64,000 nt of DNA, from NCBI GenBank assembly GCA_020851735.1, contig JADZCD010000008.1, positions 1 to 64,000 of the forward strand. Reading direction: 5' to 3'. Source of the stretch: Phycisphaeraceae bacterium. Lineage in GTDB: Bacteria; Planctomycetota; Phycisphaerae; Phycisphaerales; Phycisphaeraceae. The translations under genes were made by a program, and so were the position numbers. The notes beneath the pieces are model-generated. The model made no database searches. It saw only the letters and a list, made by a program, of their open reading frames with translations, and was not told the origin of the DNA. Shown here piece after piece: positions 1 through 64,000 of this stretch; position 1 is the first letter of the stretch, and each line of letters opens with the position of its first letter.

Positions 1-50
1 GCGTACGCCACCAGCAGCACCTTCCTTGGCGATTTGCTGGTCGTGCTCAT
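1..50 (-). CDS. start of an unidentified gene, runs off the window
   Basis: An ATG at 50 on the minus strand overlaps the stop codon of the preceding fic gene by ATGA, a usual sign of translational coupling. The 16 visible codons give a short polar stretch followed by KVLLVAYA, which resembles the first beta strand of a Rossmann-like or glycosyltransferase fold, but this is too little for a family call. A GGGAGG sequence lies about 20 bases upstream, farther than ideal. The frame stays open to the window edge. Confidence 0.4.
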   Translation of the reverse strand, partial: MSTTSKSPRKVLLVAY

Positions 51-1069
51 GGACCCTGGTATATCATCCTCCCACCGCTCGCGCCAGCGAACAGGCGCCG
101 AACAAAGAGATGTTTTCTACAGAGCCAATCCAAAGCCTTAACCGCGTGGTGCGAATGGGTCAATTCCGCGATCCATTCTTTCTTCCTACGGTACAACTCC
201 AAAATCGCTTTTGCCTTGGCCTCATTGCCTGCCGCCTGCACGATCATCGCCTTAAGGAAAAACGCGCACCAACCCGTCCAATCATCATCACGCGAAACTG
301 CCAGCAGACGATCGTAATATTCCTCCCGATTCGCCTCTAAAAAGGCGCTGACGTAAAAATTCGGACTCGACAATAATTTCTTGTCTACCAGAAACAGCGG
401 TACCAGCAATCGCCCCAGACGCCCGTTGCCGTCCAGGAAGGGATGAATTGCCTCAAATTCCGCATGCAGGATGGCCAACTGGACTAGTTTATCCGGTGCG
501 TCACCATGCAAATATTTCTCCCATTGGGACATCGCCTCGGGTAAGCAATCCGCGGGTGGCGGCACAAATCGAGCCGCCTCCACCGCACAACCTGGCGATC
601 CGATCCAGTTGGGGATTCGCCGATATTCGCCTGGTGTTTTGTTTTGCCCTCGCACTCCCTGCATCAACACCTTGTGTGATTCTCTCACCAACCTCTGCGA
701 TAATGGCAACTTATCCATCAACTTGATCGCATGCCGTAACGCAGTTCGGTAGTTGAGCACTTCCTGAATGTCATCTCGTTTCTCTCCGCCAACTGCCTCT
801 CCAGCCGCTTCAAATTCCAGCACCTCACCGAAGGTCGCCTGTGTGCCCTCGATTTTGCTCGACAGCACCGCTTCCTGTGTCGTCAGGGGCGTCAGAAGCA
901 CATTGGCATTGGGAATGCCATGCAGAACGCCCTCATATCGTGCTACCGCCGCATGTGCCGGTCCGATCAACGGCCACAAGCGATGCAAATCCAATGAAGC
1001 AGGCGGGAATTTACCTTGGTGGTATTTCGTGGCGGGCATCAGGAATCTCTCGGGGCCGGTCAGCGTCAT
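47..1069 (-). CDS. Fic family protein (AMP-transferase type), C-terminus short
   Basis: Fic enzymes move AMP or a related nucleotide group onto hydroxyl side chains of target proteins. The core motif HPFLDGNGR with its catalytic His lies at residues 209-217, followed by LGR. An N-terminal SxxxEG motif (SSKIEG, residues 70-75) matches the inhibitory helix of class II Fic proteins, so the enzyme is probably autoinhibited. Related proteins end in a winged-helix domain; here the protein stops soon after its first helix (HAVKALDWL), which suggests truncation or a frameshift. The gene lies 14 bases downstream of glmS on the same strand and overlaps the next start by four bases. The start could also be the ATG at 1039. 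Confidence 0.85.
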   Translation of the reverse strand: MTLTGPERFLMPATKYHQGKFPPASLDLHRLWPLIGPAHAAVARYEGVLHGIPNANVLLTPLTTQEAVLSSKIEGTQATFGEVLEFEAAGEAVGGEKRDDIQEVLNYRTALRHAIKLMDKLPLSQRLVRESHKVLMQGVRGQNKTPGEYRRIPNWIGSPGCAVEAARFVPPPADCLPEAMSQWEKYLHGDAPDKLVQLAILHAEFEAIHPFLDGNGRLGRLLVPLFLVDKKLLSSPNFYVSAFLEANREEYYDRLLAVSRDDDWTGWCAFFLKAMIVQAAGNEAKAKAILELYRRKKEWIAELTHSHHAVKALDWLCRKHLFVRRLFAGASGGRMIYQGP

Positions 1070-1083
1070 TCTGCGCCCACAAC

Positions 1084-2961
1084 TTACTCCACCGTGACGC
1101 TCTTGGCCAGATTGCGCGGCTTGTCCACGTCGTGGCCGCGGAGCACGGCCGCGTGATACGCCAACAGCTGCAGCGGGATCACCGCCACCAGCGGTTGCAG
1201 CGCTTCGGGCAGGGCGGGCACATAGAACACCGACTGGGCATAGCGTTCGATGACGCTGTCGCCTTCGGTGGCCACCGCCAGAATGCTGCCGCCGCGGGCC
1301 CGCACTTCCTCGATGTTGGAAATGACCTTCTCGTATTGCGAACCCTGCGTGGCCAGGAACACCACCGGCATGCCCTTGTCGATCAGCGCGATCGGGCCAT
1401 GCTTCATCTCCGCCGCCGGCATGCCCTCGGCGTGAATGTAAGAGATTTCCTTAAGTTTGAGCGCCCCTTCCAAAGCCACGGGGTAGTTGTAGCCGCGACC
1501 GAGAAACAGCCAGTTGTCGCGGTGAATGTGCCGCTGCACGCAATCCCGCACGTGGTCCGACTGCTCCAACACACGAGCGATGTAATCCGGCAGCTTATCC
1601 AGTTCGCGCAGATACGACGACACCACCGGATCGGACAGGAATCGCCGCTTGCCGATGTACAGGGCCAGCATGGTCAGCACCAGCACCTGGCCCACAAACG
1701 CCTTGGTCGACGCCACGCCGATCTCCGGCCCCACGTGCAGATACACGCCGGCATCCGTTTCGCGGGCGATGGTCGAGCCCACCACGTTCACCGCTCCCAG
1801 CGCCAGCGCCCCGCGTTCCTTAGCCTCGCGCAAAGCCGCCAGCGTGTCGGCCGTCTCGCCGGACTGGCTGATGGCGATGGCCACGGTGCTGTCTTCGATG
1901 ATCGGGTTGCGATAGCGAAATTCGCTGGCGTATTCGCAGCGGGCCGGCACTTTCACCAAGTCTTCAAACAGATATTCGGCAATTAACCCCGCGTGATAGG
2001 CCGTGCCCTGGGCGGTAAAGAGAAATCGCTTGGCCCGCACCAATTCGCGGGTGTGTTTGGCCAGGCCGCCGAGTACCACCCGGCATTCGCGCTGGTCGAT
2101 GCGCCCGCGCAGGCAATTACGAATGGCTTCGGGCTGCTCCATGATTTCCTTGAGCATGTAGTGCGCGTAGCCGCCCAGCTCGATCTGCTGCAGGTCCATG
2201 TCCAGCTGACTGATCTCGCGCGACACCAGCACGTTGTCAATGGTCGTGGTGCGAAAATCCGCGTTCCAGCCGTTGCCGGGGTTGCGGGCGTCCTTAGGCT
2301 CAGCGTGCAGACGGGCCACCTGATAGTCGTCGAGCGTGATGACCTGCGAGGTGTGACTGATGATCGCCGAAGCGTCCGACGCCACCACATAGCTGTTGTC
2401 CGCGATGCCAATGATCAAGGGCGACCCCTTGCGGGCGCAAACCAGCGTGTACGGCTCGGCATCAGTCACCACCGCGATGGCATACGCGCCCGTCACTTCG
2501 TGCAACGCCGCCTGCACCGCCTGCTCCAGATTGCCCTGATACAGCTCAGCGATGAGCTTGGCCAACACTTCCGTATCCGTCTGCGAAGTGAACTGGTGGC
2601 CCTTGTCGGTGAGATATTTTTTCAGGGCTGCGTAATTTTCAATGATGCCGTTGTGCACCAACGCCACGGTTTGTCCGTCGCGTGTGGTGCCGCAGTGGGG
2701 GTGCGCGTTGGCTTCGGTAGGCGGGCCATGCGTGGCCCAGCGGGTGTGGGCGATGCCCAGGTTGCCGTCAAATCCGCCGGTTTCCGCAACGTGGTTTTCC
2801 AGCACACTCACGCGCCCGACCGTGCGGCCGATCTTAATGCCGCCCGTGGTCACCACCGCCACGCCGGCCGAATCGTAACCCCGGTATTCCAGGCGCTTAA
2901 GCCCCTCGATCAACAACGCCGTCACCTGGCGATTACCCACATAAGCCACAATTCCACACAT
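1084..2961 (-). CDS. glmS: glutamine--fructose-6-phosphate aminotransferase (isomerizing)
   Basis: Makes glucosamine 6-phosphate from fructose 6-phosphate and glutamine, the first step toward UDP-N-acetylglucosamine for the cell envelope; cytoplasmic. The protein starts MCGIVAYVG, so after Met removal Cys is the N-terminal nucleophile of the glutaminase domain (about residues 2-220). Two SIS sugar-isomerase domains follow (about 290-440 and 460-600; ISQSGETADTLAAL is the first phosphosugar loop). The C-terminus ends in KPRNLAKSVTVE, as in nearly all GlmS. Length (625 aa) is normal. The start is fixed by the Cys requirement and is preceded by GAGGA. No glmS ribozyme-like leader could be recognised in the 110-base upstream gap. 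Confidence 0.97.
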   Translation of the reverse strand: MCGIVAYVGNRQVTALLIEGLKRLEYRGYDSAGVAVVTTGGIKIGRTVGRVSVLENHVAETGGFDGNLGIAHTRWATHGPPTEANAHPHCGTTRDGQTVALVHNGIIENYAALKKYLTDKGHQFTSQTDTEVLAKLIAELYQGNLEQAVQAALHEVTGAYAIAVVTDAEPYTLVCARKGSPLIIGIADNSYVVASDASAIISHTSQVITLDDYQVARLHAEPKDARNPGNGWNADFRTTTIDNVLVSREISQLDMDLQQIELGGYAHYMLKEIMEQPEAIRNCLRGRIDQRECRVVLGGLAKHTRELVRAKRFLFTAQGTAYHAGLIAEYLFEDLVKVPARCEYASEFRYRNPIIEDSTVAIAISQSGETADTLAALREAKERGALALGAVNVVGSTIARETDAGVYLHVGPEIGVASTKAFVGQVLVLTMLALYIGKRRFLSDPVVSSYLRELDKLPDYIARVLEQSDHVRDCVQRHIHRDNWLFLGRGYNYPVALEGALKLKEISYIHAEGMPAAEMKHGPIALIDKGMPVVFLATQGSQYEKVISNIEEVRARGGSILAVATEGDSVIERYAQSVFYVPALPEALQPLVAVIPLQLLAYHAAVLRGHDVDKPRNLAKSVTVE

Positions 2962-3071
2962 AGTTGTCCTCGTCTTTTCTTAACTCTCCACCCCATCCAT
3001 CCGCCGGCCCGCCCCGTGCGCCCAGCCTCAGTCCCTCCCAGCCCGCGGATCGAGCCTGTACCCATGGCATT

Positions 3072-4031
3072 TTATCGGTTGCTTGGCGGGATCGAGCCAG
3101 TCGGAGCCGTCGCCGAAGCGCACGGTATTTCAGGGCCGATAACTTTCGCCTGGGTAATCCACCCGTCATCGCCGTGACTCACCGGCCGGTGATGAACGCA
3201 GGTCAGCGTCTGCCCCGGGTCGTCGGGCAACTGCAATTCCCAGAAGCCTTGTCCTAGTCTGTATCCGTAGCTCAAGCGGCTGGGAGACCCCGCGTTCAGG
3301 TCGACTAAGCCCTGCAGCGGTCCCTCCGGCACCTGATGGCACCATGGCTCGTGAATATGCCCATGCACATAAACCATTCGTCCAGGCCAGCGCCCTTCCT
3401 GGCGGGCGGTTTCCATGGCCTTAACCCACCGCGGCGCATCCGCCAGACGATGCTCCCAGCGGGGATGCACGGAGACGGGGGTAAAAATCGGGTAGTGGCA
3501 GAGCGTCACCAAGCCCTGGGAGCAGTCCAGTGAGCGCAGGTTCTCTTCCGCAGCCCGAATCTGCGCCTCGCCCAGGCGGCCACGGGAAGTCAGCAAACGC
3601 GGCACAGCCGAATCCAAAGCCAATAATTGCCAGCGCGGGCCGATGGCTTTTAGATGGGGAAACGCGTCGGGAATGTAGCGCCCAAACTGTTGCTCTAAGC
3701 TCCGCCGCCGGCAGGACCTGTAGGTGTAACGATCGTGATTGCCCGCCACCATCAGGCAAGGAAACCGCTCGAGCAACGGGCGAAATATATCAGCCGCCTG
3801 CGCGAATTCGCCCGGCAACGCGGTGGTGGACAGGTCGCCGGAAAAAAGAATCAGGTCCGGACGAATAGCCGCCACCCGCTGAACCACCATGGACAAGGGG
3901 GCCGGCGAAAATTGATGGCGGCGCCGCAGCCAGAGATTGGATTGCCCCAAAAACCGCTTACCGAGCAGTTGCCAGGGCGCAACCCACAAACGATACGCGT
4001 GAATGTCACCAACCACTGCCAGACGGATCAT
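3072..4031 (-). CDS. metallophosphoesterase (calcineurin-like)
   Basis: A binuclear metal phosphoesterase of the calcineurin superfamily; the substrate cannot be read from sequence. The metal-binding motifs occur in order: GDIH (residues 8-11), GDLS, GNHDRY and, near the C-terminus, HGHIHEP. I place the start at the ATG at 4031 because the protein then opens directly with MIRLAVVGDIHA, the usual family beginning; a longer reading to 4094 adds 21 unlikely residues. No signal peptide, so probably cytoplasmic. It is upstream of glmS on the same strand but separated by about 110 bases, so co-transcription is possible but not shown. Confidence 0.85.
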   Translation of the reverse strand: MIRLAVVGDIHAYRLWVAPWQLLGKRFLGQSNLWLRRRHQFSPAPLSMVVQRVAAIRPDLILFSGDLSTTALPGEFAQAADIFRPLLERFPCLMVAGNHDRYTYRSCRRRSLEQQFGRYIPDAFPHLKAIGPRWQLLALDSAVPRLLTSRGRLGEAQIRAAEENLRSLDCSQGLVTLCHYPIFTPVSVHPRWEHRLADAPRWVKAMETARQEGRWPGRMVYVHGHIHEPWCHQVPEGPLQGLVDLNAGSPSRLSYGYRLGQGFWELQLPDDPGQTLTCVHHRPVSHGDDGWITQAKVIGPEIPCASATAPTGSIPPSNR

Positions 4032-4239
4032 GGTGGCAGTGATTGTCGGTTTGGCGCGTGGAACTGCAAATCCCGTCTTATCATAAAACAACAAATCAGA
4101 GCAATAAGAATACAGACTTAGCCGTTATCCATGCGAAGGCCCCTATTCTTTGGGCTATTATTCTCCCAGATAACGGGCTGAAAATGCGCTGGATGAACAA
4201 GTTATTCTTCAAAATGGGCCAAAGACCCAGGAGTCAGCC

Positions 4240-4737
4240 ATGAACCGGCGGACAACTCACTTATGGGTGGATGGATCGCTTTTAGTCACGGGCGTGTGTC
4301 TGTTAACCACCGGTCTGATGCTTTACTGGGTTTTGCCTCAGGGAAGTCGTTCCGCCGCCGTCCTGGGCTGGACCCGTCACGAATGGGGCGACATTCACTT
4401 CTGGCTGGCGATGACGATGCTCGGCTTGTTGGGCCTGCATCTGACCTTGAACTGGAACTGGGTGTGCAACACGGTGTATCGGACCGCTGTCCCGCAGGGA
4501 GCCCACGTGCCGACCGATCGCGTCCGCTGCCTGGCCGGGGTCGCGGTGCTTGCCTCGGCCGTGCTGCTGATCGGAAGTCTTCTTTGGCTGGCCTCAAACA
4601 CCCGGCAAACCGCCGAGCCCCGCCACCAGAACCAGGGCCGGCAAGCCACCATGATCACCGATTGGCAAAACGACGTTCCCGTCGGCGGCGGCTACCGAGG
4701 GGGGCGAGGCAACGAGTGCCGCAATCCCGACTGGTAG
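4240..4737 (+). CDS. DUF4405-like small membrane protein
   Basis: About 165 aa with three hydrophobic spans (near residues 10-32, 51-72 and 95-117). The pattern HEWGDIHFW before the second span, with more His in that span (LGLHLTLNW), fits DUF4405 proteins, three- to four-helix membrane proteins suspected to bind haem or act as electron carriers; that role is an inference. The C-terminal 45 residues are polar and rich in Gly, Arg and Gln. AGGAG lies seven bases before the ATG. The gene is alone on the plus strand between minus-strand genes, and its end lies 30 bases from the convergent GH36 gene. Confidence 0.6.
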   Translation: MNRRTTHLWVDGSLLVTGVCLLTTGLMLYWVLPQGSRSAAVLGWTRHEWGDIHFWLAMTMLGLLGLHLTLNWNWVCNTVYRTAVPQGAHVPTDRVRCLAGVAVLASAVLLIGSLLWLASNTRQTAEPRHQNQGRQATMITDWQNDVPVGGGYRGGRGNECRNPDW

Positions 4738-4767
4738 CGATCCCAAAACCGCCGTCCCGAACTACGA

Positions 4768-6558
4768 TTATTCGACCGTCAATTCCGCCACGCCGGCGGA
4801 CGGGACATTTAACGTGTGCAGGCCGGCCGGCAATTTCACCTGCTGATCAAGCGTCAAATCCCCCATACAGCTGTAGATTCGCAAACGTCGCCGGCCGGTC
4901 TCCACCGGTAGGTCCACGACCAACCCTGGTCTGCGGGTGGCGTTGACCAGCAACAGCATATTCGCCTCCGGATGGGCCGGGCGGATCACCATGTCCGCAT
5001 AGATCACCGCCACGCACTCCTCCTCGTTGGCCGCCTGAATGATCGGATAGAGCAGCTCCGGGCTCTGGGGCATGAATCGCCCGTCCAGCAGCAGCTGGCG
5101 GTGGCGACGCCACCAGCCCAGCCAGAACTGCAGCATGCGGGCGTGAAAAGCAGGCATATGCTCCAGGCGTACGGAAATCTGCGGCACGGCAAACAGAACA
5201 TTAAGCAGTTGCAGGGCTGCCGATTCCACCGGTTCCCAGACGTGCCACATCAGCATGTCCGCATGCGGCGCGGTCCGCCCGCAGAGCAGCCGCACGTCCA
5301 CGATGCGGATGCGATTGTTCAGCGCGTCGTTCGGGCAGTCCGCCGCGCGGAACATGTTGCCGTATTTGCGCATGAGCGGGCCGATGTAGCTCTGGCGGAA
5401 TTCGACCATGATGTCCGGACGATCCGCCCGCAATTGGGTCATCAGGTCCGTCAGCAGCCGATCGCTGGCCACCGCCACCGAGTCCTCATCCCGACCCTGT
5501 CCGGTCTGCAGGGGAACCTGCCGGGACGGATCAAAACTATCCACGAAATCGAGCTTCAAACCGTCCAGATTCCAGGCCCGCACCGCATGGACAAAGGTGT
5601 CGATCAGGTAGCGGCGAACCTGGGGAAAACGCGGGTCCAGCACCGCGCAGCCCAAGTGCTGATCATGGTAAAGCTGCTGGTTTTTGAACTGATTAAATGC
5701 CTTGGTGCGCTCGCCGACAAAGGGCACCGAGTACCAGAGCAGAAACTTCATGTCCAGCTGATGCACCTTTTCGACCAGCTGTTTGATCTTCGGCAGCCGC
5801 TGCGGCTCCCATTCGCCCACGTAGTGGTAATACCCCTGGTTGTTGGTGGTCTGCCAGCCGTCGTCAAGGATGATCGCGTCGCAGCCCATGTGCTTGCCCA
5901 GCCGGCACTGGGTCAGCACGTCCTCTTCGACCAAGTTTTGATGAAAGCTGTACCAGGTGGAATACATCGGCCGGCGGGCGACATCCGGCACGGGACTGGG
6001 CGCATAGCCGGGTTGGCCGGCCCACCACTTCTGAACGTCCTCCAGTGCCTGGTAGTAAGGAATCTCGCGCAGATCGATGCGGATGAACAGCTCATAACTG
6101 CGGATGGGCGCATGAGGCTCAGGGAAAAGATCGACGCGGCAATTGTAATAGGCGGTGCGCTCGTTGATGCTGGCCTTTAATTGCAGCGGATTCAAAGCAT
6201 CCGAGCAGGCGAACGTCAGACTGTTGACGCCATGCTGACTGTAATTGCAGATCACCGGCGCCCCCTGCGTGTTGCGCGAACGCAACCCGGGCCCCCAACG
6301 ATGCGACACCCCGCGCTCGCTGCCGGCCAGCGGGTGCCAGAAGCCGATGATGTCCATCAGCGGACGGTCCCAGCGCACCAGCAGCTTCGGCGGCTCGGCC
6401 GGCGTCGGCGCCGCCAGGACCAACCGGATCAGATAAAGATTGGCTTCCAGCACCTGCAGGGATAAATCACAGGAAAACGGCCCCGGGTCGCCCTCCACCC
6501 AAAGTCGCGGCAAGTGCCGATGCGCCACCGTGATTTCACGTAGAACCTTGTCGGGCAT
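4768..6558 (-). CDS. GH36-type alpha-galactosidase-like protein (second of tandem pair)
   Basis: About 596 aa, related to glycoside hydrolase family 36/clan GH-D (alpha-galactosidases and raffinose synthases). The barrel signatures are ILDDGWQT at the first catalytic strand, GLKLDFVDSF with the likely nucleophile Asp in LKLDF, and FRAADCPND, where the acid/base Asp is expected. A beta-sandwich C-terminal domain follows. No signal peptide is seen. The start at 6558 is chosen for the GGGAGG just upstream; a longer reading to 6621 would overlap the upstream gene. It lies 31 bases downstream of another GH36 gene, so the two form an operon. The two proteins are clearly different subfamilies, suggesting different alpha-galactoside substrates. 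Confidence 0.8.
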   Translation of the reverse strand: MPDKVLREITVAHRHLPRLWVEGDPGPFSCDLSLQVLEANLYLIRLVLAAPTPAEPPKLLVRWDRPLMDIIGFWHPLAGSERGVSHRWGPGLRSRNTQGAPVICNYSQHGVNSLTFACSDALNPLQLKASINERTAYYNCRVDLFPEPHAPIRSYELFIRIDLREIPYYQALEDVQKWWAGQPGYAPSPVPDVARRPMYSTWYSFHQNLVEEDVLTQCRLGKHMGCDAIILDDGWQTTNNQGYYHYVGEWEPQRLPKIKQLVEKVHQLDMKFLLWYSVPFVGERTKAFNQFKNQQLYHDQHLGCAVLDPRFPQVRRYLIDTFVHAVRAWNLDGLKLDFVDSFDPSRQVPLQTGQGRDEDSVAVASDRLLTDLMTQLRADRPDIMVEFRQSYIGPLMRKYGNMFRAADCPNDALNNRIRIVDVRLLCGRTAPHADMLMWHVWEPVESAALQLLNVLFAVPQISVRLEHMPAFHARMLQFWLGWWRRHRQLLLDGRFMPQSPELLYPIIQAANEEECVAVIYADMVIRPAHPEANMLLLVNATRRPGLVVDLPVETGRRRLRIYSCMGDLTLDQQVKLPAGLHTLNVPSAGVAELTVE

Positions 6559-6589
6559 GGCAACTCCCTCCCCGGGTCGATTCTCCCGG

Positions 6590-8740
6590 TCAGGCCCGCA
6601 GGTGCAGCACCCGCGCATCAAACTCGCCGGCCAAAGGCACCTTCAGACGCACCCCCTCCAGCGTGGCGCCGGCACCGCCCCATTCCTCCATGATCCGCCA
6701 TGAGCCGACTTCAGGCAAAGGCAGGTCCAGACACTCCGGCAAAGGCTGGGCGAACGAGTGCGCCACCACCAGGGCTTCGCGGCGATTCTCCGCCACCCGC
6801 ACCACCGCCTGCCAGCCGCGCGGATAACGATACGATTTGCCCGTCTCCCCATAACGGCGGGAAAATCCATGCTTGATGATCGGCCAGACCCGCCGGTACA
6901 AATCGCAGGCCGACCGATACGTCGCCCACTGGGCGTCCGTGAAATCCAGAATGTCCCCTGAAAGGCACATCCGCCCCAAGAACGTGGCTGCCAGCGAATA
7001 AATCATCCGCCGCTGCGAATCGCTCTTGCGCAACACCGCCCAGATCAACGACTGCCGCGGCAATATCGCCCGGTGCAGATTCGCCGCCACAATCGGAATT
7101 TCCTTGACTTCATGGGCATCGGAAAACGAGCCCACCGCCGTCATCCCCTGCAGCGATGGCTCCAGCCGATGCCCGCCGGAAGCGCAATTTTCAATCACCA
7201 GGTCCGGCAGGCGCTCGCGGATCCGCTGGAAAAATCGGTACACCGCCTCGATGTGCTTGCGCAAACCCTCGCCCTGCGAGTCCGGATCGTCGCAGCCGAT
7301 GCCGATGTGGTCGTTATAGTCCACCTTCAGATACCCGAACCCGCATCCGCCCAACACGTCAATCATCCGCGTGGTCAGATAATCCACCACCCACGGGTCC
7401 TGCAGGTTCCAGAACACCCGCCCGCCCGAACGCAGCGGCCTGCCGTCACGCTGCAAAAAATGCGGCACCAGCTCCGGCCGCCCAGCCATGCCTTCCGACG
7501 CCACTTCCCACTCAAACCACAGCCCCGGAATCAACCCGCGCTCACGAATCGCCTTGGCCACCGCCGCCAACCCATGCGGAAAAACCTTCTCATTGAGCAC
7601 CCAGCTGCCCAAGCCGCCGTTCCAGTCGCCGCCTTCTTCACTCTTAAACCAGCCGGCATCGATCACCAGGTACTTCGCCCCCGTGTCCTTAAGCTTGTCC
7701 GCCAGCTGCACCATCACCTCGTGCGTCGGCTTGCCCCACGTGGCCGGCCATTCGTTGAAACAAATCGGCAGGTCCTTTTCCACTTCCGGCTGCTGCTCCG
7801 CCGCCGCCTGCTGCAAGTTGGTCAGGCGTCCGCACAGGTCGTCCATATCGCCCTGCACGCAAGCGAGCATCGCCACCGGCGAAGCCAGTTTTTCGCCCGG
7901 CTGAATCGTCTTGGTCCAATGCCCCAGCTCCCGGTCGGCCAACCCGCCGCTGACACTCAGGCAATCATCTTGCCGGTAAAGCTCCATCTGCCACGAACCC
8001 GCCCACGCCAGCTGCGCCCCCCACAACACGTTGGCCGCCTTGTCCCCCACCGCCACGAACGGGAAAAACCCGCGCACCGGCATCGACCCCACCTGCCCGA
8101 ACCGCTCGGCCCCCACCGCGTGCCCCGTCCACGAGCGCTCCAAGTGCAATTGCTCAATGGGCTCACTGACCAGTCGCCCCTCCACGCTCCAATACGACCG
8201 CAGCCGATGCAGCCACAATCTCTCCGGCGCATCGTCCGCAGCCAACGGCGAAATGCCCCCCAGGTTGAAACTCGTCAGCATCTCCAGCCCGATGGGCTTG
8301 TCCGTGCGGTTCTCATACGTCGTCCGCACCCGCACCGCCTGATCCCCACCGTGCCACCACAATTCATGAATCACCGCGTCGCCGCGCGCGCTCTTTAGCT
8401 CCGTGGTAATCCGCTGGCCCCCCTGCTCCTCCGCCACGCGCTGCGCGACGAATTTAAACTCATTGAACATCGCCGACGGCCGCAGCGTCCTGCCCTGCGT
8501 AAACCCCCCCGCGTAAGCATCGCCCACGCGCTTGACGTGGGCCAGACTGTCCAGGAAAAACGGCCCCGCCTCCCAGGGCATGTGCCAGTCCGGCAGTATC
8601 TCCCGCCGCACCGCGACCCTTGACGCCAGGGGCGACGGAACCATCCACAGCCCCACGTTGCGGTTCTTGCCCGGCGGCGTGATGCGATACTGGATCGTGG
8701 TGTCGCCGCACTCGAAGCTCGAAAGAATCTCCGTCGCCAT
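6590..8740 (-). CDS. alpha-galactosidase, GH36
   Basis: A 716-aa protein with the full GH36 layout: an N-terminal beta-supersandwich (about 1-300), a catalytic barrel (about 310-620) and a small C-terminal beta domain. YLKVDYND carries the nucleophile Asp, ENCASGGHR is the conserved galactose-binding CxxG..R segment, and SFSDAHE supplies the acid/base Asp. It should release alpha-linked galactose from raffinose-type sugars or galactomannan side chains. No export signal, so substrates are probably imported oligosaccharides. It is the first gene of a two-gene unit with the GH36 gene at 4768-6558. No regulator or transporter gene is adjacent. Confidence 0.9.
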   Translation of the reverse strand: MATEILSSFECGDTTIQYRITPPGKNRNVGLWMVPSPLASRVAVRREILPDWHMPWEAGPFFLDSLAHVKRVGDAYAGGFTQGRTLRPSAMFNEFKFVAQRVAEEQGGQRITTELKSARGDAVIHELWWHGGDQAVRVRTTYENRTDKPIGLEMLTSFNLGGISPLAADDAPERLWLHRLRSYWSVEGRLVSEPIEQLHLERSWTGHAVGAERFGQVGSMPVRGFFPFVAVGDKAANVLWGAQLAWAGSWQMELYRQDDCLSVSGGLADRELGHWTKTIQPGEKLASPVAMLACVQGDMDDLCGRLTNLQQAAAEQQPEVEKDLPICFNEWPATWGKPTHEVMVQLADKLKDTGAKYLVIDAGWFKSEEGGDWNGGLGSWVLNEKVFPHGLAAVAKAIRERGLIPGLWFEWEVASEGMAGRPELVPHFLQRDGRPLRSGGRVFWNLQDPWVVDYLTTRMIDVLGGCGFGYLKVDYNDHIGIGCDDPDSQGEGLRKHIEAVYRFFQRIRERLPDLVIENCASGGHRLEPSLQGMTAVGSFSDAHEVKEIPIVAANLHRAILPRQSLIWAVLRKSDSQRRMIYSLAATFLGRMCLSGDILDFTDAQWATYRSACDLYRRVWPIIKHGFSRRYGETGKSYRYPRGWQAVVRVAENRREALVVAHSFAQPLPECLDLPLPEVGSWRIMEEWGGAGATLEGVRLKVPLAGEFDARVLHLRA

Positions 8741-8891
8741 GCGCCATCCTTGTGCCAGGAGGGAAAACGATCGCCCGCAAACCAGAGCAAATCATCCGGC
8801 AAAATGACCTGCTAAGCAAGAGTGCATAAGGCTGACTTGATATGAGAAACCAAGGCCCCAGGCAGCGGCGCTTTCCGCATCAGATGCGCTC

Positions 8892-9989
8892 TTACCCCAA
8901 TCGCTGATTTGCCACGTTCATCTCCGCCCCGCCATAAAACTCATCCACCACCGCGCGCCACTGCGAGGAGTTGTGCACGGCGATAAACGCCTTGGCCACC
9001 GCCTCTGATTCAGGATGGTGCCGCGAAAACTTGATGCCGAATTTGCGCATGGTCATGGACGCTTTTCTCTCGCCGTGCAACCGGCAGGAAAGCTCAAAGT
9101 GCTCCAGCAGCACCTGCCGCTGCTGGGCGATGCTCGGCCCACGCCCCGCTCCCTCCCGATCGCCGTTCGCCAGCGCCCTGGCCTGCGCGAAAATCCACGG
9201 ATTGCCGATGCACCCCCGCGCCACCGACACCGCCGCCACCCCCGTCTCGGCAATCATCCGAAAAATGTCTTCCACCGCGAAAATATCCCCCGACCCGAAA
9301 ATCTGAAACGCGTCAGCCCCGCCTGGAACGATGGGGCCGGCATCGGTAGCCCCGCATGGGATTGCGGGGACGGTTCGTCGCGGCACGTACTGCTTGACCA
9401 ACTCCCGCAAAAACTCCCACCGCGACGGCCCTAGGTACTTCTGCTCCACGCTCCGGGGGTGCACCGTCGCCGCCGCATACCCCAATTCCATGACCTTCTG
9501 GAAAATCTTGTGGAAATCCCGTTCCGCCTCCGCCGAATCGTCCGTCCCCCGCCGCAGCTTCACGGTCGCCGGCACCTCCGAGGGCACCGCCTCCCGCACC
9601 GCCTCCAGCACCGCCACAGCGTCGTCCGGCCGGCAGAGCAGGTGCCCCCCCCGGCTGCGCCGCCTAACCTTCTTCACCGGGCAGGCGATGTTCACGTCGA
9701 TCACGTCGTAGCCTAAATTCACCAATATTTTCGCTGCTTGGGCGATTTCTTTAGGGTGCGAACCCATCAATTGCCCGGCAATCGGGTGGTCTTCCGGGTC
9801 CAATTCCACCTCTTTTAACCCCTTGCCGCCGTTGATCAGGAACACGTCCAGCATGGCCTCGGTCACGCAATAGGGACACCCATGCCGGCGGGCCACCAAG
9901 CGCATAGCCGCGTCGGAATAGCCGGCCAGGCCAGCCTGGAAAAAGGGAGCATCAAGCGTGAGGTTGCCGATCGAAGCCATCGGGGTCAT
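8892..9989 (-). CDS. dus: tRNA-dihydrouridine synthase with repeat-derived insertion
   Basis: An FMN-dependent enzyme that reduces uridine to dihydrouridine in tRNA D-loops. The N-terminus (PFFQAGLAGYSDAAMR) and DVNIACPVKKV with the catalytic Cys are typical of Dus proteins, as are VKLRRG, TVHPR and the late phosphate-binding segments GSGDI and ARGCIGNPWIF. The start is the ATG at 9989 or the one at 9980. Between the strand after VPRRTVPAI and the GSGDI loop sits an extra piece of about 20 residues, translated from two copies of a dispersed palindrome (9315-9340 and 9348-9373). The frame is kept, so the enzyme may still work. It is divergent from the lipoprotein gene at 10055. Confidence 0.88.
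   Translation of the reverse strand: MTPMASIGNLTLDAPFFQAGLAGYSDAAMRLVARRHGCPYCVTEAMLDVFLINGGKGLKEVELDPEDHPIAGQLMGSHPKEIAQAAKILVNLGYDVIDVNIACPVKKVRRRSRGGHLLCRPDDAVAVLEAVREAVPSEVPATVKLRRGTDDSAEAERDFHKIFQKVMELGYAAATVHPRSVEQKYLGPSRWEFLRELVKQYVPRRTVPAIPCGATDAGPIVPGGADAFQIFGSGDIFAVEDIFRMIAETGVAAVSVARGCIGNPWIFAQARALANGDREGAGRGPSIAQQRQVLLEHFELSCRLHGERKASMTMRKFGIKFSRHHPESEAVAKAFIAVHNSSQWRAVVDEFYGGAEMNVANQRLG
9315..9373. repeat. two copies of palindromic family A inside dus
   Basis: Two adjoining copies of the element with consensus AGCCCCGCATGGAAATGCGG plus GGCCGG (9315-9340 and 9348-9373). Each has CCCCGC/GCGGGG-type arms around a short central loop. The second copy keeps a near perfect stem. The same element is intergenic at 10565, 12301, 15619 and 19061. 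Confidence 0.85.
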
Positions 9990-10054
9990 TATAAGCTGGC
10001 AAATACCAGCCTCGGCCCAAATCGCCCGGGCCTTCTTGCCCACAGGACCTTGCC

Positions 10055-10501
10055 ATGAAAAAAAACTGGTTGCTGGCCTCCCTGATCCTCCTGGCCGCCT
10101 TAACCCCCAGCTGCGCCAACCCCCGACCCAAGGCTGACGAAAAAGTCGCCGCCAAGCTCGCCAGCCTCACCTACCCCAAGGACGCGCCCCTGGGCGACGA
10201 CCTGGACATCGTCGTCGAACGCGGCAAGTCCCACATTCGCCTGATTAATCGCACCCCCCGCTCCTATCAGAACGCCACGCTCTGGCTCAACCAGCAATAC
10301 GTCGGCGAAGCCGTCCGCATCGACATCGGCTCCACCAAGAACAACCGCCTGTCCTTAAAGAAATTCACCAACCAGCACGGCGAATGCTTCCCCATCGCCG
10401 GTTTCCTGGCCCCGGAAAAAGCCCAGCAACTGGTCTTAGCTGAACTCATCGACCCCCAGACCGGCCAACGCCACCGCCTGTTGGTGCAGATCGCCGAGTA
10501 G
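10055..10501 (+). CDS. hypothetical lipoprotein
   Basis: A 148-aa protein with an N-terminal lipoprotein signal: KK, a hydrophobic stretch LLASLILLAAL, then a lipobox ending at Cys20 (LTPSC). The mature part is polar with no recognised domain; the pattern of beta-strand-like segments (IRLINRTPRSYQNATLWLN) suggests a small beta fold, probably facing the periplasm. AGGA lies eight bases before the ATG. It is transcribed away from dus. Function unknown. Confidence 0.7.
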   Translation: MKKNWLLASLILLAALTPSCANPRPKADEKVAAKLASLTYPKDAPLGDDLDIVVERGKSHIRLINRTPRSYQNATLWLNQQYVGEAVRIDIGSTKNNRLSLKKFTNQHGECFPIAGFLAPEKAQQLVLAELIDPQTGQRHRLLVQIAE

Positions 10502-10529
10502 AACGAGTGGGGATTAGGAATTGGGGCAA

Positions 10530-10640
10530 GACAAAACACTTCCGGGGGGGGCACTTCCGGGGATAGCCCCACATGGAAATGCGGGGCCGGCCTTGGAGGT
10601 TGGGATCAGCCCCCGGCTCTGCCGGGGGGTACGCATCGGA
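10530..10640. repeat. intergenic cluster of palindromic elements
   Basis: The gap between the lipoprotein and pgi (10502-10706) is largely repeats: two ACTTCCGGGG units (about 10541-10565), a family A palindrome (10565-10590, one arm base changed) and a family C palindrome, CAGCCCCCGGCTCTGCCGGG and its tail (10607-10634). Nothing else is recognised in this gap. Confidence 0.8.
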
Positions 10641-10706
10641 ATATGAAAATCGGATCAACCAAGCCCACTCGCACCCCCTTCGTGGGCTTAACACGGAACG
10701 CCCATC

Positions 10707-12296
10707 ATGGACCCATCCTTGCTCTGGCAACGCTACCAGCAATACCTCTGCTCCTGCCCCTCCCTGGGCCTGCGCCTGGACATCTCGCGGATGACCTTCA
10801 GCCCCGAGTTCTTTGCCCAGATGGCTGACCTAACCGCCCTCGCCTTCGACGGCATGGCCCAACTCGAATCCGGCGTCATTGCCAACCCCGACGAAAAACG
10901 CATGGTCGGGCACTACTGGCTGCGCGCGCCCGACCTCGCCCCCCAGGACGACATCGCCCGGGAAATTGAACAAACCATTCAGCGCGTTTCCGCCTTCGCC
11001 GCCAAAGTCCACTCCGGACAGATCAAACCTCCCACCGCCAAGAAATTCACCGACGTGCTGGTCGTCGGCATCGGCGGCAGCGCCTTAGGCCCGCAACTGG
11101 TCGCCGACGCCCTCGGCGGCTTGGCCGGCAAGAAGGACAAGCTTACCCCTCACTTCCTGGACAACACCGATCCGGACGGCTTTGACCGCGAGCTGTCCCG
11201 CCTGGCCGGCAAGCTCAAAAGCACCCTCGTGCTGGTCATCTCCAAATCCGGCGGGACCAAGGAAACCCGCAACGGCATGCTCGAAACCCAGTGGGCCTTT
11301 GCCCGCAAAAAGCTCGCCTTCGCCCCCCAAGCCGTGGCCATCACCGGGCGCGATTCGGAATTGGACAAGCTGGCCGTCAAGGAAGGCTGGCTCGACCGCT
11401 TCCCCATGTGGGACTGGGTCGGCGGGCGCACCAGCGTACTCTCTGCCGTCGGCCTGTTACCTGCCGCCCTCCAGGGCCTGGACATCGCCGGCCTGCTCGA
11501 CGGCGCTGCGGAAATGGACCGCCTCACCCGCCAGCGCGACGCCCAACGCAATCCCGCCGCCCTCCTGGCCCTGATGTGGCACTTTGCCACGGCCGGCAAA
11601 GGCGAAAAACAGATGGTCATCCTGCCCTACAAAGATCGCCTCCTGCTTCTTTCCCGTTACCTGCAACAGCTGGTCATGGAATCGCTGGGCAAGAACCGCG
11701 ACCTGGACGGGCACGACGTCCTGCAGGGCTTAACCGTCTTCGGCAACAAGGGCTCCACTGACCAACACGCCTTTGTTCAGCAATTGCGCGACGGCCTGGA
11801 CGATTTCTTCGTCACCTTCATCGTTGTTCTGCAGGACCGCATGGGCCCTGCCGCACGCTTGGAGCAACCCGTCGAGCCCGGCACGACCAGCGGCGACTAC
11901 CTCAACGGCTTCTGGCAGGGCACCCGCCAGGCTCTATTTGAAAGCGGGCGCGGGTCGATCACGCTGACGCTCGAAAAGTTTGACGCCCGGGCCTTGGGCG
12001 CCTTGATCGCCCTGTACGAACGCGCGGTCGGTTTCTACGCGGAATTGGTGCACATCAACGCCTACCACCAGCCCGGCGTCGAAGCCGGCAAGAAAGCCGC
12101 CGCCGCCGTCTTGGATCTACAAAAGAAAGTCGTCGCCGCCCTGCAGGCCGACGCGCAACCCGCCACCGCTGATCAAATCGCCCAACGCCTCGGGCAACCC
12201 GACCAAGCCGAGGCGGTCTTCCACATTCTCGATCACCTGGCCGCCAACAAACGCCACATCGCCACCCGCCGCGGCAAATTCGTCTGGAAAAAATAG
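10707..12296 (+). CDS. pgi: glucose-6-phosphate isomerase
   Basis: Interconverts glucose 6-phosphate and fructose 6-phosphate in glycolysis and gluconeogenesis; cytoplasmic. Two SIS domains are visible: [18 protein letters not shown] with the phosphosugar loop, then [16 protein letters not shown]. Later blocks [25 protein letters not shown] and [20 protein letters not shown] contain the conserved active-site His and Lys. The last 60 residues form a small helical extension ([21 protein letters not shown]) with a winged-helix look, ending in RRGKFVWKK. Length 529 aa fits the shorter bacterial form. No strong Shine-Dalgarno sequence precedes the ATG, and the upstream gap is packed with repeats. 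Confidence 0.95.
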
Positions 12297-12300
12297 ACAC

Positions 12301-12326
12301 AGCCCCGCATGGAAATGCGGGGCCGG
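12301..12326. repeat. palindromic family A, intact copy
   Basis: A perfect 8-base stem CCCCGCAT/ATGCGGGG around GGAA, directly after the pgi stop codon. The rest of the gap to 12434 holds a short heptamer array (CCCTAGA units near 12364-12380) joined to TTCTATTGG. As the stem lies just past pgi it might act as a transcript-end hairpin, but it lacks a T run. Confidence 0.85.
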
Positions 12327-12434
12327 CTTTGAGGGCAATGTCGAGTGTATCCTTCTCCCTGCCCTAGACCCTAGACCCTGTTCTATTGGCTCGCACAGCG
12401 ATCTCCCGCTGAACCCTACCGCTTCGTTCACCGA

Positions 12435-15389
12435 TCACTGCTTGCCCCCTACTGCTTCCAGGTTTTTCGCCAGCGCCTCCTCCGGCACCGCCTCGTGCGT
12501 AATCACCGTCAACACCGGATTCCTCAAATACTTGTCCACCACCGCGCGCAACTCCTGGGCTGTCATGTTCTGCACGCTTTTTAAAAACTGCTCGCTCGTA
12601 TCGGCCGGCAAACCATAGAGCAGGTCCAGCGCCGCCTCGGCCGCGCGATCCGCGTTGGATTGTTTGCCTAAGAATTCCTCGGTCAGCACCGCCGCCTTGG
12701 CCCGCTGCAGTTCCGCCGGGCTCACTTCCCCACGCCGGGCCTTCCGCACCACTTCCGCCGCCGCCGCCAGCGCCGCCGGCACGTCCCCCGGCTTGGTATT
12801 AAAGACCAGGCAGAAGTACCCCGGCACCCAGCCTGTCGCCTGACTGGCCCCCACCGCATACGCCAGCCCCTTCCCTTGCCCGCGTAGCGCCTGCTCCAAC
12901 CAGCCGGTGGGAAAATCGCTGATCACCTTGCTTAGCACCTGCATCGCCGCGTAATCCGGACTGGATCGGACGATCCCCGGGCCAAAACCGATCTGCACCG
13001 CCGCCAGAGGCTTGTCGGTGGGGAATTGCCTCGCCTGCGCCACCGGCGCCTGCGGCTGCGGCGGATTGAACTCCACCTCCGGCTTGGCCGGCAGATCCGC
13101 GAACAGCTTGGTCACCGCGTCCAGAACTTCCTTCGGGTCCACGTCACCGACAATCGCCAGCACCGCCTCCGACGCCGCCAGGTGTTGGCGATGAAATTGC
13201 GCCAATTCCTCAGCCTTAAACGACGCCACCGCTTCCCGCCGACCTTCGGACACCTGCGCCCACACGTGCCCGCCGTAATACGACGCTAAGAATCGCGTCC
13301 GCAGTTCGCCGCTCCACTGGTCGAGGCGACGGTTAATAGCCGCCAGCAAGCGATGCTGAATCTTCTGCCATTCCTCCGCCGAAAAAGCCGGGTGCAACAC
13401 CACGTCGCTGACCAGCTCCAAAACCTTCGGCCAATCCTCGGTAAGGCAGGTCGCCTGCACGTAAAACGTGTTGTTGCCCCCCGAACTGGCCAGGCCCGCC
13501 CCTAAGTCTTCCACTTCGTTGGCAATCTGCTGCGCCGTGCGCGTGGCCGTGCCTTTAATGAGCATCGTGGCGGCGGCGTTGGCCAAACCCTCCCGTCCGG
13601 GCTGATCCGCCAACAGACCGCCTAGGTGATAAAACTGCATCGCCACCCCCGGCACCACCGTGCTCCGGCCGATCAGCACCCGCAGCCCGTTGGGCAACGT
13701 GTAAAGCACCGGCCGCTCGACCACCGGCGGTGCCGCGGCGTTCTGGGCGCGGGTTAACGCATCATTGAGCCGCGCCAGCCAGGCGGTGTTATCCAGCTCC
13801 AGCGCATCCGAAGGCAAATTCGCCTGCGTCGCCGCATCGTCATTGCGTTTGAGCGTGGTGATGGGCTGATCCGGGCTGGTCGGCCGCAGCGTCACGGTGA
13901 TGAGCCGCTCCGCCTTTAGAAACTTTCGCGCCACGTCCTGCACTTGCTCGCCGGTGACGGTCTGGATCTGCTGGGCATAGCGCCTTAGGTAATCCGGATC
14001 GCCCATGGCAATCACGTCATCCCCCAAGCGACTGGCCAAACCCTGCGCCGTCTGAGCGCTTAACGTCACCGCCGCCAGCGTCTGCCGCTTGGCCCGCGCC
14101 AGTTCGTCTCCCGACACACCCTTTTCCGCCAACAGCCGCACTTGCTCGAGAATCAACTCGCGGGCCTTACTGATCGCCAGCTCATGCTGCTGCTTGTCGT
14201 CCGAACTTTGCGTCGCCGCAGTTGCACTTGCGGAGGTTCCGGGGCTTCCGGGGGCGGGGGCGGGGGCGGGGGCACTTCCGGGGGCGGGGGCGGGGGCGGG
14301 GGCACTTCCGGGGGCGGGGGGGGTGATTTCAGCGTCGATGCCGAAGTAGCCTTTACCCCAGGAGAAGCTCAGGTTATACGCGTCGATGCTGTTGACCGCC
14401 CGATCCTGATCGCGGACGGTGCGATTGAGCCTGCTCGACTCGCCGCCGCCAAGAATCTGCGCCAGCAGATCCATCGCGTAATCGCCTTCCTCCGCCAGTT
14501 GCGTGCCCGGCCAGGCCAGGCGCAGCCGCGGCGCCCGCACGTCCGCCACGCCCTGCAGGTTCCGCGGGCCCGTCAGCTCCGGCTCACGCGGAAACGCCAG
14601 CTTGGGCAATTCCCCCGCCGGCTTTTTGCCCCACAAGCCGGCGATCTGATCCACCACCGCCTGCTTGTCCACGTCGCCGACCACCACAAAGACCATGTTG
14701 TTCGGCACGTACATGCGGTGATAGAACGCCTCGATCTCTTCGCGCGTGATCTTTAAGAACTCATCCAGATACCCGATCGTCGGATGCCGCGCCGGGTGCG
14801 CCTGATATCTTCCCTGCTGCGTCAGCTTCCACATGATTCTGCCGGGGTCGCCCTGACCCATGTCGAATTCATTCTGGATCACCTGCCGTTCACGCTCGAA
14901 TTCCGTCGGCGTGATCAGGCTGTTCTGCATCCAGTCCGAAAGCAGCTCCACCGCCGTGCCGGCATAGGGCCGGGTGGTGTTGATGTAATAGCTGACGGTG
15001 TTCAGCCCCGTCATCGCATTGGTCTGGGCCCCGATCTGCCCGAGAATCTGATTGCTCTCCTCTTCGCTGCGGGTGGAGGTTGTTCCGCCCGCCAGCAGAT
15101 GCTCTAAGAAATGCGACAGCCCCGCCCCCACGTGTTCCTGCTCATAAATCGAGCCGGTCTTCACCCACACCTGGGCGGAAACCACCGGCGTGGTCTTCAG
15201 TTCCTGGACCATCACGATCATGCGATTGGGCAAAACCACCAGCAGCCGATCCTCTCGCTCTTGCAGCACGCGATATTCCTTGTCCGCAGGTTGTTCCTGG
15301 CCCGCCGCCGGGCCGGCCAGAATAAAAGGTAGAGTCAGCAGCAGGACCGATCCCATCCACGCCCAGCCTGATTTAGTGTGGCACGTCAC
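12435..15389 (-). CDS. secreted M16 zinc peptidase (two fused halves)
   Basis: A 984-aa insulinase/pitrilysin-family metallopeptidase. After a signal peptide (about residues 1-30) the first half has the inverted zinc motif HFLEH (residues 93-97) with the distal zinc Glu region ERERQVIQNEFDMG. The second half repeats the fold (LPNGLRVLIG) but has ANAAATML where the motif should be, so only one site is active, as in fused M16 proteins. Residues about 350-395 are a Pro/Ala/Gly/Ser linker made by the dispersed CCCCCGGAAGT repeat (14225-14330). The start is GTG at 15389, supported by AGGGAGGA seven bases upstream. It should act in the periplasm or outside the cell. Confidence 0.9.
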   Translation of the reverse strand: MTCHTKSGWAWMGSVLLLTLPFILAGPAAGQEQPADKEYRVLQEREDRLLVVLPNRMIVMVQELKTTPVVSAQVWVKTGSIYEQEHVGAGLSHFLEHLLAGGTTSTRSEEESNQILGQIGAQTNAMTGLNTVSYYINTTRPYAGTAVELLSDWMQNSLITPTEFERERQVIQNEFDMGQGDPGRIMWKLTQQGRYQAHPARHPTIGYLDEFLKITREEIEAFYHRMYVPNNMVFVVVGDVDKQAVVDQIAGLWGKKPAGELPKLAFPREPELTGPRNLQGVADVRAPRLRLAWPGTQLAEEGDYAMDLLAQILGGGESSRLNRTVRDQDRAVNSIDAYNLSFSWGKGYFGIDAEITPPAPGSAPAPAPAPGSAPAPAPAPGSPGTSASATAATQSSDDKQQHELAISKARELILEQVRLLAEKGVSGDELARAKRQTLAAVTLSAQTAQGLASRLGDDVIAMGDPDYLRRYAQQIQTVTGEQVQDVARKFLKAERLITVTLRPTSPDQPITTLKRNDDAATQANLPSDALELDNTAWLARLNDALTRAQNAAAPPVVERPVLYTLPNGLRVLIGRSTVVPGVAMQFYHLGGLLADQPGREGLANAAATMLIKGTATRTAQQIANEVEDLGAGLASSGGNNTFYVQATCLTEDWPKVLELVSDVVLHPAFSAEEWQKIQHRLLAAINRRLDQWSGELRTRFLASYYGGHVWAQVSEGRREAVASFKAEELAQFHRQHLAASEAVLAIVGDVDPKEVLDAVTKLFADLPAKPEVEFNPPQPQAPVAQARQFPTDKPLAAVQIGFGPGIVRSSPDYAAMQVLSKVISDFPTGWLEQALRGQGKGLAYAVGASQATGWVPGYFCLVFNTKPGDVPAALAAAAEVVRKARRGEVSPAELQRAKAAVLTEEFLGKQSNADRAAEAALDLLYGLPADTSEQFLKSVQNMTAQELRAVVDKYLRNPVLTVITHEAVPEEALAKNLEAVGGKQ
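14225..14330. repeat. ACTTCCGGGGGCGGGGG tandem tract in M16 gene
   Basis: Three spaced copies of CTTCCGGGGGC followed by runs of GGGGGC, read from the minus strand as alternating Pro-Ala with PGS at each copy. The same unit is intergenic at 10541 and 26735-26890 and coding in several other genes. Confidence 0.8.
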
Positions 15390-15776
15390 CGCGAGGTCCT
15401 CCCTGTCAATAGGAGGATTCTAGCGTCGCGCCGCCTTGGCGGGGGATATTAATCTGTAAACGGCAAATGGCGCGTATCGGGTGGTGAATGCCGAACGAAA
15501 ATCCGCATCTCAGGTCTGGAGTCTAGGGTAGAGGGTCTAGGGTAGAGGGTAAGAAGGAGTGAGGCATCAGAAATGAAAGTTCAGCGCCAATTCGCCCTCC
15601 AGATGAAACTCCTATCACAGCCCCACCTGGAAAGGTGGGCCGGATTTGAATATCAAAATCAGCCCCCAGCTCTGCCGGGGGATACGTCAGCTCAAAGTGT
15701 CAGCCCCCGGCTCTGCCGGGGGATACGTCAGCCCCAACTTCCAGCCTATCTTCCATGGCCGCCAAGGCGGTACGGC
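15390..15776. repeat. intergenic repeat cluster
   Basis: The 387-base gap between two minus-strand genes has no gene. It holds a heptamer array (GGGTCTA and GGGTAGA units, about 15515-15551), one variant family A palindrome (CCCACCT/AGGTGGG arms, 15619-15643) and two family C palindromes (15660-15690 and 15701-15730) separated by 10 bases. The Shine-Dalgarno sequence of the M16 gene lies at its left edge. Confidence 0.8.
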
Positions 15777-18749
15777 CTAATTCACCGGCCCGCCCAGCTT
15801 CCCCCCCGCGCTGAGCTTCTGATACAGACGCAGCAACGGGTCTTCACCAATGGCCTGCCTGTATTGCTCTAAACTCTCCCGCAGGCGTGCCGCGTCGCCA
15901 GCCCCAAAAGCCTGCACCATCTGCCGCGACAGATCCGCCTTGCGCCGCAGTTTGCCCGACGCCTGATGCGCCAAAGCCATCGGCTCAAACGCCATCACCT
16001 CCCCACGCTTGCCCGTCAGACGCAGCAACCCCAGCGGACGCGTCAAAATCTTCGTCCCCGCCAATCCGATCGTCTGCTGCCCAGCCAACACGTTCACCCC
16101 CCAAAGACTCGTCGCCGACTGCAGCTGGGCCGCCAGCCGCACCACCTCGCCCACCGCCGTGACGTCCGGCATGTCCGCCGTGCCCGCGTCGCCCACCAAA
16201 GCCTGCCCGCTGCTGATCCCCACCGCCAGCCGCAGCGGCGGCAAGCCCGCCCGCTTTAACCGCGAGATCAACGACTGCCCGACCTCCTGCATCTCCAACG
16301 CCGCCCCCAAGGCGTCGGCCGCATGTTCCTCCAGCCGATCCATACCTCCGAAAAAGCACACCAGCCCGTCGGCTGTAAATCGCCCCACCCACCCGTGCTG
16401 GCTGCGGATCACCGGCACCATCGCCCCGCGAAACTCCTTTAACAGATTCAGCGCCCCCGCCCCCATCTGCTCAGCCAGCGACAGATAGCTGCTGATCCCC
16501 ACAAACATCGCGGTCACCGCGCATTGCTTGCCCTCGGCCGTAAAGCTCTCCGGATGCTCCGCCAGACGACCCGCTAAAACCGGGTCCATGTACCGCCGCG
16601 GCACATCTTCCCCCGCCGCCACCGGCGCCATCGGCTCTAAAGCCGCCAGAATCAGTCCCCACAGCGTCACGCCAAAACAAGCCAACAACAGACCCGCCAC
16701 GTTCACCATCACCATGAACGCGTCGCACAACACCCAGTCATTAATCAGCATCCACACCAGGCCCATGCCCAAAGCCGCCAACCCGACCCACGCCGCCGGC
16801 GCCAACAGCAGCAACAACGCCAGCAACAACCCCACGCCCCCCGTCACCGCGGGCGATACCCAGCCGGGCGCCTGACAATACAAACTGTCCCGCAATATCC
16901 CCTGCACCAACGAAAAATCCACCACCGCCCCCGCAACCCCCGCCCCCGAAAGATCCAATACCCGCGGCAATGCTCCCACCCCCGGAACGGCCCCCGGAAT
17001 CGCCCCCGAACGCCCCCCCGCCGAACCTGAACCCCGCGCGGGAGCCGAAGACGAAGATCCAAGACCCTGCACGCCCGACATAAATCCCCCCGACCCCAGA
17101 CTCGTCGCCACCGTGCCCGCCCCCGTCCGCGGATCCGTGGCCGCCAACATCACCCCGCTGTCACGCAAGGACTGATCCAAAAAAGTCTGGAGCTGGTCAA
17201 ACTGCGCCTGCGAACGCCGCAGCTCGTCAAGCACCAGCACCAGATTCTGGGCGATGTTCTCCAGCCGCTGCCGCCGCTCCGGACTGGCAATCCGCCGCGA
17301 ATTGGATTGCAGCCACCACTTGGCGTCCGCCAAAGCCGCCTCCACCCGCTGCATCAGCGTCGCCTGCGGCGGAGCCGGCGCGGGCCGCCCCTCTTCCGTG
17401 TGCTCGTCAGCTCCAGTCAGGTCGCGGGCTTCACGCATCGTTCGTTCCGCCACCTGGGCGCACGCGTCCAGCGATTCTGCCAATCCCGCCGCCCGCCATA
17501 GCAGCGCCAGCGAGATCCGCGCCACGTCCTTGCCGGCCGGTTCCGCCTGATCCGGGCCGTTCCAGGCGGGATTCATCAGCACTTCCCAGGGAATGTCCAC
17601 CACCCCCACCGGCACAGCCCCCCCCGCTGACCCGCGCGCGTTCCCAGCCAGACGCAAGGGAATCTCCCGCAACATGTTGCCCGGCAACGGCAGCAGCAGA
17701 CGCTCCCCGTCGAATCGCAAAGTGCCAGGCTGAAGATCCAACATCGCACAGATCATCGCCAAGGACATGTGCGGATATCGCTGACCCTGCCATTGCACCC
17801 ACAACGGTATCGCCCGCACCACCCCGTCGCGGTCCGGCCAATACCCCACAAACGCGCCTCGCTTGACCTTGCCCAGCCAATCCGGCAACCCCGCCAGCAA
17901 ATCATCGTCCGCCAACGCCGGCAACCACGGACCGACCGACTCCACCGCCACACCCAACCGCCGGGCCTGCCGCTCGTTAACCACCTGATCGTATATCCGC
18001 CGCAAATCACCCGCCCGCACCGAGCCCGACCCCAACATCTCCAGCCGCGGCAATAAATTGTTCCGCAACTCCTCAAACGATCCCCCCCCGGAAGTGCCCC
18101 TGGAATCCTCTTGGTCCGCAAGTGATCGTCGGATCGCCCGGGCCATCGCCTCTCGCCAGGCGGATTCGTAGCTCTCCTCCACCGCCAAAGCCAACAACGG
18201 CTGCGCCGACCTGCTCGACGCCAACCGCTCCACCAACTGCCGCGGGGAAGCGCCCGGGTCCACCAACAAAGCCTGGACCATCGCTTCCTCAAGCTGGCTC
18301 CACCCCCGCCGCGGAACCATCGGCAAGCCCACCACCACCGCCTTCAGCTCCCCGATCGCCTTGTCCAACGCCGGTAAATTCCCCTCCTCCAGCCCATACA
18401 ACACCGGCGGGCAAATGCCCACCACCCGCGGCTCATGCTTACCTAGCTCCGTCAACAGCCGCGCCCACATCCTGCCCGACCAGGGCCAGGCCCCGATCGC
18501 TTCCAGAGCCTGCGCATCAGCCTCCAAAAGCACCACCCGCGGAATGCCCTGCTCGCTCTGATTTAGCCTTAAATGCCTTGCCAACGGATTGCGGGCCTGC
18601 ACCCGCAGGTCCTGCCACCGCTGCTCCAACGGCGACAGCCAACCCTGCCAGTCAGCCAGGGCTGCTAACCCCACTAACAGCAATCCCCCGATGGCGTGAC
18701 CAAAGTGCAACCGCAAACGCAACTCCCTCATGCCCTTCAGATACGTCAC
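15777..18749 (-). CDS. CHASE2 sensor with class III cyclase-like domain
   Basis: A 990-aa membrane sensor. An N-terminal hydrophobic span (about 17-35) is followed by a large CHASE2 extracytoplasmic domain (about 45-430), a helical region, several transmembrane spans (about 645-730) and a C-terminal adenylate/guanylate cyclase homology domain (about 770-930). In the cyclase part the first metal Asp is absent (FVGISSYLS instead of F.DI.GFT); the second is kept (TADGL). The transition-state Asn and Arg of NLAARL are replaced (RLAAQL). It may therefore be a catalytically dead receiver. Gly/Pro-rich pieces around residues 565-600 and 220-230 come from the dispersed repeat. Start is GTG at 18749, or ATG at 18731. 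Confidence 0.82.
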   Translation of the reverse strand: MTYLKGMRELRLRLHFGHAIGGLLLVGLAALADWQGWLSPLEQRWQDLRVQARNPLARHLRLNQSEQGIPRVVLLEADAQALEAIGAWPWSGRMWARLLTELGKHEPRVVGICPPVLYGLEEGNLPALDKAIGELKAVVVGLPMVPRRGWSQLEEAMVQALLVDPGASPRQLVERLASSRSAQPLLALAVEESYESAWREAMARAIRRSLADQEDSRGTSGGGSFEELRNNLLPRLEMLGSGSVRAGDLRRIYDQVVNERQARRLGVAVESVGPWLPALADDDLLAGLPDWLGKVKRGAFVGYWPDRDGVVRAIPLWVQWQGQRYPHMSLAMICAMLDLQPGTLRFDGERLLLPLPGNMLREIPLRLAGNARGSAGGAVPVGVVDIPWEVLMNPAWNGPDQAEPAGKDVARISLALLWRAAGLAESLDACAQVAERTMREARDLTGADEHTEEGRPAPAPPQATLMQRVEAALADAKWWLQSNSRRIASPERRQRLENIAQNLVLVLDELRRSQAQFDQLQTFLDQSLRDSGVMLAATDPRTGAGTVATSLGSGGFMSGVQGLGSSSSAPARGSGSAGGRSGAIPGAVPGVGALPRVLDLSGAGVAGAVVDFSLVQGILRDSLYCQAPGWVSPAVTGGVGLLLALLLLLAPAAWVGLAALGMGLVWMLINDWVLCDAFMVMVNVAGLLLACFGVTLWGLILAALEPMAPVAAGEDVPRRYMDPVLAGRLAEHPESFTAEGKQCAVTAMFVGISSYLSLAEQMGAGALNLLKEFRGAMVPVIRSQHGWVGRFTADGLVCFFGGMDRLEEHAADALGAALEMQEVGQSLISRLKRAGLPPLRLAVGISSGQALVGDAGTADMPDVTAVGEVVRLAAQLQSATSLWGVNVLAGQQTIGLAGTKILTRPLGLLRLTGKRGEVMAFEPMALAHQASGKLRRKADLSRQMVQAFGAGDAARLRESLEQYRQAIGEDPLLRLYQKLSAGGKLGGPVN

Positions 18750-18835
18750 CAGCCCTTTATTTTCAAGCCTGCCCGTCCAAATAAGTGGTTTGGGCTCCCC
18801 AACCGGACGATTTAAGATAGCATCAAAAGACAGCC

Positions 18836-18909
18836 GCCCTCGTAGCTCAGTTGGATAGAGCGACGGCCTTCTAAGCCGTAGGTCGCAGGTTCGAATCCTG
18901 CCGAGGGTG
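18836..18909 (+). tRNA. tRNA-Arg (anticodon TCT)
   Basis: Cloverleaf read directly: acceptor GCCCTCG pairs with CGAGGGT (one G-T pair at the top), D-arm contains AGCTCAGTTGG, anticodon stem ACGGC/GCCGT encloses CTTCTAA with anticodon TCT, variable loop AGGTC, and T-arm GCAGG-TTCGAAT-CCTGC. Discriminator base G. No CCA is encoded. Confidence 0.96.
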
Positions 18910-19150
18910 CTTGAAGGAAGGGATGGGCATGGGGATTAGGGATTGGGGGTTGGGGGTTGGGGAACGGTAACCCAATTCCGCGTGAAACAGCCGCGGGCAG
19001 AAGCCCGCGGTTAAACCTACCGAACCACCACAAATCCCCACCCCGCCAATGCCCCACCTTAGCCCCGCATGGAAATGCGGGGCCGGCTCCTATCCCCCCC
19101 AAAAATCCCATTTGACGACTAAGAACAAAACAGGGATACCCTTGCCCCAT
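18910..19150. repeat. intergenic repeat cluster after tRNA-Arg
   Basis: Holds a heptamer array (GGGATTA, GGGATTG and GGGGTTG units, about 18931-18961), a family E palindrome (GCGGGC-AGAA-GCCCGC with the tail GTTAAACCTACCGAAC, 18984-19024) and an intact family A palindrome (19061-19086). A reading frame through the last element joins the downstream gene but is not its true start. Confidence 0.8.
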
Positions 19151-20140
19151 ATGCCCTCTTCCCCTCCGCTATCCCCCCGTGCACGTTTCGCCGCCGCCCT
19201 CGACCGCCGCCCCCTGCCGGGCCGCGTCCCCCACTTCGAACTGGTCTTCTTCCTGACCATGGAAGCCTTCGGCAAGGTCCACCCCTCTCACCGCAACTAC
19301 AGCCAGTGGATGCAGATGACCCCCGCTGATCGCGACCTGCACCGCCGCGACATGGCCCGCATTTACGTGGACACCGCCGACCGCTACGAACAAGACGCCA
19401 TCCTGCTCCACCCCAACCCCGACTATGCCGACTTAGACCAGCGCGTCGACGAAGAAATACGCCTGATCGACGCCGTACGCGACCTCTCCGGCAATCGCTA
19501 CTTTCTCCTGTTGCACGGCGACCCGACCTTCGGCATCCCCACCGGGTCGGACATGGAACGGCGCAGCCTGCAAATGGCCGAAGCCCCCCACGAACTGGAC
19601 GCCGAGGGTGCCACCCGCGTGGACTACTGCATCCGCCGCGCCGAAAAATTGGCGGCCCACGGCCGGCTCGACGGCTTTGCCCTCTGTTCCGATTACTGCT
19701 TTAACACCGGGCCGTTCTGGCCCGTCCCCCTCTTTGGACGCCTCATTACCCGCCACTTAAAGCGCGTCATCGCCGCCTATCGCGCCCTGGGCTTTTACAC
19801 CATCAAACACACCGACGGCAACATCATGCCCATCCTCGACCACTTGGTCGCCGCCAACCCCCACGCCCTGCACTCCTTGGACCCCCAGGGTGGCGTGGAC
19901 CTCGCCCAAGTCGTCAAGCTCGTGGGCCACCAAGTCGCCCTCTGCGGCAACGTGGACTGCGGCCTGCTCCAGACCGGCTCCGACGAACAATGCGCCGCCG
20001 CCGTCCGCTCCACGCTGGCCCAAGGTCTCAAAGCCCCCGGCTACATCTTCGGAACCAGCAACTGCATCTACACCGGCATGGAACTCAAACGCTACGACCT
20101 GATGCTCCACATCTGGCGGAAAGAGGGCATCCGCCCCTGA
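19151..20140 (+). CDS. URO-D superfamily protein (methyltransferase-like)
   Basis: A 330-aa protein of the uroporphyrinogen decarboxylase/corrinoid methyltransferase superfamily. Visible blocks are FELVFFLTMEAFGK at the N-terminus, LCSDYCFNTGPFW, the barrel segment KHTDGNIMPILDHLV with the metal-site-like His-Thr-Asp, SLDPQGGVDLAQVVKLVG, CGNVDCGLLQTGS and a late IFGTSNCIYTGM. The true haem enzyme HemE carries a different N-terminal signature, so a role in one-carbon or corrinoid metabolism is more likely; the substrate is unknown. The start at 19151 follows the repeat cluster; an upstream in-frame start would translate a palindrome. It converges with the GDSL gene. Confidence 0.75.
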   Translation: MPSSPPLSPRARFAAALDRRPLPGRVPHFELVFFLTMEAFGKVHPSHRNYSQWMQMTPADRDLHRRDMARIYVDTADRYEQDAILLHPNPDYADLDQRVDEEIRLIDAVRDLSGNRYFLLLHGDPTFGIPTGSDMERRSLQMAEAPHELDAEGATRVDYCIRRAEKLAAHGRLDGFALCSDYCFNTGPFWPVPLFGRLITRHLKRVIAAYRALGFYTIKHTDGNIMPILDHLVAANPHALHSLDPQGGVDLAQVVKLVGHQVALCGNVDCGLLQTGSDEQCAAAVRSTLAQGLKAPGYIFGTSNCIYTGMELKRYDLMLHIWRKEGIRP

Positions 20141-20162
20141 TGCTCCCTCCCGCATTCGCCCT

Positions 20163-21500
20163 TCACCGCCGCCTGCGCCTCATCCACAACCCCGCCACAC
20201 CCATCACCACCAGCCCGCCCGGCTCAGGAACAGCCGTTGCCGTTCCTCCGCCGCTCGCCAGCGCCGCCCGGAAATAGGGAATGTCGCTCAGCGTGATTTC
20301 CCCATCCTCACTTACGTCCCCATAGTGCGCGGCCAATCCTTCGCCAATCAGCGCCGACCGGAATCCCACCACGTCCGAAAGCGTCACCTGCCCGTCTTCG
20401 TTGAAATCCCCCAGCACGCCTTCCACCAGGTTAGCCCCCTCATTCACAAAAACGTCATACATCAGTTGCCCGATGTAATTACCCCCCAACTGGCTAAAGT
20501 GAATCCCGTCCGCCTGCAACATCCCCTGGGCTGTGTAATACGCCTGGTCGCCCGCCGTGTGATACAGGTCCACATACCCCAAGCCTCGGGCTTGGGCCAC
20601 GTCCTCCATCGCCCCCGCCATCCTGCTCAGCCAGCTATTGGCTTTCCGCGTGCCCACCAGCACGATCTCCGCGTCGGGAACCGCCGCCTGCAAGCGATCC
20701 ACCAGCAGGTTCAGTCTGGCCGCATAGGTGGTCCGGTTATAGGCCTGATCGTTCTGGCCGAGCCAGATCATGATCAGGTCCGGATTCATCAGCTCCACTT
20801 GCTGGTCAAACGTCGCGTCCCGTTGCAGAAAGTTATTCACCCCCCAACCGCCGTTGGCCGCCCGATGAATCCGCACCCCGGCATCATCCCTCACGTTGTT
20901 TTCCCCCATTATGGTCACCGGCTTGTCATCCAAAGTGCGAAACCACAGCCGCTTTTGCTCCGCCCCAAAATCATGAGTGAACGTCCCCAGCCCCTGAGCG
21001 TCCGCTTGCGTGTCAATCACCCCGATCACCTGATGAGCGTAGTTCTCAACCTGAATCCTGCCTCCCCCGGGCTGAACCAGATACTGCAATTCAATGCTCC
21101 CCTCCCACGCGTCCAGATACGCTGTCCTGCCTGCCGTCTCCGCCCCCGCCCATAGTCCGTCCAGACTGTGATGGGGTATGGTGTCCTGATTGATCCTGCC
21201 CATGGTCCAGCCCGCGTTGAATCCTCCGCCAGTCCATAGGCTGAAGCCTTGATAGCCAGCCCCGGCATTCCCATGCTCCGCTGCCATCAATCCCCGGAAC
21301 ACCGGCAGCCAGCTCTGCGATTGATACGTCAGACTATCCCCCAGCGCCAGAATGTTGGTCACCCCCGCGTGGGCCGCCAACTTGGCTTTGGTGTCCGCTA
21401 AAGACTCCGCCAGGTTCAAGCTCGTTGCCGCCCCACATTCCGTGCCGAAGACCAAACCAACACCCACCAACACCACCGCCGGAACATATTGACTTTTCAT
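20163..21500 (-). CDS. secreted SGNH/GDSL esterase with dockerin and PEP-CTERM tail
   Basis: About 446 aa. A signal peptide (residues 1-25) precedes a GDSL hydrolase domain: ALGDSLTY with catalytic Ser56, WLGQNDQ as the Asn block and DGIHFSQLGG with the Asp/His pair. A dockerin-like double calcium loop follows (GDFNEDGQVTLSDVVGFR and GDVSEDGEITLSDI), then a PEP-CTERM tail: VPEPGG, a short hydrophobic span and RRRRR. It is probably exported, then processed and sorted by an exosortase, and may deacylate plant or algal polysaccharides (inference). Start at 21500, with GGGG just upstream. No exosortase gene lies in the window. Confidence 0.88.
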   Translation of the reverse strand: MKSQYVPAVVLVGVGLVFGTECGAATSLNLAESLADTKAKLAAHAGVTNILALGDSLTYQSQSWLPVFRGLMAAEHGNAGAGYQGFSLWTGGGFNAGWTMGRINQDTIPHHSLDGLWAGAETAGRTAYLDAWEGSIELQYLVQPGGGRIQVENYAHQVIGVIDTQADAQGLGTFTHDFGAEQKRLWFRTLDDKPVTIMGENNVRDDAGVRIHRAANGGWGVNNFLQRDATFDQQVELMNPDLIMIWLGQNDQAYNRTTYAARLNLLVDRLQAAVPDAEIVLVGTRKANSWLSRMAGAMEDVAQARGLGYVDLYHTAGDQAYYTAQGMLQADGIHFSQLGGNYIGQLMYDVFVNEGANLVEGVLGDFNEDGQVTLSDVVGFRSALIGEGLAAHYGDVSEDGEITLSDIPYFRAALASGGGTATAVPEPGGLVVMGVAGLWMRRRRR

Positions 21501-21772
21501 GTTTTTCCCCAGATAAGCGCAAATAACAACCGCCGTCAGGCATCTCCTAGACGCCTGACGCCAATTCCCCCGGGGCGCTCTTAACTGATGACTGCTGGCC
21601 CCGGCTTCAAACAGCTTATCCACTTACATATTCAAATCAATCACATATGAGAATCAAATCATAATAAGAATATAACGCCAAAGTACTTTTCGTCGCGCAG
21701 TGTTTTCCGTCTACAAACACATCGTTCCATCGCCGCTTGTCGCTATCAAACTGATTCTCATTCGCTGATATC

Positions 21773-21804
21773 AAAAAAAAACGGCGTGAGGAGTGCTCAC
21801 GCCG
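21773..21804 (-). terminator. rho-independent terminator of the methyl-accepting protein gene
   Basis: A perfect 9-base stem CGGCGTGAG/CTCACGCCG with a 5-base loop, followed on the minus strand by nine T. It lies 29 bases past the stop at 21833. The remaining gap up to 21500 is AT-richer than the surroundings and shows no other element. Confidence 0.9.
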
Positions 21805-21832
21805 ATCGGGAAATCCAGATTGTTCTTTGGGG

Positions 21833-23614
21833 TTATCCCTTAGGTGTTTTAGCCAGCTTAAAGTGGCCCACCAGCACCCGCAGCGACTCCGCCTTGGCCG
21901 ACAGCTGCGTCGACGCCTGCGCGGCATGCGACGCTCCTTCGCTGGATTCATTGATCACCGCGGAGATCGACTCCATCCCCCGGCTGATCTCTTCGCTGGC
22001 CGCCGACTGCTCTTCCGCCGCCGCCGCGATCGACTGAATCACCCTCGTCACGTGCTGGGCGCTGTCCACGATCTTCCGCAGGCTCTGGCCCGCTTGGGCC
22101 GCCTTGGCCATGCCGGCCTTGACCTGTTCCGTCCCGCCGGTCATCTGTTCCACCGCCTGGGCCGTCTCGGTCTGCACCGCCTGGATCGACTGGGCGATCT
22201 CCTCGGTCGCCTTGGTGGTCCGGTCCGCCAGCTTGCGCACCTCATCCGCCACCACCGCGAACCCCCGCCCGTGTTCCCCCGCCCGGGCCGCCTCGATCGC
22301 CGCGTTGAGCGCCAATAAATTAGTCTGATCCGCGATGTCGTTGATCACCTCGATGATCTGCCCGATCTGCGCGCCGCGCTTGCCCAGTTCCTGAACGCTT
22401 TGCGAGCTTTGCGTCACGGTCTTGTTGATCGCGTCCATGCCCTCGATGGTGGCCTGCACCACCTGACCCCCTTCCGCCGCCACCTTGCCCGATTCATCGG
22501 CGCTCTGGGCCGCCTGCACGCTCTGCTTGGCCACGTCCACGATCGACGCGCTCATCTCTTCCACCGCCGAGGCCACCTGCATCGCCTGCTTGGTCTGCTC
22601 CGCCATGCCCGATGCCATCTCCTCGCTGGAAGCGGCGATCTGCGTCGACGCGCTGGCTACTTCCCGCGCCGCCGCCGCTACTTCCGTCACGATGTCGTGC
22701 ACCTTCTGCACGAACGTGTTAAACCAGCGGCCCAGCTCGCCCAGTTCATCCCCCCGCGTGGCGTCCACCCGCTTGGTCAGGTCGCCTTCGCCCTCGGCAA
22801 TGTCCTTGATCCGTTCGACTAAGGCCGCCACCGGCCGATTGAAGATCCGCCGCAGCACCATCACAAACGTGATCACCCCGCCGATCACCAACGGCACCGT
22901 CCACAGCAAACCCTGCCCCACGAAGCTGGCCACCTGCGCGTCCACCACGCTCAGCGGCATCACCACGTGGTACGAACCGTGCGTGGAGCCCACCGCCCAG
23001 TTTTCCATCTTAAAGCCCACCGGGTCCAAGCCGTCCCCGGTCTTGCTGGTCTTCGGATCCCCGTGACACATCATGCAGGACTCGCCTAAACGGATCGCCC
23101 GCATGTAGTGAATCTGGTTGGTCTGCTTGTCGATCGCGTAAATCGTCTCCGCCCCGCCCGCTTTGACCTGCGCCTCCAGCTGCGTCAAAAGCTTGTCCTC
23201 AAAAGAACCCGGCGCCGTCTGGTTGCTCTTATTGCGCGATTCGTGAGCGGAAATCCGAAAATCAATATGCTCCCGCTTGGAAGCCGCCAACGCCGCCGTC
23301 CAGCCCGACACCACCGGAATAGTCTCGAATATCTTCGCCTCCGTGTAGCTGCGCCCCGCCTTGCGGACCTGCTCTAAATCCGCCAGCAGCCCCTGCAGGT
23401 CAAAAGCACCCTTGCCCTGCAGATTGGACACGTGGTTCTTCGTTTCGTCCGCCACCGCCGTAAAGGCAGCGGCCTTCTGCACCATGGCGTCCACGGCACT
23501 CTCGCGATGGCCGGTCACAAACACCGTCGCGTTGACCACCACCACCACCGTCAAAATCGCCAGCGTCAACAGAATGATCCGCGTGCCCAAACCCATGGTT
23601 CGTAGCCAACCCAT
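21833..23614 (-). CDS. methyl-accepting chemotaxis protein with haem-type sensor
   Basis: A 593-aa transducer. One transmembrane span near the N-terminus (ILLTLAILTVVVVVNATVFV) and a second near residue 250 enclose a periplasmic sensor that resembles the Tll0287/DUF3365 fold and carries a CMMCH c-type haem motif. HAMP (about 275-330) and a methyl-accepting domain follow, with the conserved hairpin tip NDIADQTNLLALNAAIEAAR. The haem site suggests sensing of redox state, oxygen or nitric oxide. The start at 23614 has GGGAGG before it. No che genes are nearby, so it must signal to components encoded elsewhere. Confidence 0.92.
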   Translation of the reverse strand: MGWLRTMGLGTRIILLTLAILTVVVVVNATVFVTGHRESAVDAMVQKAAAFTAVADETKNHVSNLQGKGAFDLQGLLADLEQVRKAGRSYTEAKIFETIPVVSGWTAALAASKREHIDFRISAHESRNKSNQTAPGSFEDKLLTQLEAQVKAGGAETIYAIDKQTNQIHYMRAIRLGESCMMCHGDPKTSKTGDGLDPVGFKMENWAVGSTHGSYHVVMPLSVVDAQVASFVGQGLLWTVPLVIGGVITFVMVLRRIFNRPVAALVERIKDIAEGEGDLTKRVDATRGDELGELGRWFNTFVQKVHDIVTEVAAAAREVASASTQIAASSEEMASGMAEQTKQAMQVASAVEEMSASIVDVAKQSVQAAQSADESGKVAAEGGQVVQATIEGMDAINKTVTQSSQSVQELGKRGAQIGQIIEVINDIADQTNLLALNAAIEAARAGEHGRGFAVVADEVRKLADRTTKATEEIAQSIQAVQTETAQAVEQMTGGTEQVKAGMAKAAQAGQSLRKIVDSAQHVTRVIQSIAAAAEEQSAASEEISRGMESISAVINESSEGASHAAQASTQLSAKAESLRVLVGHFKLAKTPKG

Positions 23615-23844
23615 GTGATGCCTCCCAAAACGGGTGCCGTTAATCGCTCTAAGCAATATCTCCCAAAACACTTTGCGCACTGTCCCGGCGCGCAACGATC
23701 TAACCAGACCATCGGGCCTACCTTCCGCTCTCTTTAGACTCTCTAAAAATCAGGACGAATAAGACTTAAAGTCTTAAAAACCCCCGCGTCCCCACCTGGT
23801 TATCAAACCATCGCCTCTTCAATAAACAGGCCTATCATCAAAAT

Positions 23845-24153
23845 GTGACCAACCACGAAAAACACCCGCGCCCTGTGCCCTTAAGCCCCCAAGCCGTCGC
23901 GTCGGCACTAAGCGACCTGCCCGCCTGGCGCTTTGAAGGCGACAGCCTCCGAAAATCCTTCGCTTTTGCGGACTTTAAACAAGCCTTAGGCTTCATCGTC
24001 CGCGTCGGCCTCTGTGCCGAGGAACTCAGCCACCACCCCGACCTCCACAACGTCTACAACCGCGTCGAAATCGCCCTCTCCACCCACGACGCCGGCCATA
24101 AAGTCACCGCAAAAGACGTCCAACTCGCCCAAGCCATCGAAAAAAACGCTTAA
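23845..24153 (+). CDS. 4a-hydroxytetrahydrobiopterin dehydratase
   Basis: A 102-aa pterin-4-alpha-carbinolamine dehydratase, which recycles tetrahydrobiopterin after aromatic amino acid hydroxylation; in many bacteria it serves other pterin or molybdopterin roles. The active-site signature ELSHHPDLHNVYNRVEIALSTH contains the conserved His pair and Pro. Full length for the family. The start is GTG at 23845; an ATG two bases earlier is out of frame and stops at once. It is divergent from the methyl-accepting protein gene across 230 bases with no clear promoter. No phenylalanine hydroxylase gene is seen nearby. Confidence 0.9.
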   Translation: MTNHEKHPRPVPLSPQAVASALSDLPAWRFEGDSLRKSFAFADFKQALGFIVRVGLCAEELSHHPDLHNVYNRVEIALSTHDAGHKVTAKDVQLAQAIEKNA

Positions 24154-24181
24154 CCCCCGGAAGTATCCTCCTCGCCCTTGA

Positions 24182-24208
24182 GTTTAGCGGGCGATCGCAG
24201 ATCGCCGC
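24182..24208. repeat. palindromic family B, intergenic copy
   Basis: GTTTAGCGGGCGATCGCAGA followed by TCGCCG: a 7-base perfect stem GGCGATC/GATCGCC with loop GCA. A CCCCCGGAAGT unit precedes it at 24155-24165. Other copies: 28041, 34678, 38218, 59186. Confidence 0.85.
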
Positions 24209-24279
24209 GTCATGGACAACCTTACTCCACCCCCCCCGCCGCTTGTCCCCCCCGCCCGCTCTGCCGTAAACTGCCCCCC

Positions 24280-25395
24280 ATGGAACTACTCGAACAACTC
24301 ACGCAAACCGCCGCCATCTCCGGACGCGAACACCGCATCCGCCAACTCATCCAATCCGAAATCAAAGGCCTCTTCGACGAAGTGCGCACCGACCCCATGG
24401 GCTCACTCATCTGCCTCCGCCACCCCCGCCCCCGGAAGTCAGACTCCCGCCCCCGCAAGCAAGACAAAGGCAAAACCAAAAACTCCGCCGGCGCCAATCG
24501 TCCCCTGCGCGTGATGGTCGCCGCCCACATGGACCAGATCGGCTTCCTCGTCCGCCATATCGACGACAAGGGCTTTATCCGCGTTAACGCCGTCGGCGGC
24601 TTCGATACCCGCAACCTCTTCGCCCGCCTCTGCACCGTCTGCCCGGACCTGCGCGATCCGTCCGGGGATCTCCTGGGCGTGATGAACCCCGGCGGGAAAC
24701 CCGTGCACATCGCCTCCGACGAGGACCGCAAAAAAATCCCCGATGTCAGCGATCTGCTCATCGACCTGGGCCTGCCGCCCGGCGAAGTCAAAAAACAGGT
24801 CAAGGTCGGCCACATGGTCGTCCTCGCCGGACCCATGCAGCGCGTCGGGCACACCGTCGTCAGCCAGTGCCTGGATAACCGCATCGCCTGCTGGGTCGCC
24901 ATCCGCGCCATCCAGCAGCTGGAAAAGAAGAAAATCGCCCACGCCTGTGAAATCGCCGTCGTCTTCACCGTCCAGGAAGAAGTTGGCCTGCGCGGCGCCC
25001 AGACTTCCGCCTACGCCCTGGCTCCGGACGTCGGCATCGCCGTGGACACCACCCTTTGCGTCGATACCCCCGGCGTGCCCGACGATCAGCGCGTCACCCT
25101 CCAGGGCGAAGGCGCCTCGCTGGACATGATGGACGCCTCCGCCATCGCCGACCTGGACCTTGTCGAGGAATTTGAAGACGTCGCCCGCAAAAACAAAATC
25201 AAGTGCCAACGCACCGTCATGCCCCGCGGCGGCACCGACCAGGGCACCATCCAGCGGGCCGGCCAAGGCGCTAAAACCCTCACCCTCGCCTGCCCTACCC
25301 GCTACATCCACACCATCACCGAAATGATCCACTTAGACGACCTGCACGCCTGCCGCGACCTCCTGGCCGCCTACCTCGCCCAAGCCTCGGCGTAA
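24280..25395 (+). CDS. M42 family metallo-aminopeptidase
   Basis: A 371-aa di-metal aminopeptidase of the FrvX/TET group, usually a large cytoplasmic oligomer degrading peptides. Metal and catalytic residues appear in order: AAHMDQIGF (metal His), CLDNRIACW (bridging Asp), QEEVGLRGA (catalytic Glu pair), AVDTTLCVDTPG (Asp) and TRYIHT (His). PRGGTDQGTIQ is the substrate-side loop. Residues about 48-75 (Arg/Pro/Lys/Ser-rich) interrupt the usual short spacing between the N-terminal block and the first metal strand and come from the CCCCCGGAAGT repeat. The start at 24280 fits the family beginning; upstream in-frame sequence is family B repeat. Confidence 0.9.
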   Translation: MELLEQLTQTAAISGREHRIRQLIQSEIKGLFDEVRTDPMGSLICLRHPRPRKSDSRPRKQDKGKTKNSAGANRPLRVMVAAHMDQIGFLVRHIDDKGFIRVNAVGGFDTRNLFARLCTVCPDLRDPSGDLLGVMNPGGKPVHIASDEDRKKIPDVSDLLIDLGLPPGEVKKQVKVGHMVVLAGPMQRVGHTVVSQCLDNRIACWVAIRAIQQLEKKKIAHACEIAVVFTVQEEVGLRGAQTSAYALAPDVGIAVDTTLCVDTPGVPDDQRVTLQGEGASLDMMDASAIADLDLVEEFEDVARKNKIKCQRTVMPRGGTDQGTIQRAGQGAKTLTLACPTRYIHTITEMIHLDDLHACRDLLAAYLAQASA

Positions 25396-25439
25396 GCCGC
25401 GCCCATCGCCTGGAAATCCGCACGAGAAGTCAGACAAAG

Positions 25440-25590
25440 CCCCCCACGACGCCACCCATAGCTGCGGGCGGAAGCCCGCAGTTAGACTCTCCGAACTCAT
25501 CAAATCAAATCGTTTCCCCAACCCGAAAGATGCTCCCCGCCGGGTGCCACACAACCGCTTCCGGGCCTCCGGAAGTGCTGCGTGCGATTC
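25440..25590. repeat. palindromic families E and D, intergenic
   Basis: The gap 25396-25632 between convergent genes holds a family E palindrome (GCGGGC-GGAA-GCCCGC with tail GTTAGACTCTCCGAAC, about 25453-25497) and a decayed family D element (GTGCCACACA ... TGCTGCGTGCG, about 25540-25585) with TTCCGG units in its loop. No gene or T-run terminator is seen. Confidence 0.75.
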
Positions 25591-25632
25591 CTTCCGCTCC
25601 CAAAGGCCGCCCCTTGGGATTTACCACATTTT

Positions 25633-26694
25633 TCACGGTGTGATTTTTTTCGGATCAACCGCCGGCGTCGGCTCGTCCGATGCCCCGGGCGCCCCAGGCG
25701 TATCCGCCGCGCCCCCATGGTGCACCATCAGTCGAGCTTTGCCCGCCGCCTTGGCGCGATAGAGGGCCTGATCGGCATGGGCGATCAGTTCATCGCAGTT
25801 GGCCGGCCGCGAGTGCCGCAGCGTGGCGATGCCGATCGACAACGTCAGCCGGCAGGTCGAACCGCTCGGCGAGCAGAACGCCATTTCATCCGCGATGCGC
25901 TGCGCCACCATGCGCGCCCGCTCCATCCCCGTCTGCGGCAACAGCAGCACGAATTCGTCCCCGCCGTACCGCCCCGCCACGTCGCTCCGCCGGCAGTTGG
26001 CTTCCATCACCCGGGCCGTGCGCTGGAGAATCTCATCGCCCTTCTGATGGCCCAGCGTGTCGTTGTACTGCTTAAACCCGTCTAGGTCGATCATCACGCA
26101 GGCCAATTCCTGCCCATACCGGTTGGCCTCGGCAAAAGCCCTGTCCAACGCCTGGTTGAACGACCGTCGATTGGCCAACCCCGTCAAGGGATCCGTCGCC
26201 GCCATCGTCTCCAGCCGGTGCACCGCCTCTTCCAGTTGCCGATTCTTGATCCGCAGCGCCGTCAGCGTCGAGGCCAGCTGCGCCTGCAGACGGACGTTTT
26301 CCTGCTTGATCCGCCACATCGCCAGCGTCTTCTGCACGATCACCGGCAGGGCGAAAAGATAATCCCCCGCCTTCACCAGGTAATCGCTCGCCCCCATGCG
26401 TATCGCCTGCAGCGCGCCTTCCATTCTTCGCTGGCTGGTCACCACGATCACCGGCAGGTCAGGCTTGCAGTCCAACACCAGCCGCAGCAGGTCCAGCCCC
26501 GAAGCGTCCGGCAGATCCAGTTCCGTCAGCACCATGTCCACCTGGGTCAAGTCCACCGCCAGCGCCTCGGCCAGCGTGGAAACCGTCAGCAATTGGTTAA
26601 GCCCAAAGTGCTCGCGCAGCGCCACCGTCATCTGCTCAGCACAGGCTGGGTCATTTTCAATCAAAAGAATATGCGGTGTCGACTCTTGGGCCAT
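25633..26694 (-). CDS. response regulator with GGDEF domain (diguanylate cyclase)
   Basis: A 353-aa REC-GGDEF protein that should make cyclic di-GMP from two GTP. The receiver is at about 8-125: the acidic cluster ENDP and the late Lys (YLVKAGDY) are present, but the phosphoacceptor is Glu, not Asp (MVLTELDLPDASG). A coiled-coil linker (about 130-165) leads to a full GGDEF domain (DPLTGLANRRSFN, RYGGDEFVLLLP) with an intact RxxD product-inhibition site (RRSD) five residues before GGDEF. The Glu may mimic phosphorylation and hold the enzyme on. The C-terminus is a short Gly/Pro tail. Upstream lies a long GC-rich repeat tract. Confidence 0.9.
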   Translation of the reverse strand: MAQESTPHILLIENDPACAEQMTVALREHFGLNQLLTVSTLAEALAVDLTQVDMVLTELDLPDASGLDLLRLVLDCKPDLPVIVVTSQRRMEGALQAIRMGASDYLVKAGDYLFALPVIVQKTLAMWRIKQENVRLQAQLASTLTALRIKNRQLEEAVHRLETMAATDPLTGLANRRSFNQALDRAFAEANRYGQELACVMIDLDGFKQYNDTLGHQKGDEILQRTARVMEANCRRSDVAGRYGGDEFVLLLPQTGMERARMVAQRIADEMAFCSPSGSTCRLTLSIGIATLRHSRPANCDELIAHADQALYRAKAAGKARLMVHHGGAADTPGAPGASDEPTPAVDPKKITP

Positions 26695-27320
26695 GGACCG
26701 TAATTCCCAGCGTTCTGCTAATACTCCAGAACATCCGGGAAGTGCTTTTCTCCCCTCGCCAACATTCAGCCCATGGCCAAAAGTCTTTCCGGACTTCCGG
26801 CAGCTTGGCTTCCGGGGGCTTCCGGGGCCTGGCTTCCGGGGGCTTCCGGGGGCCGGGGGCTTCCGGGGGGGCGGGGGTCACTTCCGGGAACGGGGGACAC
26901 TGTCTGCTAAGGCTTGCATCGACAAGACCGAGGGGTCAGATAAGTTGACCTTGGCCAATCCGCCCCAAAACCATTACTCCCTGCCCGCACGGAACTTTCC
27001 CTCGCTCCGCGCCGCCGGGATTACCCAAGCTGCCGCACAAAAATGCCACGCCTGTTGACTTTTCCGCCCGCTCTGGCGATCCGCCTGCACCTGAAACCGC
27101 CAACAAAAAATGAACCGCCAAGTCGCCAAGTCGCCAAGAAAACAGCCAAGATGAATATGGGAGGCCAGAAAAATGTCGTTTTCTGACTCTCCAGAACCTG
27201 GCGTTCTTGGCGTCATGGCGGTCAATCGTCTCCTGTGCGCAGCTCTTAGTCGCCAACCCCCTCCCGCCTGCCCCGCCTCCTCTAGCCTGCCGGTTGCTCC
27301 ACCGGTCCGAACGGGCGACC
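26695..27320. repeat. 626-base gap with TTCCGGGGG repeat tract
   Basis: Positions 26735-26895 are a dense array of CTTCCGGGGGC-type units, about eight copies with variable G runs. The rest shows no gene, palindrome or terminator that I can support. The tract lies where the promoter of the leftward GGDEF gene should be. Confidence 0.7.
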
Positions 27321-27986
27321 ATGTCCCGCATGGCTGATCCGTCTTGTCCATTTGCCTCCCGCGGCGGGCTGAAACTCGCCGCCGCGTTGGAAGCCTTCGC
27401 CGTCGACCCTCACGCTTGCGTCTGCGCCGACTTAGGCTGCTCCGTGGGCGGATTCACCGACTGCTTACTCCAGCACGGCGCCGCCCGGGTCTTCGCCGTC
27501 GATACCGCCTATGGCCAATTAGCCTGGAAGCTTCGTCAGGACCCGAAGGTGACCGTCTTAGAACGCACCAACGCCCTCTATGCCGACCCCTGGACCGCTC
27601 TGCCGCAATTCCCCGGCTGCGATCTGGTGGTGATCGACTTAGGCTGGACTCCCCAGCGTCTGGCCCTGCCGGCCGCGCGCCGCTGGCTGAAGAAAATTCC
27701 TCCCGCCCCATCCGCCGCCGCGCCCAATCTGATCCTCAGCCTCATCAAACCCCATTACGAAGACTCCGCCGCCGCCACCTCCCACCGGCGGGGCGGCATA
27801 TTGGACGAAGCCTCCGCCCAGGCCATCACCCAAAAAGTGCTGGCCGATCTGCCCGCCTTGGGCTTCCTCCAGCGGGGCCTGATTCGTTCTCCCATCCTCG
27901 GCGGCGGCTCCCGCGGCCGGCGCGGCAACGTCGAGTTCCTCGCCCTGCTGGAACCAGCCGCCGCACCCCTCTCCTCTCCCTCTTAG
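27321..27986 (+). CDS. TlyA/FtsJ-like RNA methyltransferase lacking the S4 domain
   Basis: A 222-aa SAM-dependent methyltransferase of the FtsJ/RrmJ class. FASRGGLKLAAALEAF and DLGCSVGGFTDCLLQHGA (SAM loop), VDTAYGQLAWKLRQDPKV, LERTNALY, LVVIDLGWTPQ and LILSLIKPHYE match TlyA proteins, which 2'-O-methylate rRNA. TlyA normally begins with an S4 RNA-binding domain; here the methyltransferase domain begins at residue 10 and no S4 part is found upstream in any frame. The last residues are Ala/Pro/Ser-rich. The start is the ATG at 27321 or 27330. No convincing ribosome binding site. Confidence 0.82.
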   Translation: MSRMADPSCPFASRGGLKLAAALEAFAVDPHACVCADLGCSVGGFTDCLLQHGAARVFAVDTAYGQLAWKLRQDPKVTVLERTNALYADPWTALPQFPGCDLVVIDLGWTPQRLALPAARRWLKKIPPAPSAAAPNLILSLIKPHYEDSAAATSHRRGGILDEASAQAITQKVLADLPALGFLQRGLIRSPILGGGSRGRRGNVEFLALLEPAAAPLSSPS

Positions 27987-28125
27987 CCCCCGGAAGCTCC
28001 CCCGGGAATTCCCCCCCGAAGCCTCCCCCGAACATTCCCCGTTTAGCGGGCGATCGAAGATCGCCGTGCCGACTCCAACGCCACACAGCATTTCCGGGGG
28101 CGAAGGGTGCTGTGTGCGACATCCC
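27987..28125. repeat. repeat cluster between convergent genes
   Basis: Contains CCCCCGGAAG-type units (27985-28035), a family B palindrome with one loop-side change (28041-28068) and a family D palindrome (CCACACAGCA ... TGCTGTGTGCG, about 28080-28120) with TTCCGGGGG in its loop. Confidence 0.8.
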
Positions 28126-28130
28126 CCCCC

Positions 28131-28164
28131 AAAAAAAACAGCGGCCCTCTTAGGAGAGCCGCTG
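28131..28164 (-). terminator. rho-independent terminator of the Spy-like gene
   Basis: On the minus strand CAGCGGC ... GCCGCTG forms a stem, extended inside by CTC/GAG, and is followed by eight T. It lies 50 bases past the stop at 28215. Confidence 0.85.
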
Positions 28165-28214
28165 GGAACTGCCTGTCAAAACTTTCGCCGGTCCGCGTCC
28201 TGGCGCCGCCGCGC

Positions 28215-28649
28215 TTAGTTTTTCTTCTTCTCTTCGCTGGCGGTCTTGTCTTTTCGACTCTTATCCTGCTGCTCGGACGATTTGCTCTTGCTGCCTGAGC
28301 TCGCCTGATCGGTCGAATCATCTTCCTTGTCCGACAAAGCCGCCGCCTCCAGCTCCTCGAGCTTCCTCTTCTGGGCCGGGGTCAGCAGCTTGACGATGTC
28401 ATCACGCTCCTGCTTGCGGGCCCGCCGGATCTTATCCTGCGTGTCCTCTTGAATCTGAATGACGTCCTTCTCCTGGGTCCGCGTCAAGTCCAACTTGGCG
28501 TAAATGCCCTTGACCTGATCCTTGCTCTGCCTCTTGTCCTGACTCTTTTCCGCGCCCACCGCGCTGGTTTGCCCCTGCCAGACCATCGCCGCCACCCCGA
28601 ACAAAATCGCCGCACTTAATAGCCACGTCGTCTTGGTCGAACGCATCAT
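28215..28649 (-). CDS. exported charged helical protein, Spy/LTXXQ-like
   Basis: About 145 aa. A signal sequence (residues 1-30, hydrophobic WLLSAAILFGVAAMVW) precedes a helical region with two short motifs, LDLTRTQEKDVIQIQ and LLTPAQKRKLEEL, which resemble the LTxxQ repeats of periplasmic Spy/CpxP proteins that act as envelope chaperones or stress sensors. The C-terminal third is a disordered Lys/Ser/Asp/Glu tail. AAGGAG sits eight bases before the ATG at 28649, which fixes the start. Single gene with its own terminator. The Spy-like assignment rests on motif resemblance only. Confidence 0.65.
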   Translation of the reverse strand: MMRSTKTTWLLSAAILFGVAAMVWQGQTSAVGAEKSQDKRQSKDQVKGIYAKLDLTRTQEKDVIQIQEDTQDKIRRARKQERDDIVKLLTPAQKRKLEELEAAALSDKEDDSTDQASSGSKSKSSEQQDKSRKDKTASEEKKKN

Positions 28650-28747
28650 CGCAAATTCTCCTTTACGCCCGGCAACGGCCGAGCTCGGGTATCGTTTCAT
28701 CCTCAGGCCCCCTCCCGCAAGCTTACCTGCCCACGAACACGCTTGTC

Positions 28748-30193
28748 TCAACGCGTGACGACCACAATATCCACCGCCCGGCTGACCACAACCTGTCCGT
28801 CGGCCATCGTCGCCCGCGCCCATAGATCATAGCGTCCCGGCTCGCCCGCAAGCCACTCCACCCGCCATGGCTCTGCCTGGCACAACCCGATCGCCCGCCC
28901 CTCGGCAAAAAACTCCACCCGCGCCACGCCTCCCGTCGCCGCCGCCTCGATCGCCACCGCCTGCCCGACCGCGAACGTCGCGCCGTCGCTTGGACGCGTC
29001 AGCAACACCTGCCTGATCGCTTTCCGCTCGCCTTCCTCGTCAATTTTCGCCCCCGCTAGCGTTAACCGCCGCACCTCCGCGTATACCTCCGCGTCATCCT
29101 CGCTCCCGTCATACGCAAACGGCACACACTGATTCTTCTTGGCGTGCATGAATCCCCACGACGCCCCGCCCGCCACGCACAACCGCGCCGCCGCCGCGCC
29201 CGCCGAACCCAGTTTGTCGTCCTCATTGCAGACCACCGGCTTGCCCGTCGCCCGCGCCGCGGCAATCCTCGCCGCGTAGTCCGCCAGGGCTGTGTTATTC
29301 AAATGGATCAGCACAAAATCACTCGCCCCGGCGATCGCCTGATCCATCCTGCCGTCCCCCATCCCGCTGGTGGACACCAGCAATCCCCGCCCTGCCGCCC
29401 GCGCCCGCTCGATCAGCTCCACCTGCGCCCCCGCCGTCACCAGCCAATCCCCGTCCCGCCATGCCCGGTACCCGCCGTGGGCGTATTCGTTGGCCACCTC
29501 CAGCACCACGTTGCTCAACCCCTGCGCGCCAATCCACCGCGCCGTATTCTCCACCGCCGCCGTGATCGCCTTGCGCCCCTGCAGCGCCGCCGCCTGCCGC
29601 TGATAGAAACACGACAAAATCACCACCGCCCCATGCGCGTCGCACGCATCGATCACCGCCCGCACCCGCCGCAGGTAACTTTCGCGCAACGTCCCGTCCG
29701 CCGCGAACGCCGAATTCTCCGCACCCTCATACCCCGGCCAACCGCCCTGCAAACTCACCGTAAACGCCCGCACCCCCGCCGCGACGTATTGCGGAATCCC
29801 TGCCACAAACGCCCGCGTATTACCCTCCGGCTCAAACCCCGCCCCCGGAAGCACCCCTCTCAACGAGCCGCGCACGTCAGTAAGCGGGGCCTCATGTTCC
29901 CCCGCCCCCGGAAGTAACCGCGCGCACGGTTCCGCCCCCGGCTCTGCCGGGCGGTACAACCCCGCCCCCGGAAGCGACGGCTTCGACGAGCCGCGCGCGT
30001 CACCCCCGCAAGCAAGCGTCGCCATCTTCCCCGCCCCCGGGCCGCGATCCTCAAACACACAATTGACCATCCGCACGTTCATCAGCAGCCCCAGCGCCGG
30101 GCTGCCCGGATATGTCCTTTGCCCGTTGAGCAGCCAATCCCGCCCGTCAATCGTCACCCGCGCCTGCTGCGTCACTTCGCCTTCCTTTGCCAC
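28748..30193 (-). CDS. GH-A clan glycoside hydrolase (GH5-like) with large repeat insertion
   Basis: A 481-aa (beta/alpha)8-type hydrolase: LEVANEYAHGG carries the Asn-Glu acid/base pair and PVVCNEDDKLG the likely nucleophile Glu. A C-terminal immunoglobulin-like domain follows (about 385-481: GATFAVGQAVAIEA ... VEFFAEGRAIG). The N-terminal 50 residues form the first strands (GRDWLLNGQRTYPG, the common GH5-like opening). Residues about 51-119 are entirely translated dispersed repeats (four LPGAG/GPGAG units). No signal peptide is evident. Start is GTG at 30193, overlapping the upstream gene by 22 bases in another frame. The polysaccharide substrate is unknown. Confidence 0.75.
   Translation of the reverse strand: MAKEGEVTQQARVTIDGRDWLLNGQRTYPGSPALGLLMNVRMVNCVFEDRGPGAGKMATLACGGDARGSSKPSLPGAGLYRPAEPGAEPCARLLPGAGEHEAPLTDVRGSLRGVLPGAGFEPEGNTRAFVAGIPQYVAAGVRAFTVSLQGGWPGYEGAENSAFAADGTLRESYLRRVRAVIDACDAHGAVVILSCFYQRQAAALQGRKAITAAVENTARWIGAQGLSNVVLEVANEYAHGGYRAWRDGDWLVTAGAQVELIERARAAGRGLLVSTSGMGDGRMDQAIAGASDFVLIHLNNTALADYAARIAAARATGKPVVCNEDDKLGSAGAAAARLCVAGGASWGFMHAKKNQCVPFAYDGSEDDAEVYAEVRRLTLAGAKIDEEGERKAIRQVLLTRPSDGATFAVGQAVAIEAAATGGVARVEFFAEGRAIGLCQAEPWRVEWLAGEPGRYDLWARATMADGQVVVSRAVDIVVVTR
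29837..30043. repeat. mosaic of repeat units inside GH gene
   Basis: Four CCCCCGGAAG-type units, one family C palindrome (29932-29960) and two copies of a CGAGCCGCGCGCGTCA-type unit (family G, about 29856 and 29986) lie side by side, and the reading frame stays open through all of them. Confidence 0.8.
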
Positions 30194-30519
30194 GAAAAAT
30201 CCACCTGCGGATCCTTACTGAACGCCCGGGCCGCCTGGTCCACGCAATCCTCACACACCGCCGCGTACCGGTTGTACCCCTTAAGCTCCACGCTCAACGG
30301 CTCATGCCGCCACACCGTCGTCCCCGCCGGCTTGGTCTGCAAACACAGCGTACAGTCAAACACCGTCGCGGCCGGGCCTGAATTCGCCAAGGCCTTCTTC
30401 AAACAGTCCAGGCACAGCACCGACCCGTGGTGACCCTCCACCATGGCCAGCTCCTGGTCCCAGTCCGTGCCGCAAAAATCACAGCTGATGATAATCCCGC
30501 CGTCTTCCATTCTCTGCAT
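30172..30519 (-). CDS. small zinc-ribbon-like protein
   Basis: A 115-aa protein with four CxxC knuckles: CDFC, CLDC, CTLC and CEDC. Each pair can bind one zinc, giving two treble-clef or ribbon sites. It lacks helices for membrane insertion and a signal, so is probably cytoplasmic. Such proteins often bind nucleic acid or mediate protein contacts, but no function can be assigned. GGGAGAG precedes the ATG at 30519. Its end overlaps the GH gene start by 22 bases, so the two are translationally linked. Confidence 0.7.
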   Translation of the reverse strand: MQRMEDGGIIISCDFCGTDWDQELAMVEGHHGSVLCLDCLKKALANSGPAATVFDCTLCLQTKPAGTTVWRHEPLSVELKGYNRYAAVCEDCVDQAARAFSKDPQVDFSWQRKAK

Positions 30520-30678
30520 CGTGGCTCTCCCTGAATGTCTATCCATCCTAGGCACGAAAACACCGATGCAGGAGAATCAATTCTTCTGACTCCAAACATC
30601 ATCGCTTAAGTGGGGCGCAACTGGAGATAAGGATATCTGGTCTTTCCTTCCGCGCTTAAATCAGGCGGTCCCCACGCC

Positions 30679-31284
30679 CTAAGCCTTCGCTCTCCGCTCG
30701 ATGGCCAACGCATGAACAATCGTCGGCACGTCATGGTGCCATTGGGAAAACACCACCGACACCGCCAGCCCCTCCAAATCGCTGATCACTCCCATCACGA
30801 TGGCCAAACAAAACAGTGGGCCTGGCGCGCCAGTCACAATCGCCTCGGTGAATCCCACGAACAGAGCAATGCCCCATAGCTTGGCCGACCAGAGGTGATA
30901 AGCCGCCAGCCGGCCGAATTTCACCCTCTCTACCACGAACCGGATCAGCTCCAAAGCGATGATGGCGGCAATGCCCGGCACATTGGCCCGCAATACTTCA
31001 GGCGATCGCACCAGCAATCCTACGATCGCACAGACATAAAACAGGATGTCCGTGATCGTGTCCGCACGCCGTAGTCCCGCCGTGGCCACCCCCAGCCGAC
31101 GGGCGATGATCCCGTCAAAAATGTCTGATACAAATGCAATACTCAACAAGCTCACTAAAAGCGCCGCCGGCCCATTCATCACCGCGCCGATTAGAAACCC
31201 CGGCCCGCACACAAACCGCATCGTCACCAGCGTCCAAGGCACACGCCACACCAGTCTGCCAGCCACCGTCTTTCCGCTCGCCAT
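30679..31284 (-). CDS. CDP-alcohol phosphatidyltransferase family protein
   Basis: A 201-aa integral membrane enzyme with about six hydrophobic helices. The family motif DGxxAR...D...D is visible as DGIIARRLGVATAGLRRADTITD, with both terminal Asp residues present; the conserved Gly between them is displaced by one position. Members make phosphatidylglycerol phosphate, phosphatidylserine, cardiolipin or phosphatidylinositol-type lipids; which one cannot be told. The start ATG at 31284 has no strong Shine-Dalgarno sequence. The gene stands alone between short gaps. Confidence 0.8.
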   Translation of the reverse strand: MASGKTVAGRLVWRVPWTLVTMRFVCGPGFLIGAVMNGPAALLVSLLSIAFVSDIFDGIIARRLGVATAGLRRADTITDILFYVCAIVGLLVRSPEVLRANVPGIAAIIALELIRFVVERVKFGRLAAYHLWSAKLWGIALFVGFTEAIVTGAPGPLFCLAIVMGVISDLEGLAVSVVFSQWHHDVPTIVHALAIERRAKA

Positions 31285-31422
31285 GAAACTTAGCTTACGT
31301 TCTGCGCCGTCCTACCGCCATCTTGAACGTGCAGGTCCGTATGCCTCCGCCGGCTTGATTCCCTCTTGGCTTGCGGAGCGGCCGCATCGCATGCAATCAA
31401 TCACCCCTCGCGTTAACTCGGT

Positions 31423-31905
31423 CTACTTGTCTTGAACGACCGTCACGCTCTGTTGCGCATCGCCGCAACTGAAACCAAACACGTTCTCTCCCCAACTCAT
31501 GGAATTCAGAATCAATTCCTGCCTCAACACAAACGGGAGCACGCGACCGTCGTACAACTTGTCTTCTTTAATCTCAACAATGGGCGTCAGGCTGATTTCC
31601 GCTTCTGAACTCCCTTTAGTGGATCTAATGACTTTTTCCGAACGATGCATCTTCGCGATGACGGGCCGCCGACCTTCCAGATTTTTCACTTCGCCAGTAA
31701 TCAGTATTGCCACAAGCGTTCTGGAATTGAGCAGACTCAGCCTCGAATCCAGGACTTGTACTTCAATTTTCTGAACGTGCAGATCCTCTTGATATGGCCA
31801 CCAGCCGATCTCACGCACAAACGGGACGCTGTTTTTTGGGGATCGGATATGCGGCCCTAAACACCCGGCAAGGCACACCACCAAGAACAATAGAATCCAT
31901 TTCAT
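31423..31905 (-). CDS. hypothetical lipoprotein
   Basis: A 160-aa protein with a lipoprotein signal ending in LAGC (Cys at about residue 15). The mature part has alternating hydrophobic and polar residues, as in a beta-sandwich (VQVLDSRLSLLNSRTLVAILITGEV), resembling bacterial fragments of the FxLYD or immunoglobulin type, but no family is certain. GGGGGA lies five bases before the ATG at 31905. Base composition is lower in GC than in neighbours. Function unknown. Confidence 0.65.
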   Translation of the reverse strand: MKWILLFLVVCLAGCLGPHIRSPKNSVPFVREIGWWPYQEDLHVQKIEVQVLDSRLSLLNSRTLVAILITGEVKNLEGRRPVIAKMHRSEKVIRSTKGSSEAEISLTPIVEIKEDKLYDGRVLPFVLRQELILNSMSWGENVFGFSCGDAQQSVTVVQDK

Positions 31906-32027
31906 GTTATCCCCCATCATCTGGAACCATCATTGATTGTCAATTGTCGTGTCGTGCTCACTAAACAAATTGCGCATCGTTCCCCTTTCCCCATGGTCTC
32001 CGCTCCGCCCCCAAATGAAAAAGGCTG

Positions 32028-32048
32028 CTCACGCAGCCATTTGTTCAG
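32028..32048 (-). terminator. rho-independent terminator of the PEP-CTERM gene
   Basis: Minus-strand GGCTGC-GTGA-GCAGCC stem followed by five T, 40 bases past the stop at 32089. Confidence 0.85.
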
Positions 32049-32088
32049 CAAAGCAACCTGTCTTGATCGTCCAACTTGCCCCCCGCGC

Positions 32089-33141
32089 TCACCGCCGCCG
32101 GCGGAACATCACCCCCGCGCCCGTCAACAGCAGCATCGCCGCCGTCGTCGGCTCGGGCACCACTTCGTTGTGCGCAAACAGGCACTCGCCGCTCTTGGCC
32201 GATATGCGGATGATCGAAGGCTCGTTGTCGGTCACGCCGTTATCCCAGTGCGTGCCGACGCCCCACGTCGAACCGTGGTAGCCGTAGTTGTCAAACTGCG
32301 TGACGTAAAACGCGCAATCCGGGCCCACCGCCGCCAGGTCGCCATACGCTCCGCTGCCCGTGGCGATGTCCGTGATCACCGGCACGCCCGTGTAGCCCGC
32401 CCCCAGCGCGTACTGCGTGATGGTGCCGTCGTTGTTATTGCTGAACAGCGAATTGGACACCGCCCCGTCCCCGAACGCCAACCCGTCGGGATAGTGCGGC
32501 GTGGAGAACATGTTCACCAAGCTGCCGGTACTGCTGATGATGATCAGGTTACTTAAGGTCTGGCCTGCCAAGGCGATTTCACCCGTCGGGCTGGCCTCGA
32601 TGTCGTCAATCAAGCCCGCCGCGGAGTAGATCCAGGTGTTGGTCGCGCCGACCGGATCATAGACGTACACGTCGCTGGGCGTCGGCCCGGCACAATAGGC
32701 TATCCGCCCGTCCGGCAGCGTGGTGATGCCATAGCCCGTTCCCGCCACCGTGCCCGCCAGGGTCTGCGCCGGCGCCGCCCAGTTGCTGGGATTAAACCGC
32801 TGCAACCCCACTTGCGTGGTGGTGTAAATGTAACCATCCTGCCCATTGGTCATGCCATACCCCGTCGTGCTCAGCCCCGCGATCGGATGCGTCACCCAGT
32901 TGTGAATCGGCGTGCCCTGGTGCACCGCGTTCTGCGTCAAGCTGTATTCCAGAATGTTCGACCCGTCCTTGGTCAGCAGCTGATTGGTGCTCGTCCACGC
33001 CATGCCCGGCCCGCCCACCAGCGGCCCCGTGTAAATCTCCTGCACATACGCTGGATCAAGGTAGGAAAACTGCGCCGCCGACGCCGCCGACGCCAGAAAC
33101 ATCAACCCGAACGTTGCCGACAAAATTGCAGATGCCTTCAT
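32089..33141 (-). CDS. PEP-CTERM secreted protein, propeller-like
   Basis: A 350-aa exported protein. A signal peptide (to about residue 22, cut after ASA) leads to a domain of repeated strands such as GQDGYIYTTTQVGLQRFNP and LPDGRIAYC, spaced about 45 residues apart, as in a beta-propeller of the NHL/SMP-30 type. The tail is VPEPTTAAMLLL, a hydrophobic span and RRRR, a typical PEP-CTERM exosortase signal, so the protein should be anchored and then released at the surface. GAGGAGG is placed just before the ATG. It has its own promoter and terminator. Confidence 0.85.
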   Translation of the reverse strand: MKASAILSATFGLMFLASAASAAQFSYLDPAYVQEIYTGPLVGGPGMAWTSTNQLLTKDGSNILEYSLTQNAVHQGTPIHNWVTHPIAGLSTTGYGMTNGQDGYIYTTTQVGLQRFNPSNWAAPAQTLAGTVAGTGYGITTLPDGRIAYCAGPTPSDVYVYDPVGATNTWIYSAAGLIDDIEASPTGEIALAGQTLSNLIIISSTGSLVNMFSTPHYPDGLAFGDGAVSNSLFSNNNDGTITQYALGAGYTGVPVITDIATGSGAYGDLAAVGPDCAFYVTQFDNYGYHGSTWGVGTHWDNGVTDNEPSIIRISAKSGECLFAHNEVVPEPTTAAMLLLTGAGVMFRRRR

Positions 33142-33765
33142 CGCCAGACCTCCTCATCGCAGACATGAACCAACATGGGACCACTCCTGAGGAACATCCT
33201 CAGGTCTCTCCACCGGACACGGGCACAACTTGGATGGCACCTCTCCCCTCCCAGGGCGGGGTGACATGAAATACACCGTCAGCCTGCAAGATAAAGACAC
33301 AAATCGCAGAGGTCAACAGTATTTTAGAAGAATTCTAACGGAGTCTATTATCCTTTGCCCCATTTGAAGCTACGTCGCACCGATCGCCGCATAAACAGTG
33401 CATTTGGTGCGTAGTTTTCGTGCCAGTCTCTGCTTCATCTGCTAAACAAACACTATCAACCTGTTAGATATACAACCGCAAACACTCTGTATATATGAAT
33501 CGCCCCTCATCCCCCGCGCCCCCGCCACCCGCCGCTGCGCAAGGTCACGCGCTCATCCCCTGACAGTTATCCACCAAAACCCGCTAGTTGGCCTGCCCCG
33601 CTATTTATTCGCGCGCGCCTGCGCTAATGAAATGAACTCCCCGACGCGCATCGAATGCGGGTGAAATCGAAATGCAGACAGCGGATAGGAGATCACAGGA
33701 AAAACCCAATGGTGAATCGGTAAGCATGATCCGCATGTGGGTGACGTCGGGGGCATCACCAAAAC
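33142..33765. other. long AT-richer non-coding region
   Basis: About 620 bases with no supported gene. It holds the promoter of the PEP-CTERM gene and no copies of the palindromic families that fill other gaps. Short AT-rich stretches near 33335-33350 and 33465-33500 are unexplained. Confidence 0.6.
33288..33316 (-). promoter_or_regulatory. sigma-70 type promoter for the PEP-CTERM gene
   Basis: On the minus strand TTGACC (33311-33316) and TATCTT (33288-33293) are spaced by exactly 17 bases, about 150 bases upstream of the start at 33141. This implies a long untranslated leader. Confidence 0.6.
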
Positions 33766-34329
33766 CTAATCATTGGCCGAGCCGCCGCGACCACTTCGCA
33801 GATGCGACCGCCAATTGGCGGCCGCTATGATGGACCAGAATACAAGCGCGCCGATCGTGATTGCCTTCGCCGTTCCGCCTGTCGCGTGAATCGGCCAATG
33901 AAGTTCGGGCGGTACGAGCCCGAAGACACACGCGACCGCCACGGCACTTAGCATAGCGAACACGCTTGCCAGCCAGCGCAACCTGCCACCGAATACGTCG
34001 CGACCATACGCCGCGAAGTTATAGTCGGGTTCGCCAAACTGGGGTTTTCGAGGCGACGGCTCCAAACGACATTGTCTCCACTGGACAACAATGAATCGCC
34101 TGCGCCGGCATCCGGGTAACGCACCCAGAAGATCCCCGGCTCGATGACACCATACTACAGGTAGTAACTTGGCCCGCCAAAACCGAATCGGCGTTATTGG
34201 ATCAAGGTGTTCTTGCCCAGGATCGCGATGTGCGACGGCTGGCAGCGATAGACGAGGTAGCCGGCGGCGATCGCGTCGATCCAGAAAGTAGAGAGTAGAA
34301 AGGAGACCGCAGGAGAGGCCCTTGGTCAC
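33766..34329 (-). pseudogene. doubtful membrane protein or gene remnant
   Basis: An open frame of 187 codons. Its last 85 residues contain two good hydrophobic spans (WLASVFAMLSAVAVACVFGLV and AKAITIGALVFWSIIAAANW), which look like a real small membrane protein. The first 100 residues are Arg-rich and look like an out-of-frame reading: in another frame of the same strand 34201-34290 encodes an ordinary-looking C-terminus (AIAAGYLVYRCQPSH ... IQ, then stop). This may be two gene remnants joined by deletion. No function can be given. Confidence 0.35.
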
Positions 34330-34400
34330 AACCAGCCTTTTGGGTCGGCCCTGGCTTCCTGGCTTGGTCTACTTTCTCCTCTCTACTCTCTCCTGCTCTA

Positions 34401-34430
34401 TTAAAAAACCGCCCAGAGGCGGTTTTTTAA
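34401..34430. terminator. bidirectional terminator after tRNA-Pro
   Basis: A perfect palindrome: TTAAAAAACCGCC-CAGA-GGCGGTTTTTTAA, directly 3' of the minus-strand tRNA. The A and T runs on both sides allow termination in either direction. Confidence 0.93.
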
Positions 34431-34505
34431 TCGGGGTGGCCGGATTTGAACCGACGACTTCCTGCACCCAAAGCAGGCGCTCTAGCCAAACTGAGCTACA
34501 CCCCG
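34431..34505 (-). tRNA. tRNA-Pro (anticodon TGG)
   Basis: Cloverleaf on the minus strand: acceptor CGGGGTG/CACCCCG, D-arm AGCTCAGTTTGGCTAGAGC, anticodon stem CCTGC/GCAGG around TTTGGGT with anticodon TGG, and T-arm GTCGG-TTCAAAT-CCGGC. Discriminator A. No encoded CCA. Confidence 0.95.
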
Positions 34506-34768
34506 TAACTCCCGCATTCTACACCAATTTCCCCCCGCAAGTGCCTGCTTCCACGAGCCGCGCGCGTCAGCAAGCGGTGGCCCCAGAAGTGACTCCAGCG
34601 GGGTCTGACCCCGGAAATCACCGCCGATTCCTCAGTCCCCGGCTCAGCCGGGGGGTACGCATGACCTCCGGGCCTTCGTTTAGCGGGCGATCGCAGATCA
34701 CCTTTCCCCCTGCCGCCCTCTTTGTCTGCGTTTTGCCCACCTTGTCCATCTCCAGCTAAACTAGCGGC
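34506..34768. repeat. repeat-filled gap
   Basis: Contains CCCCCGCAAGT and CCCCAGAAGT units, a family G unit (CGAGCCGCGCGCGTCAGCAA, about 34554), a family C palindrome (34633-34662) and a family B palindrome with one arm base changed (34678-34704). No gene seen. Confidence 0.75.
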
Positions 34769-35608
34769 ATGCTCCACCTCTCCCCTGGCGTCTGCACCGT
34801 CGGCCGGATCTGGGCTTTGCCTGCCTTGCTGGTCCTCGCCGCTCTGGGCGGCTGCGCCTCCAAGGCTGTCCACCCCGACAACCCGCTTACCATTGACGCC
34901 CGCGAGTATTCCCGCGTCTACGAAGCCTCGGGCCTGGTCCTGCGCGACATGGGCTTTAGCCTCGATCGCCAGGACTTCCGCTTCGGTCGCCTGTCCACTT
35001 TCCCCTTGGGCTCGCCCACCATCGGCGAACCCTGGCGCCGGCAGAACTCCACCCTCAGCCAAAGCGTCCAAAGCACACTCAACACCGAACGCCGACGCGT
35101 CGAGATCATGATCGACCCCCCCGCCCCCGGAAGTGACCCCGAAAGTTCCCCCGCAACCGCCGCCGGAAATACCCCCGCCCCTGCGAGCCGCGTCGTCCCC
35201 GACGCGGACACTCCCGTCCCCGCAAGTACTTCCGCAAACCCATCTGAAAAAACTCCCGAATCAGCCGACCCCGGCATGCCGCCTCCGCACACCGCTCCCC
35301 CCGCCGAGGCAACCATCAGCGAGGGAACTTATCTGCTGCGTGTGGAAGTGAGCGTCGAGCGCCTGCAGGAGCCCACCGCTTTCGCCGTTAACTCCGCCAA
35401 CCGCCCGCGCAAGCAATTGCAGAACCAACCCGTGGAGTGGAGCCAGCGCGGCATCGAAGACCGCTATTGGCTGCCCATCGGCCGCGACACCAAACTGGAA
35501 GAACGCCTGCTGGCCGAAATCATCCGCCGCTCGATCACCCTCAAACGCATCGAACTCCCCCCAGCCGAACCCGACACCACCACGCCGCCACCTACACCGG
35601 GAATTTGA
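34769..35608 (+). CDS. hypothetical lipoprotein with repeat-derived middle
   Basis: A 279-aa predicted lipoprotein: signal with LLVLAALGGC, Cys at about residue 29. The N-terminal domain (YSRVYEASGLVLRDMGFSLDRQDFRFGRL) and the C-terminal domain (YLLRVEVSVERLQEPT ... ERLLAEIIRRSITLKR) look like two halves of one compact fold. Between them, residues about 115-180 are Pro/Ala/Ser-rich and come from CCCCCGGAAGT and family G-like units. Probably outer-membrane linked, function unknown. The downstream gap holds a heptamer element, so no shared transcript with mqnD is evident. Confidence 0.7.
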   Translation: MLHLSPGVCTVGRIWALPALLVLAALGGCASKAVHPDNPLTIDAREYSRVYEASGLVLRDMGFSLDRQDFRFGRLSTFPLGSPTIGEPWRRQNSTLSQSVQSTLNTERRRVEIMIDPPAPGSDPESSPATAAGNTPAPASRVVPDADTPVPASTSANPSEKTPESADPGMPPPHTAPPAEATISEGTYLLRVEVSVERLQEPTAFAVNSANRPRKQLQNQPVEWSQRGIEDRYWLPIGRDTKLEERLLAEIIRRSITLKRIELPPAEPDTTTPPPTPGI

Positions 35609-35624
35609 TCCCCGCAAGAAGAAT

Positions 35625-35755
35625 GGCGAATGGCGAGTGCCGAATGACGAATGAAACCAAGGGTCTAGGGTCTGGGGTAGAGGGTAGGACCGACATTCGA
35701 CATTCGACATTCGACATTCGACATTCGACATTCGACATTCGACATTCGACATTGA
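35625..35755. repeat. heptamer composite element with perfect GACATTC array
   Basis: Left arm of GAATGNC-type 7-mers (35625-35655), core GAATGAAACCAAGG (35649-35662), GGGTCTA/GGGTCTG 7-mers (35661-35690), then eight perfect GACATTC units (35692-35747) and a partial ninth. Left and right arms are complementary, so the whole can fold into a long hairpin. Confidence 0.9.
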
Positions 35756-35771
35756 ATTCTATGGCCTTCGC

Positions 35772-35798
35772 TCTAACCCCCAACCCCCAATCCCCATG
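35772..35798. repeat. CCCCCAA heptamer array at the mqnD start
   Basis: CTAACCCCCAACCCCCAATC continues into CCCATG. The last ATG is the mqnD start codon. The reverse complement matches the array at 18923-18961, including GGCATGGGG. Confidence 0.75.
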
Positions 35799-36728
35799 CC
35801 ATCTTCCTCATCTGTCGTTCGCACCATCCGCTTAGGCCACTCGCCGGACCCCGACGATGCCTTCATGTGGTATCCCCTGGCGGATTTCACCGGGCCCGAC
35901 GGCCAGACCCATCGCCCCCGCATCGACACGCGCGGCTATCGTTTCGTCCACGTGCTCGAAGACATCCAATCGCTTAATCAGCGGGCGGAGCAAGGCGAGC
36001 TGGAGATCACCGCCCTGTCCATCCATCAATACCCCTTCGTGGCTGAGCGCTACGCCTTAACCGCCTGCGGCTCATCCATGGGCGACGGTTATGGCCCGAT
36101 GGTCGTGGCCAAGGCGGACCGCGATTTCTCGCCCGCGAAGTTTTCTCCCGCCGACCTTCCCCGCCTGCGCCTGGCTATCCCCGGCCGGCGCACCACGGCC
36201 TGGCTGGCGCTGCAACTTTTTATGCGCGATCACCAACTGACGCCCTTCGCCCCGCGGGTGGAAGTCGTGCCCTTTGATCAGATCATCCCGGCCGTGGTCA
36301 AGGGCGATTTTGATCTGGGCCTGATCATTCACGAAGGCCAACTCACGTTTTCTCACGCGGGCCTGCAATGCCTGGTAGATTTAGGCCGGTGGTGGAAAGA
36401 CACCCGCCACCTGCCCCTGCCCCTGGGCGGCAACGCCATCCGCCGCGACTTGGGGCCCCAGGCTATGCGGGAAATCGCTGACATCCTCCAGCAATCCATC
36501 CGCTACGCCCTGGCCCATCGTGAAGAGGCGGTGCGCTTCGCCCTGCAGTGGGGGCGCGGGCTCGACGGCAAATTAGCTGACCAATTCGTAGGCATGTACG
36601 TCAACCAGTGGACCTTAGACTACGGCCCGCAAGGTCGCGCGGCCGTACGGCAATTGCTGGCTGAGGGCGCCGCCACCCAACTGATCCCCCCCTGCGGAGC
36701 GATCGACTTTGTCGGCAGCGAAGCCTAG
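35796..36728 (+). CDS. mqnD: 1,4-dihydroxy-6-naphthoate synthase
   Basis: A 310-aa enzyme of the futalosine route to menaquinone; it converts cyclic dehypoxanthinyl futalosine to 1,4-dihydroxy-6-naphthoate in the cytoplasm. The protein has the periplasmic-binding-like fold of MqnA/MqnD. Diagnostic pieces are LGHSPDPDDAFMWYPLAD at the N-terminus, ITALSIHQYPFV, the late VKGDFDLGLIIHEGQLTF with the conserved His, and the PLGGNAIRRDLG loop. No Shine-Dalgarno sequence: the start codon sits at the edge of a heptamer array. Other mqn genes are not in the window. The phage block starts 28 bases after its stop. Confidence 0.93.
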   Translation: MPSSSSVVRTIRLGHSPDPDDAFMWYPLADFTGPDGQTHRPRIDTRGYRFVHVLEDIQSLNQRAEQGELEITALSIHQYPFVAERYALTACGSSMGDGYGPMVVAKADRDFSPAKFSPADLPRLRLAIPGRRTTAWLALQLFMRDHQLTPFAPRVEVVPFDQIIPAVVKGDFDLGLIIHEGQLTFSHAGLQCLVDLGRWWKDTRHLPLPLGGNAIRRDLGPQAMREIADILQQSIRYALAHREEAVRFALQWGRGLDGKLADQFVGMYVNQWTLDYGPQGRAAVRQLLAEGAATQLIPPCGAIDFVGSEA

Positions 36729-36756
36729 GACTCGCGGCTGTGCATGTTTCATACCC

Positions 36757-38511
36757 TTACGCCCATCTTCTGACCTCTAGTTTCCCCGTACCCAGTTCCA
36801 GATTCACCACCATGTACCGCAGGGCGTCAGCCAAGTGATCCGGGCCGTCCTTCACAGGCTCATCGCGTTCCGGACGCTGCGGGTCAAAGTGGTATTTCAC
36901 CAGCGCCTCCTGCAATTGCCGACACCGGCTGTGCAGCCTCAGCGTCCGCCGATCCAGCCGCCGGCGGATGCGCTCGATGCCCTCGCGCAAATTGCTGCGG
37001 CGGTGACGCACGCGATACCCCGCGCCGCGCAGCACCTGCACGTCGCTTAAGCCTGTCTGATCGTTCCGCGCCAGGCCGGCCGGGTCCACGCCGATCCACG
37101 CCGGCTTGGGCCAGGGACGCTTTTCGATCGCCCGTAAGTGCTCCTCAAGCGTCAGCCCCTCGGCGGAATATTCATCGACAATCTCCAGCACCGCCGGCTC
37201 CAGCGCGCCCCTGGCCTTCGCTTGCGCCCCGTGGATCACCCGGCCCCAGAGCATCACCAGCGGATTGCGCAAACCAAAATCCATGCCCGCGATCCATAGG
37301 TCATCAGCGTTGGCCACGTCCGATCCATCGGCCTCCATTCCCGCCACGTGGACCTGCGGATCAAAGCCCGGATACACGCTGTCGCTCCGCCGCGGCTGAC
37401 GGCAGAGCATCTCGCTCTCCCACGCCTGCCGGCTGATCCGCTGCTGCTGATCCACCAGATCCGCCACCGGCACAAAACCCTCCGCCCGGCGGGCCAGGCC
37501 CTGACAATCCTCCGCCAGCGCACACGTCTGGCATGCGCGGCTCGGCCCGCACCGCTCCACCACGTCCAACGCGCACCAGCGAAACAGGCGTGCCGGTTTC
37601 AACTCTCCCTCCGCGCCGCCTGGCGGCGCCGCCGCCCGTGCCACGATCCTGCTCATCAGTCCGAACGGCCGATGCATCGTCGAAAGAGCTTCCACCGTCC
37701 CGCGCACGTACACCGGCCCGCACCAGCCCGAGCGCGTCACCAGCTGCGCCGCCTCCCAGACGTCCGGCTGAAACAGCTCCACTTCATCGCAGCGAATCTT
37801 GTGCACCCGCTGCCCGCGCACCGAGCGGTGCGATTGGCTGAGCACTTCCACCACGCTGCCATGAGCCAATGCAATCCGCCGCTGCGTCGGCTCACCGCCC
37901 AGCAAGTCCGGAAAAATCTCCCGCACCCCCGGAAGGTGAATCAAACCCAGCAAGTAGCCATACATCTTGCTGGATTGCTCAAGACTTCCCCCCAGAATCC
38001 GCACCTGAATCCCCGGCTTAAAAATCAAATCCAGCAGCGTCGCCACCGCGCCCAGAAACGTCTTGCCCCCGCCCCGATTCGCCCATACCACCAAATCCCC
38101 CCCGCCTGTTCCACTGCTCCCCTGCGCAATTGTTCCCGCTTCTGATCCGCTCGGGTGCCACACAGCATGCTGAAAGCTGCCGTGTGCCGACCCCGGAACC
38201 CCCGCAAGTTCCTTATCGTTTAGCGGGCGATCGCAGATCGCCGTGTTCCCAACTCCCGAAAACGAAACCTCCGACTCAAAAAACGCCGCCTTCAGGTAGT
38301 CAAACGGCCCACTGGACCCCGGCGTCATCGGATGCTTGGGCACGTGCACCCCCAACACCACCGATACAAGACAATGCAACTGCCCCGCATCGACCGGCCG
38401 CAGCTTGGCGATGCGATCCATCAACCGTTGGTACTCCCGCCCGCTTTCCGCGTTGGCTTCCGCACGGTTCCGTTGCGCGCGGCAAGCCGGCGACTTTTTC
38501 CGTCTGGCCAT
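36757..38511 (-). CDS. terL: phage terminase large subunit with inserted palindromes
   Basis: A 584-aa DNA-packaging motor. The ATPase half has Walker A ANRGGGKT (144-151) and Walker B IRCDEVE; the nuclease half has GMDFGLRNP, GVDPAG and a late KDGPDHLADALRYM with metal-binding acidic residues. A Cys cluster (CGPSRACQTCALAEDC) between them could bind zinc or an iron-sulfur cluster. Residues about 82-138, just before Walker A, are translated from a family B and a family D palindrome plus GGAAG-type units and look foreign to the protein. It pumps DNA into the procapsid through the portal (59365-60924). Last gene of the leftward block. Confidence 0.92.
   Translation of the reverse strand: MARRKKSPACRAQRNRAEANAESGREYQRLMDRIAKLRPVDAGQLHCLVSVVLGVHVPKHPMTPGSSGPFDYLKAAFFESEVSFSGVGNTAICDRPLNDKELAGVPGSAHGSFQHAVWHPSGSEAGTIAQGSSGTGGGDLVVWANRGGGKTFLGAVATLLDLIFKPGIQVRILGGSLEQSSKMYGYLLGLIHLPGVREIFPDLLGGEPTQRRIALAHGSVVEVLSQSHRSVRGQRVHKIRCDEVELFQPDVWEAAQLVTRSGWCGPVYVRGTVEALSTMHRPFGLMSRIVARAAAPPGGAEGELKPARLFRWCALDVVERCGPSRACQTCALAEDCQGLARRAEGFVPVADLVDQQQRISRQAWESEMLCRQPRRSDSVYPGFDPQVHVAGMEADGSDVANADDLWIAGMDFGLRNPLVMLWGRVIHGAQAKARGALEPAVLEIVDEYSAEGLTLEEHLRAIEKRPWPKPAWIGVDPAGLARNDQTGLSDVQVLRGAGYRVRHRRSNLREGIERIRRRLDRRTLRLHSRCRQLQEALVKYHFDPQRPERDEPVKDGPDHLADALRYMVVNLELGTGKLEVRRWA
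38098..38268. repeat. palindromes of families B and D inside terL
   Basis: Family B at 38218-38246 and family D (GTGCCACACAGCA ... GCTGCCGTGTG) at about 38153-38197, each with perfect or near perfect arms, separated by CCCCCGCAAGT-like sequence. The frame remains open across the whole tract. Confidence 0.85.
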
Positions 38512-38553
38512 CAGTCCATCCTTTATGAGTGTGATCCGTTTCCCCGGTTTTAA

Positions 38554-39021
38554 CTATTCCCCAGCCTGTTCCGCCGGCACGCCGTCACCGGCCGGCGCGG
38601 GCAACGAGCCGTAGACCTTTTCGTGCAGTTCCTCCAGTTCGCCGGCCGACGTCGCCACCGCCCGACTGCCTTCCAGCGTCAATTCCAGCGTCTCGCCTTC
38701 ATCCACGCGTTTTAAGTCCAGCCGCAGAAGGTCCACGCACGCCCGCCGGGCCACGTCGGCGCTGCCCTCGGCCGATTCGTCCGTGGCCAGCTTGATCAGC
38801 CGCGTGGCCGCCAAAAGGCGATACCGGCTGAGCAACACCTGCGTCTGCAGATCCGCCAGCAGGCACAACCCCCGGAGCACCTGGTGATTGCCCGGCATGC
38901 TCACCCAACTGGCCAGCACCTCCGGGCGCAGGCGATGCTTTTTGCCTAACGCCACCAGATCGTGCTGGGCTCCCAAAATGTCCGCGATTAACCGCTCCCG
39001 ACGCTTGACGCCAATTCTCAT
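38554..39021 (-). CDS. probable terminase small subunit
   Basis: A 155-aa protein directly upstream of terL (42-base gap). The N-terminal half (RRERLIADILGAQHDLVALGKKHRLRPEVLASWV) looks like a helix-turn-helix, followed by a long amphipathic helix (LADLQTQVLLSRYRLLAATRLIKLA), which fits the DNA-binding and oligomerising parts of small terminases that recognise the packaging site. The last 40 residues are acidic and flexible. The assignment is by position and shape, not by a clear family signature. Confidence 0.6.
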   Translation of the reverse strand: MRIGVKRRERLIADILGAQHDLVALGKKHRLRPEVLASWVSMPGNHQVLRGLCLLADLQTQVLLSRYRLLAATRLIKLATDESAEGSADVARRACVDLLRLDLKRVDEGETLELTLEGSRAVATSAGELEELHEKVYGSLPAPAGDGVPAEQAGE

Positions 39022-39077
39022 TGGATCCTACTCCTGCCTCGCTTGTGCATACGAAATACGAACCGCCATGCCACGCC

Positions 39078-39689
39078 TCACCCTGCCGCTCGCTGCCGAA
39101 CCAAGCTCAACAGCGCCTGCTCGCGCGTTCCGCCTAAATCGCCTAAGCACGCTTCCAACTCCCGCTTTTCGGCCGGCAAAAGAAAAAAGTGCACTGCCGC
39201 GGGCATGTCGGCCAGGTCGGCCGGGCGCCGCAGCGGCGGCGGCGGATCCGTGAAGCGCGCCAACGCCTCCAACTCGCTCGCCCGCTCGGGCAACAGAGCC
39301 TCCAACCGCGGCAAGTCCATCTGCCTGCCCAGCTGGGCCACCAGACGCGCCCGCAGGCGCATGTCGTCCCGACCCTGCAGGCGATTAAGCGTGCCCAGCA
39401 GAATCAACGCCTCCTGATCGCCAACCTCCCACACCAGACAGCGCGCCTCGGTCAGGCCCAACTGCTTGATCGCCGCCGCCCGATGATGACCGTCTAAGAT
39501 CTGATACGCGCCGCCTGCCTCGGCCTGACTTTCGCTTTGCGCCTCCGCCCACGGGCGCACGATCAACGGCGGATACCGCCCGCTCCGCTTAATGTGCCCC
39601 GCCAGTTTCTTTAGCAGTTGCGGCGACATCACATTGCAGTTGTCCGGATGCGGGTGAAGTTTCGACAGAGAAATGATCTGGATTTCCAT
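39078..39689 (-). CDS. ParB-like (ParB/sulfiredoxin fold) phage protein
   Basis: A 203-aa protein with a ParB N-terminal domain: ISLSKLHPHPDN, KLAGHIKRSGRYPPLIVRP and ILDGHHRAAAIKQLG, the nucleotide-binding GHHR motif of the ParB/Srx fold. CTP-binding ParB proteins and several phage nucleases share it. The C-terminal part is helical and unrecognised. Start at 39689 with GAGG seven bases before it; the in-frame extension upstream is translated heptamer repeat. It lies between the small terminase and GNAT genes in a leftward run, so it may help packaging or DNA modification (inference). Confidence 0.75.
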   Translation of the reverse strand: MEIQIISLSKLHPHPDNCNVMSPQLLKKLAGHIKRSGRYPPLIVRPWAEAQSESQAEAGGAYQILDGHHRAAAIKQLGLTEARCLVWEVGDQEALILLGTLNRLQGRDDMRLRARLVAQLGRQMDLPRLEALLPERASELEALARFTDPPPPLRRPADLADMPAAVHFFLLPAEKRELEACLGDLGGTREQALLSLVRQRAAG

Positions 39690-39744
39690 GAATAGACCTC
39701 GATGGAATTGGAAGTTGAAGCTGACCTTGGGAGAGTCCGGAAGA

Positions 39745-39893
39745 ACACAATGACGAATGACGAGTGCTGAATGCCGAGTGCCGAATGTCGAATGCCGAAT
39801 GCGACCCAACGCCATACCCCCAACCCCAGACCCTAGACCCTTGGTTTCATTCGCCATTCGACATTCGTCATTCGTCATTCGCCACTCATCCCT
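39745..39893. repeat. heptamer composite element (inverted orientation)
   Basis: GAATGNC-type units (39751-39808), CCCTAGA-type units and CCTTGGTTTCATTC core (39838-39852), then GNCATTC units to 39893. The GNAT gene uses a TGA inside this element as its stop codon. Confidence 0.88.
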
Positions 39894-40744
39894 CCCCCCC
39901 TTCGCTTGTCATACAGGTAATACACCGGCGTGCAAAACAACCGCACCCGCGCATCCCGCAAATGGTCCTTAGGTTCCTTGGAACTATCCGCCGCCCGGCC
40001 CGCTGTCCGGCGATGCCACCGGCGCAGTTCCGCCAATAACCAACGGTTTTCCGCCGGCGGCAACTGCGCCACGCGCTGCCAGGCCCACGCGATATCCGCC
40101 AAATCTCCAACGGACAATCCCACCCGCGCCAGAGCCGCGCTCAGTCGCAGGTCATGCTCGTGGGCCGGCCGGCGATAGGCGGTCATGCCCGCACGCTCAA
40201 AAAACGGCGCCACCTCGCCCATGGCTGCCAGAGCTTCGGTGTAAATCGTCGTGGCGGTGCGCAAGGCCTCCTTCACCAGCGCCACCGCCCAGCCCGCGCC
40301 GCGATAGCGCGGGTCAATCACCACCCGACTGATGCAGCGCAATTCGTCAGCCAGCAGCGCCGCCCGGGCCGCCATGTTCTTCTGCCGACCGTAGCGGCTT
40401 CCTAACGCTTGGTCCCGCAGGCGACCATTGAGCGTCGGCATGGACTCGACCAGCACGCCCGCCGCCATGGAGGAATGCCCAATGCCCAGTGGCGAATGAC
40501 CAATAGAAGACGGGGGCTGGGGTCCAGGGTCTAGGGTCTGGGGTTTTAAGACAGGCCGGCTTGGGCCTTCGACATTCGGCACTCGCCACTCGTCATTTGC
40601 CTTCCCCAGAAATCGCGCCATGGCTGACGGACGCGCATCATCCACCAGCACCAGCACCCGTGTGGCCGTGGCCGGCCGACCGGCGCGATAGTGGTGACAC
40701 GCCAGCGCGTCGTAGTCCGCGATGCTTCCTGCCTGGATTTTCAC
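39875..40744 (-). CDS. GNAT-type acetyltransferase-like phage protein with heptamer insertion
   Basis: A 289-aa protein. CISRVVIDPRYRGAGWAVALVKEAL is the GNAT acetyl-CoA binding loop (R/QxxGxG/A variant), and APFFERAGMTAYRRP is the late GNAT strand and helix. It follows an ABC ATPase gene by 13 bases; COG2401 proteins are one-chain fusions of just such an ABC ATPase and acetyltransferase, so the pair is probably the split form. Residues about 48-94 come from a heptamer composite element (40463-40603) and break the expected GNAT N-terminal region. Start is GTG at 40744. The C-terminus runs into another heptamer element. Confidence 0.75.
   Translation of the reverse strand: MKIQAGSIADYDALACHHYRAGRPATATRVLVLVDDARPSAMARFLGKANDEWRVPNVEGPSRPVLKPQTLDPGPQPPSSIGHSPLGIGHSSMAAGVLVESMPTLNGRLRDQALGSRYGRQKNMAARAALLADELRCISRVVIDPRYRGAGWAVALVKEALRTATTIYTEALAAMGEVAPFFERAGMTAYRRPAHEHDLRLSAALARVGLSVGDLADIAWAWQRVAQLPPAENRWLLAELRRWHRRTAGRAADSSKEPKDHLRDARVRLFCTPVYYLYDKRRGGGMSGE
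40463..40603. repeat. heptamer composite element inside GNAT gene
   Basis: CAATGCCCAATGCCCAGTGG-type left arm, core CCAATAGAA, GGGGTCCAGGGTCTAGGGTC 7-mers, then GACATTCGGCACTCGCCACT right arm. Same layout as 35625 and 39745, with an open reading frame through all of it. Confidence 0.85.
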
Positions 40745-40757
40745 AGCTTTTCCCCGG

Positions 40758-41525
40758 TTAAACCTGAGTTTCCCGATACGCGATCTCCAGCCGCTCGCCC
40801 AGGTGTTTTTCAATCAGCACGTCAGGCTCCAGAGGCTCCAACAGATCGTCGTGCGTGGTGGCGATGACAAAACACACTCCCGCATCGCCCGCAAAGTCAC
40901 GGACCCACCGCCGCACGCCCCGCGCCAACGTCCGGGCTGTCACCCGATCCAGCGTGGCGGCGAATTCATCCGCTAATATCACGATCAATTCCACGCCGGC
41001 GTCAGGTTTCTTCCTTCCTTCACCTCGACCATCGACCATCGGCCGTCGGCCATCCGTCGCCGCCGCCAGCGCCTGCGCCAGCCGGGCCCGCCAGCGCTGG
41101 CCGTCGGACAGCTGCGCCACATTCCGCAGCATGACAAAAGCGTCCGCCAACCCCGCGTGGCCCAGCAAGCGCAAGACTTCCTTTAATTCCAGGCCCGCGA
41201 ACGCATCCACCAATGGCCCCTGGGCCAGCGGCGGAAGCTCGTCCATATTCACCACGCGCACCTCCGCGCGCTCCGCCAAGCCTTGGCGGATCAACCGCAG
41301 TATCGTGCTCTTGCCTCCGCCCGACGGCCCGGTCACAAAGACCACCTGCCCGGACTGCAACACCAACTTCGTGGCGGGCACCACCTTCATCAGTCGATCC
41401 TGATCCAACCCCAGCCCGAACATGGCCGCCACCGACCTCACGTTGGGCGAAACCTCCGTGTTCTCCTTTCCACTTCTCTCCGCCGCGGTCGCATACGCCT
41501 GGCTCAGATTCAACTCCACCCTCAT
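40758..41525 (-). CDS. ABC-type ATPase (COG2401-like half)
   Basis: A 255-aa soluble ATPase. Walker A GPSGGGKS (66-73), ABC signature LSDGQRWR (139-146), Walker B VILADEF (182-188) and a switch His in ATTHDD. It lacks membrane parts, so it is not a transporter on its own. The downstream neighbour is a GNAT protein, matching the two halves of COG2401, an ABC ATPase fused to an acetyltransferase of unknown function. Residues about 156-177, between signature and Walker B, are encoded by four heptamer units (40995-41060) and are probably an insertion. Its start overlaps the upstream HTH gene by ATGA. Confidence 0.8.
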   Translation of the reverse strand: MRVELNLSQAYATAAERSGKENTEVSPNVRSVAAMFGLGLDQDRLMKVVPATKLVLQSGQVVFVTGPSGGGKSTILRLIRQGLAERAEVRVVNMDELPPLAQGPLVDAFAGLELKEVLRLLGHAGLADAFVMLRNVAQLSDGQRWRARLAQALAAATDGRRPMVDGRGEGRKKPDAGVELIVILADEFAATLDRVTARTLARGVRRWVRDFAGDAGVCFVIATTHDDLLEPLEPDVLIEKHLGERLEIAYRETQV

Positions 41526-41992
41526 GATTCCTCCGTCTCTACTTGTGGTTTCACGTCCCGTCCTAAGGCCGCGGCCAGGGCGAGGGCATGCAGCTCCCGC
41601 AGCCGCAGGCGTACCGCGTGGAGCGATAGCCCCGTGTCCGCGGCTGCCTGACGCAAGGAGCGCCGCTGCAGCACCACCACGTCCGCCACGCGCTGGGTTT
41701 TTTTGGAAAACAGATCCCTCCGCCCAGCCACAAATCGAAACAGCGGCGAACGCATGTGCCTTAGCAGCACTTCGGCCTCACGATGCACCTGCCACTTTTT
41801 TTGGCCCGTCAACTTGGCCACCTGCCTAAAGCTCAACCCGTACCGAAACAACTGGTCCATGAGCATCCGCTCCTCGGCCGGCAAGTGCTCAGCCAGCGCC
41901 AGCACCTGTTCAAACCCCTCCCGCCGATCCACGCTGCGGCGCAGGAGCGACTCCTGGGCATACTCAACCGTGTGTGTCTGGACCCTGGCCAA
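41522..41992 (-). CDS. sigma-factor-like helix-turn-helix protein
   Basis: A 156-aa DNA-binding protein with two possible helix-turn-helix units: LSFRQVAKLTGQKKWQVHRE and RSLRQAAADTGLSLHAVRLR. The first, with the preceding LPAEERMLMDQLFRYG, resembles region 4 of sigma-70 factors. It may direct transcription of the phage genes. The start appears to be TTG at 41992, about eight bases after GGATGG; no in-frame ATG is available nearby. It heads the leftward run HTH-ABC-GNAT-ParB-terminase and is divergent from the repressor gene. Confidence 0.65.
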   Translation of the reverse strand: MARVQTHTVEYAQESLLRRSVDRREGFEQVLALAEHLPAEERMLMDQLFRYGLSFRQVAKLTGQKKWQVHREAEVLLRHMRSPLFRFVAGRRDLFSKKTQRVADVVVLQRRSLRQAAADTGLSLHAVRLRLRELHALALAAALGRDVKPQVETEES

Positions 41993-42017
41993 GATGAGCC
42001 ATCCGTATAAAAAAGAA

Positions 42018-42045
42018 TTGACAAGGCTGGATTCTGTTCTATACT
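42018..42045 (+). promoter_or_regulatory. sigma-70 promoter for the repressor gene
   Basis: TTGACA (42018-42023) and TATACT (42040-42045) with a 16-base spacer. A minus-strand TATAGA overlaps the same -10 region (42037-42042), so rightward and leftward promoters may compete. An 11-base inverted repeat GGTA-GTT-TACC at 42062-42072 could be an operator half. Confidence 0.7.
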
Positions 42046-42147
42046 TGTTAGGTATCTGTACGGTAGTTTACCACACACGGAGAAAAGTTCAATAATCATT
42101 GAACAAAAAATCTTGGGTAATCAGGTCTAAGACAAGGCAACATTCTC

Positions 42148-42996
42148 ATGCGGACGGTCGGGCAGATCATCAAGGAACGCCGGCTCGCGCTGGGCTTAAC
42201 CCTCGCCGGCTTGGCCTCCGCGGTGGAGGTCAGCAAAAGCTACCTTTCGATGATCGAAAACCACCGGGTTTCCAATCCCCCTTCCGAAAAACTCCTGCGG
42301 GCCCTGGAACGCGCGCTGGACATCGCCGACGGCGAGCTGTGCCGATCCGCCGGGTGGGAATCCGCCCCGCCGGCCGTGCTTGAAGAGGTCTGCCACTTGG
42401 CCGCCACCGCCCAACACGGGCAGGAACTGGCCCAATGGCTTTTGGACTCGGCCGGGCTGCGCGGCGACGGCGCCCGCAACCTCGACCAGCTCTTCCGCAG
42501 TGGGGAACTTAATCGCCGCATTGAACAAACCCTCGGCTGCGCCCAGGCCCAGTCGCCCGACCTGGATGATCGGCTGCCCATTCGTTTTCGCGTGCCTCTG
42601 ATCAACCGCGTGGCGGCTGGCTACCCCACCGACTTTACCGACCTGGCTTATCCGGCCCGCGTCGCGGACGAATACATCCCCTGCCCCGACCTGGCCGACC
42701 CGCAGGCTTTTGCCGCGCGGGTGGTCGGCCTGTCCATGCTCCCGGACTACCGCCAGGGCGATATCGTCGTCTTTTCCCCGGCCGCCAAGGTTGAGGAGGG
42801 TTGCGATTGCTTTGTACGCCTTGAGCCCGATCACCAGACCACCTTTAAACGCGTGTTTTTCCAGCCCGATGAATCCGGGCAGCCGGCTTCGGTCATCCGC
42901 CTCCAGCCGCTTAACGCGGACTTCGCTCCCACCCTCGTCCCGCGCGAACGCGTGGCCGGCCTGTACCGGGCGGTCTGGCGATTCCAGCGGCTATGA
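42148..42996 (+). CDS. XRE/S24 repressor (CI/LexA type)
   Basis: A 282-aa phage-type repressor. The N-terminal XRE helix-turn-helix (about 5-60: LTLAGLASAVEVSKSYLSMIEN) binds operators. The C-terminal S24 domain has a self-cleavage site Ala-Gly (157-158, RVAAGYP), the catalytic Ser196 in GLSMLPDYRQGDIVVF and Lys234 in TTFKRV. RecA-stimulated autocleavage would lift repression after DNA damage. It is the only rightward gene of the phage block and has a good promoter 100 bases upstream. The intact catalytic residues argue that the block is still under regulated control. Confidence 0.9.
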   Translation: MRTVGQIIKERRLALGLTLAGLASAVEVSKSYLSMIENHRVSNPPSEKLLRALERALDIADGELCRSAGWESAPPAVLEEVCHLAATAQHGQELAQWLLDSAGLRGDGARNLDQLFRSGELNRRIEQTLGCAQAQSPDLDDRLPIRFRVPLINRVAAGYPTDFTDLAYPARVADEYIPCPDLADPQAFAARVVGLSMLPDYRQGDIVVFSPAAKVEEGCDCFVRLEPDHQTTFKRVFFQPDESGQPASVIRLQPLNADFAPTLVPRERVAGLYRAVWRFQRL

Positions 42997-43013
42997 AGCC
43001 CGAGGGTTTCTTG

Positions 43014-43293
43014 TGGCGAATGCCGAGGGGCTGATTTCCGATTGGCGATTGCCGATTTCCGATGTGAAGGAAAAATCCATTTGGTTTTCCACAACCGAGA
43101 GCGACGGCGTACGGCGGGTTGGGTGCGTGGAATTCCGCTTGGGAACGAAAACCATGGGGAATGAAACACGGAATCTGCATTTTAGAATCGGATGAGGCCG
43201 TGCCGTTTGGGCCTCTCACATCGGCAATCGCAAATCGGCAATCGGCAATCTTGCCTTCGACATTCAACATTGCCTTCCCCATCCCCTACTCTC
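43014..43293 (+). repeat. long inverted repeat, left copy
   Basis: About 270 bases: GATTGCC/GATTTCC heptamers, a unique centre of about 120 bases (from GTGAAGGAAAAATCC to GGAATCT), then GGCAATC heptamers. Its inverted partner lies at 44160-44440, with about eight mismatches over some 230 bases counted by eye. Confidence 0.88.
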
Positions 43294-43304
43294 CATCGCT
43301 TCCT

Positions 43305-43868
43305 CTACGGCTGGGGAATCTTCTCTTGCTCGATGACTCCGCCTTGCGGGCTGATCACTGCCTCGGCCTCCATGCGCTCGCCGGCGGCCGGCAGGAACGT
43401 CACCCGCAGCAGCACCTGATCGCGAATCACCGCCAAGCTCTCGATCTTCAGGCGAAACAGATACGCCCGGGTGATCGGATCGTAGAAAATCTCGTTGGTC
43501 TGCCGGCTGAACATGCGGACGACCCAGCTGAACAGCCGCCGGCCCACCTCCGCGCCGCTGGCGCGGGCGGTGGAGAAAAGCTCCAGACGAAACTCGCCCA
43601 CCGCCTTGGTCGAGTCCCCGTTTTCGTCCAGAAACTCCACGCGGGCTTCCAGCAAGGCCTGGTCGGTTTCGCGCACAAAACGCGTGGAGGGATAGATCCG
43701 CATCCGCACCGGGCGAACCTGCCAGGGCTGATCCAATAGCAGCCAGGGTTGCCGGGCGTCGCCGGAAGCGGCTGACCCGCCCTTGAACTGACAGCCCGCC
43801 CACAGGCTGGCGGACACCAGCAGTCCCGCCAGGATGCCATAGCGCCAGGAGTATGTTGCCTCTTCCAT
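43305..43868 (-). CDS. phage-block lipoprotein
   Basis: A 187-aa protein with a lipoprotein signal (LVSASLWAGC, Cys26). The mature part has a regular alternation of strands (MRIYPSTRFVRETDQALLEARVEFLD and IFYDPITRAYLFRLKIESL) and no known domain. It is the last gene of a leftward small-gene run with the holin-like gene and lies between two long inverted repeats. A role in lysis or in altering the host envelope is possible but only inferred from position. Confidence 0.65.
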   Translation of the reverse strand: MEEATYSWRYGILAGLLVSASLWAGCQFKGGSAASGDARQPWLLLDQPWQVRPVRMRIYPSTRFVRETDQALLEARVEFLDENGDSTKAVGEFRLELFSTARASGAEVGRRLFSWVVRMFSRQTNEIFYDPITRAYLFRLKIESLAVIRDQVLLRVTFLPAAGERMEAEAVISPQGGVIEQEKIPQP

Positions 43869-43901
43869 CAGCCGGGAGGATAGACGCCCGCGAGCCTGAC
43901 A

Positions 43902-44108
43902 TCAAGGCTCCCCCGCCCGCTGTTTGTCCACCGCCCCCTCGGCCTGCAGGTAGCCTAAGGTGCTCAAACCCACCACCACCAGGGCGGTGATCGACTGGCA
44001 AGCCTCCACGATCTCCGATTGCCGCTGCGGCCAGACCAAGACCAGGATGGCGGCGATCTGAGCGCTTAAACTCAATAAAAACTTTCGACTCGTCCAACGA
44101 TTGGGCAT
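43902..44108 (-). CDS. holin-like small membrane protein
   Basis: A 68-aa protein with two transmembrane spans (FLLSLSAQIAAILVLVWP and ITALVVVGLSTLGYLQ) and a charged C-terminus GAVDKQR. Size, topology and the closing GYLQAEGAVD segment resemble phage holins, which form pores in the inner membrane for lysin release. No lysin gene is recognised next to it. It ends 33 bases before the lipoprotein gene. Confidence 0.6.
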   Translation of the reverse strand: MPNRWTSRKFLLSLSAQIAAILVLVWPQRQSEIVEACQSITALVVVGLSTLGYLQAEGAVDKQRAGEP

Positions 44109-44159
44109 GACGGGTACTCCAGAAAGTAAAAAAAGCTGTTTCTATGTCCGCAAGGGATG

Positions 44160-44440
44160 GGGGATGGGGAAAGACATTGTTGAATGGCGAATGCAAGATT
44201 GCCGATTGCCGATTTGCGATTGCCGATGTGAAAGACCCAAACGGCAAGGCCTCATCCGATTCTTAAAACCAGATTCCGTGTTTCATTCCCCATGGTTTTC
44301 GTTCCCAAGCGGAATTCCACGCACCCAACCCGCCGCACGCCGTCGCTCTCGGTTGTGGAAAACCAAATGGATTTTTCCTTCACATCGGAAATCGGCAATC
44401 GCCAATCGGAAATCAGCCCCTCGCCATTCGCCATTCGTCA
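44160..44440 (-). repeat. long inverted repeat, right copy
   Basis: Inverted copy of 43014-43293 with the same heptamer edges and unique centre. Together the two copies enclose the lipoprotein and holin-like genes. Confidence 0.88.
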
Positions 44441-44467
44441 TCACTCCCCCCCTCCCCCGCAAGATCG

Positions 44468-44725
44468 CTAAAGCGGCAGCAATCGGCCGATCCACTTGTC
44501 CGCTTGTTCCAGCAGGAAAAGCAGACTGCCTAAACGCGCTTCATCCACGTCCGCCTGGCGCATGGCCAGCTGGAAATCCGGATCGTCGCGAAGTTTCTCC
44601 ACCGTTTGTTCCACCAGGCGGGTGCGGTCGATCACCCCCGCCAGGTGCGGGTGCGCGGCTGACCATTCCGCCCAGCGCAGGTTCAAACGTTGACTGACTA
44701 GATCACGCAGGGGGGTTGTGGACAT
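44468..44725 (-). CDS. small phage protein, unknown
   Basis: An 85-aa soluble helical protein without a recognised family. The pattern LRDLVSQRLNLRWAEWSAAHP and VEQTVEKLRDDPDFQLAM suggests two or three helices. AAGGA stands eight bases before the ATG. It follows the lipoprotein gene at 44729 by only three bases, so the two are co-translated. Likely a minor structural or accessory protein. Confidence 0.6.
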   Translation of the reverse strand: MSTTPLRDLVSQRLNLRWAEWSAAHPHLAGVIDRTRLVEQTVEKLRDDPDFQLAMRQADVDEARLGSLLFLLEQADKWIGRLLPL

Positions 44726-44728
44726 GAT

Positions 44729-45217
44729 TTATTCCTTCATGGAAGTTGAAGCCTGTGCCACCGGCTGATTCAACTGCTGCCAGACACTCCAGCCCAGCAC
44801 GCCGGTGGCCAATTGGTCCTGCTGTTCGAGCACGGCCAGCGCCCGCTGGCGGGCTTGCTCGGCGACTTTCAAGTTGTCGATCCGCTGCTCGCTCTGACGG
44901 GCCAGGATCATTTCGTGGCGGGTCAGTTCCTCGCGGGCGGCCGCGTAAACTTCCGTAGCCTCCAGCACCCATTGCCGGTCAAGCGCAACCTTCAGCTGAA
45001 GATCCGCTTCAAAAGCATCCGCCAAGGCTGCCCGCTGCTGCCGCAGATACTCCTGAGCGCGGGCCAGATCCTCCTGCAGCAGCATTTGCTCCTGCGTCAA
45101 GGACTTTTCCACGATCCGTAGCAGCGGCGCCACCGACGGCGGCGTGGTGCAGGCAGCCAGGCAAAGCAGGCTGATTCCCCCCGCCAACACCGCGTTGCGC
45201 CAACGGCAGAGCCCCAT
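44729..45217 (-). CDS. coiled-coil lipoprotein, possible spanin-like
   Basis: A 162-aa protein: lipoprotein signal (VLAGGISLLCLAAC, Cys about residue 21), then about 120 residues of continuous amphipathic helix with heptad spacing (LTQEQMLLQEDLARAQEYLRQ). A lipoprotein with a long periplasmic coiled coil next to a holin-like gene recalls spanins that disrupt the outer membrane at lysis; this is inference. Start at 45217 is chosen so that the signal is at the N-terminus; an earlier ATG at 45295 would overlap the upstream gene. Confidence 0.55.
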   Translation of the reverse strand: MGLCRWRNAVLAGGISLLCLAACTTPPSVAPLLRIVEKSLTQEQMLLQEDLARAQEYLRQQRAALADAFEADLQLKVALDRQWVLEATEVYAAAREELTRHEMILARQSEQRIDNLKVAEQARQRALAVLEQQDQLATGVLGWSVWQQLNQPVAQASTSMKE

Positions 45218-45260
45218 CGCGCCATCGTCCAGGCGACGATCAGCGGCCGGGAAGTTGGCC

Positions 45261-45539
45261 TTAATCCTCCAACGAGCGGGGACGCATCTGTTCATGAACT
45301 TGCTCCAGTAACAAAGTGAATCGGCGTTGAGTCTCATCAAATCGTTCGATGGCCTGGGTGTTTTGCTTCACCAGGCGAACCAGCGCCCGCAGGCACTGGC
45401 GATTCTGCATCAAGCGGGCGTGCGTTTCGGACAGTTGGCTGTCGCGCCGGCGCGATAGCATCCGCTCGCCCAACCACAAAGCCCCCATCAGCCCGGCGGC
45501 GCCGAACTGCGCCAAAGGCTCAAAAATCTGCTGCGGCAT
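45261..45539 (-). CDS. small membrane-anchored coiled-coil phage protein
   Basis: A 92-aa protein with one short hydrophobic span (FGAAGLMGALWLGERM, about 9-24) and a cytoplasmic or periplasmic helical tail (VKQNTQAIERFDETQRRFTLLLEQV). TAGGAGA lies before the ATG at 45539. The gene fits the lysis cassette with its neighbours; it could be a holin partner. No family recognised. Confidence 0.6.
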   Translation of the reverse strand: MPQQIFEPLAQFGAAGLMGALWLGERMLSRRRDSQLSETHARLMQNRQCLRALVRLVKQNTQAIERFDETQRRFTLLLEQVHEQMRPRSLED

Positions 45540-45552
45540 CGGGTAACTTCTC

Positions 45553-47364
45553 CTAAAAGTCCAGCGTGACCAGCGTCTGTGCGCCAACCTGCCCCGCCCG
45601 GGCTCGAGGCGAACCGCCCGCCGCCAGCGGCAACGCCGGCCAACGGCAGACCAGCTTGGCCACCCACGCCCCACTCCGACCCGGCGCCTGCTCACCACGC
45701 CCCCATGCCCAGGTATTACCGGGAACGATCCTGTCGCCGGGATTCAGCGTCAGCCAGGCGCCCGCCAGCGCCAGCTTCCCCTGGCCTTGCCCGCTGGCGG
45801 AAACTTGGGTCGAGCGCTGCATGGCGCCGGCCAGATAAGTCTGCATCGCCACGGTGCTGTCGCTTTGCGCGGCCGCCATTTGCCCGCTGCGCACCGGTTC
45901 GTAATGCACGCTCTGCGCATGAACCCTGGCAAACTTAAATGTCTTTTCCAGGTGCAGAACCTGCGGCCGCTGCGTTCCCAAAAACGGATTGCCCTGCCAG
46001 CGGGTGATCTGCTGCGGCTGAGGACTGGTCAGGCTGGCGGTGATGCGCAGCTTCGCCAAGCCCAGACGCGCGTAAGCCAGGAAACCTCCGGGAAGATCCG
46101 CGTCACCTAAATACACGGCCGCCCGATCCGCGCGCATCTCCACCTGGCCGGGGAAAGTCCGCCAGCCGAAAGCGGGATCAGTCCAATACTCCACGATCGG
46201 CCCCATCCGCCGCCCCGCGTCATCCAGCGTCAGACAGGAGCCAAATTGCAGCCGCTGCGGACGAATCCACGCGGAGGCAAAAAACCCGCCCAAGTCAAAG
46301 GCCGGGCCACGTTGATAGGGCGCTGCGCTAAACGCCCCGTCTTCGTTAAGCGCCCACAACCGATAAACATTGGCGTAGCGCGTGAACTGGCTGTTATTCG
46401 TCCGGCTGAAGGTGTAGTCCGGCAACTGGGGATCTTCCAGCGTCGGGTCCCAGCCCGGCACCAATTCGAAAGTGGACTCCACCTCCCAGGGACTGCCCAA
46501 CAGGACCCACGGCCGGGCCGCCGCGACCGGGGGACGATGCGCCTGCACCTTCAGCACTGGCGCGTGGGCAGCGCCGCCCTGCGCCGAAGAAAGGCTGATG
46601 CGCCTTTGCCCCCGCCATGGCTTGACCGTCCGTCGTTCAATGAATTTTCCGCCGTCACGATCCATCTGTCGAACGATGCGCAAACCGTACGACTCTAAGA
46701 TCGCTTCCACGCCGGCGCCGATGGGTTGATCCAGATCCACGCTGCTTAGAAGCGGAGCGTGTTCGATCTCCCCGGGAATCAGATTGACAATTAAGTCCAA
46801 GCCCCCCGCCGCGGACAGATATTCCAGCGCCGTCCGAACCGTCCAGGCTTGCCCATGGCGCTGCAGGACATGGATCTCCCTGCCTCCCACGGGCCAGCGC
46901 CGCGCGGAACGGTTGCCGCTGGTTCCCGCCAGCAATACTGCCGACTGATGCCGCTGCGCCAGCAACTGCCCATAGTGATCCCACCACGACTCCTGCGGAA
47001 CGGCTTGCCGCAATTGCTCCCATTGCTCAGCCAGCGTGACCTGCCGCGCCTGCTGGCCGGCCGCTTCCTCCAGCTCCTGCCGATCCAGGCGACCCCTGGC
47101 CAGCACCAGCCAGCGCGCGGTTTGATCGCTCAGCAGCGCCGGCCAGGCCGCCACGGCTTCGCCCTGGGCCCAGTGGTCCAGCACCGCGGGTTCAACTTCG
47201 CCCGCCAAGGTCGCCGTCACCGTGCGGATATCCATCCGCCCGCCGCGTTCCCACGATTCAATCAACAGCCGCGGCTCCGGCACGCCGTCGATCAACATCC
47301 ACGGCCGGCACAGGCCCACCGCTGCTTCGTCATGCACTGCCGGCAAGGAAGAACAAGCATTCAT
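45553..47364 (-). CDS. large phage structural protein, possible tail hub or baseplate
   Basis: A 603-aa protein with no family I can name. An N-terminal segment (PWMLIDGVPEPRLLIESWERG) and a middle part (GVEAILESYGLRIVRQMDRDGGKF) have the look of phage hub or late-control proteins, which bind ligands through repeated beta barrels. The C-terminal third is beta-rich. GGAG precedes the ATG at 47364. It lies between lysis-type genes and the LamG/TIGR03790 gene, and is the largest remaining candidate for a central tail or baseplate component. Confidence 0.5.
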   Translation of the reverse strand: MNACSSLPAVHDEAAVGLCRPWMLIDGVPEPRLLIESWERGGRMDIRTVTATLAGEVEPAVLDHWAQGEAVAAWPALLSDQTARWLVLARGRLDRQELEEAAGQQARQVTLAEQWEQLRQAVPQESWWDHYGQLLAQRHQSAVLLAGTSGNRSARRWPVGGREIHVLQRHGQAWTVRTALEYLSAAGGLDLIVNLIPGEIEHAPLLSSVDLDQPIGAGVEAILESYGLRIVRQMDRDGGKFIERRTVKPWRGQRRISLSSAQGGAAHAPVLKVQAHRPPVAAARPWVLLGSPWEVESTFELVPGWDPTLEDPQLPDYTFSRTNNSQFTRYANVYRLWALNEDGAFSAAPYQRGPAFDLGGFFASAWIRPQRLQFGSCLTLDDAGRRMGPIVEYWTDPAFGWRTFPGQVEMRADRAAVYLGDADLPGGFLAYARLGLAKLRITASLTSPQPQQITRWQGNPFLGTQRPQVLHLEKTFKFARVHAQSVHYEPVRSGQMAAAQSDSTVAMQTYLAGAMQRSTQVSASGQGQGKLALAGAWLTLNPGDRIVPGNTWAWGRGEQAPGRSGAWVAKLVCRWPALPLAAGGSPRARAGQVGAQTLVTLDF

Positions 47365-47370
47365 GTCCAA

Positions 47371-47742
47371 ATCTCCAACCTGGTTGCCCCGGCAAGGAGC
47401 GTGGGTGAGGGGGAAAGAGGAAGTTAGGAATTGGGAGTTAGGAGTTAGGAGTTAGGGATAAGACAAGGTCGAATGGCGAGTAAAATTCGAATTCCGGGGG
47501 TTCCGGGGGTTCCGGGGGTGGGTGCCACACAGCAGCCCGCAGGGTGCTGTGTGCTGGTTTTCGTATCCCGATCTGATTTGGGAATCGAATCATGCGGCGA
47601 AATTTCCGCCTTTCATATCAGCAGTCAAAAACCGGCCATCAGCACACAGCACTTCCGGAGGCCCAAAAGATGCTGTGTGGCACCCAACATCAACCATTCG
47701 ACATTCGGCATTCGGCATTCAATATGGCCTTTTGCTGGCTTC
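47371..47742. repeat. repeat-filled gap with heptamers and two family D palindromes
   Basis: AGTTAGG heptamers (about 47425-47455), GAATGGC unit, TTCCGGGGG units (47501-47518), family D palindromes at about 47520-47558 and 47640-47685, then GACATTC/GGCATTC heptamers (47696-47730). Layout again is left heptamers, centre, complementary right heptamers. Confidence 0.85.
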
Positions 47743-50067
47743 CTAACGCCCACTCCACTTCACTACTTCGCACAATTCCACCCCCGCGGTCTCCCAGGGC
47801 GTTACCGCCTGCGACCAGAAACTTTGCCAGATCAAACCCCCGTTGCCCGTCACCCGCCAGGCAAAACGCACGCTCCCCTGGGTCGGCGCCTGGGCGTAGG
47901 CCTCCACCCAGTTTTCCTGCGCCACGGAGTAAAACGTGGTGATCACCTCGGCCGCTTGCTCTTCGCGCTGGCGCAAGAGCTCCACCTTTTTCACCCCGCA
48001 CTCCCCGGCCGGGCCCGGCCAGACCAGGCGCAACTGCAATTGCCCGTCCTCCACCCAGACGGGCCACCCCTGGCTCTCGGGCCACACGGCCGGCAGGGGC
48101 GGAGCAACCGCCTTTCCGCCCACGCGCGCGATCCGCACCGAGCGCGTGCCGGCCTCTGAGCGACCCCATGCGTCCACTTCACGCACCAGGTAATGAGCGA
48201 TTTGCCCCTCCGGCGGTTGCCAAGACTCCTCGACCAAACACGCTCGACTATCGCGCGGCAAGATGGCCAGCCAGCTCGCGGCGCCAAAGGATTCCAGATT
48301 CTCCAGCGGGCCGAACACGTCCCACCCGTCCTTGGGGATCGGCAACGTGGCCAGAGGATCGCCGGCCAAAAACATGGCGCCTTGCGGATTGGCCACGGAC
48401 ACGAGCCACGCTTCGCTGACTGTCCACCCCTGGCGCAGCGCCGCTAAGAAACGCCCCAAGTCAGGCACGTCGTCAGCCAAGGCTGGGCGACTGCTGACCC
48501 CCGCGGCTGCGTAACCGGCGGACATGGCTGCGCCCAACCACGAGGAGACATTCCATAGGCGCATGGAACCTCCCGTGGCTGCGGTGGCGTTTAACGGCAC
48601 GCAGACCGCACGCGGCCCGTTAGGCTCAGCAAAGAATCCGCTGGCCGGCAGCGGTCCCCCCAATCCCCAGAACACGCTGTCACGGCGAACGGATGAATAG
48701 TCCTCATCCCCGCCCCCGGAAGCACCACCCCCGGAAGTCGCGCCCCCGGAAGTACCGCCCCCGGACGCCCCGGAAGCAGTCAACACATTCACAGGCAGAC
48801 GCAACCGCTGTCGCTCGCCTCCGCCTCCGGAAGGTCCCCCGCCTCCGGAAGTGCCGCCCCCGGAAGCCCACGCGACGATCGAATCCTGCCACGCTTCTTC
48901 CGTCGGATGGCTCGCTCCTCGCGCGTCCAGCCAGATCTGCCCGAAATCCGCCGTGGCGGCGTCGATCTCTGCCAGCCCATCCGCACGGTCGCTTAACGAC
49001 TTGGCTGACGCCAGGTCCGGACCGTCGATGCGTGCCGTCAGGCGATAGGCGCCCATGTTCTCCCGCCTGGGCCGTTGCAGCGGCGTCACGCCAGCCAGGG
49101 CATTGGCGGCTGGCTCCGATCCCCCATAGGCCAGACGGCTGGCCAGCGCGTCCTTGAGCCCGTCCGCCCGCTGCACGTAGCCCGGCACGCCGTGCCCTAA
49201 GACAAATCCCAGTACCGTCTGGTCCAAGCCGTTGACCTGCAGATAGTCCGCCACCGCCTGACGAAAAACCTGATATTCCTCCTCGCTGATGACTTCCAGA
49301 CTGCTGAGCGCAAGCCCCACGAAATTGGCCAAAGGCATCCGTCGCCGCAAACGGTAATCATCCGCCCACGCCGCCGCGTCGGCTGACAAGCGGTTGTACA
49401 CCACCAGCCAGCGCGTCGGCTCAACAGCGAAGTTCCCTTCCGGGGGCGGGGGCGGGGGCACCGTCACGGGCCCCAAATAGTTTTCCGCGATGGCCCATTC
49501 ATCCAGACTAAGTCCTCCCATCGCCCCGACACCCTTACCGATCACCCCCAACTGAAACCGTCGCGTCGCTGCGTCGAACCAATCGCCGTCGATCTGGTCG
49601 GCCCGGCAGCCGTCCAACCAGAGTTCCGCGCGGCCCGTGGTCGCGTCCAGGCTCAACTCCACGCATCGCCACGGCATGCCGTGATGGAGCTGGGCGGACA
49701 GCTTCCCCCGGCCTGCCAGCATCGCGGAAATCCTCTGGCCTGCCGCATCCAGCTTGACGTGAAATGTTTCCGCGCCCGCTGCATCCAGACCGCGCAGGAA
49801 TACCACCGCGCCGCCGCTTAAGCCGCCCGGCTTGACCATCACCCGGCTGTGGAAGCGGGCCATCAATTCGCCCGCATCGTGCTCCAGATACTCGCCGGCT
49901 GTTCCCTGCCCCAGCGTCACGTGCAGCCCGCGCCCGCTTGCCTTCCGGTCGGGAAAGGCTGCGGAATTCGCTTGCGTGAGGAGGCCAAAGCTCTCCACCG
50001 CCATCCATTGGCGGCCGGGCCAATGTTGGTTCGACCAATAGTTACCGGGCCAGTATGCCGTACGCAT
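47743..50067 (-). CDS. LamG-like plus TIGR03790-like phage-block protein
   Basis: A 774-aa protein. Residues about 25-205 form a concanavalin/LamG-like sandwich (GRGLHVTLGQG ... SLDEWAIAENYLG). A Pro-rich hinge then leads to a TIGR03790-like domain (from RWLVVYNRLSADAAAWADDY through RMPLANFVGLAL to VLGFVLGHGVPGYV). TIGR03790 is described as occurring only in species with an exosortase. Residues about 402-456 are Gly/Thr/Ser-rich repeat-derived sequence. The C-terminus holds a fibronectin-like part. The start at 50067 has AAGGA upstream. It probably belongs to the particle surface or tail. Confidence 0.7.
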   Translation of the reverse strand: MRTAYWPGNYWSNQHWPGRQWMAVESFGLLTQANSAAFPDRKASGRGLHVTLGQGTAGEYLEHDAGELMARFHSRVMVKPGGLSGGAVVFLRGLDAAGAETFHVKLDAAGQRISAMLAGRGKLSAQLHHGMPWRCVELSLDATTGRAELWLDGCRADQIDGDWFDAATRRFQLGVIGKGVGAMGGLSLDEWAIAENYLGPVTVPPPPPPEGNFAVEPTRWLVVYNRLSADAAAWADDYRLRRRMPLANFVGLALSSLEVISEEEYQVFRQAVADYLQVNGLDQTVLGFVLGHGVPGYVQRADGLKDALASRLAYGGSEPAANALAGVTPLQRPRRENMGAYRLTARIDGPDLASAKSLSDRADGLAEIDAATADFGQIWLDARGASHPTEEAWQDSIVAWASGGGTSGGGGPSGGGGERQRLRLPVNVLTASGASGGGTSGGATSGGGASGGGDEDYSSVRRDSVFWGLGGPLPASGFFAEPNGPRAVCVPLNATAATGGSMRLWNVSSWLGAAMSAGYAAAGVSSRPALADDVPDLGRFLAALRQGWTVSEAWLVSVANPQGAMFLAGDPLATLPIPKDGWDVFGPLENLESFGAASWLAILPRDSRACLVEESWQPPEGQIAHYLVREVDAWGRSEAGTRSVRIARVGGKAVAPPLPAVWPESQGWPVWVEDGQLQLRLVWPGPAGECGVKKVELLRQREEQAAEVITTFYSVAQENWVEAYAQAPTQGSVRFAWRVTGNGGLIWQSFWSQAVTPWETAGVELCEVVKWSGR
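48700..48862. repeat. CCCCCGGAAG unit array inside the TIGR03790-like gene
   Basis: About eight copies of CCCCCGGAAG(C/T) with short spacers. Here they are read as SGGG/TSGG, unlike the PAPGS reading in the M16 gene. Confidence 0.85.
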
Positions 50068-50373
50068 GGTTGAGACTGTCCTTGACAAGAAATCGCCGGC
50101 GCGGGCGGTTCTGCACACCGCAGGCTTCGCGCCCCCGCAAATGCGGTGTGGCAACCAAAAACAATGACGAATGGCGAATGGCGAATGACGAATAAAGCCA
50201 AGGGTCCGGGGACTGGAGACCAGAATCTGGGGTAGAGGGCATGAGTGCGGGCGTCACACAACATTCCGCAGGATGCCGCGTGTCTTGGCTATCGATCTTG
50301 AAACGGACCTGGATTGAACAGAAAGGTCGCATTCGTCATTCGTCATTCGTCATTCTTGAATTCCCCCCAAGGG
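50068..50373. repeat. gap with family D-like palindromes and a heptamer composite element
   Basis: Contains a family D relative (GCACACCGCA ... TGCGGTGTGGC, about 50112-50151), GAATGNC heptamers with a CCAAGGGTCC core (50163-50240), another D relative (about 50254-50285) and GTCATTC heptamers (50331-50354). No gene. Confidence 0.8.
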
Positions 50374-52464
50374 CTATTGAATAACGCTCGTTTGTCGTTC
50401 GCCGTCCAAGTTGCCCAGCGCCACGGTCACTTTGGGCGTCGTGCCGTTGCGTTTATAGAACGTGACGGTGTTGCCGCTGCGCGCCGAAACACCCAGCATC
50501 ACCGCCAGGATCGACTCCCACAGCGAAGAAAGATCCACGCCGTCAATGGTTTGATTGAGCAGGCTGCTGGCGGCAGCGCCCGGCAATTGCGCCAGCAATC
50601 CATCCAGCCGGCTGTCCAGATGCGCCTGCAGGGACAACAAATCCCCGCTGACGTTGAACATTTCGCGCGGACCGACGGAGGGCGTGGAGGCATCGCGGGC
50701 CGCCCACAGGGCGTCGTATTCCACCCGCACCGCGGAAGTCCCCGCCTCGCTCAGCCGGCTCACGGCGCTGGGTTCCAGACCCAGGCCGGTGCCTTCGTCC
50801 AGCTCCACCTTGCCCGCGTCGTTGCTGTAGCCGGCCACCGCGTGGGTGGCGCTGTCCAAGTTAAAGTAGGCGTTGTGCCGCAGATTAAGGGCGGTGTTGT
50901 TCAAGCCGACGCGCATCCAGGCCGGCCCGAAGCCTTCGCAGGAAACGATGCTGTTGACCAGTTCCGCGTCGGGGCTGGTGCTGGTCGTGGGATTGCTGCC
51001 GCCGTTTTCATAGTCCAAGGTGAAGTTGTACTGCCCGTTGCCCACCACGTGGATGTGCGTGTGGTAAATCCGCGGGTGGCTGACGGTGGCATAGGCCGGA
51101 GCGTTGTAAAGGCCCTGCCGCGCCGCCGCCCCCGTGGTGCGCACCATGATGCGGCCGTTGATCAGGTAGCCGGAGTGCGGAATCTGGGCTTCGGACAAAG
51201 CACTTAAGCTGCCGTGCATCGTGACCTCCCAATCGGGATTGATGCGGCAATTGTCGGTCATGAACAATCGGGCGCGGGCGTTGGCGGAGATGCGGACCAT
51301 TTCATCGACGAAAAATCCCCGCACCTCGCTTAGGCGCGTGGCGGCTGGATTGCTGCTCCAATAGCCCGGATCACCACAGCCAAAAGCATGATCCGCCGTC
51401 CGGCAGCCCCAGGCGATCAGCAGCCGATAGACGCTGGTGTTGGTATGCCCGTAGAACGCCCGGGCGTCGCGCACATAGTCGGCAGTACCCACGGGCAGCG
51501 TTCCGAAACGCGCCGTGCAGCCGTGAAAAATCGTCTCCTGGTCGCCGCCGTAGACGTAGCTGTTGAAAATCGTCTCCCCGCCCGAACCGTTGTCGATGGT
51601 GAATCCCGCCTGACAATCCATGAACAGGCTGATGCCCCCGCTGTCGCCGCTGCCCCCGCCGCCATAAAACGCCAGCGCGTGCGACGAGCTGTAATAGCTT
51701 TCGCAGCCGGTCACCACCGCCGCGTCCGTGCCCTTAACCGCCACGCGCAGACCGTAACGCTGATTGCCGGCATTGCCCGGATTCATTCCCCAGCCGTCGC
51801 ACCGCAATTGATCCGCCCGGCAACCGTCGGCGCTCACCAGCACGCCGTCCACGTCATTGGTATAAGCTGCCTCCAGCGTGTCTTGCGGATCGCCCCCGAC
51901 ATTCACGTGCAACGTGTAGCTGCCCGCTGATCCCGACAAGTACCAGCTGTGCGCGGTGGCTTCCACTTCCTGCGTGCTGCTGACCCTGCGCAGCGGATTA
52001 AACGGATCGTCGATGGTGCGCAACCACGCGACCTGGTTGAACTGGCTCTGCGTGTAACGGCTGCCGGCCCCCAGTTGCCAGATGCTTGTCAGCACCAGAA
52101 AGCGGCTGAATAACGGCTTGGCGCCGCTGCCGTAAGCGTCCACCGTAATGCCCGGCTTGTTGAGCGTCAGCCCGCTGGTGGCGCTGCGATAGATCCCGCC
52201 GCGCTTAAAGCGAATCCGCAGCCCCGCGGTCGTCGGCGTCCAGGCATCGATCTGGCTCTGCGCCTCGGCCAGCGTGGCCAGGGGATTGTTCAGCGACCCG
52301 TCCCCATTTCCGGGGGTGGCGGAGGAATCGACGTACAGCGTCGTGCCTCTTTCCAACGGACACTCCGCCAGCCTGGCGGCCAACAAATCGAAATACCAGC
52401 GGCGAAACGCGAAAGTCGTCGGCTCGGGCACAGCGCCCACTAAAGTGCTATATGAACTGGACAT
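50374..52464 (-). CDS. beta-helix tail spike or fibre protein
   Basis: A 696-aa protein. After about 60 residues, TLYVDSSATPGNGDGSLNNPLATLAEAQSQI opens a right-handed parallel beta-helix of the pectate-lyase-like kind, seen as repeated Gly/Asn/Val turns to about residue 560. The C-terminus (FYKRNGTTPKVTVALGNLDGERQ) resembles C-terminal tips of phage tail proteins. Such spikes bind or cut host surface polysaccharide. AGGAAGGA before the ATG at 52464 fixes the start. It is followed at once by the LamG gene on the upstream side. Confidence 0.75.
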   Translation of the reverse strand: MSSSYSTLVGAVPEPTTFAFRRWYFDLLAARLAECPLERGTTLYVDSSATPGNGDGSLNNPLATLAEAQSQIDAWTPTTAGLRIRFKRGGIYRSATSGLTLNKPGITVDAYGSGAKPLFSRFLVLTSIWQLGAGSRYTQSQFNQVAWLRTIDDPFNPLRRVSSTQEVEATAHSWYLSGSAGSYTLHVNVGGDPQDTLEAAYTNDVDGVLVSADGCRADQLRCDGWGMNPGNAGNQRYGLRVAVKGTDAAVVTGCESYYSSSHALAFYGGGGSGDSGGISLFMDCQAGFTIDNGSGGETIFNSYVYGGDQETIFHGCTARFGTLPVGTADYVRDARAFYGHTNTSVYRLLIAWGCRTADHAFGCGDPGYWSSNPAATRLSEVRGFFVDEMVRISANARARLFMTDNCRINPDWEVTMHGSLSALSEAQIPHSGYLINGRIMVRTTGAAARQGLYNAPAYATVSHPRIYHTHIHVVGNGQYNFTLDYENGGSNPTTSTSPDAELVNSIVSCEGFGPAWMRVGLNNTALNLRHNAYFNLDSATHAVAGYSNDAGKVELDEGTGLGLEPSAVSRLSEAGTSAVRVEYDALWAARDASTPSVGPREMFNVSGDLLSLQAHLDSRLDGLLAQLPGAAASSLLNQTIDGVDLSSLWESILAVMLGVSARSGNTVTFYKRNGTTPKVTVALGNLDGERQTSVIQ

Positions 52465-52480
52465 GTTCTTCCTTCCTCTT

Positions 52481-53251
52481 TTAAAGTCCTCTGCCCATGC
52501 GGTGATGAGCGATAATCCTTGGTTCCGACAATGGCCCGCCATAGACAGCGAATTCATCCAAATCGCCAGCCAGGAAATCCTCCGCCCCCGGAAGTTCCCC
52601 CGCCCCCAGACGCCGTCCCAGATAAACGTTGGCATTGGCCGTGACGACCTGTTGCGGCGTCCCGCTGAGCGTCGCTCCCGTCTGCCGTTGGCCATTGACA
52701 AAAAACTGCCATTGATCCGACCACCCGCCCACGGTCGGCAATACCAGCACCAGGTGATTCCAGCCCGCCAGGCTCAGCCCCGTCACGCCAAAGACGTGCC
52801 CTCCGACGTCCACGGACAACTGCTCGTGCCCCGCCAGCCATTCCAGCTTTCCGCCATGGACAGCTTGCTCCCCGCCTTGGCTGAAAAGCGGCTGGTTTTC
52901 CGCTGAATTGTCCATTCGGCACCACAGCTCAAGAGCGCGGGCCGCCCCACCGCCAGGCAGAACACCGCCGGGCAGACTGACGTACCCCCCCGCGCCCGTC
53001 AGGCCCACCGCGCCGTCCCCGCCCTCAGCCAAAGCGCCGGACTGTCCCCGCATCACCTGTCCGTGATACGTCCCCGCGCGGCCGTTTCCCGAAGCATCGT
53101 TCGCCGCATCGCCCGCCAACTCGCCAAGCCGAAGATAGACCACCGGCCCATCGGCCCAGACTTCCTGCGCATAGCTGAAACACAGACGCGGTGGCGCGGC
53201 AAACTCGCCCCAGGCATCAACCTCAAAATCAAAACGCTTTTCCACAGCCAT
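52481..53251 (-). CDS. LamG-like jelly-roll phage protein
   Basis: A 256-aa protein with a LamG/concanavalin fold: VVYLRLGELAGD at the first strand, ALELWCRMDNS, GWNHLVLVLPTVGG, QFFVNGQRQTG and a final DLDEFAVYGGPLS. Members bind carbohydrate, so it is probably a tail adhesin working with the neighbouring spike. The ATG is preceded by GGAG. The spike gene starts 16 bases after its stop. A short CCCCCGGAAGT unit is present near 52585 and is translated within the protein. Confidence 0.75.
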   Translation of the reverse strand: MAVEKRFDFEVDAWGEFAAPPRLCFSYAQEVWADGPVVYLRLGELAGDAANDASGNGRAGTYHGQVMRGQSGALAEGGDGAVGLTGAGGYVSLPGGVLPGGGAARALELWCRMDNSAENQPLFSQGGEQAVHGGKLEWLAGHEQLSVDVGGHVFGVTGLSLAGWNHLVLVLPTVGGWSDQWQFFVNGQRQTGATLSGTPQQVVTANANVYLGRRLGAGELPGAEDFLAGDLDEFAVYGGPLSEPRIIAHHRMGRGL

Positions 53252-53317
53252 ATGCCACTCCAGACCGACAGCGCTCAGCCGCGCTGAGAATCATGATTGA
53301 CCCGACTTGCTTGGCGC

Positions 53318-54193
53318 TTACCCCGCGTGGGTTACGCTTAATCCCGCACTGTAGTCCGCCCGCACTCCGCCCACCGGCGGCATGCCTGCCCGCAACTCCA
53401 CCGTCTCCGCCGTCGCGTCCGTCAGTGTCACGCGCCATACCCCGGACGTATTGGACTTAAGCACCAGATCCTTCTGCGCCGCAATCGTCTCCACCACGCT
53501 GGCGCCTTCCCCCGCCGCGATCTGGGCGTGACTGGCTGCCAACCATTGTCCGTGGTCGCAAACGCGCACCCGCAGAACCCATGTCCCCGTCAGCGCCTGG
53601 CCCTGGGCGTCCTGCAGTCGGATTTCAATCACGCTCGGCGCGCTGGTCGTGCCTTGCGTGACCAGCGCCCAGGCACATGCCGGCAACATGCCCGCCAGTT
53701 CGCCATCCAACGCCGCCACCGCCAGCGACCCCGGCCGATATCCCTCGGCCCACATCGTCTCGCTGCGCCGATCAAGCACGGCCGAGATCTCTCCACCCGC
53801 CAGCGTCACTTCCGCCAATTTGATGTGCGCCTCACTCGGCCACCCCGCGCCGGCCGCACCTGTCTGCACCACGCCCGCGCCGCTTGCGACCTTCAGCCAC
53901 ACCAGGGCGGTGCTGTTGTTGTACGCCGCCAGATCGATTTCCTGTCCGGCCAACGCCACAATCGTCCCGTCGATCCGCGCCCGGCCTTCCACGACGCGAA
54001 TCATCGTCGGCCCGCTGTCCTCCCGCGCCACCCGCAGGCCGCCTGCCGACGCCTCGGCCAGCAGATGCAGCGTCCGCACCAGCCAGTGGTAATAAGGCTG
54101 CATCCCGCTGGGCGGATACTCAAAACCCACCGTCGGGTGTTCCCCGCCGACCAACGCATCAATCTGCCCAGTGCTCAAAAACCGCACGCTCAT
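53318..54193 (-). CDS. phage tail protein, paralogue of the next upstream gene
   Basis: A 291-aa protein. The N-terminal 100 residues (GFEYPPSGMQPYYHWLVRTLHLLAEAS, VVEGRARIDGTIVALAG) parallel those of the gene at 54213-55382 (VEYIPTGLNPYYLQFRRLVHRLLLAAG, VRPGRCWLGGEGRAFSG), so the two share a base domain and differ in their tips. GGGAGA lies before the ATG. Tail fibre or tip role inferred from position and domain sharing. Confidence 0.6.
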   Translation of the reverse strand: MSVRFLSTGQIDALVGGEHPTVGFEYPPSGMQPYYHWLVRTLHLLAEASAGGLRVAREDSGPTMIRVVEGRARIDGTIVALAGQEIDLAAYNNSTALVWLKVASGAGVVQTGAAGAGWPSEAHIKLAEVTLAGGEISAVLDRRSETMWAEGYRPGSLAVAALDGELAGMLPACAWALVTQGTTSAPSVIEIRLQDAQGQALTGTWVLRVRVCDHGQWLAASHAQIAAGEGASVVETIAAQKDLVLKSNTSGVWRVTLTDATAETVELRAGMPPVGGVRADYSAGLSVTHAG

Positions 54194-54212
54194 GGTTGTC
54201 TCCCGCTTGCCT

Positions 54213-55382
54213 TTATTCCGGCTGCTTGACTCGGATCACCACCAACACGCTCACATCCGCCGCCTCCACGCTCACCGTCCCGCTGGCCGTGCGCGCCAGA
54301 TCCACCGTCAACACGTCGCCCCGCCGCACGTCCACCGTCCCGTCCGTCTTAAGCACCGCGGCCGTGCCGTCCCCCAACGCCGTGGAGCGATGCCCCGATC
54401 CCGCCGCCGACGTGATGGTCGGCCCGCTCGTGGCCAGCGCCACACCATTGACTTTCGCCGTCGCGCCAAGGCCGTCCGTGCCCACGCTGGATTGCAGATT
54501 CCTCCCCACCGAAAGCACCACGTCCACCACCTGTCCATCCACCGCCACCGCGCCCGCCAGCCGGCCCGTCTGGCTGGCCGTCAGCTCCCCAGCCGCGATC
54601 ACCTCCGCGTGCACGCAGCCAACCATCTGAAAGACCGTCGTCCCCTGCCTCTGCGTCAGGTATCCGTTGTCCAAGCTGCGGAACAATTCCAATTCCGCGC
54701 TTGCTTTCAGCGGCAGATCCAGCACCAAACCGATGTTGGCCTCCGGCCCGCCGCTGTCATTGCGCAAGCGCAAGCTCGCAGCCGTATCCTGCGCCTGCGC
54801 GAACCGCAGATGCCTGTGATCCTCGTCAGCCGTGCTCTGAGCGCCGCCGGTTAAACGATTAAGCGCCGCCGCCGTCACCTCGTCGCCCGCCTCGGCCAGC
54901 ACCGCGTTGATCTTGGCTGCGTCCACCTCCAGGCCCAACGTGGCCAGCGTCGGCACATGTAAGAACGCCTCCCCGCGCAAATCCTCCATCCCGCTGATCG
55001 TCGCCGCGCCGCTGGTCACCTTGGCCAAAGGCACGAACGTCGTCCGATCGGCCGGCAAGCCCGTCGTGCTCGTGTGCATCCCATCCGACGCCAGCCAGAC
55101 CCACGTCGTCGCATTCGTCGCCACCGCTGAACCTTCCACCCCGCTAAAAGCTCTGCCCTCTCCTCCCAGCCAGCATCGCCCCGGGCGCACACCGATCGAC
55201 AGCTCCCCATCCTGATACACCCGCAAGTCATTGGCCCGCCCCGCCGCCAGCAGGAGCCTGTGCACCAGCCGGCGAAACTGCAGGTAATACGGATTCAAAC
55301 CCGTGGGGATGTATTCCACTCCCGTCGGCCCATCCTCGGCCATCGACAACAACGCCTGATCTTCCGGATATCGTTCGCTCAC
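54213..55382 (-). CDS. phage tail fibre-like protein
   Basis: A 389-aa protein sharing its N-terminal domain with its neighbour at 53318-54193. The middle (KINAVLAEAGDEVTAAALNRL, then DEDHRHLR) and the C-terminal beta-rich part (DVRRGDVLTVDLARTASGTVSVEA) are typical of trimeric fibre shafts and tips, though no exact family is claimed. The start is GTG at 55382, with AAAGGA seven bases before it. It is in the run of late genes between the capsid and the spike. Confidence 0.6.
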   Translation of the reverse strand: MSERYPEDQALLSMAEDGPTGVEYIPTGLNPYYLQFRRLVHRLLLAAGRANDLRVYQDGELSIGVRPGRCWLGGEGRAFSGVEGSAVATNATTWVWLASDGMHTSTTGLPADRTTFVPLAKVTSGAATISGMEDLRGEAFLHVPTLATLGLEVDAAKINAVLAEAGDEVTAAALNRLTGGAQSTADEDHRHLRFAQAQDTAASLRLRNDSGGPEANIGLVLDLPLKASAELELFRSLDNGYLTQRQGTTVFQMVGCVHAEVIAAGELTASQTGRLAGAVAVDGQVVDVVLSVGRNLQSSVGTDGLGATAKVNGVALATSGPTITSAAGSGHRSTALGDGTAAVLKTDGTVDVRRGDVLTVDLARTASGTVSVEAADVSVLVVIRVKQPE

Positions 55383-55415
55383 CGTTTGTTCCTTTCCAGA
55401 CTTTCCCTGTCGCCT

Positions 55416-56138
55416 CTACCGCCAGGCCAGGGTGAAATCCTCTTTCATCCACACTTCTTGCGCTCCGCCCAGCCAGGTGTCTATCACTTCCTCGCTCGCC
55501 AGCGTTCGGCTTGCCGCGTATCCCCCGGCATCCTGCGCCACCACCTCCAGCGCGTGCCCTCCGCCGGCCAGATCCGTCCTCCGCCAATGCCACGCCTGCC
55601 CGTCAACGCCCAGCGGCCCCATTCCCAGTTCGCCTAATCCCAGCCCCAATCCGCCGGCCGCGTCATGCCCGAATGCCCCCAGCCCAAACAACAATCCGAA
55701 TCCGCCCCGGTTCTCATCGCCCGCCCACAATAGGCCTTCGTCGCTCTCCCGCCCATCCACCCGCACCACCATCCGGCTGTCCACCGGCAGGCGCTCGTCG
55801 CGGATCAAGTCCAGCCGCGCTTCGGTCACCCAGGCCGGGCTCCACCCCCGCAACTCCCGCGGATGTTCCCGCCCCCACAGATCAGCCCTGTCTGCCGGCA
55901 CCGCCAGCAGCTCGATCCGATGCGCCTCCTGCCGCGGACAGGTCAGCCACATCTGCCTCTCCTGCGGATCGCTGGAGACGTCGTACAACCTCCCGTCCAC
56001 ATACACCTGCACCAGCCGATTCCCCTGCTGCGGCGCCCGCCACCACAAGTGCGCCATGCCCATGTGTTCGCCGGCGCCCTCCCTCACCGGCCGGGCCAGC
56101 ACCAACTCAAATACATCCTGGGTAATCCCGGAATTCAT
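55416..56138 (-). CDS. phage structural protein, unknown
   Basis: A 240-aa protein. LVQVYVDGRLYDVSSDPQERQMWL and HRIELLAVP at the N-terminal half suggest a beta sandwich; a Gly-rich segment (GLLFGLGAFGHDAAGGLGLG) follows. No family is recognised. Its start overlaps the stop of the gene at 56135 by ATGA, so it is translationally coupled to the head-tail gene. Confidence 0.6.
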   Translation of the reverse strand: MNSGITQDVFELVLARPVREGAGEHMGMAHLWWRAPQQGNRLVQVYVDGRLYDVSSDPQERQMWLTCPRQEAHRIELLAVPADRADLWGREHPRELRGWSPAWVTEARLDLIRDERLPVDSRMVVRVDGRESDEGLLWAGDENRGGFGLLFGLGAFGHDAAGGLGLGLGELGMGPLGVDGQAWHWRRTDLAGGGHALEVVAQDAGGYAASRTLASEEVIDTWLGGAQEVWMKEDFTLAWR

Positions 56139-56506
56139 GGCCGCACCTGCAGGTAAGTAATCCGATATTCCATCTTCCAGCGCGGCCCAAGACGCTCGGT
56201 CGTTCCGCGTTCCACGCTCATCATCACCGTCTGGGCCCAGACCTGGCCTTGCCCGTCGCTCAACTCATGCGCCAGTCCATCCAATTGCTCCTCGATCGCG
56301 CCCATTAACGCTTCCAGCTTTGCCGGCGTATCAGCCCGCAATTCCCCGCTCTGCCGGATTTCCCGTCCGCCCCGACCCTGCCCCACCACACGCACCCCCA
56401 GGCCGCCGGGGCTCTCCTGCAACACGTGTCTTAATGACAGCCCCCCCACTTCAAACTCATGCCCACCGCTGCCAAATAAATCTTGCCCGTTAAATCGACT
56501 CATCAT
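56135..56506 (-). CDS. small phage head-tail or tail protein
   Basis: A 123-aa protein. The first half (DLFGSGGHEFEVGGLSLRHVLQESPG) and the last (WKMEYRITYLQVRP) are beta-rich, with a helical middle (TPAKLEALMGAIEEQLDGLAHEL). This shape is common among tail-tube or head-completion proteins, but I cannot name the family. GGGAGGA stands three to six bases before two adjacent ATG codons (56506 and 56503); either may be used. Confidence 0.6.
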   Translation of the reverse strand: MMSRFNGQDLFGSGGHEFEVGGLSLRHVLQESPGGLGVRVVGQGRGGREIRQSGELRADTPAKLEALMGAIEEQLDGLAHELSDGQGQVWAQTVMMSVERGTTERLGPRWKMEYRITYLQVRP

Positions 56507-56530
56507 GTTTCCTCCCACTGCCGCGCCCCG

Positions 56531-56572
56531 CTCCTAACTCCTAACTCCTAACTCCTAACTCCTAACTCCTCC
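56531..56572. repeat. perfect CTCCTAA heptamer array
   Basis: Six perfect tandem copies followed by CTCCTCC, between two genes of the late operon (gap 56519-56579). The same unit occurs less regularly at 57416-57440 and, inverted, at 47425-47455. Confidence 0.92.
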
Positions 56573-56579
56573 CCATCCC

Positions 56580-57218
56580 CTACACTCTCCGCAGTCTCTG
56601 CACGCCCAAGTGCCGCGCACGATCCGCCAACCCGTCGCCGTCCCTGTCGATCATCACCACCGCCTGCTCCCAGGACCTGCCGAAGCGCCGCCGATATTCC
56701 TCCGCCTTTTTCGCCAGCCCAGCGTTGTCGCCCGTCAACGCCACGCCCGCCCGATAGATCAGCTCCAGACTGGCCAGAGCCTCCAGTTCCACCATCGCCT
56801 CCGTGCTCAGCACCCTGCTTTGATCGCCTTCCAGAGCCAGAGACTCCGCGTCCATGCCCATCGCCAGCAGCATCGCCTGATGCGCCCGGGTGATCTGCGG
56901 CTCAAACGTCCGGCCGACCACTTCCAGACTCACGCCGCTCGCCGGCGCCATCAATTCCCCGGCGCCCCGCGCCCGCGGCCGGGTGATCGTCAGCTGGTGC
57001 TCATCCACCCGCTCCACGACCTCGCAAGGCTCCCCGCCGATGAGCACCACGCTGCCCGCCGCCACTCCCGCGGCCGCAAAGTCCCCGGCCGCGCTTTCCA
57101 GCGTCGTCCCTTGCACGACGCCATCGTTTGTCCGCAGCCGCTCCTGGCCCGCCAACGGCACATCTCCAAACACCGTCGGCTCGAAAACCAGCAAATCCCG
57201 ATCCGTGCAGAAATTCAT
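56580..57218 (-). CDS. phage head-tail connector-type protein
   Basis: A 212-aa protein following the capsid gene. The N-terminal half is beta-rich (LLVFEPTVFGDVPLAGQERLRTN, SVVLIGGEPCEVVERVDEHQLTI), the C-terminal half helical (MVELEALASLELIYRAGVALTG, AEEYRRRFGRSWEQAVVMID). Position just after the capsid fits a connector or head-completion factor. AGGG precedes the ATG at 57218. Confidence 0.6.
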   Translation of the reverse strand: MNFCTDRDLLVFEPTVFGDVPLAGQERLRTNDGVVQGTTLESAAGDFAAAGVAAGSVVLIGGEPCEVVERVDEHQLTITRPRARGAGELMAPASGVSLEVVGRTFEPQITRAHQAMLLAMGMDAESLALEGDQSRVLSTEAMVELEALASLELIYRAGVALTGDNAGLAKKAEEYRRRFGRSWEQAVVMIDRDGDGLADRARHLGVQRLRRV

Positions 57219-57299
57219 GATTTTTCCCTGCCAAATGCGCCATAGTCTCAAACCCGTTAATCGGTCCGGCAGCCGCTAAGCCGCCGGACCTCGAAAACT

Positions 57300-57445
57300 G
57301 AAGATGTCGAATGCCGAGGGTCAAATGAAACCAAGGTTCTGGGGTCTAGGGTCTGGGGTTGGGGGTTTGAGGGCGGATCACATTCGACATTCGCTATGAT
57401 CTTTGCCTTTCCCTAACTCCTAATTCCTAACTCCTACTCCCCATC
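57300..57445. repeat. heptamer composite element after the capsid gene
   Basis: GAATGCC-type units, core AAATGAAACCAAGG (57323-57336), GGGTCTA/GGGTTGG units (57340-57368), GACATTC (57384-57398), then CTAACTC-type units to 57440. It fills most of the gap 57219-57452 between connector and capsid genes. Confidence 0.87.
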
Positions 57446-57452
57446 GTCATTC

Positions 57453-58622
57453 TTAGCTGCTGGCCAATCCGCGGATCAGCCCGTGGGCGCTTTCATTGCG
57501 CAGTTCCAGCGTGTACTCGCCGACCACCTGACCCACTTCGCTGTCGCCGTTGGTCGCCAGCTTCTTGAACTGGAAGCTGCGCCCGCTCAGCGGCAGCACC
57601 TCGATCCGCGCGCTGTCCAGCAGCAACACCGTGTCGGCCGGCACCCAGCGGCTGAGCACCACCCGGCAGACGCCGAAGTCCGACTCGTACACGCTCACCA
57701 GGTCGCGGAACCGCGATTCCAGGCTGTCATACGACCGGCCCGACGTGATGAAGCCGTTGATCTTGCGCTTCTGCAGGCCGTTGACCACGATGGTGTCAAT
57801 GCTGCCGGCCGATTTCTCCCAGATCAGCCGCAACGCCGTGTTGAGCTGGGCTTCCGACAACTCGTTGGTTCCCGTGCCGCCGCCGGAGGGGAATCCGCCC
57901 GTGCCGTTGACAAACGCGTTGGTGGTCAGGAAGGGAATGATCCCCTTCATCGTCCGCCGCACGCTGGCCGAGCCTTCCCCGCTCGCCGCCGGCGCCACGC
58001 CGTTGATCACGCAGTTCTCCAGATCGCGCAGCAGCTCGCGCAACCGCTCCTGCTTCTGGTAGTCCAGCTCGTCGTCCACGCCCACCTGCCGGGCCGCCAG
58101 CTGCGAACCGGACACTTCCACGCCGGCCGTGAAAATCTGCGTGTAATTGAGCTTGCGGCTGCGATTGGTGAATCGCGTCGCCGGGCGCTCGTCGCCTTCC
58201 AGGGCCGCGTTGCCCAGAATCCGCAGCGCCTTGTTGTTGCTGATCGCCTCCGCCGTGGTGCCGCCGTATTGCCGCGTCACCGTCAGCGTCGCGCTGGACA
58301 CGCCCGTCACCAGCATCACTTCCCGCGAACCTTCCACCTGAATCTGATCGCCCGCCCGGAAACGCGCGCCGTGGGCCACGTCAAACTGCGTTTCCGTCAG
58401 CCCGTTGCTGATGCTGCTGTCGGAAATGCTGTCCGTGTTCGGCAGCAGTTCATCCTCCAGCCACTCGTGCACCGTGCTGTGGGCCGCCCGCTGCGGATCG
58501 CCCAGATGATCCAACAGCGGCGTCTCATAGGCGCTGACGATCCCGATGATGTCCGCCACGTCTTCAGCGATCTCCGGCAGCGTGCTGCCGGCCGAATACG
58601 TCGCTTTACCCGTAAATGCCAT
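57453..58622 (-). CDS. major capsid protein (DUF5309/SU10-like)
   Basis: A 389-aa HK97-fold capsid candidate. The N-terminal DVADIIGIVSAYETPLLDHLGD, the mid YTQIFTAGVEVSGSQLAARQVG with DELDYQKQERLRELLRDLE, and the late SGRSYDSLESRFRDLVSVYESDFG followed by FKKLATNGDS are the marks of DUF5309/SU10-type capsid proteins. It should form the head shell. The scaffold-like gene and the portal gene stand upstream in the usual order portal-scaffold-capsid. No repeat insertion is seen in this gene, in contrast to many neighbours. Confidence 0.88.
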   Translation of the reverse strand: MAFTGKATYSAGSTLPEIAEDVADIIGIVSAYETPLLDHLGDPQRAAHSTVHEWLEDELLPNTDSISDSSISNGLTETQFDVAHGARFRAGDQIQVEGSREVMLVTGVSSATLTVTRQYGGTTAEAISNNKALRILGNAALEGDERPATRFTNRSRKLNYTQIFTAGVEVSGSQLAARQVGVDDELDYQKQERLRELLRDLENCVINGVAPAASGEGSASVRRTMKGIIPFLTTNAFVNGTGGFPSGGGTGTNELSEAQLNTALRLIWEKSAGSIDTIVVNGLQKRKINGFITSGRSYDSLESRFRDLVSVYESDFGVCRVVLSRWVPADTVLLLDSARIEVLPLSGRSFQFKKLATNGDSEVGQVVGEYTLELRNESAHGLIRGLASS

Positions 58623-58676
58623 AACTGTTTACTCCCAAAACTTTCCGTGGTCTGATTGATCTTTCGATGGTTGTGG

Positions 58677-59321
58677 TCATTTCCCGCGACGCAGTCGCAG
58701 GTAGCGGAGCAGGTCCAGGCGATGTCCGCTCTGGGCCGCCTGCTCCCGGGCGATGTCCACGCCCTTGGTCAGCCCAAATTCATCCTGTGCCGGCATGGCC
58801 GTCGCATGCGCCCGCGGGCGCTGTCGAAACAAGTAAGGCTTCTGCCTCCGCAATTCCTCCACCGCCGCCGCCACGTCAGGCTCCGCCATCGCCGCCAGCG
58901 CCGCTTGCGTCAATACCCCTGTCGCCTCCAGATCGATCGTCTGCGCTTCGGTCAGCTGCCGGTCGATGTCGCCCTGCCGCTCCACCTGCGCCAACCGTTC
59001 CTTGACCTGCCGCAGCTCCTGGGCTTGCCTTTCCAGATCACGCTGCGCCGCCGTCAACGTCTGCTCCGCCACCTGGGCCCGCTTGCGATATCGAATCGCC
59101 TCCGTCACCGGCACCAGACGCTGCCCATCGCTCTCACCTCCGCCCGCACTCGCTTCGCCCGACCCTTTGCGCCCCGCGCCTCCCTGTTTAGCGGGCGATC
59201 GCGGATCGCCGTCCTCCTGCACTTGGTCTGCCTCATCACCGCCTTGGCACGCATCCGAACCCTCGCCACCGATTTCCTCCGCCCCGCTTGATTCCCGCCT
59301 GTCCATCTCGTCCCTTGCCAT
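58677..59321 (-). CDS. scaffold-like phage protein with palindrome insertion
   Basis: A 214-aa protein: a disordered acidic N-terminus (about 1-65), then a long coiled coil (AQVAEQTLTAAQRDLERQAQELRQVKER) and a C-terminal helical part. Composition and place between portal and capsid fit a scaffolding protein that guides procapsid assembly and is then lost. Residues 36-45 (around DPRSPAKQ) are encoded by a family B palindrome (59186-59212), in a different frame from the copy in terL. AAAGGA precedes the ATG at 59321. Confidence 0.7.
   Translation of the reverse strand: MARDEMDRRESSGAEEIGGEGSDACQGGDEADQVQEDGDPRSPAKQGGAGRKGSGEASAGGGESDGQRLVPVTEAIRYRKRAQVAEQTLTAAQRDLERQAQELRQVKERLAQVERQGDIDRQLTEAQTIDLEATGVLTQAALAAMAEPDVAAAVEELRRQKPYLFRQRPRAHATAMPAQDEFGLTKGVDIAREQAAQSGHRLDLLRYLRLRRGK
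59186..59212. repeat. palindromic family B inside the scaffold-like gene
   Basis: GTTTAGCGGGCGATCGCGGA followed by TCGCCGT, the 7-base stem GGCGATC/GATCGCC intact, one loop base changed. Confidence 0.88.
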
Positions 59322-59364
59322 GCTTTTCCTTTCTGATTGTTTCACGCTCATTCCTGTCCCTGGC

Positions 59365-60924
59365 TCAGCCCTGCCCGCCGTAGCCCAGCTCCATCAACAC
59401 CTGCTTGGCCGGCACACCCAGTTCCAGCTTCAATTTGGCTTCCTTCAGCCGCTGACTTTCGTTCTCCGGCAGCGGGCTGGGCCAGTCGATGCGAATCCCC
59501 CGCTCCTCCATCCGATTGGGCAACAGCCCCGACGCGTCCGCCGCGTGCAAAATCATTTCGCACACCCGTTCAATGCCGATCCCGTAGCACACCCGCTTCC
59601 GCTCGGTCTTGGCCAGCAGCCCCATCAGCACCACCCGCAGCGCGTTCTCGCTCGACAGGTTCCCCACCCGCCCGCGCAACAACCCCGCCGCCAGCGGCGT
59701 CACGCTGCTGGTTTTGTCCAGCGCCTCGCGGATCTCCACGATGTGCGCGTCTTCCGACGGATTCTGCGCGTCCCCGCCGAATTCCTGGATCGTCGCTTCC
59801 GGATTGTCCGTCGCCCACATCTGCCCCGGACCCACCGCCCGCTCGGTGAACTTCTCAATCCCCTTGCCCAGATACATCTTGAATGATTGGAACGTCACCC
59901 GGTTCGCCCGATCCGACAACCTGGTGTTCAACTCGTCCTGCAGGGGAATCAGCGGCTCAACCTCGCTCAATCCCGCGTAATGGAACGGCTGCGGCAGATT
60001 CTGGATGTGCACCACCGGGATCCGCCCCCAGCGGTTGGTCTCTTCCGCCGTCAGCCTCATCTCCCCCACGTCGCCTTCATAGGTCCTTACGCTCCGCTCC
60101 GTCCACACTTCCGTGCGCACGGTCTGGGCGCCGTCCCGCCCCGGCAGCCTGCCCAACACCCGCCGGCTCATGCGATCCAGAAAACTCTTGGCCGCCCCCC
60201 GCGGCCCAGGCTGGCGGTAATGCAGCACATATCCCACGCATCGCCGGTAGTCCCCCGGATCCAGCACCGGGATCGCCTTGGGCGCGTCGATGATCTCCAG
60301 CCCCCATGACTCGGCCGCCGCGATCAATTCCTCCGTCGTTGGCTCATGCGCATCGTCGCGTGCTCCCCGAGCCGCCCCGCCTCGCCCGCCCCGTAGGTCA
60401 TTCGACCGCGTCATAGTTTTGACGGGGGCGGGGACAGCTCGCAGGAGTACGTCGACATGCCCATACACCGCCCCCAGCAGCGCCAGGTCCTGAAAGAACC
60501 CGACCCCGCCGTTGACGGCAAAAATCCTTCGCAAAAACAATTCAATCCGGTTCGCCTGTTTCTGGTCCCCCGCCAGGCTCTGCAGCATGAACGGCCGCCC
60601 GAACATGAAGTCCACCAGCGTGTGAATCCGCCAGGCAATGTCGTTCTCGATCACCGTTTCCCGCCGGGCGCCACTCCCCGCCATGCCCCCATCCTCGGCC
60701 GCGGCTCCCCGCAGCCGCCAGGGCAACCCTTCCTCCTGTGCCAACCGGTAGGACCGGTGGCTTCCTTGCCCCGCCTCGCGGTCCTGCATGTCATTGCGGT
60801 AATACGACCACAGCCGGCCGAGCCTTGGCAGCTTGGTCCGCTCATGCTCCTCAATCAGCGCCTCCAGATACGCCTGATCGATTGCCATGCCCTCGCTGCT
60901 ATTCAACCCGTGTCCCATGTTCAT
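59365..60924 (-). CDS. phage portal protein (SPP1 gp6-like)
   Basis: A 519-aa portal, the 12-subunit ring at one head vertex through which terminase pumps DNA. Recognisable blocks: VIENDIAWRIHTLVDFMFGRPF near residue 90, IPVVHIQNLPQPFHYAGLSEVEPLIPLQDELNTRLS with the conserved wing-to-stem turn, and SSVTPLAAGLLRGRVGNLSSENALRV before the clip and stem helices. The start at 60924 (or ATG at 60918) follows GGAGG. It is the first gene of the leftward late operon. Confidence 0.88.
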   Translation of the reverse strand: MNMGHGLNSSEGMAIDQAYLEALIEEHERTKLPRLGRLWSYYRNDMQDREAGQGSHRSYRLAQEEGLPWRLRGAAAEDGGMAGSGARRETVIENDIAWRIHTLVDFMFGRPFMLQSLAGDQKQANRIELFLRRIFAVNGGVGFFQDLALLGAVYGHVDVLLRAVPAPVKTMTRSNDLRGGRGGAARGARDDAHEPTTEELIAAAESWGLEIIDAPKAIPVLDPGDYRRCVGYVLHYRQPGPRGAAKSFLDRMSRRVLGRLPGRDGAQTVRTEVWTERSVRTYEGDVGEMRLTAEETNRWGRIPVVHIQNLPQPFHYAGLSEVEPLIPLQDELNTRLSDRANRVTFQSFKMYLGKGIEKFTERAVGPGQMWATDNPEATIQEFGGDAQNPSEDAHIVEIREALDKTSSVTPLAAGLLRGRVGNLSSENALRVVLMGLLAKTERKRVCYGIGIERVCEMILHAADASGLLPNRMEERGIRIDWPSPLPENESQRLKEAKLKLELGVPAKQVLMELGYGGQG

Positions 60925-61158
60925 TCGCCTCCGCTTGCCGACCTCATTTTCAAAAAATGCACACGTCCTACTAGGGGCCGCCGTAGCGCTTCTGTGCGCA
61001 CAAAGCGCACCTTCACAACGCGCAATTACTTGCCATGTAAATATTTATGCTCAAAATTTTTTGCCATTCGATCGTTAGCAAAGTGTTCGGTTTTGTGCGC
61101 GCAGCACACCGTCGACCCCCTTGATAAAATTCACGAATGATGATTTAATAAGCAGACC
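60925..61158. promoter_or_regulatory. divergent regulatory gap between portal and sigma-54 activator genes
   Basis: 234 bases with lower GC than the flanks. TGTGCGCACA (60993-61002) is a perfect 10-base palindrome and TGTGCGCGCAGCACA (61094-61108) a related one; both may be binding sites of one regulator. An AT-rich stretch at 61033-61062 lies between them, where a leftward promoter could sit. No sigma-54 -24/-12 motif could be assigned. No gene. Confidence 0.45.
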
Positions 61159-62763
61159 ATGGGACGAGCCGAACAAGAATTAGACATTCTCGAAAAAATA
61201 AGCCAAATACTCGGCGATGGCATGGAGCTTAGCCAAGTCTTTCAACGGGCTATGGCCCTCCTCAGCGAACGCCTGGACATCCAACGCGCCTCGCTGGTTC
61301 TTTGGGATGAAAGCTCCGATCAAGCCCGCATCATCGCCGCCACAGGCCTCACCCGCGAAGAAATGCAGCGCGGCCGCTACGCCTTGGGCGAAGGCATCAC
61401 CGGACGCGTTCTGGCCACCGGCCAACCCCAGGTCATCCCCGATGTCAGCCGCGACCCGGACTTCCTTAACCGCACCGGTAGCCGCTCCCTCAAATCCGTC
61501 GACCCCGCCTCCCCGCCGATCAGCTTCATCTGCGTGCCCATCAAAGACGGCAACCGCGACGTCGGCGTCATCAGCGTGGACAAACCCTTCCTCGACGACT
61601 CCACCCTCGCCGCCGACGCCCGCCTCTTGGCCATCATCGCCGGGTCGTTCGCCCAGACCATCCGCATCCATCAGCTGCTGCAACTGGAAAAAGACAAACT
61701 CCTGGCCGAGAACCAGCAGCTGCGCGACAACCTCCACAGCAAATACAAGTTCGACAACATCATCGGATCCAGCCCCGCCATGCTCGACGTCCTGGCCGTC
61801 ATCGCCCAGGTCGCCTCCTCCCGCGCCACCGTCCTGCTCTTAGGCGAGACCGGCGTGGGCAAGGAACTGATCGCCAAGGCCATCCACTACAACTCCCCCC
61901 GCCGCGATAAAGCCCTCATCCGCGTCAACTGCGGCGCCCTGTCCGCCCAGCTTCTGGAATCCGAGCTCTTCGGCCACGTCAAAGGCGCCTTCACCGGTGC
62001 CGTCCGCGACAAGATCGGCCGCTTCGAAGCCGCCGACAGCGGCACCATTTTCCTCGACGAAATCGGCACCCTCGACCCGCAATTGCAGGTCAAACTCCTC
62101 CGCGTCCTTCAGGAACGCGAGTTCGAACGCGTCGGCGACCACCGCACCGTCAAGGTCGACGTCCGCGTCATCGCCGCCACCAACCTGGACCTGGAAGAAG
62201 AAGTCCGCCGCGGCACCTTCCGCGAAGACCTCTACTACCGCTTGAACGTCGTGACCATCAACATCCCCCCCCTCCGCTCCCGCCGCGAAGACATCGCCCG
62301 CCTGATCGACCACTTCCTGGACCGCTACAACCGCGAGAATTCCCGCAACCTCCGCAAAATCTCCCGCGACGTCCTGAACACCCTCCTCCGCTACCCCTGG
62401 CCCGGCAACGTCCGCGAATTGGAGAACGCCGTCGAACGCGCCGTCGTCCTCTCGCAGGGCGAAGACTTCACCGACGACCTCCTGCCCCTGCAGATCCGCC
62501 TCTTCGCCCAGCAGGTCCGCACCGACTCGCCCGACGAGTCCATCGAAGACTTGGCCGGCAAACTCGCCGCCCATTCCATCCGCCAGTTCCGCGCCCAGGA
62601 AGGCCAGATCTACGACCTGGCCGTCGGCGAACTCGAACGCCAGCTCATCCGCCAGGCCCTGGAACAAACCGGCAACGTCAAAACCCGCGCCGCCGACTTT
62701 TTAGGCATTAATCGCAATACCCTCAATAAAAAAGTTAAGGACCTGGGCATCCCCGCCGATTAA
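61159..62763 (+). CDS. GAF-domain sigma-54-dependent activator
   Basis: A 534-aa NifA/NtrC-type regulator. The GAF sensor (about 25-175) is followed by the AAA+ domain (about 200-435) with Walker A GETGVGKE, the sigma-54 contact loop GAFTGA, Walker [11 protein letters not shown] and the arginine-finger region [12 protein letters not shown] Fis-type helix-turn-helix ends the protein ([21 protein letters not shown]). It acts on RNA polymerase with sigma-54 bound. The ligand is unknown. It is transcribed away from the portal gene across a gap with paired palindromes, so it may control the phage block, or itself, but this is inference. Confidence 0.93.
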
Positions 62764-62798
62764 CACCCCACCAGACATCTCCCCGCCCCGCCAACCGT

Positions 62799-62827
62799 TT
62801 GACACCCCCCCACTCCGATGATAATTT
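62799..62827 (+). promoter_or_regulatory. sigma-70 promoter for the last gene
   Basis: TTGACA (62799-62804) and TAATTT (62822-62827) with a 17-base spacer, about 80 bases upstream of the ATG at 62911. Confidence 0.7.
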
Positions 62828-62910
62828 CCGCTCTTCTCGGTGCCCCCTTGGCCCCGATCCCCATGACGTTCAGGTCGGTATCCCGCATAGATCAAACGGA
62901 GACACGTTCC

Positions 62911-64000
62911 ATGAGTCTTGGCCGCGTAATGGTCGGCGTCGTGGTCGCTGCCTGCATTTGCCTGGCTGCGTCCGCCCAGCCGCAGGCCTCGATTCCTCCC
63001 GAATTGCGGGCGACCACCACCACGTTCAATGAAGCCCAGGAAACGCTCATTGAAACCTACGTCTCCGCCGCCGTGGATCAACTGGCCACCGGTGAGGACA
63101 AACCCGTTCAAGAAGGCCGCCGCCTGCTCCTCGAACCCCTGGCCGGCGATAATTCCCCCATCTTCCGCCAAGCCTATTCCTCTTTCGTCCGCGTGAAGTT
63201 GACCCCCGCCCTGGACAGCGACAAAACGCTCGTTCGCCTTAACGCCATGATCATCGCCGCCCAGTTGTCCGACCGCGGCGCCCTGGAACTGGTCAAAAAG
63301 GGCTTAGCTGACAGCAATCCCGCCGTACGCTACCGCGCGGCCAAGGCTGCCGGCCAGCTCTTAGTCAATGTCCCCTTCGATACCAACACCGGCCGGGAAG
63401 CCTTTGAAAAAGAACTGCTGGCCATCATCAAGGACCGCATCAGCCAGGAAACCTCCAACGACGTCTGGCGGCCTCTCCTGGACGCCTTGGCCGGCCTTCA
63501 ACTGCCCGAAGGTACCTCCGAACTCGTCGACGCCCTCAATCGGCGCATCCAGGCCCATGCCACCCAGCCCGCCTTGACCCTTGATTCCGAACGCCGGGCC
63601 CTGCGCGGCCTGTTCGTCAAGGTCGTTCAAGGCGCCGACCCCATCGGCTCGGGCCGTCAGATCGATCGCCAGCTCATCCGCAATCTGGCCAAAGTCAGCT
63701 TCCGCTATCTTGAAATGTGCGCCACCACCCTCAACAACCCCTCGTCCGCCGCCGATGCCGTCAGCTTCCAGGGTATGATTCAAGATGCCGACGTCGTCCT
63801 CCGCTGGTCCGTCCAAAAACTCAATGCCACCCCCATCGCCCTTAAGCCCATCGACCCCCTGGTCAAGGAAAGCCTCTGGGCTGAGATCCTCCTGCAAACC
63901 CAGCAATGGCGCGAATTACTCACCAAATCCCCCTTCAGCTTTGAGCCCGCTGAACTTTCCATCCCCACCACCCCCCCTGCCGAACCTGACGCCGCAAGTT
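62911..64000 (+). CDS. exported helical-repeat protein, C-terminus outside the window
   Basis: An open frame of at least 363 codons from ATG 62911 to the window end. A signal peptide (hydrophobic MVGVVVAACICLAASAQ, cut after ASA) is followed by helices of alternating charge, one of them a clear HEAT-like unit (LADSNPAVRYRAAKAAGQLL). The remainder (WSVQKLNATPIALKPIDPLV ...) is not recognised. CGGAGA lies nine bases before the ATG and a good promoter upstream. Probably periplasmic; function unknown. Confidence 0.8.
   Translation, partial: MSLGRVMVGVVVAACICLAASAQPQASIPPELRATTTTFNEAQETLIETYVSAAVDQLATGEDKPVQEGRRLLLEPLAGDNSPIFRQAYSSFVRVKLTPALDSDKTLVRLNAMIIAAQLSDRGALELVKKGLADSNPAVRYRAAKAAGQLLVNVPFDTNTGREAFEKELLAIIKDRISQETSNDVWRPLLDALAGLQLPEGTSELVDALNRRIQAHATQPALTLDSERRALRGLFVKVVQGADPIGSGRQIDRQLIRNLAKVSFRYLEMCATTLNNPSSAADAVSFQGMIQDADVVLRWSVQKLNATPIALKPIDPLVKESLWAEILLQTQQWRELLTKSPFSFEPAELSIPTTPPAEPDAAS

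Follow-up and report, generated by a model that had tools for sequence, protein, structure and literature searches.

The window, i.e., the whole 64,000-nucleotide stretch that was analysed, represents positions 1 to 64,000 of contig C8 in a draft genome (G000) of 3,561,976 bases in 69 contigs. Near its start lies dus (Table 1), whose product matched the Pfam Dus family in a profile search (E = 4.3e-42) and scored 208.8 bits against the NCBIfam DusB model TIGR00737, below the cut-off of 293.3. Its closest named homologues came from Phycisphaeraceae and other planctomycete genomes, and the known structures 1vhn, T. thermophilus Dus (3b0p) and E. coli DusB superposed on our model of the protein, which would be an active Dus enzyme. 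The gene sits within a 98-kb contig, and its frame was coding by score on both sides of the segment described below.

The initial annotation had placed two palindromes of one repeat family in frame within dus, and both were recovered: they match the 26-nt consensus AGCCCCGCATGGAAATGCGGGGCCGG, against which all mismatches in Table 1 were counted, and stand in tandem, in frame and in the same orientation with a spacing of 33 bp. The four places that it had listed as intergenic members of the family all carry the repeat as well, the one at 15619 as a covariant; the copy at 19061 probably lies upstream of the true start of the adjacent open reading frame. A further candidate, at 47994, was rejected as no true member. 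In 60 dinucleotide-preserving shuffles of the window, searched on both strands, there were zero matches at five or fewer mismatches, with 0.05 matches per window at up to six and 0.28 at up to seven. Because an Rfam scan of the window returned two tRNAs only, the repeat is not explained by known RNA families.

Both dus copies have decayed. When folding was compared with that of shuffled sequences, the copy at 9315, with three mismatches in the stem, had lost its hairpin (z = +0.41) and that at 9348 was weakened (z = -2.78), compared with about -3.8 in two perfect intergenic copies and -1.01 in the copy at 10565. This is thus probably an old insertion that has since drifted, which leaves its boundaries uncertain, and the pair probably arose by local duplication.

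Table 1. Positions of dus, REP copies and other repeats in the window
Feature	Position	Strand	Remarks
dus, tRNA-dihydrouridine synthase (DusB-like)	8892-10043	minus	likely start, ATG at 9992
REP unit 1 in dus, 33 bp	9315-9347	plus	decayed; minus-strand reading AGPIVPGGA; 5/26 mismatches
REP unit 2 in dus, 33 bp	9348-9380	plus	minus-strand reading TVPAIPCGA; 3/26 mismatches
Dus residues 207-226 (from ATG 9992)	9315-9374	minus	loop predicted to be disordered, after helix 192-202 and before strand 230-234
REP copy, intergenic	10565-10590	plus	1 mismatch
REP copy	12301-12326	plus	0 mismatches; 5 bases past stop of gene 10707-12296
REP stem covariant ACCT/AGGT	15619-15643	plus	7 mismatches; one base missing; same covariant flanks transposase gene
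REP copy	19061-19086	plus	0 mismatches; 5' side of ORF 19049-20140
M16 peptidase gene	12435-15389	minus	
Three CTTCCGGGGGCGGGGGC units in M16 peptidase gene	14230-14327		in frame; encode GSAPAPAPAPGS
Second palindrome family, TCAGCCCCCGGCTCTGCCGGGGGGTACG	10606, 15659, 15700, 29931, 34632		five copies
Third palindrome family, GTTTAGCGGGCGATCGCAGATCGCC	24177, 28036, 34673, 38213, 59181		five copies
Seven-base arrays	35615-35769, 39740-39909, 47420-47473, 50154-50377		CATTCGA, GAATGGC, GTTAGGA and similar
Inverted repeat, 267 bp	43014-43280 / 44167-44433		arms 95% complementary; 886 bp spacer

The inserted loop of Dus

The loop from the QKYxGP motif to GSGD is 49 residues long in this protein, compared with 25-30 in 38 of the 41 homologous loci that could be read (80 were surveyed, and 39 dropped for non-matching motifs), in agreement with the initial estimate of about 20 extra residues before GSGDI. 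Subtracting 66 bp (2 x 33 bp, or 22 codons) gives 27, within the normal range, although this is arithmetic and no empty site was observed. The inserted residues were missing from the homologues compared, none of which shared them in a form lacking nucleotide similarity to the repeat. In the nearest homologue, from G028 (on the same contig as L009; 77% identity), the loop has a length of 40 and is occupied by an unrelated heptad array, GTACCCT/GTACCCC. The Dus loop of G021 (L013 2866-3062) contains a long expansion; as it was found in one copy in the G021 genome, it was rejected by this test as a repeat of its own genome.

An AlphaFold model of Dus, built with 32 sequences, had a mean pLDDT of 84.1, and values fell below 50 over the inserted residues. 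These are predicted to form a disordered stretch that follows a helix and precedes the strand running into the GSGDI motif, as would be expected if, as first suggested, the palindromes are tolerated as a flexible loop. In a TIM barrel, the loop from a helix to the next strand points away from the active-site side. When Dus was aligned with its best PDB chain, 29 residues of the query were unaligned at the insert, compared with two in the chain.

The repeat element and a flanked transposase gene

Across 102 contexts the element is about 30 bp long and consists of a hairpin, A-GCCCCGCAT-GGAA-ATGCGGGGC, followed by CGGYTYG. Its 5' edge is sharp (A in 99 of the 102) and its 3' tail is also defined. 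The draft genome (3.56 Mb) contains 122 matches at up to two mismatches, a figure that includes some places counted on both strands, compared with zero for a reversed-pattern control. Stem covariants that remain perfectly paired also occur (GCAT/ATGC, ACCT/AGGT, ACGT/ACGT and GGAT/ATCC). The features of REPs were found here in that a palindrome of 20-40 bp is present at high copy, lies mostly outside genes and has copies flanking a Y1 transposase gene. The tag at the foot is not the GTAG (or CGTC) of the REP superfamily; among 100 copies it was ATAG in 18, ACAG in 16, TCAG in 14, TAAG in 12, CCAG in 10 and GTAG in 9. The consensus has no stop codon in any of the six frames, so that copies landing in genes, as a multiple of three bases, can be translated.

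Many of the REP copies are situated close to contig ends in the draft genome (e.g., C2:136, C6:476, C18:170, C29:144, C52:150 and C66:1), where, beside other repeats, they probably broke the assembly. Another abundant repeat is the GC-rich coding repeat CTTCCGGGGGCGGGGG, with 409 matches at up to one mismatch compared with one in the control; the units found in the M16 peptidase gene of the window are of this type. Two further palindrome families have five copies each in the window. The covariant at 15619 precedes two members of the second family, those at 15659 and 15700, and one copy of the third lies close to another of the genome's own Y1 genes (L166).

Six Y1_Tnp genes are present in the draft genome. 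One, on contig C28, has three family copies to one side of it and two to the opposite side, an inverted pair among them. Its neighbours are a gene that we take to be scpA-like and a lipoyl synthase gene (with radical SAM and lipoyl synthase domains). In the lipoyl synthase-like gene beside the transposase (L127 2271-3383), the terminal residues and the stop codon are supplied by a REP copy. By itself the C28 protein scored 22.6 against Pfam Y1_Tnp, and 23.2 together with its in-frame neighbours, which is borderline (threshold 23); it scored 22.3 bits against the NCBIfam RAYT model NF047646, below the cut-off of 80. In an alignment of 21 transposase sequences, the HxH motif (H84 and H86) and the putative catalytic tyrosine of the YLPxH motif (Y146) were invariant. 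Because a phmmer search of the PDB with the C28 transposase gave no match at an E value of 1 or better, the protein was modelled instead. The model (pLDDT 94.1) matched 2xm3 (E = 2.5e-5) and 4er8 (E = 1e-4), TM 0.56, and its predicted fold is shared by IS200/IS605 TnpA and by TnpA_REP in complex with a REP hairpin (4er8).

Palindromes with a perfect stem stood on both sides of 10 of 29 Y1 loci, their sequences varying by genome; the 29 include three loci at contig edges (L186, L187 and L190) whose flanks were incompletely scanned. In three transposase genes, L201 and L202 of G014 and L203 of G025, an in-frame palindrome of the AGCCCCGCA type separates the HxH motif from the tyrosine motif, and in one of the three it has decayed.

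In-frame copies in other genes and other genera

We examined 101 copies, i.e., those in 60 stretches around copies elsewhere in the draft genome together with the copies in the window (including the non-member at 47994). Sixteen lie within 14 genes that have Pfam domains and score as coding on both sides of the element; of the other 85, 14 were too close to edges to decide and for 71 no position within a gene was found. As the stretches were chosen around mainly perfect copies, the share of in-gene copies is a minimum. Two genes carry two copies each, dus and a gene for a DHH-family protein. The single-copy genes encode a soluble transhydrogenase-like flavoprotein, alanine racemase (alr), PriA, Tgt, glycerate kinase, TsaD, a PHP-domain protein, a VKOR-type protein, a GH20 hydrolase, a UPF0102 protein, a 2-hydroxyacid dehydrogenase and a group 1 glycosyltransferase. 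The element occupies a linker in the VKOR-type and GH20 proteins and does not fall within the matched domain. Six open reading frames were kept off this list: L126, L143, L161 and L162, in which the element is near or before the likely start, and L118 and L119, which gave no Pfam match.

The 16 copies use five of the six frames, reading AGPAFPCGA in six, APHGNAGPA in five, SPAWKCGAG in two, PAPHFHAGL in two and PRMEMRGR in one. Among the 101 we found no copy that splits a gene, with coding in shifted frames on the two sides. Two cases flagged as disruptions were rejected, the frame being the same on both sides; at L133 there are stops beside the element and two adjacent genes, and 47994, as above, is not a member.

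Alignments with solved structures broke at the insert in all eight of the proteins compared, out of the 14. Besides Dus, the numbers of unaligned residues in the query and in the best chain, respectively, were 45 and 0 for Tgt, 61 and 7 for TsaD, 40 and 0 for glycerate kinase, 50 and 2 for the transhydrogenase, 29 and 1 for the dehydrogenase, 46 and 24 for alanine racemase, and 157 and 23 for PriA. Inserts other than that of Dus are mostly composites with CTTCCGGGGGCGGGGG-like units that encode stretches rich in Pro, Ala, Gly and Ser. Since the REP in most of these genes is part of a longer, repeat-rich insert, the REP alone does not explain them.

The corresponding loops of other genera were then compared. 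In Tgt, the loop from IMAFDDCPP to ERT(L/V)RW was 27-81 long in the 22 of 24 loci that were read, and in five of these it contains a palindrome. That of G000 is its own REP. In G014 it is GCCCCGCATTTACATGCGGGGC, a variant abundant in that genome (59 matches); in G018 it is an inverted doublet of AGCCGCCGCGTCACACGCGGCGG, with 212 matches in G018 compared with 11 for the control; and in G011 it is CCTGCGGTATCCACCGCAGG, of the type that flanks the G011 transposase gene, with only four matching places in G011. The Tgt loop of G039 (L243) contains the palindrome GAGACGC-GCAA-GCGTCTC. The hairpins of G000 and G014 are nearly identical but differ in reading frame, a difference that speaks for separate insertions.

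Five further Dus loci yielded four readable loops (that of G036 was not read). The Dus loop of G026 has a length of 120 and holds four palindromes; one pair among them, CACTGGCGG-N5-CCGCCAGTG, is present at 139 places in the G026 genome, with no match in G000, G014 or G018. Heptad arrays were found in the Dus loops of G018 and G009 and, in a test run on nine chosen loops, in the TsaD loops of G006 and G009, where 21 of 21 periodic positions matched. Palindromes of 8 bp or more were absent from TsaD loops outside G000 (23 of 24 loci read). In numerous relatives the loops are short and free of repeats, which counts against a universal rule. With that reservation, we see an even chance that the Tgt loop, the Dus loop before GSGDI and the TsaD loop before SGGHT are recurrent landing places in this planctomycete order, at which each lineage would independently insert its own REP, REPIN or heptad in any frame that fits, mobile DNA thus repeatedly supplying disordered linkers. 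If so, a family-wide survey of such loops would provide a natural map of insertion tolerance.

Origin of the inserts

It is very likely that the dus palindromes represent a tandem pair of a non-autonomous mobile element of the REP type, whose spread is probably due to a Y1 transposase, and that insertions of it that break a fold are purged, while those in tolerant loops are kept. Anatomy shows both the connection to the transposase and the tolerance of the loops. A tyrosine transposase (Y1, HUH) resembling RAYT/TnpA_REP would probably mobilize the hairpin, which, by analogy with IS200/IS605, would land in single-stranded DNA. Copies would land in genes as they do elsewhere; selection would then remove those that break the fold and retain in-frame copies in loops that tolerate changes in length, where they would decay as presumably neutral inserts.

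A rather unlikely alternative is that the repeat spread within genes by replication slippage, recombination or gene conversion, without any landing by a transposase, the dus pair having formed by local duplication, over 33 bp, of a copy that was there before. The spacing of exactly 33 bp and the shared orientation of the dus copies are consistent with this, as is the embedding of many in-gene copies in CTTCCGGGGGCGGGGG arrays. However, genera differ in the REP held by the same loop, the similar Tgt hairpins of G000 and G014 use different frames, and the arrival of a first copy would still be needed.

It is distinctly improbable that the inserts have been kept for a function, such as tuning of translation by an mRNA hairpin or provision of a contact surface in RNA-modifying enzymes. 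Three of the 14 genes do encode tRNA-modifying enzymes (Dus, Tgt and TsaD), and PMC3733652 makes a case that targets among repair genes are non-random. Against this, the dus hairpins have decayed, the 16 copies are spread over five of the six frames, the corresponding loops in relatives either contain unrelated repeats or lack repeats, and the Dus insert is predicted to be disordered. Much less probable still is an artefact of assembly across repeats: the many family copies near contig ends indicate that repeats do disturb assembly, but the dus copies are identical neither to the consensus nor to each other, lie in the interior of their contig with a coding frame on both sides, and occupy a loop that is expanded in independent genomes. 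That an ordinary, lineage-specific Dus loop resembles the repeat by chance has a negligible probability, since, although loop length varies across the family and the G021 expansion is single-copy, chance similarity of the dus copies to the repeat was rejected by the 60 shuffles, in which there was no equal match, and the copies are in tandem and have perfect counterparts in other genes.

For mobile REP-type insertion, the preferred reading, there are precedents, and intragenic REPs as a kind are already known. PMC3733652 describes in-frame REPs from Opitutus terrae, Rickettsia conorii, Xanthomonas and other bacteria, tRNA pseudouridine synthase genes being among those affected; it suggests that these form flexible linkers or loops, and reports that recB of two Xanthomonas species was struck at about one site. 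Like those GTAG/CGTC REPs, as described there, the present elements are short, high-copy palindromes that are mostly extragenic, sometimes in frame and often paired. They differ from that description in that the foot is variable, with AG nearly constant and GTAG in a minority; that the inserts are mostly composites with the GC-rich coding repeat; and that Tgt and Dus loops hold genome-specific REPs in several genera. The same source describes Rickettsia palindromic elements, which are likewise selfish palindromes in frame in many housekeeping genes; by its description RPE-1 is longer, whereas the element here is about 30 bp and transposase-linked.

In comparison with the TnpA_REP/RAYT REPtrons covered in the sections of PMC6006769 used here, the present system has an HUH/Tyr Y1 protein with the same predicted fold, encoded by a REP-flanked gene. 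REPs in frame within the transposase gene, seen here in G014 and G025, have a counterpart in subclass 2.4 of that account. Unlike RAYTs as presented there, the proteins have mostly (T/N)HxH and YLPxH motifs, with a score below the NCBIfam RAYT cut-off, and the foot matches neither a constant GT[AG]G nor the class 3 CnGA.

By the definition in the portion of PMC12306157 consulted, REPs seldom overlap coding regions. They were named for their extragenic position, yet at least 14 genes of one genome carry a transposase-linked REP. Among the titles and abstracts listed in searches of open-licence PMC papers, we found no report of REPs in Tgt, TsaD or Dus. The present analysis adds how far such insertion extends within a single genome, that the foot varies, and that the same loops are occupied repeatedly by repeats specific to each genome. 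Comparison can now ask which protein loops tolerate any insertion, and whether REPs land at random and are filtered by selection. A caution is that protein models from such genomes include repeat-encoded linkers.

The heptad arrays resemble bacterial heptanucleotide repeats, in the accounts of these drawn on here, in that seven-base arrays are abundant in some genomes; they differ from those accounts in being found also in frame, in the Dus and TsaD loops of relatives. Four such arrays lie in the window itself, which also contains a long inverted repeat (Table 1).
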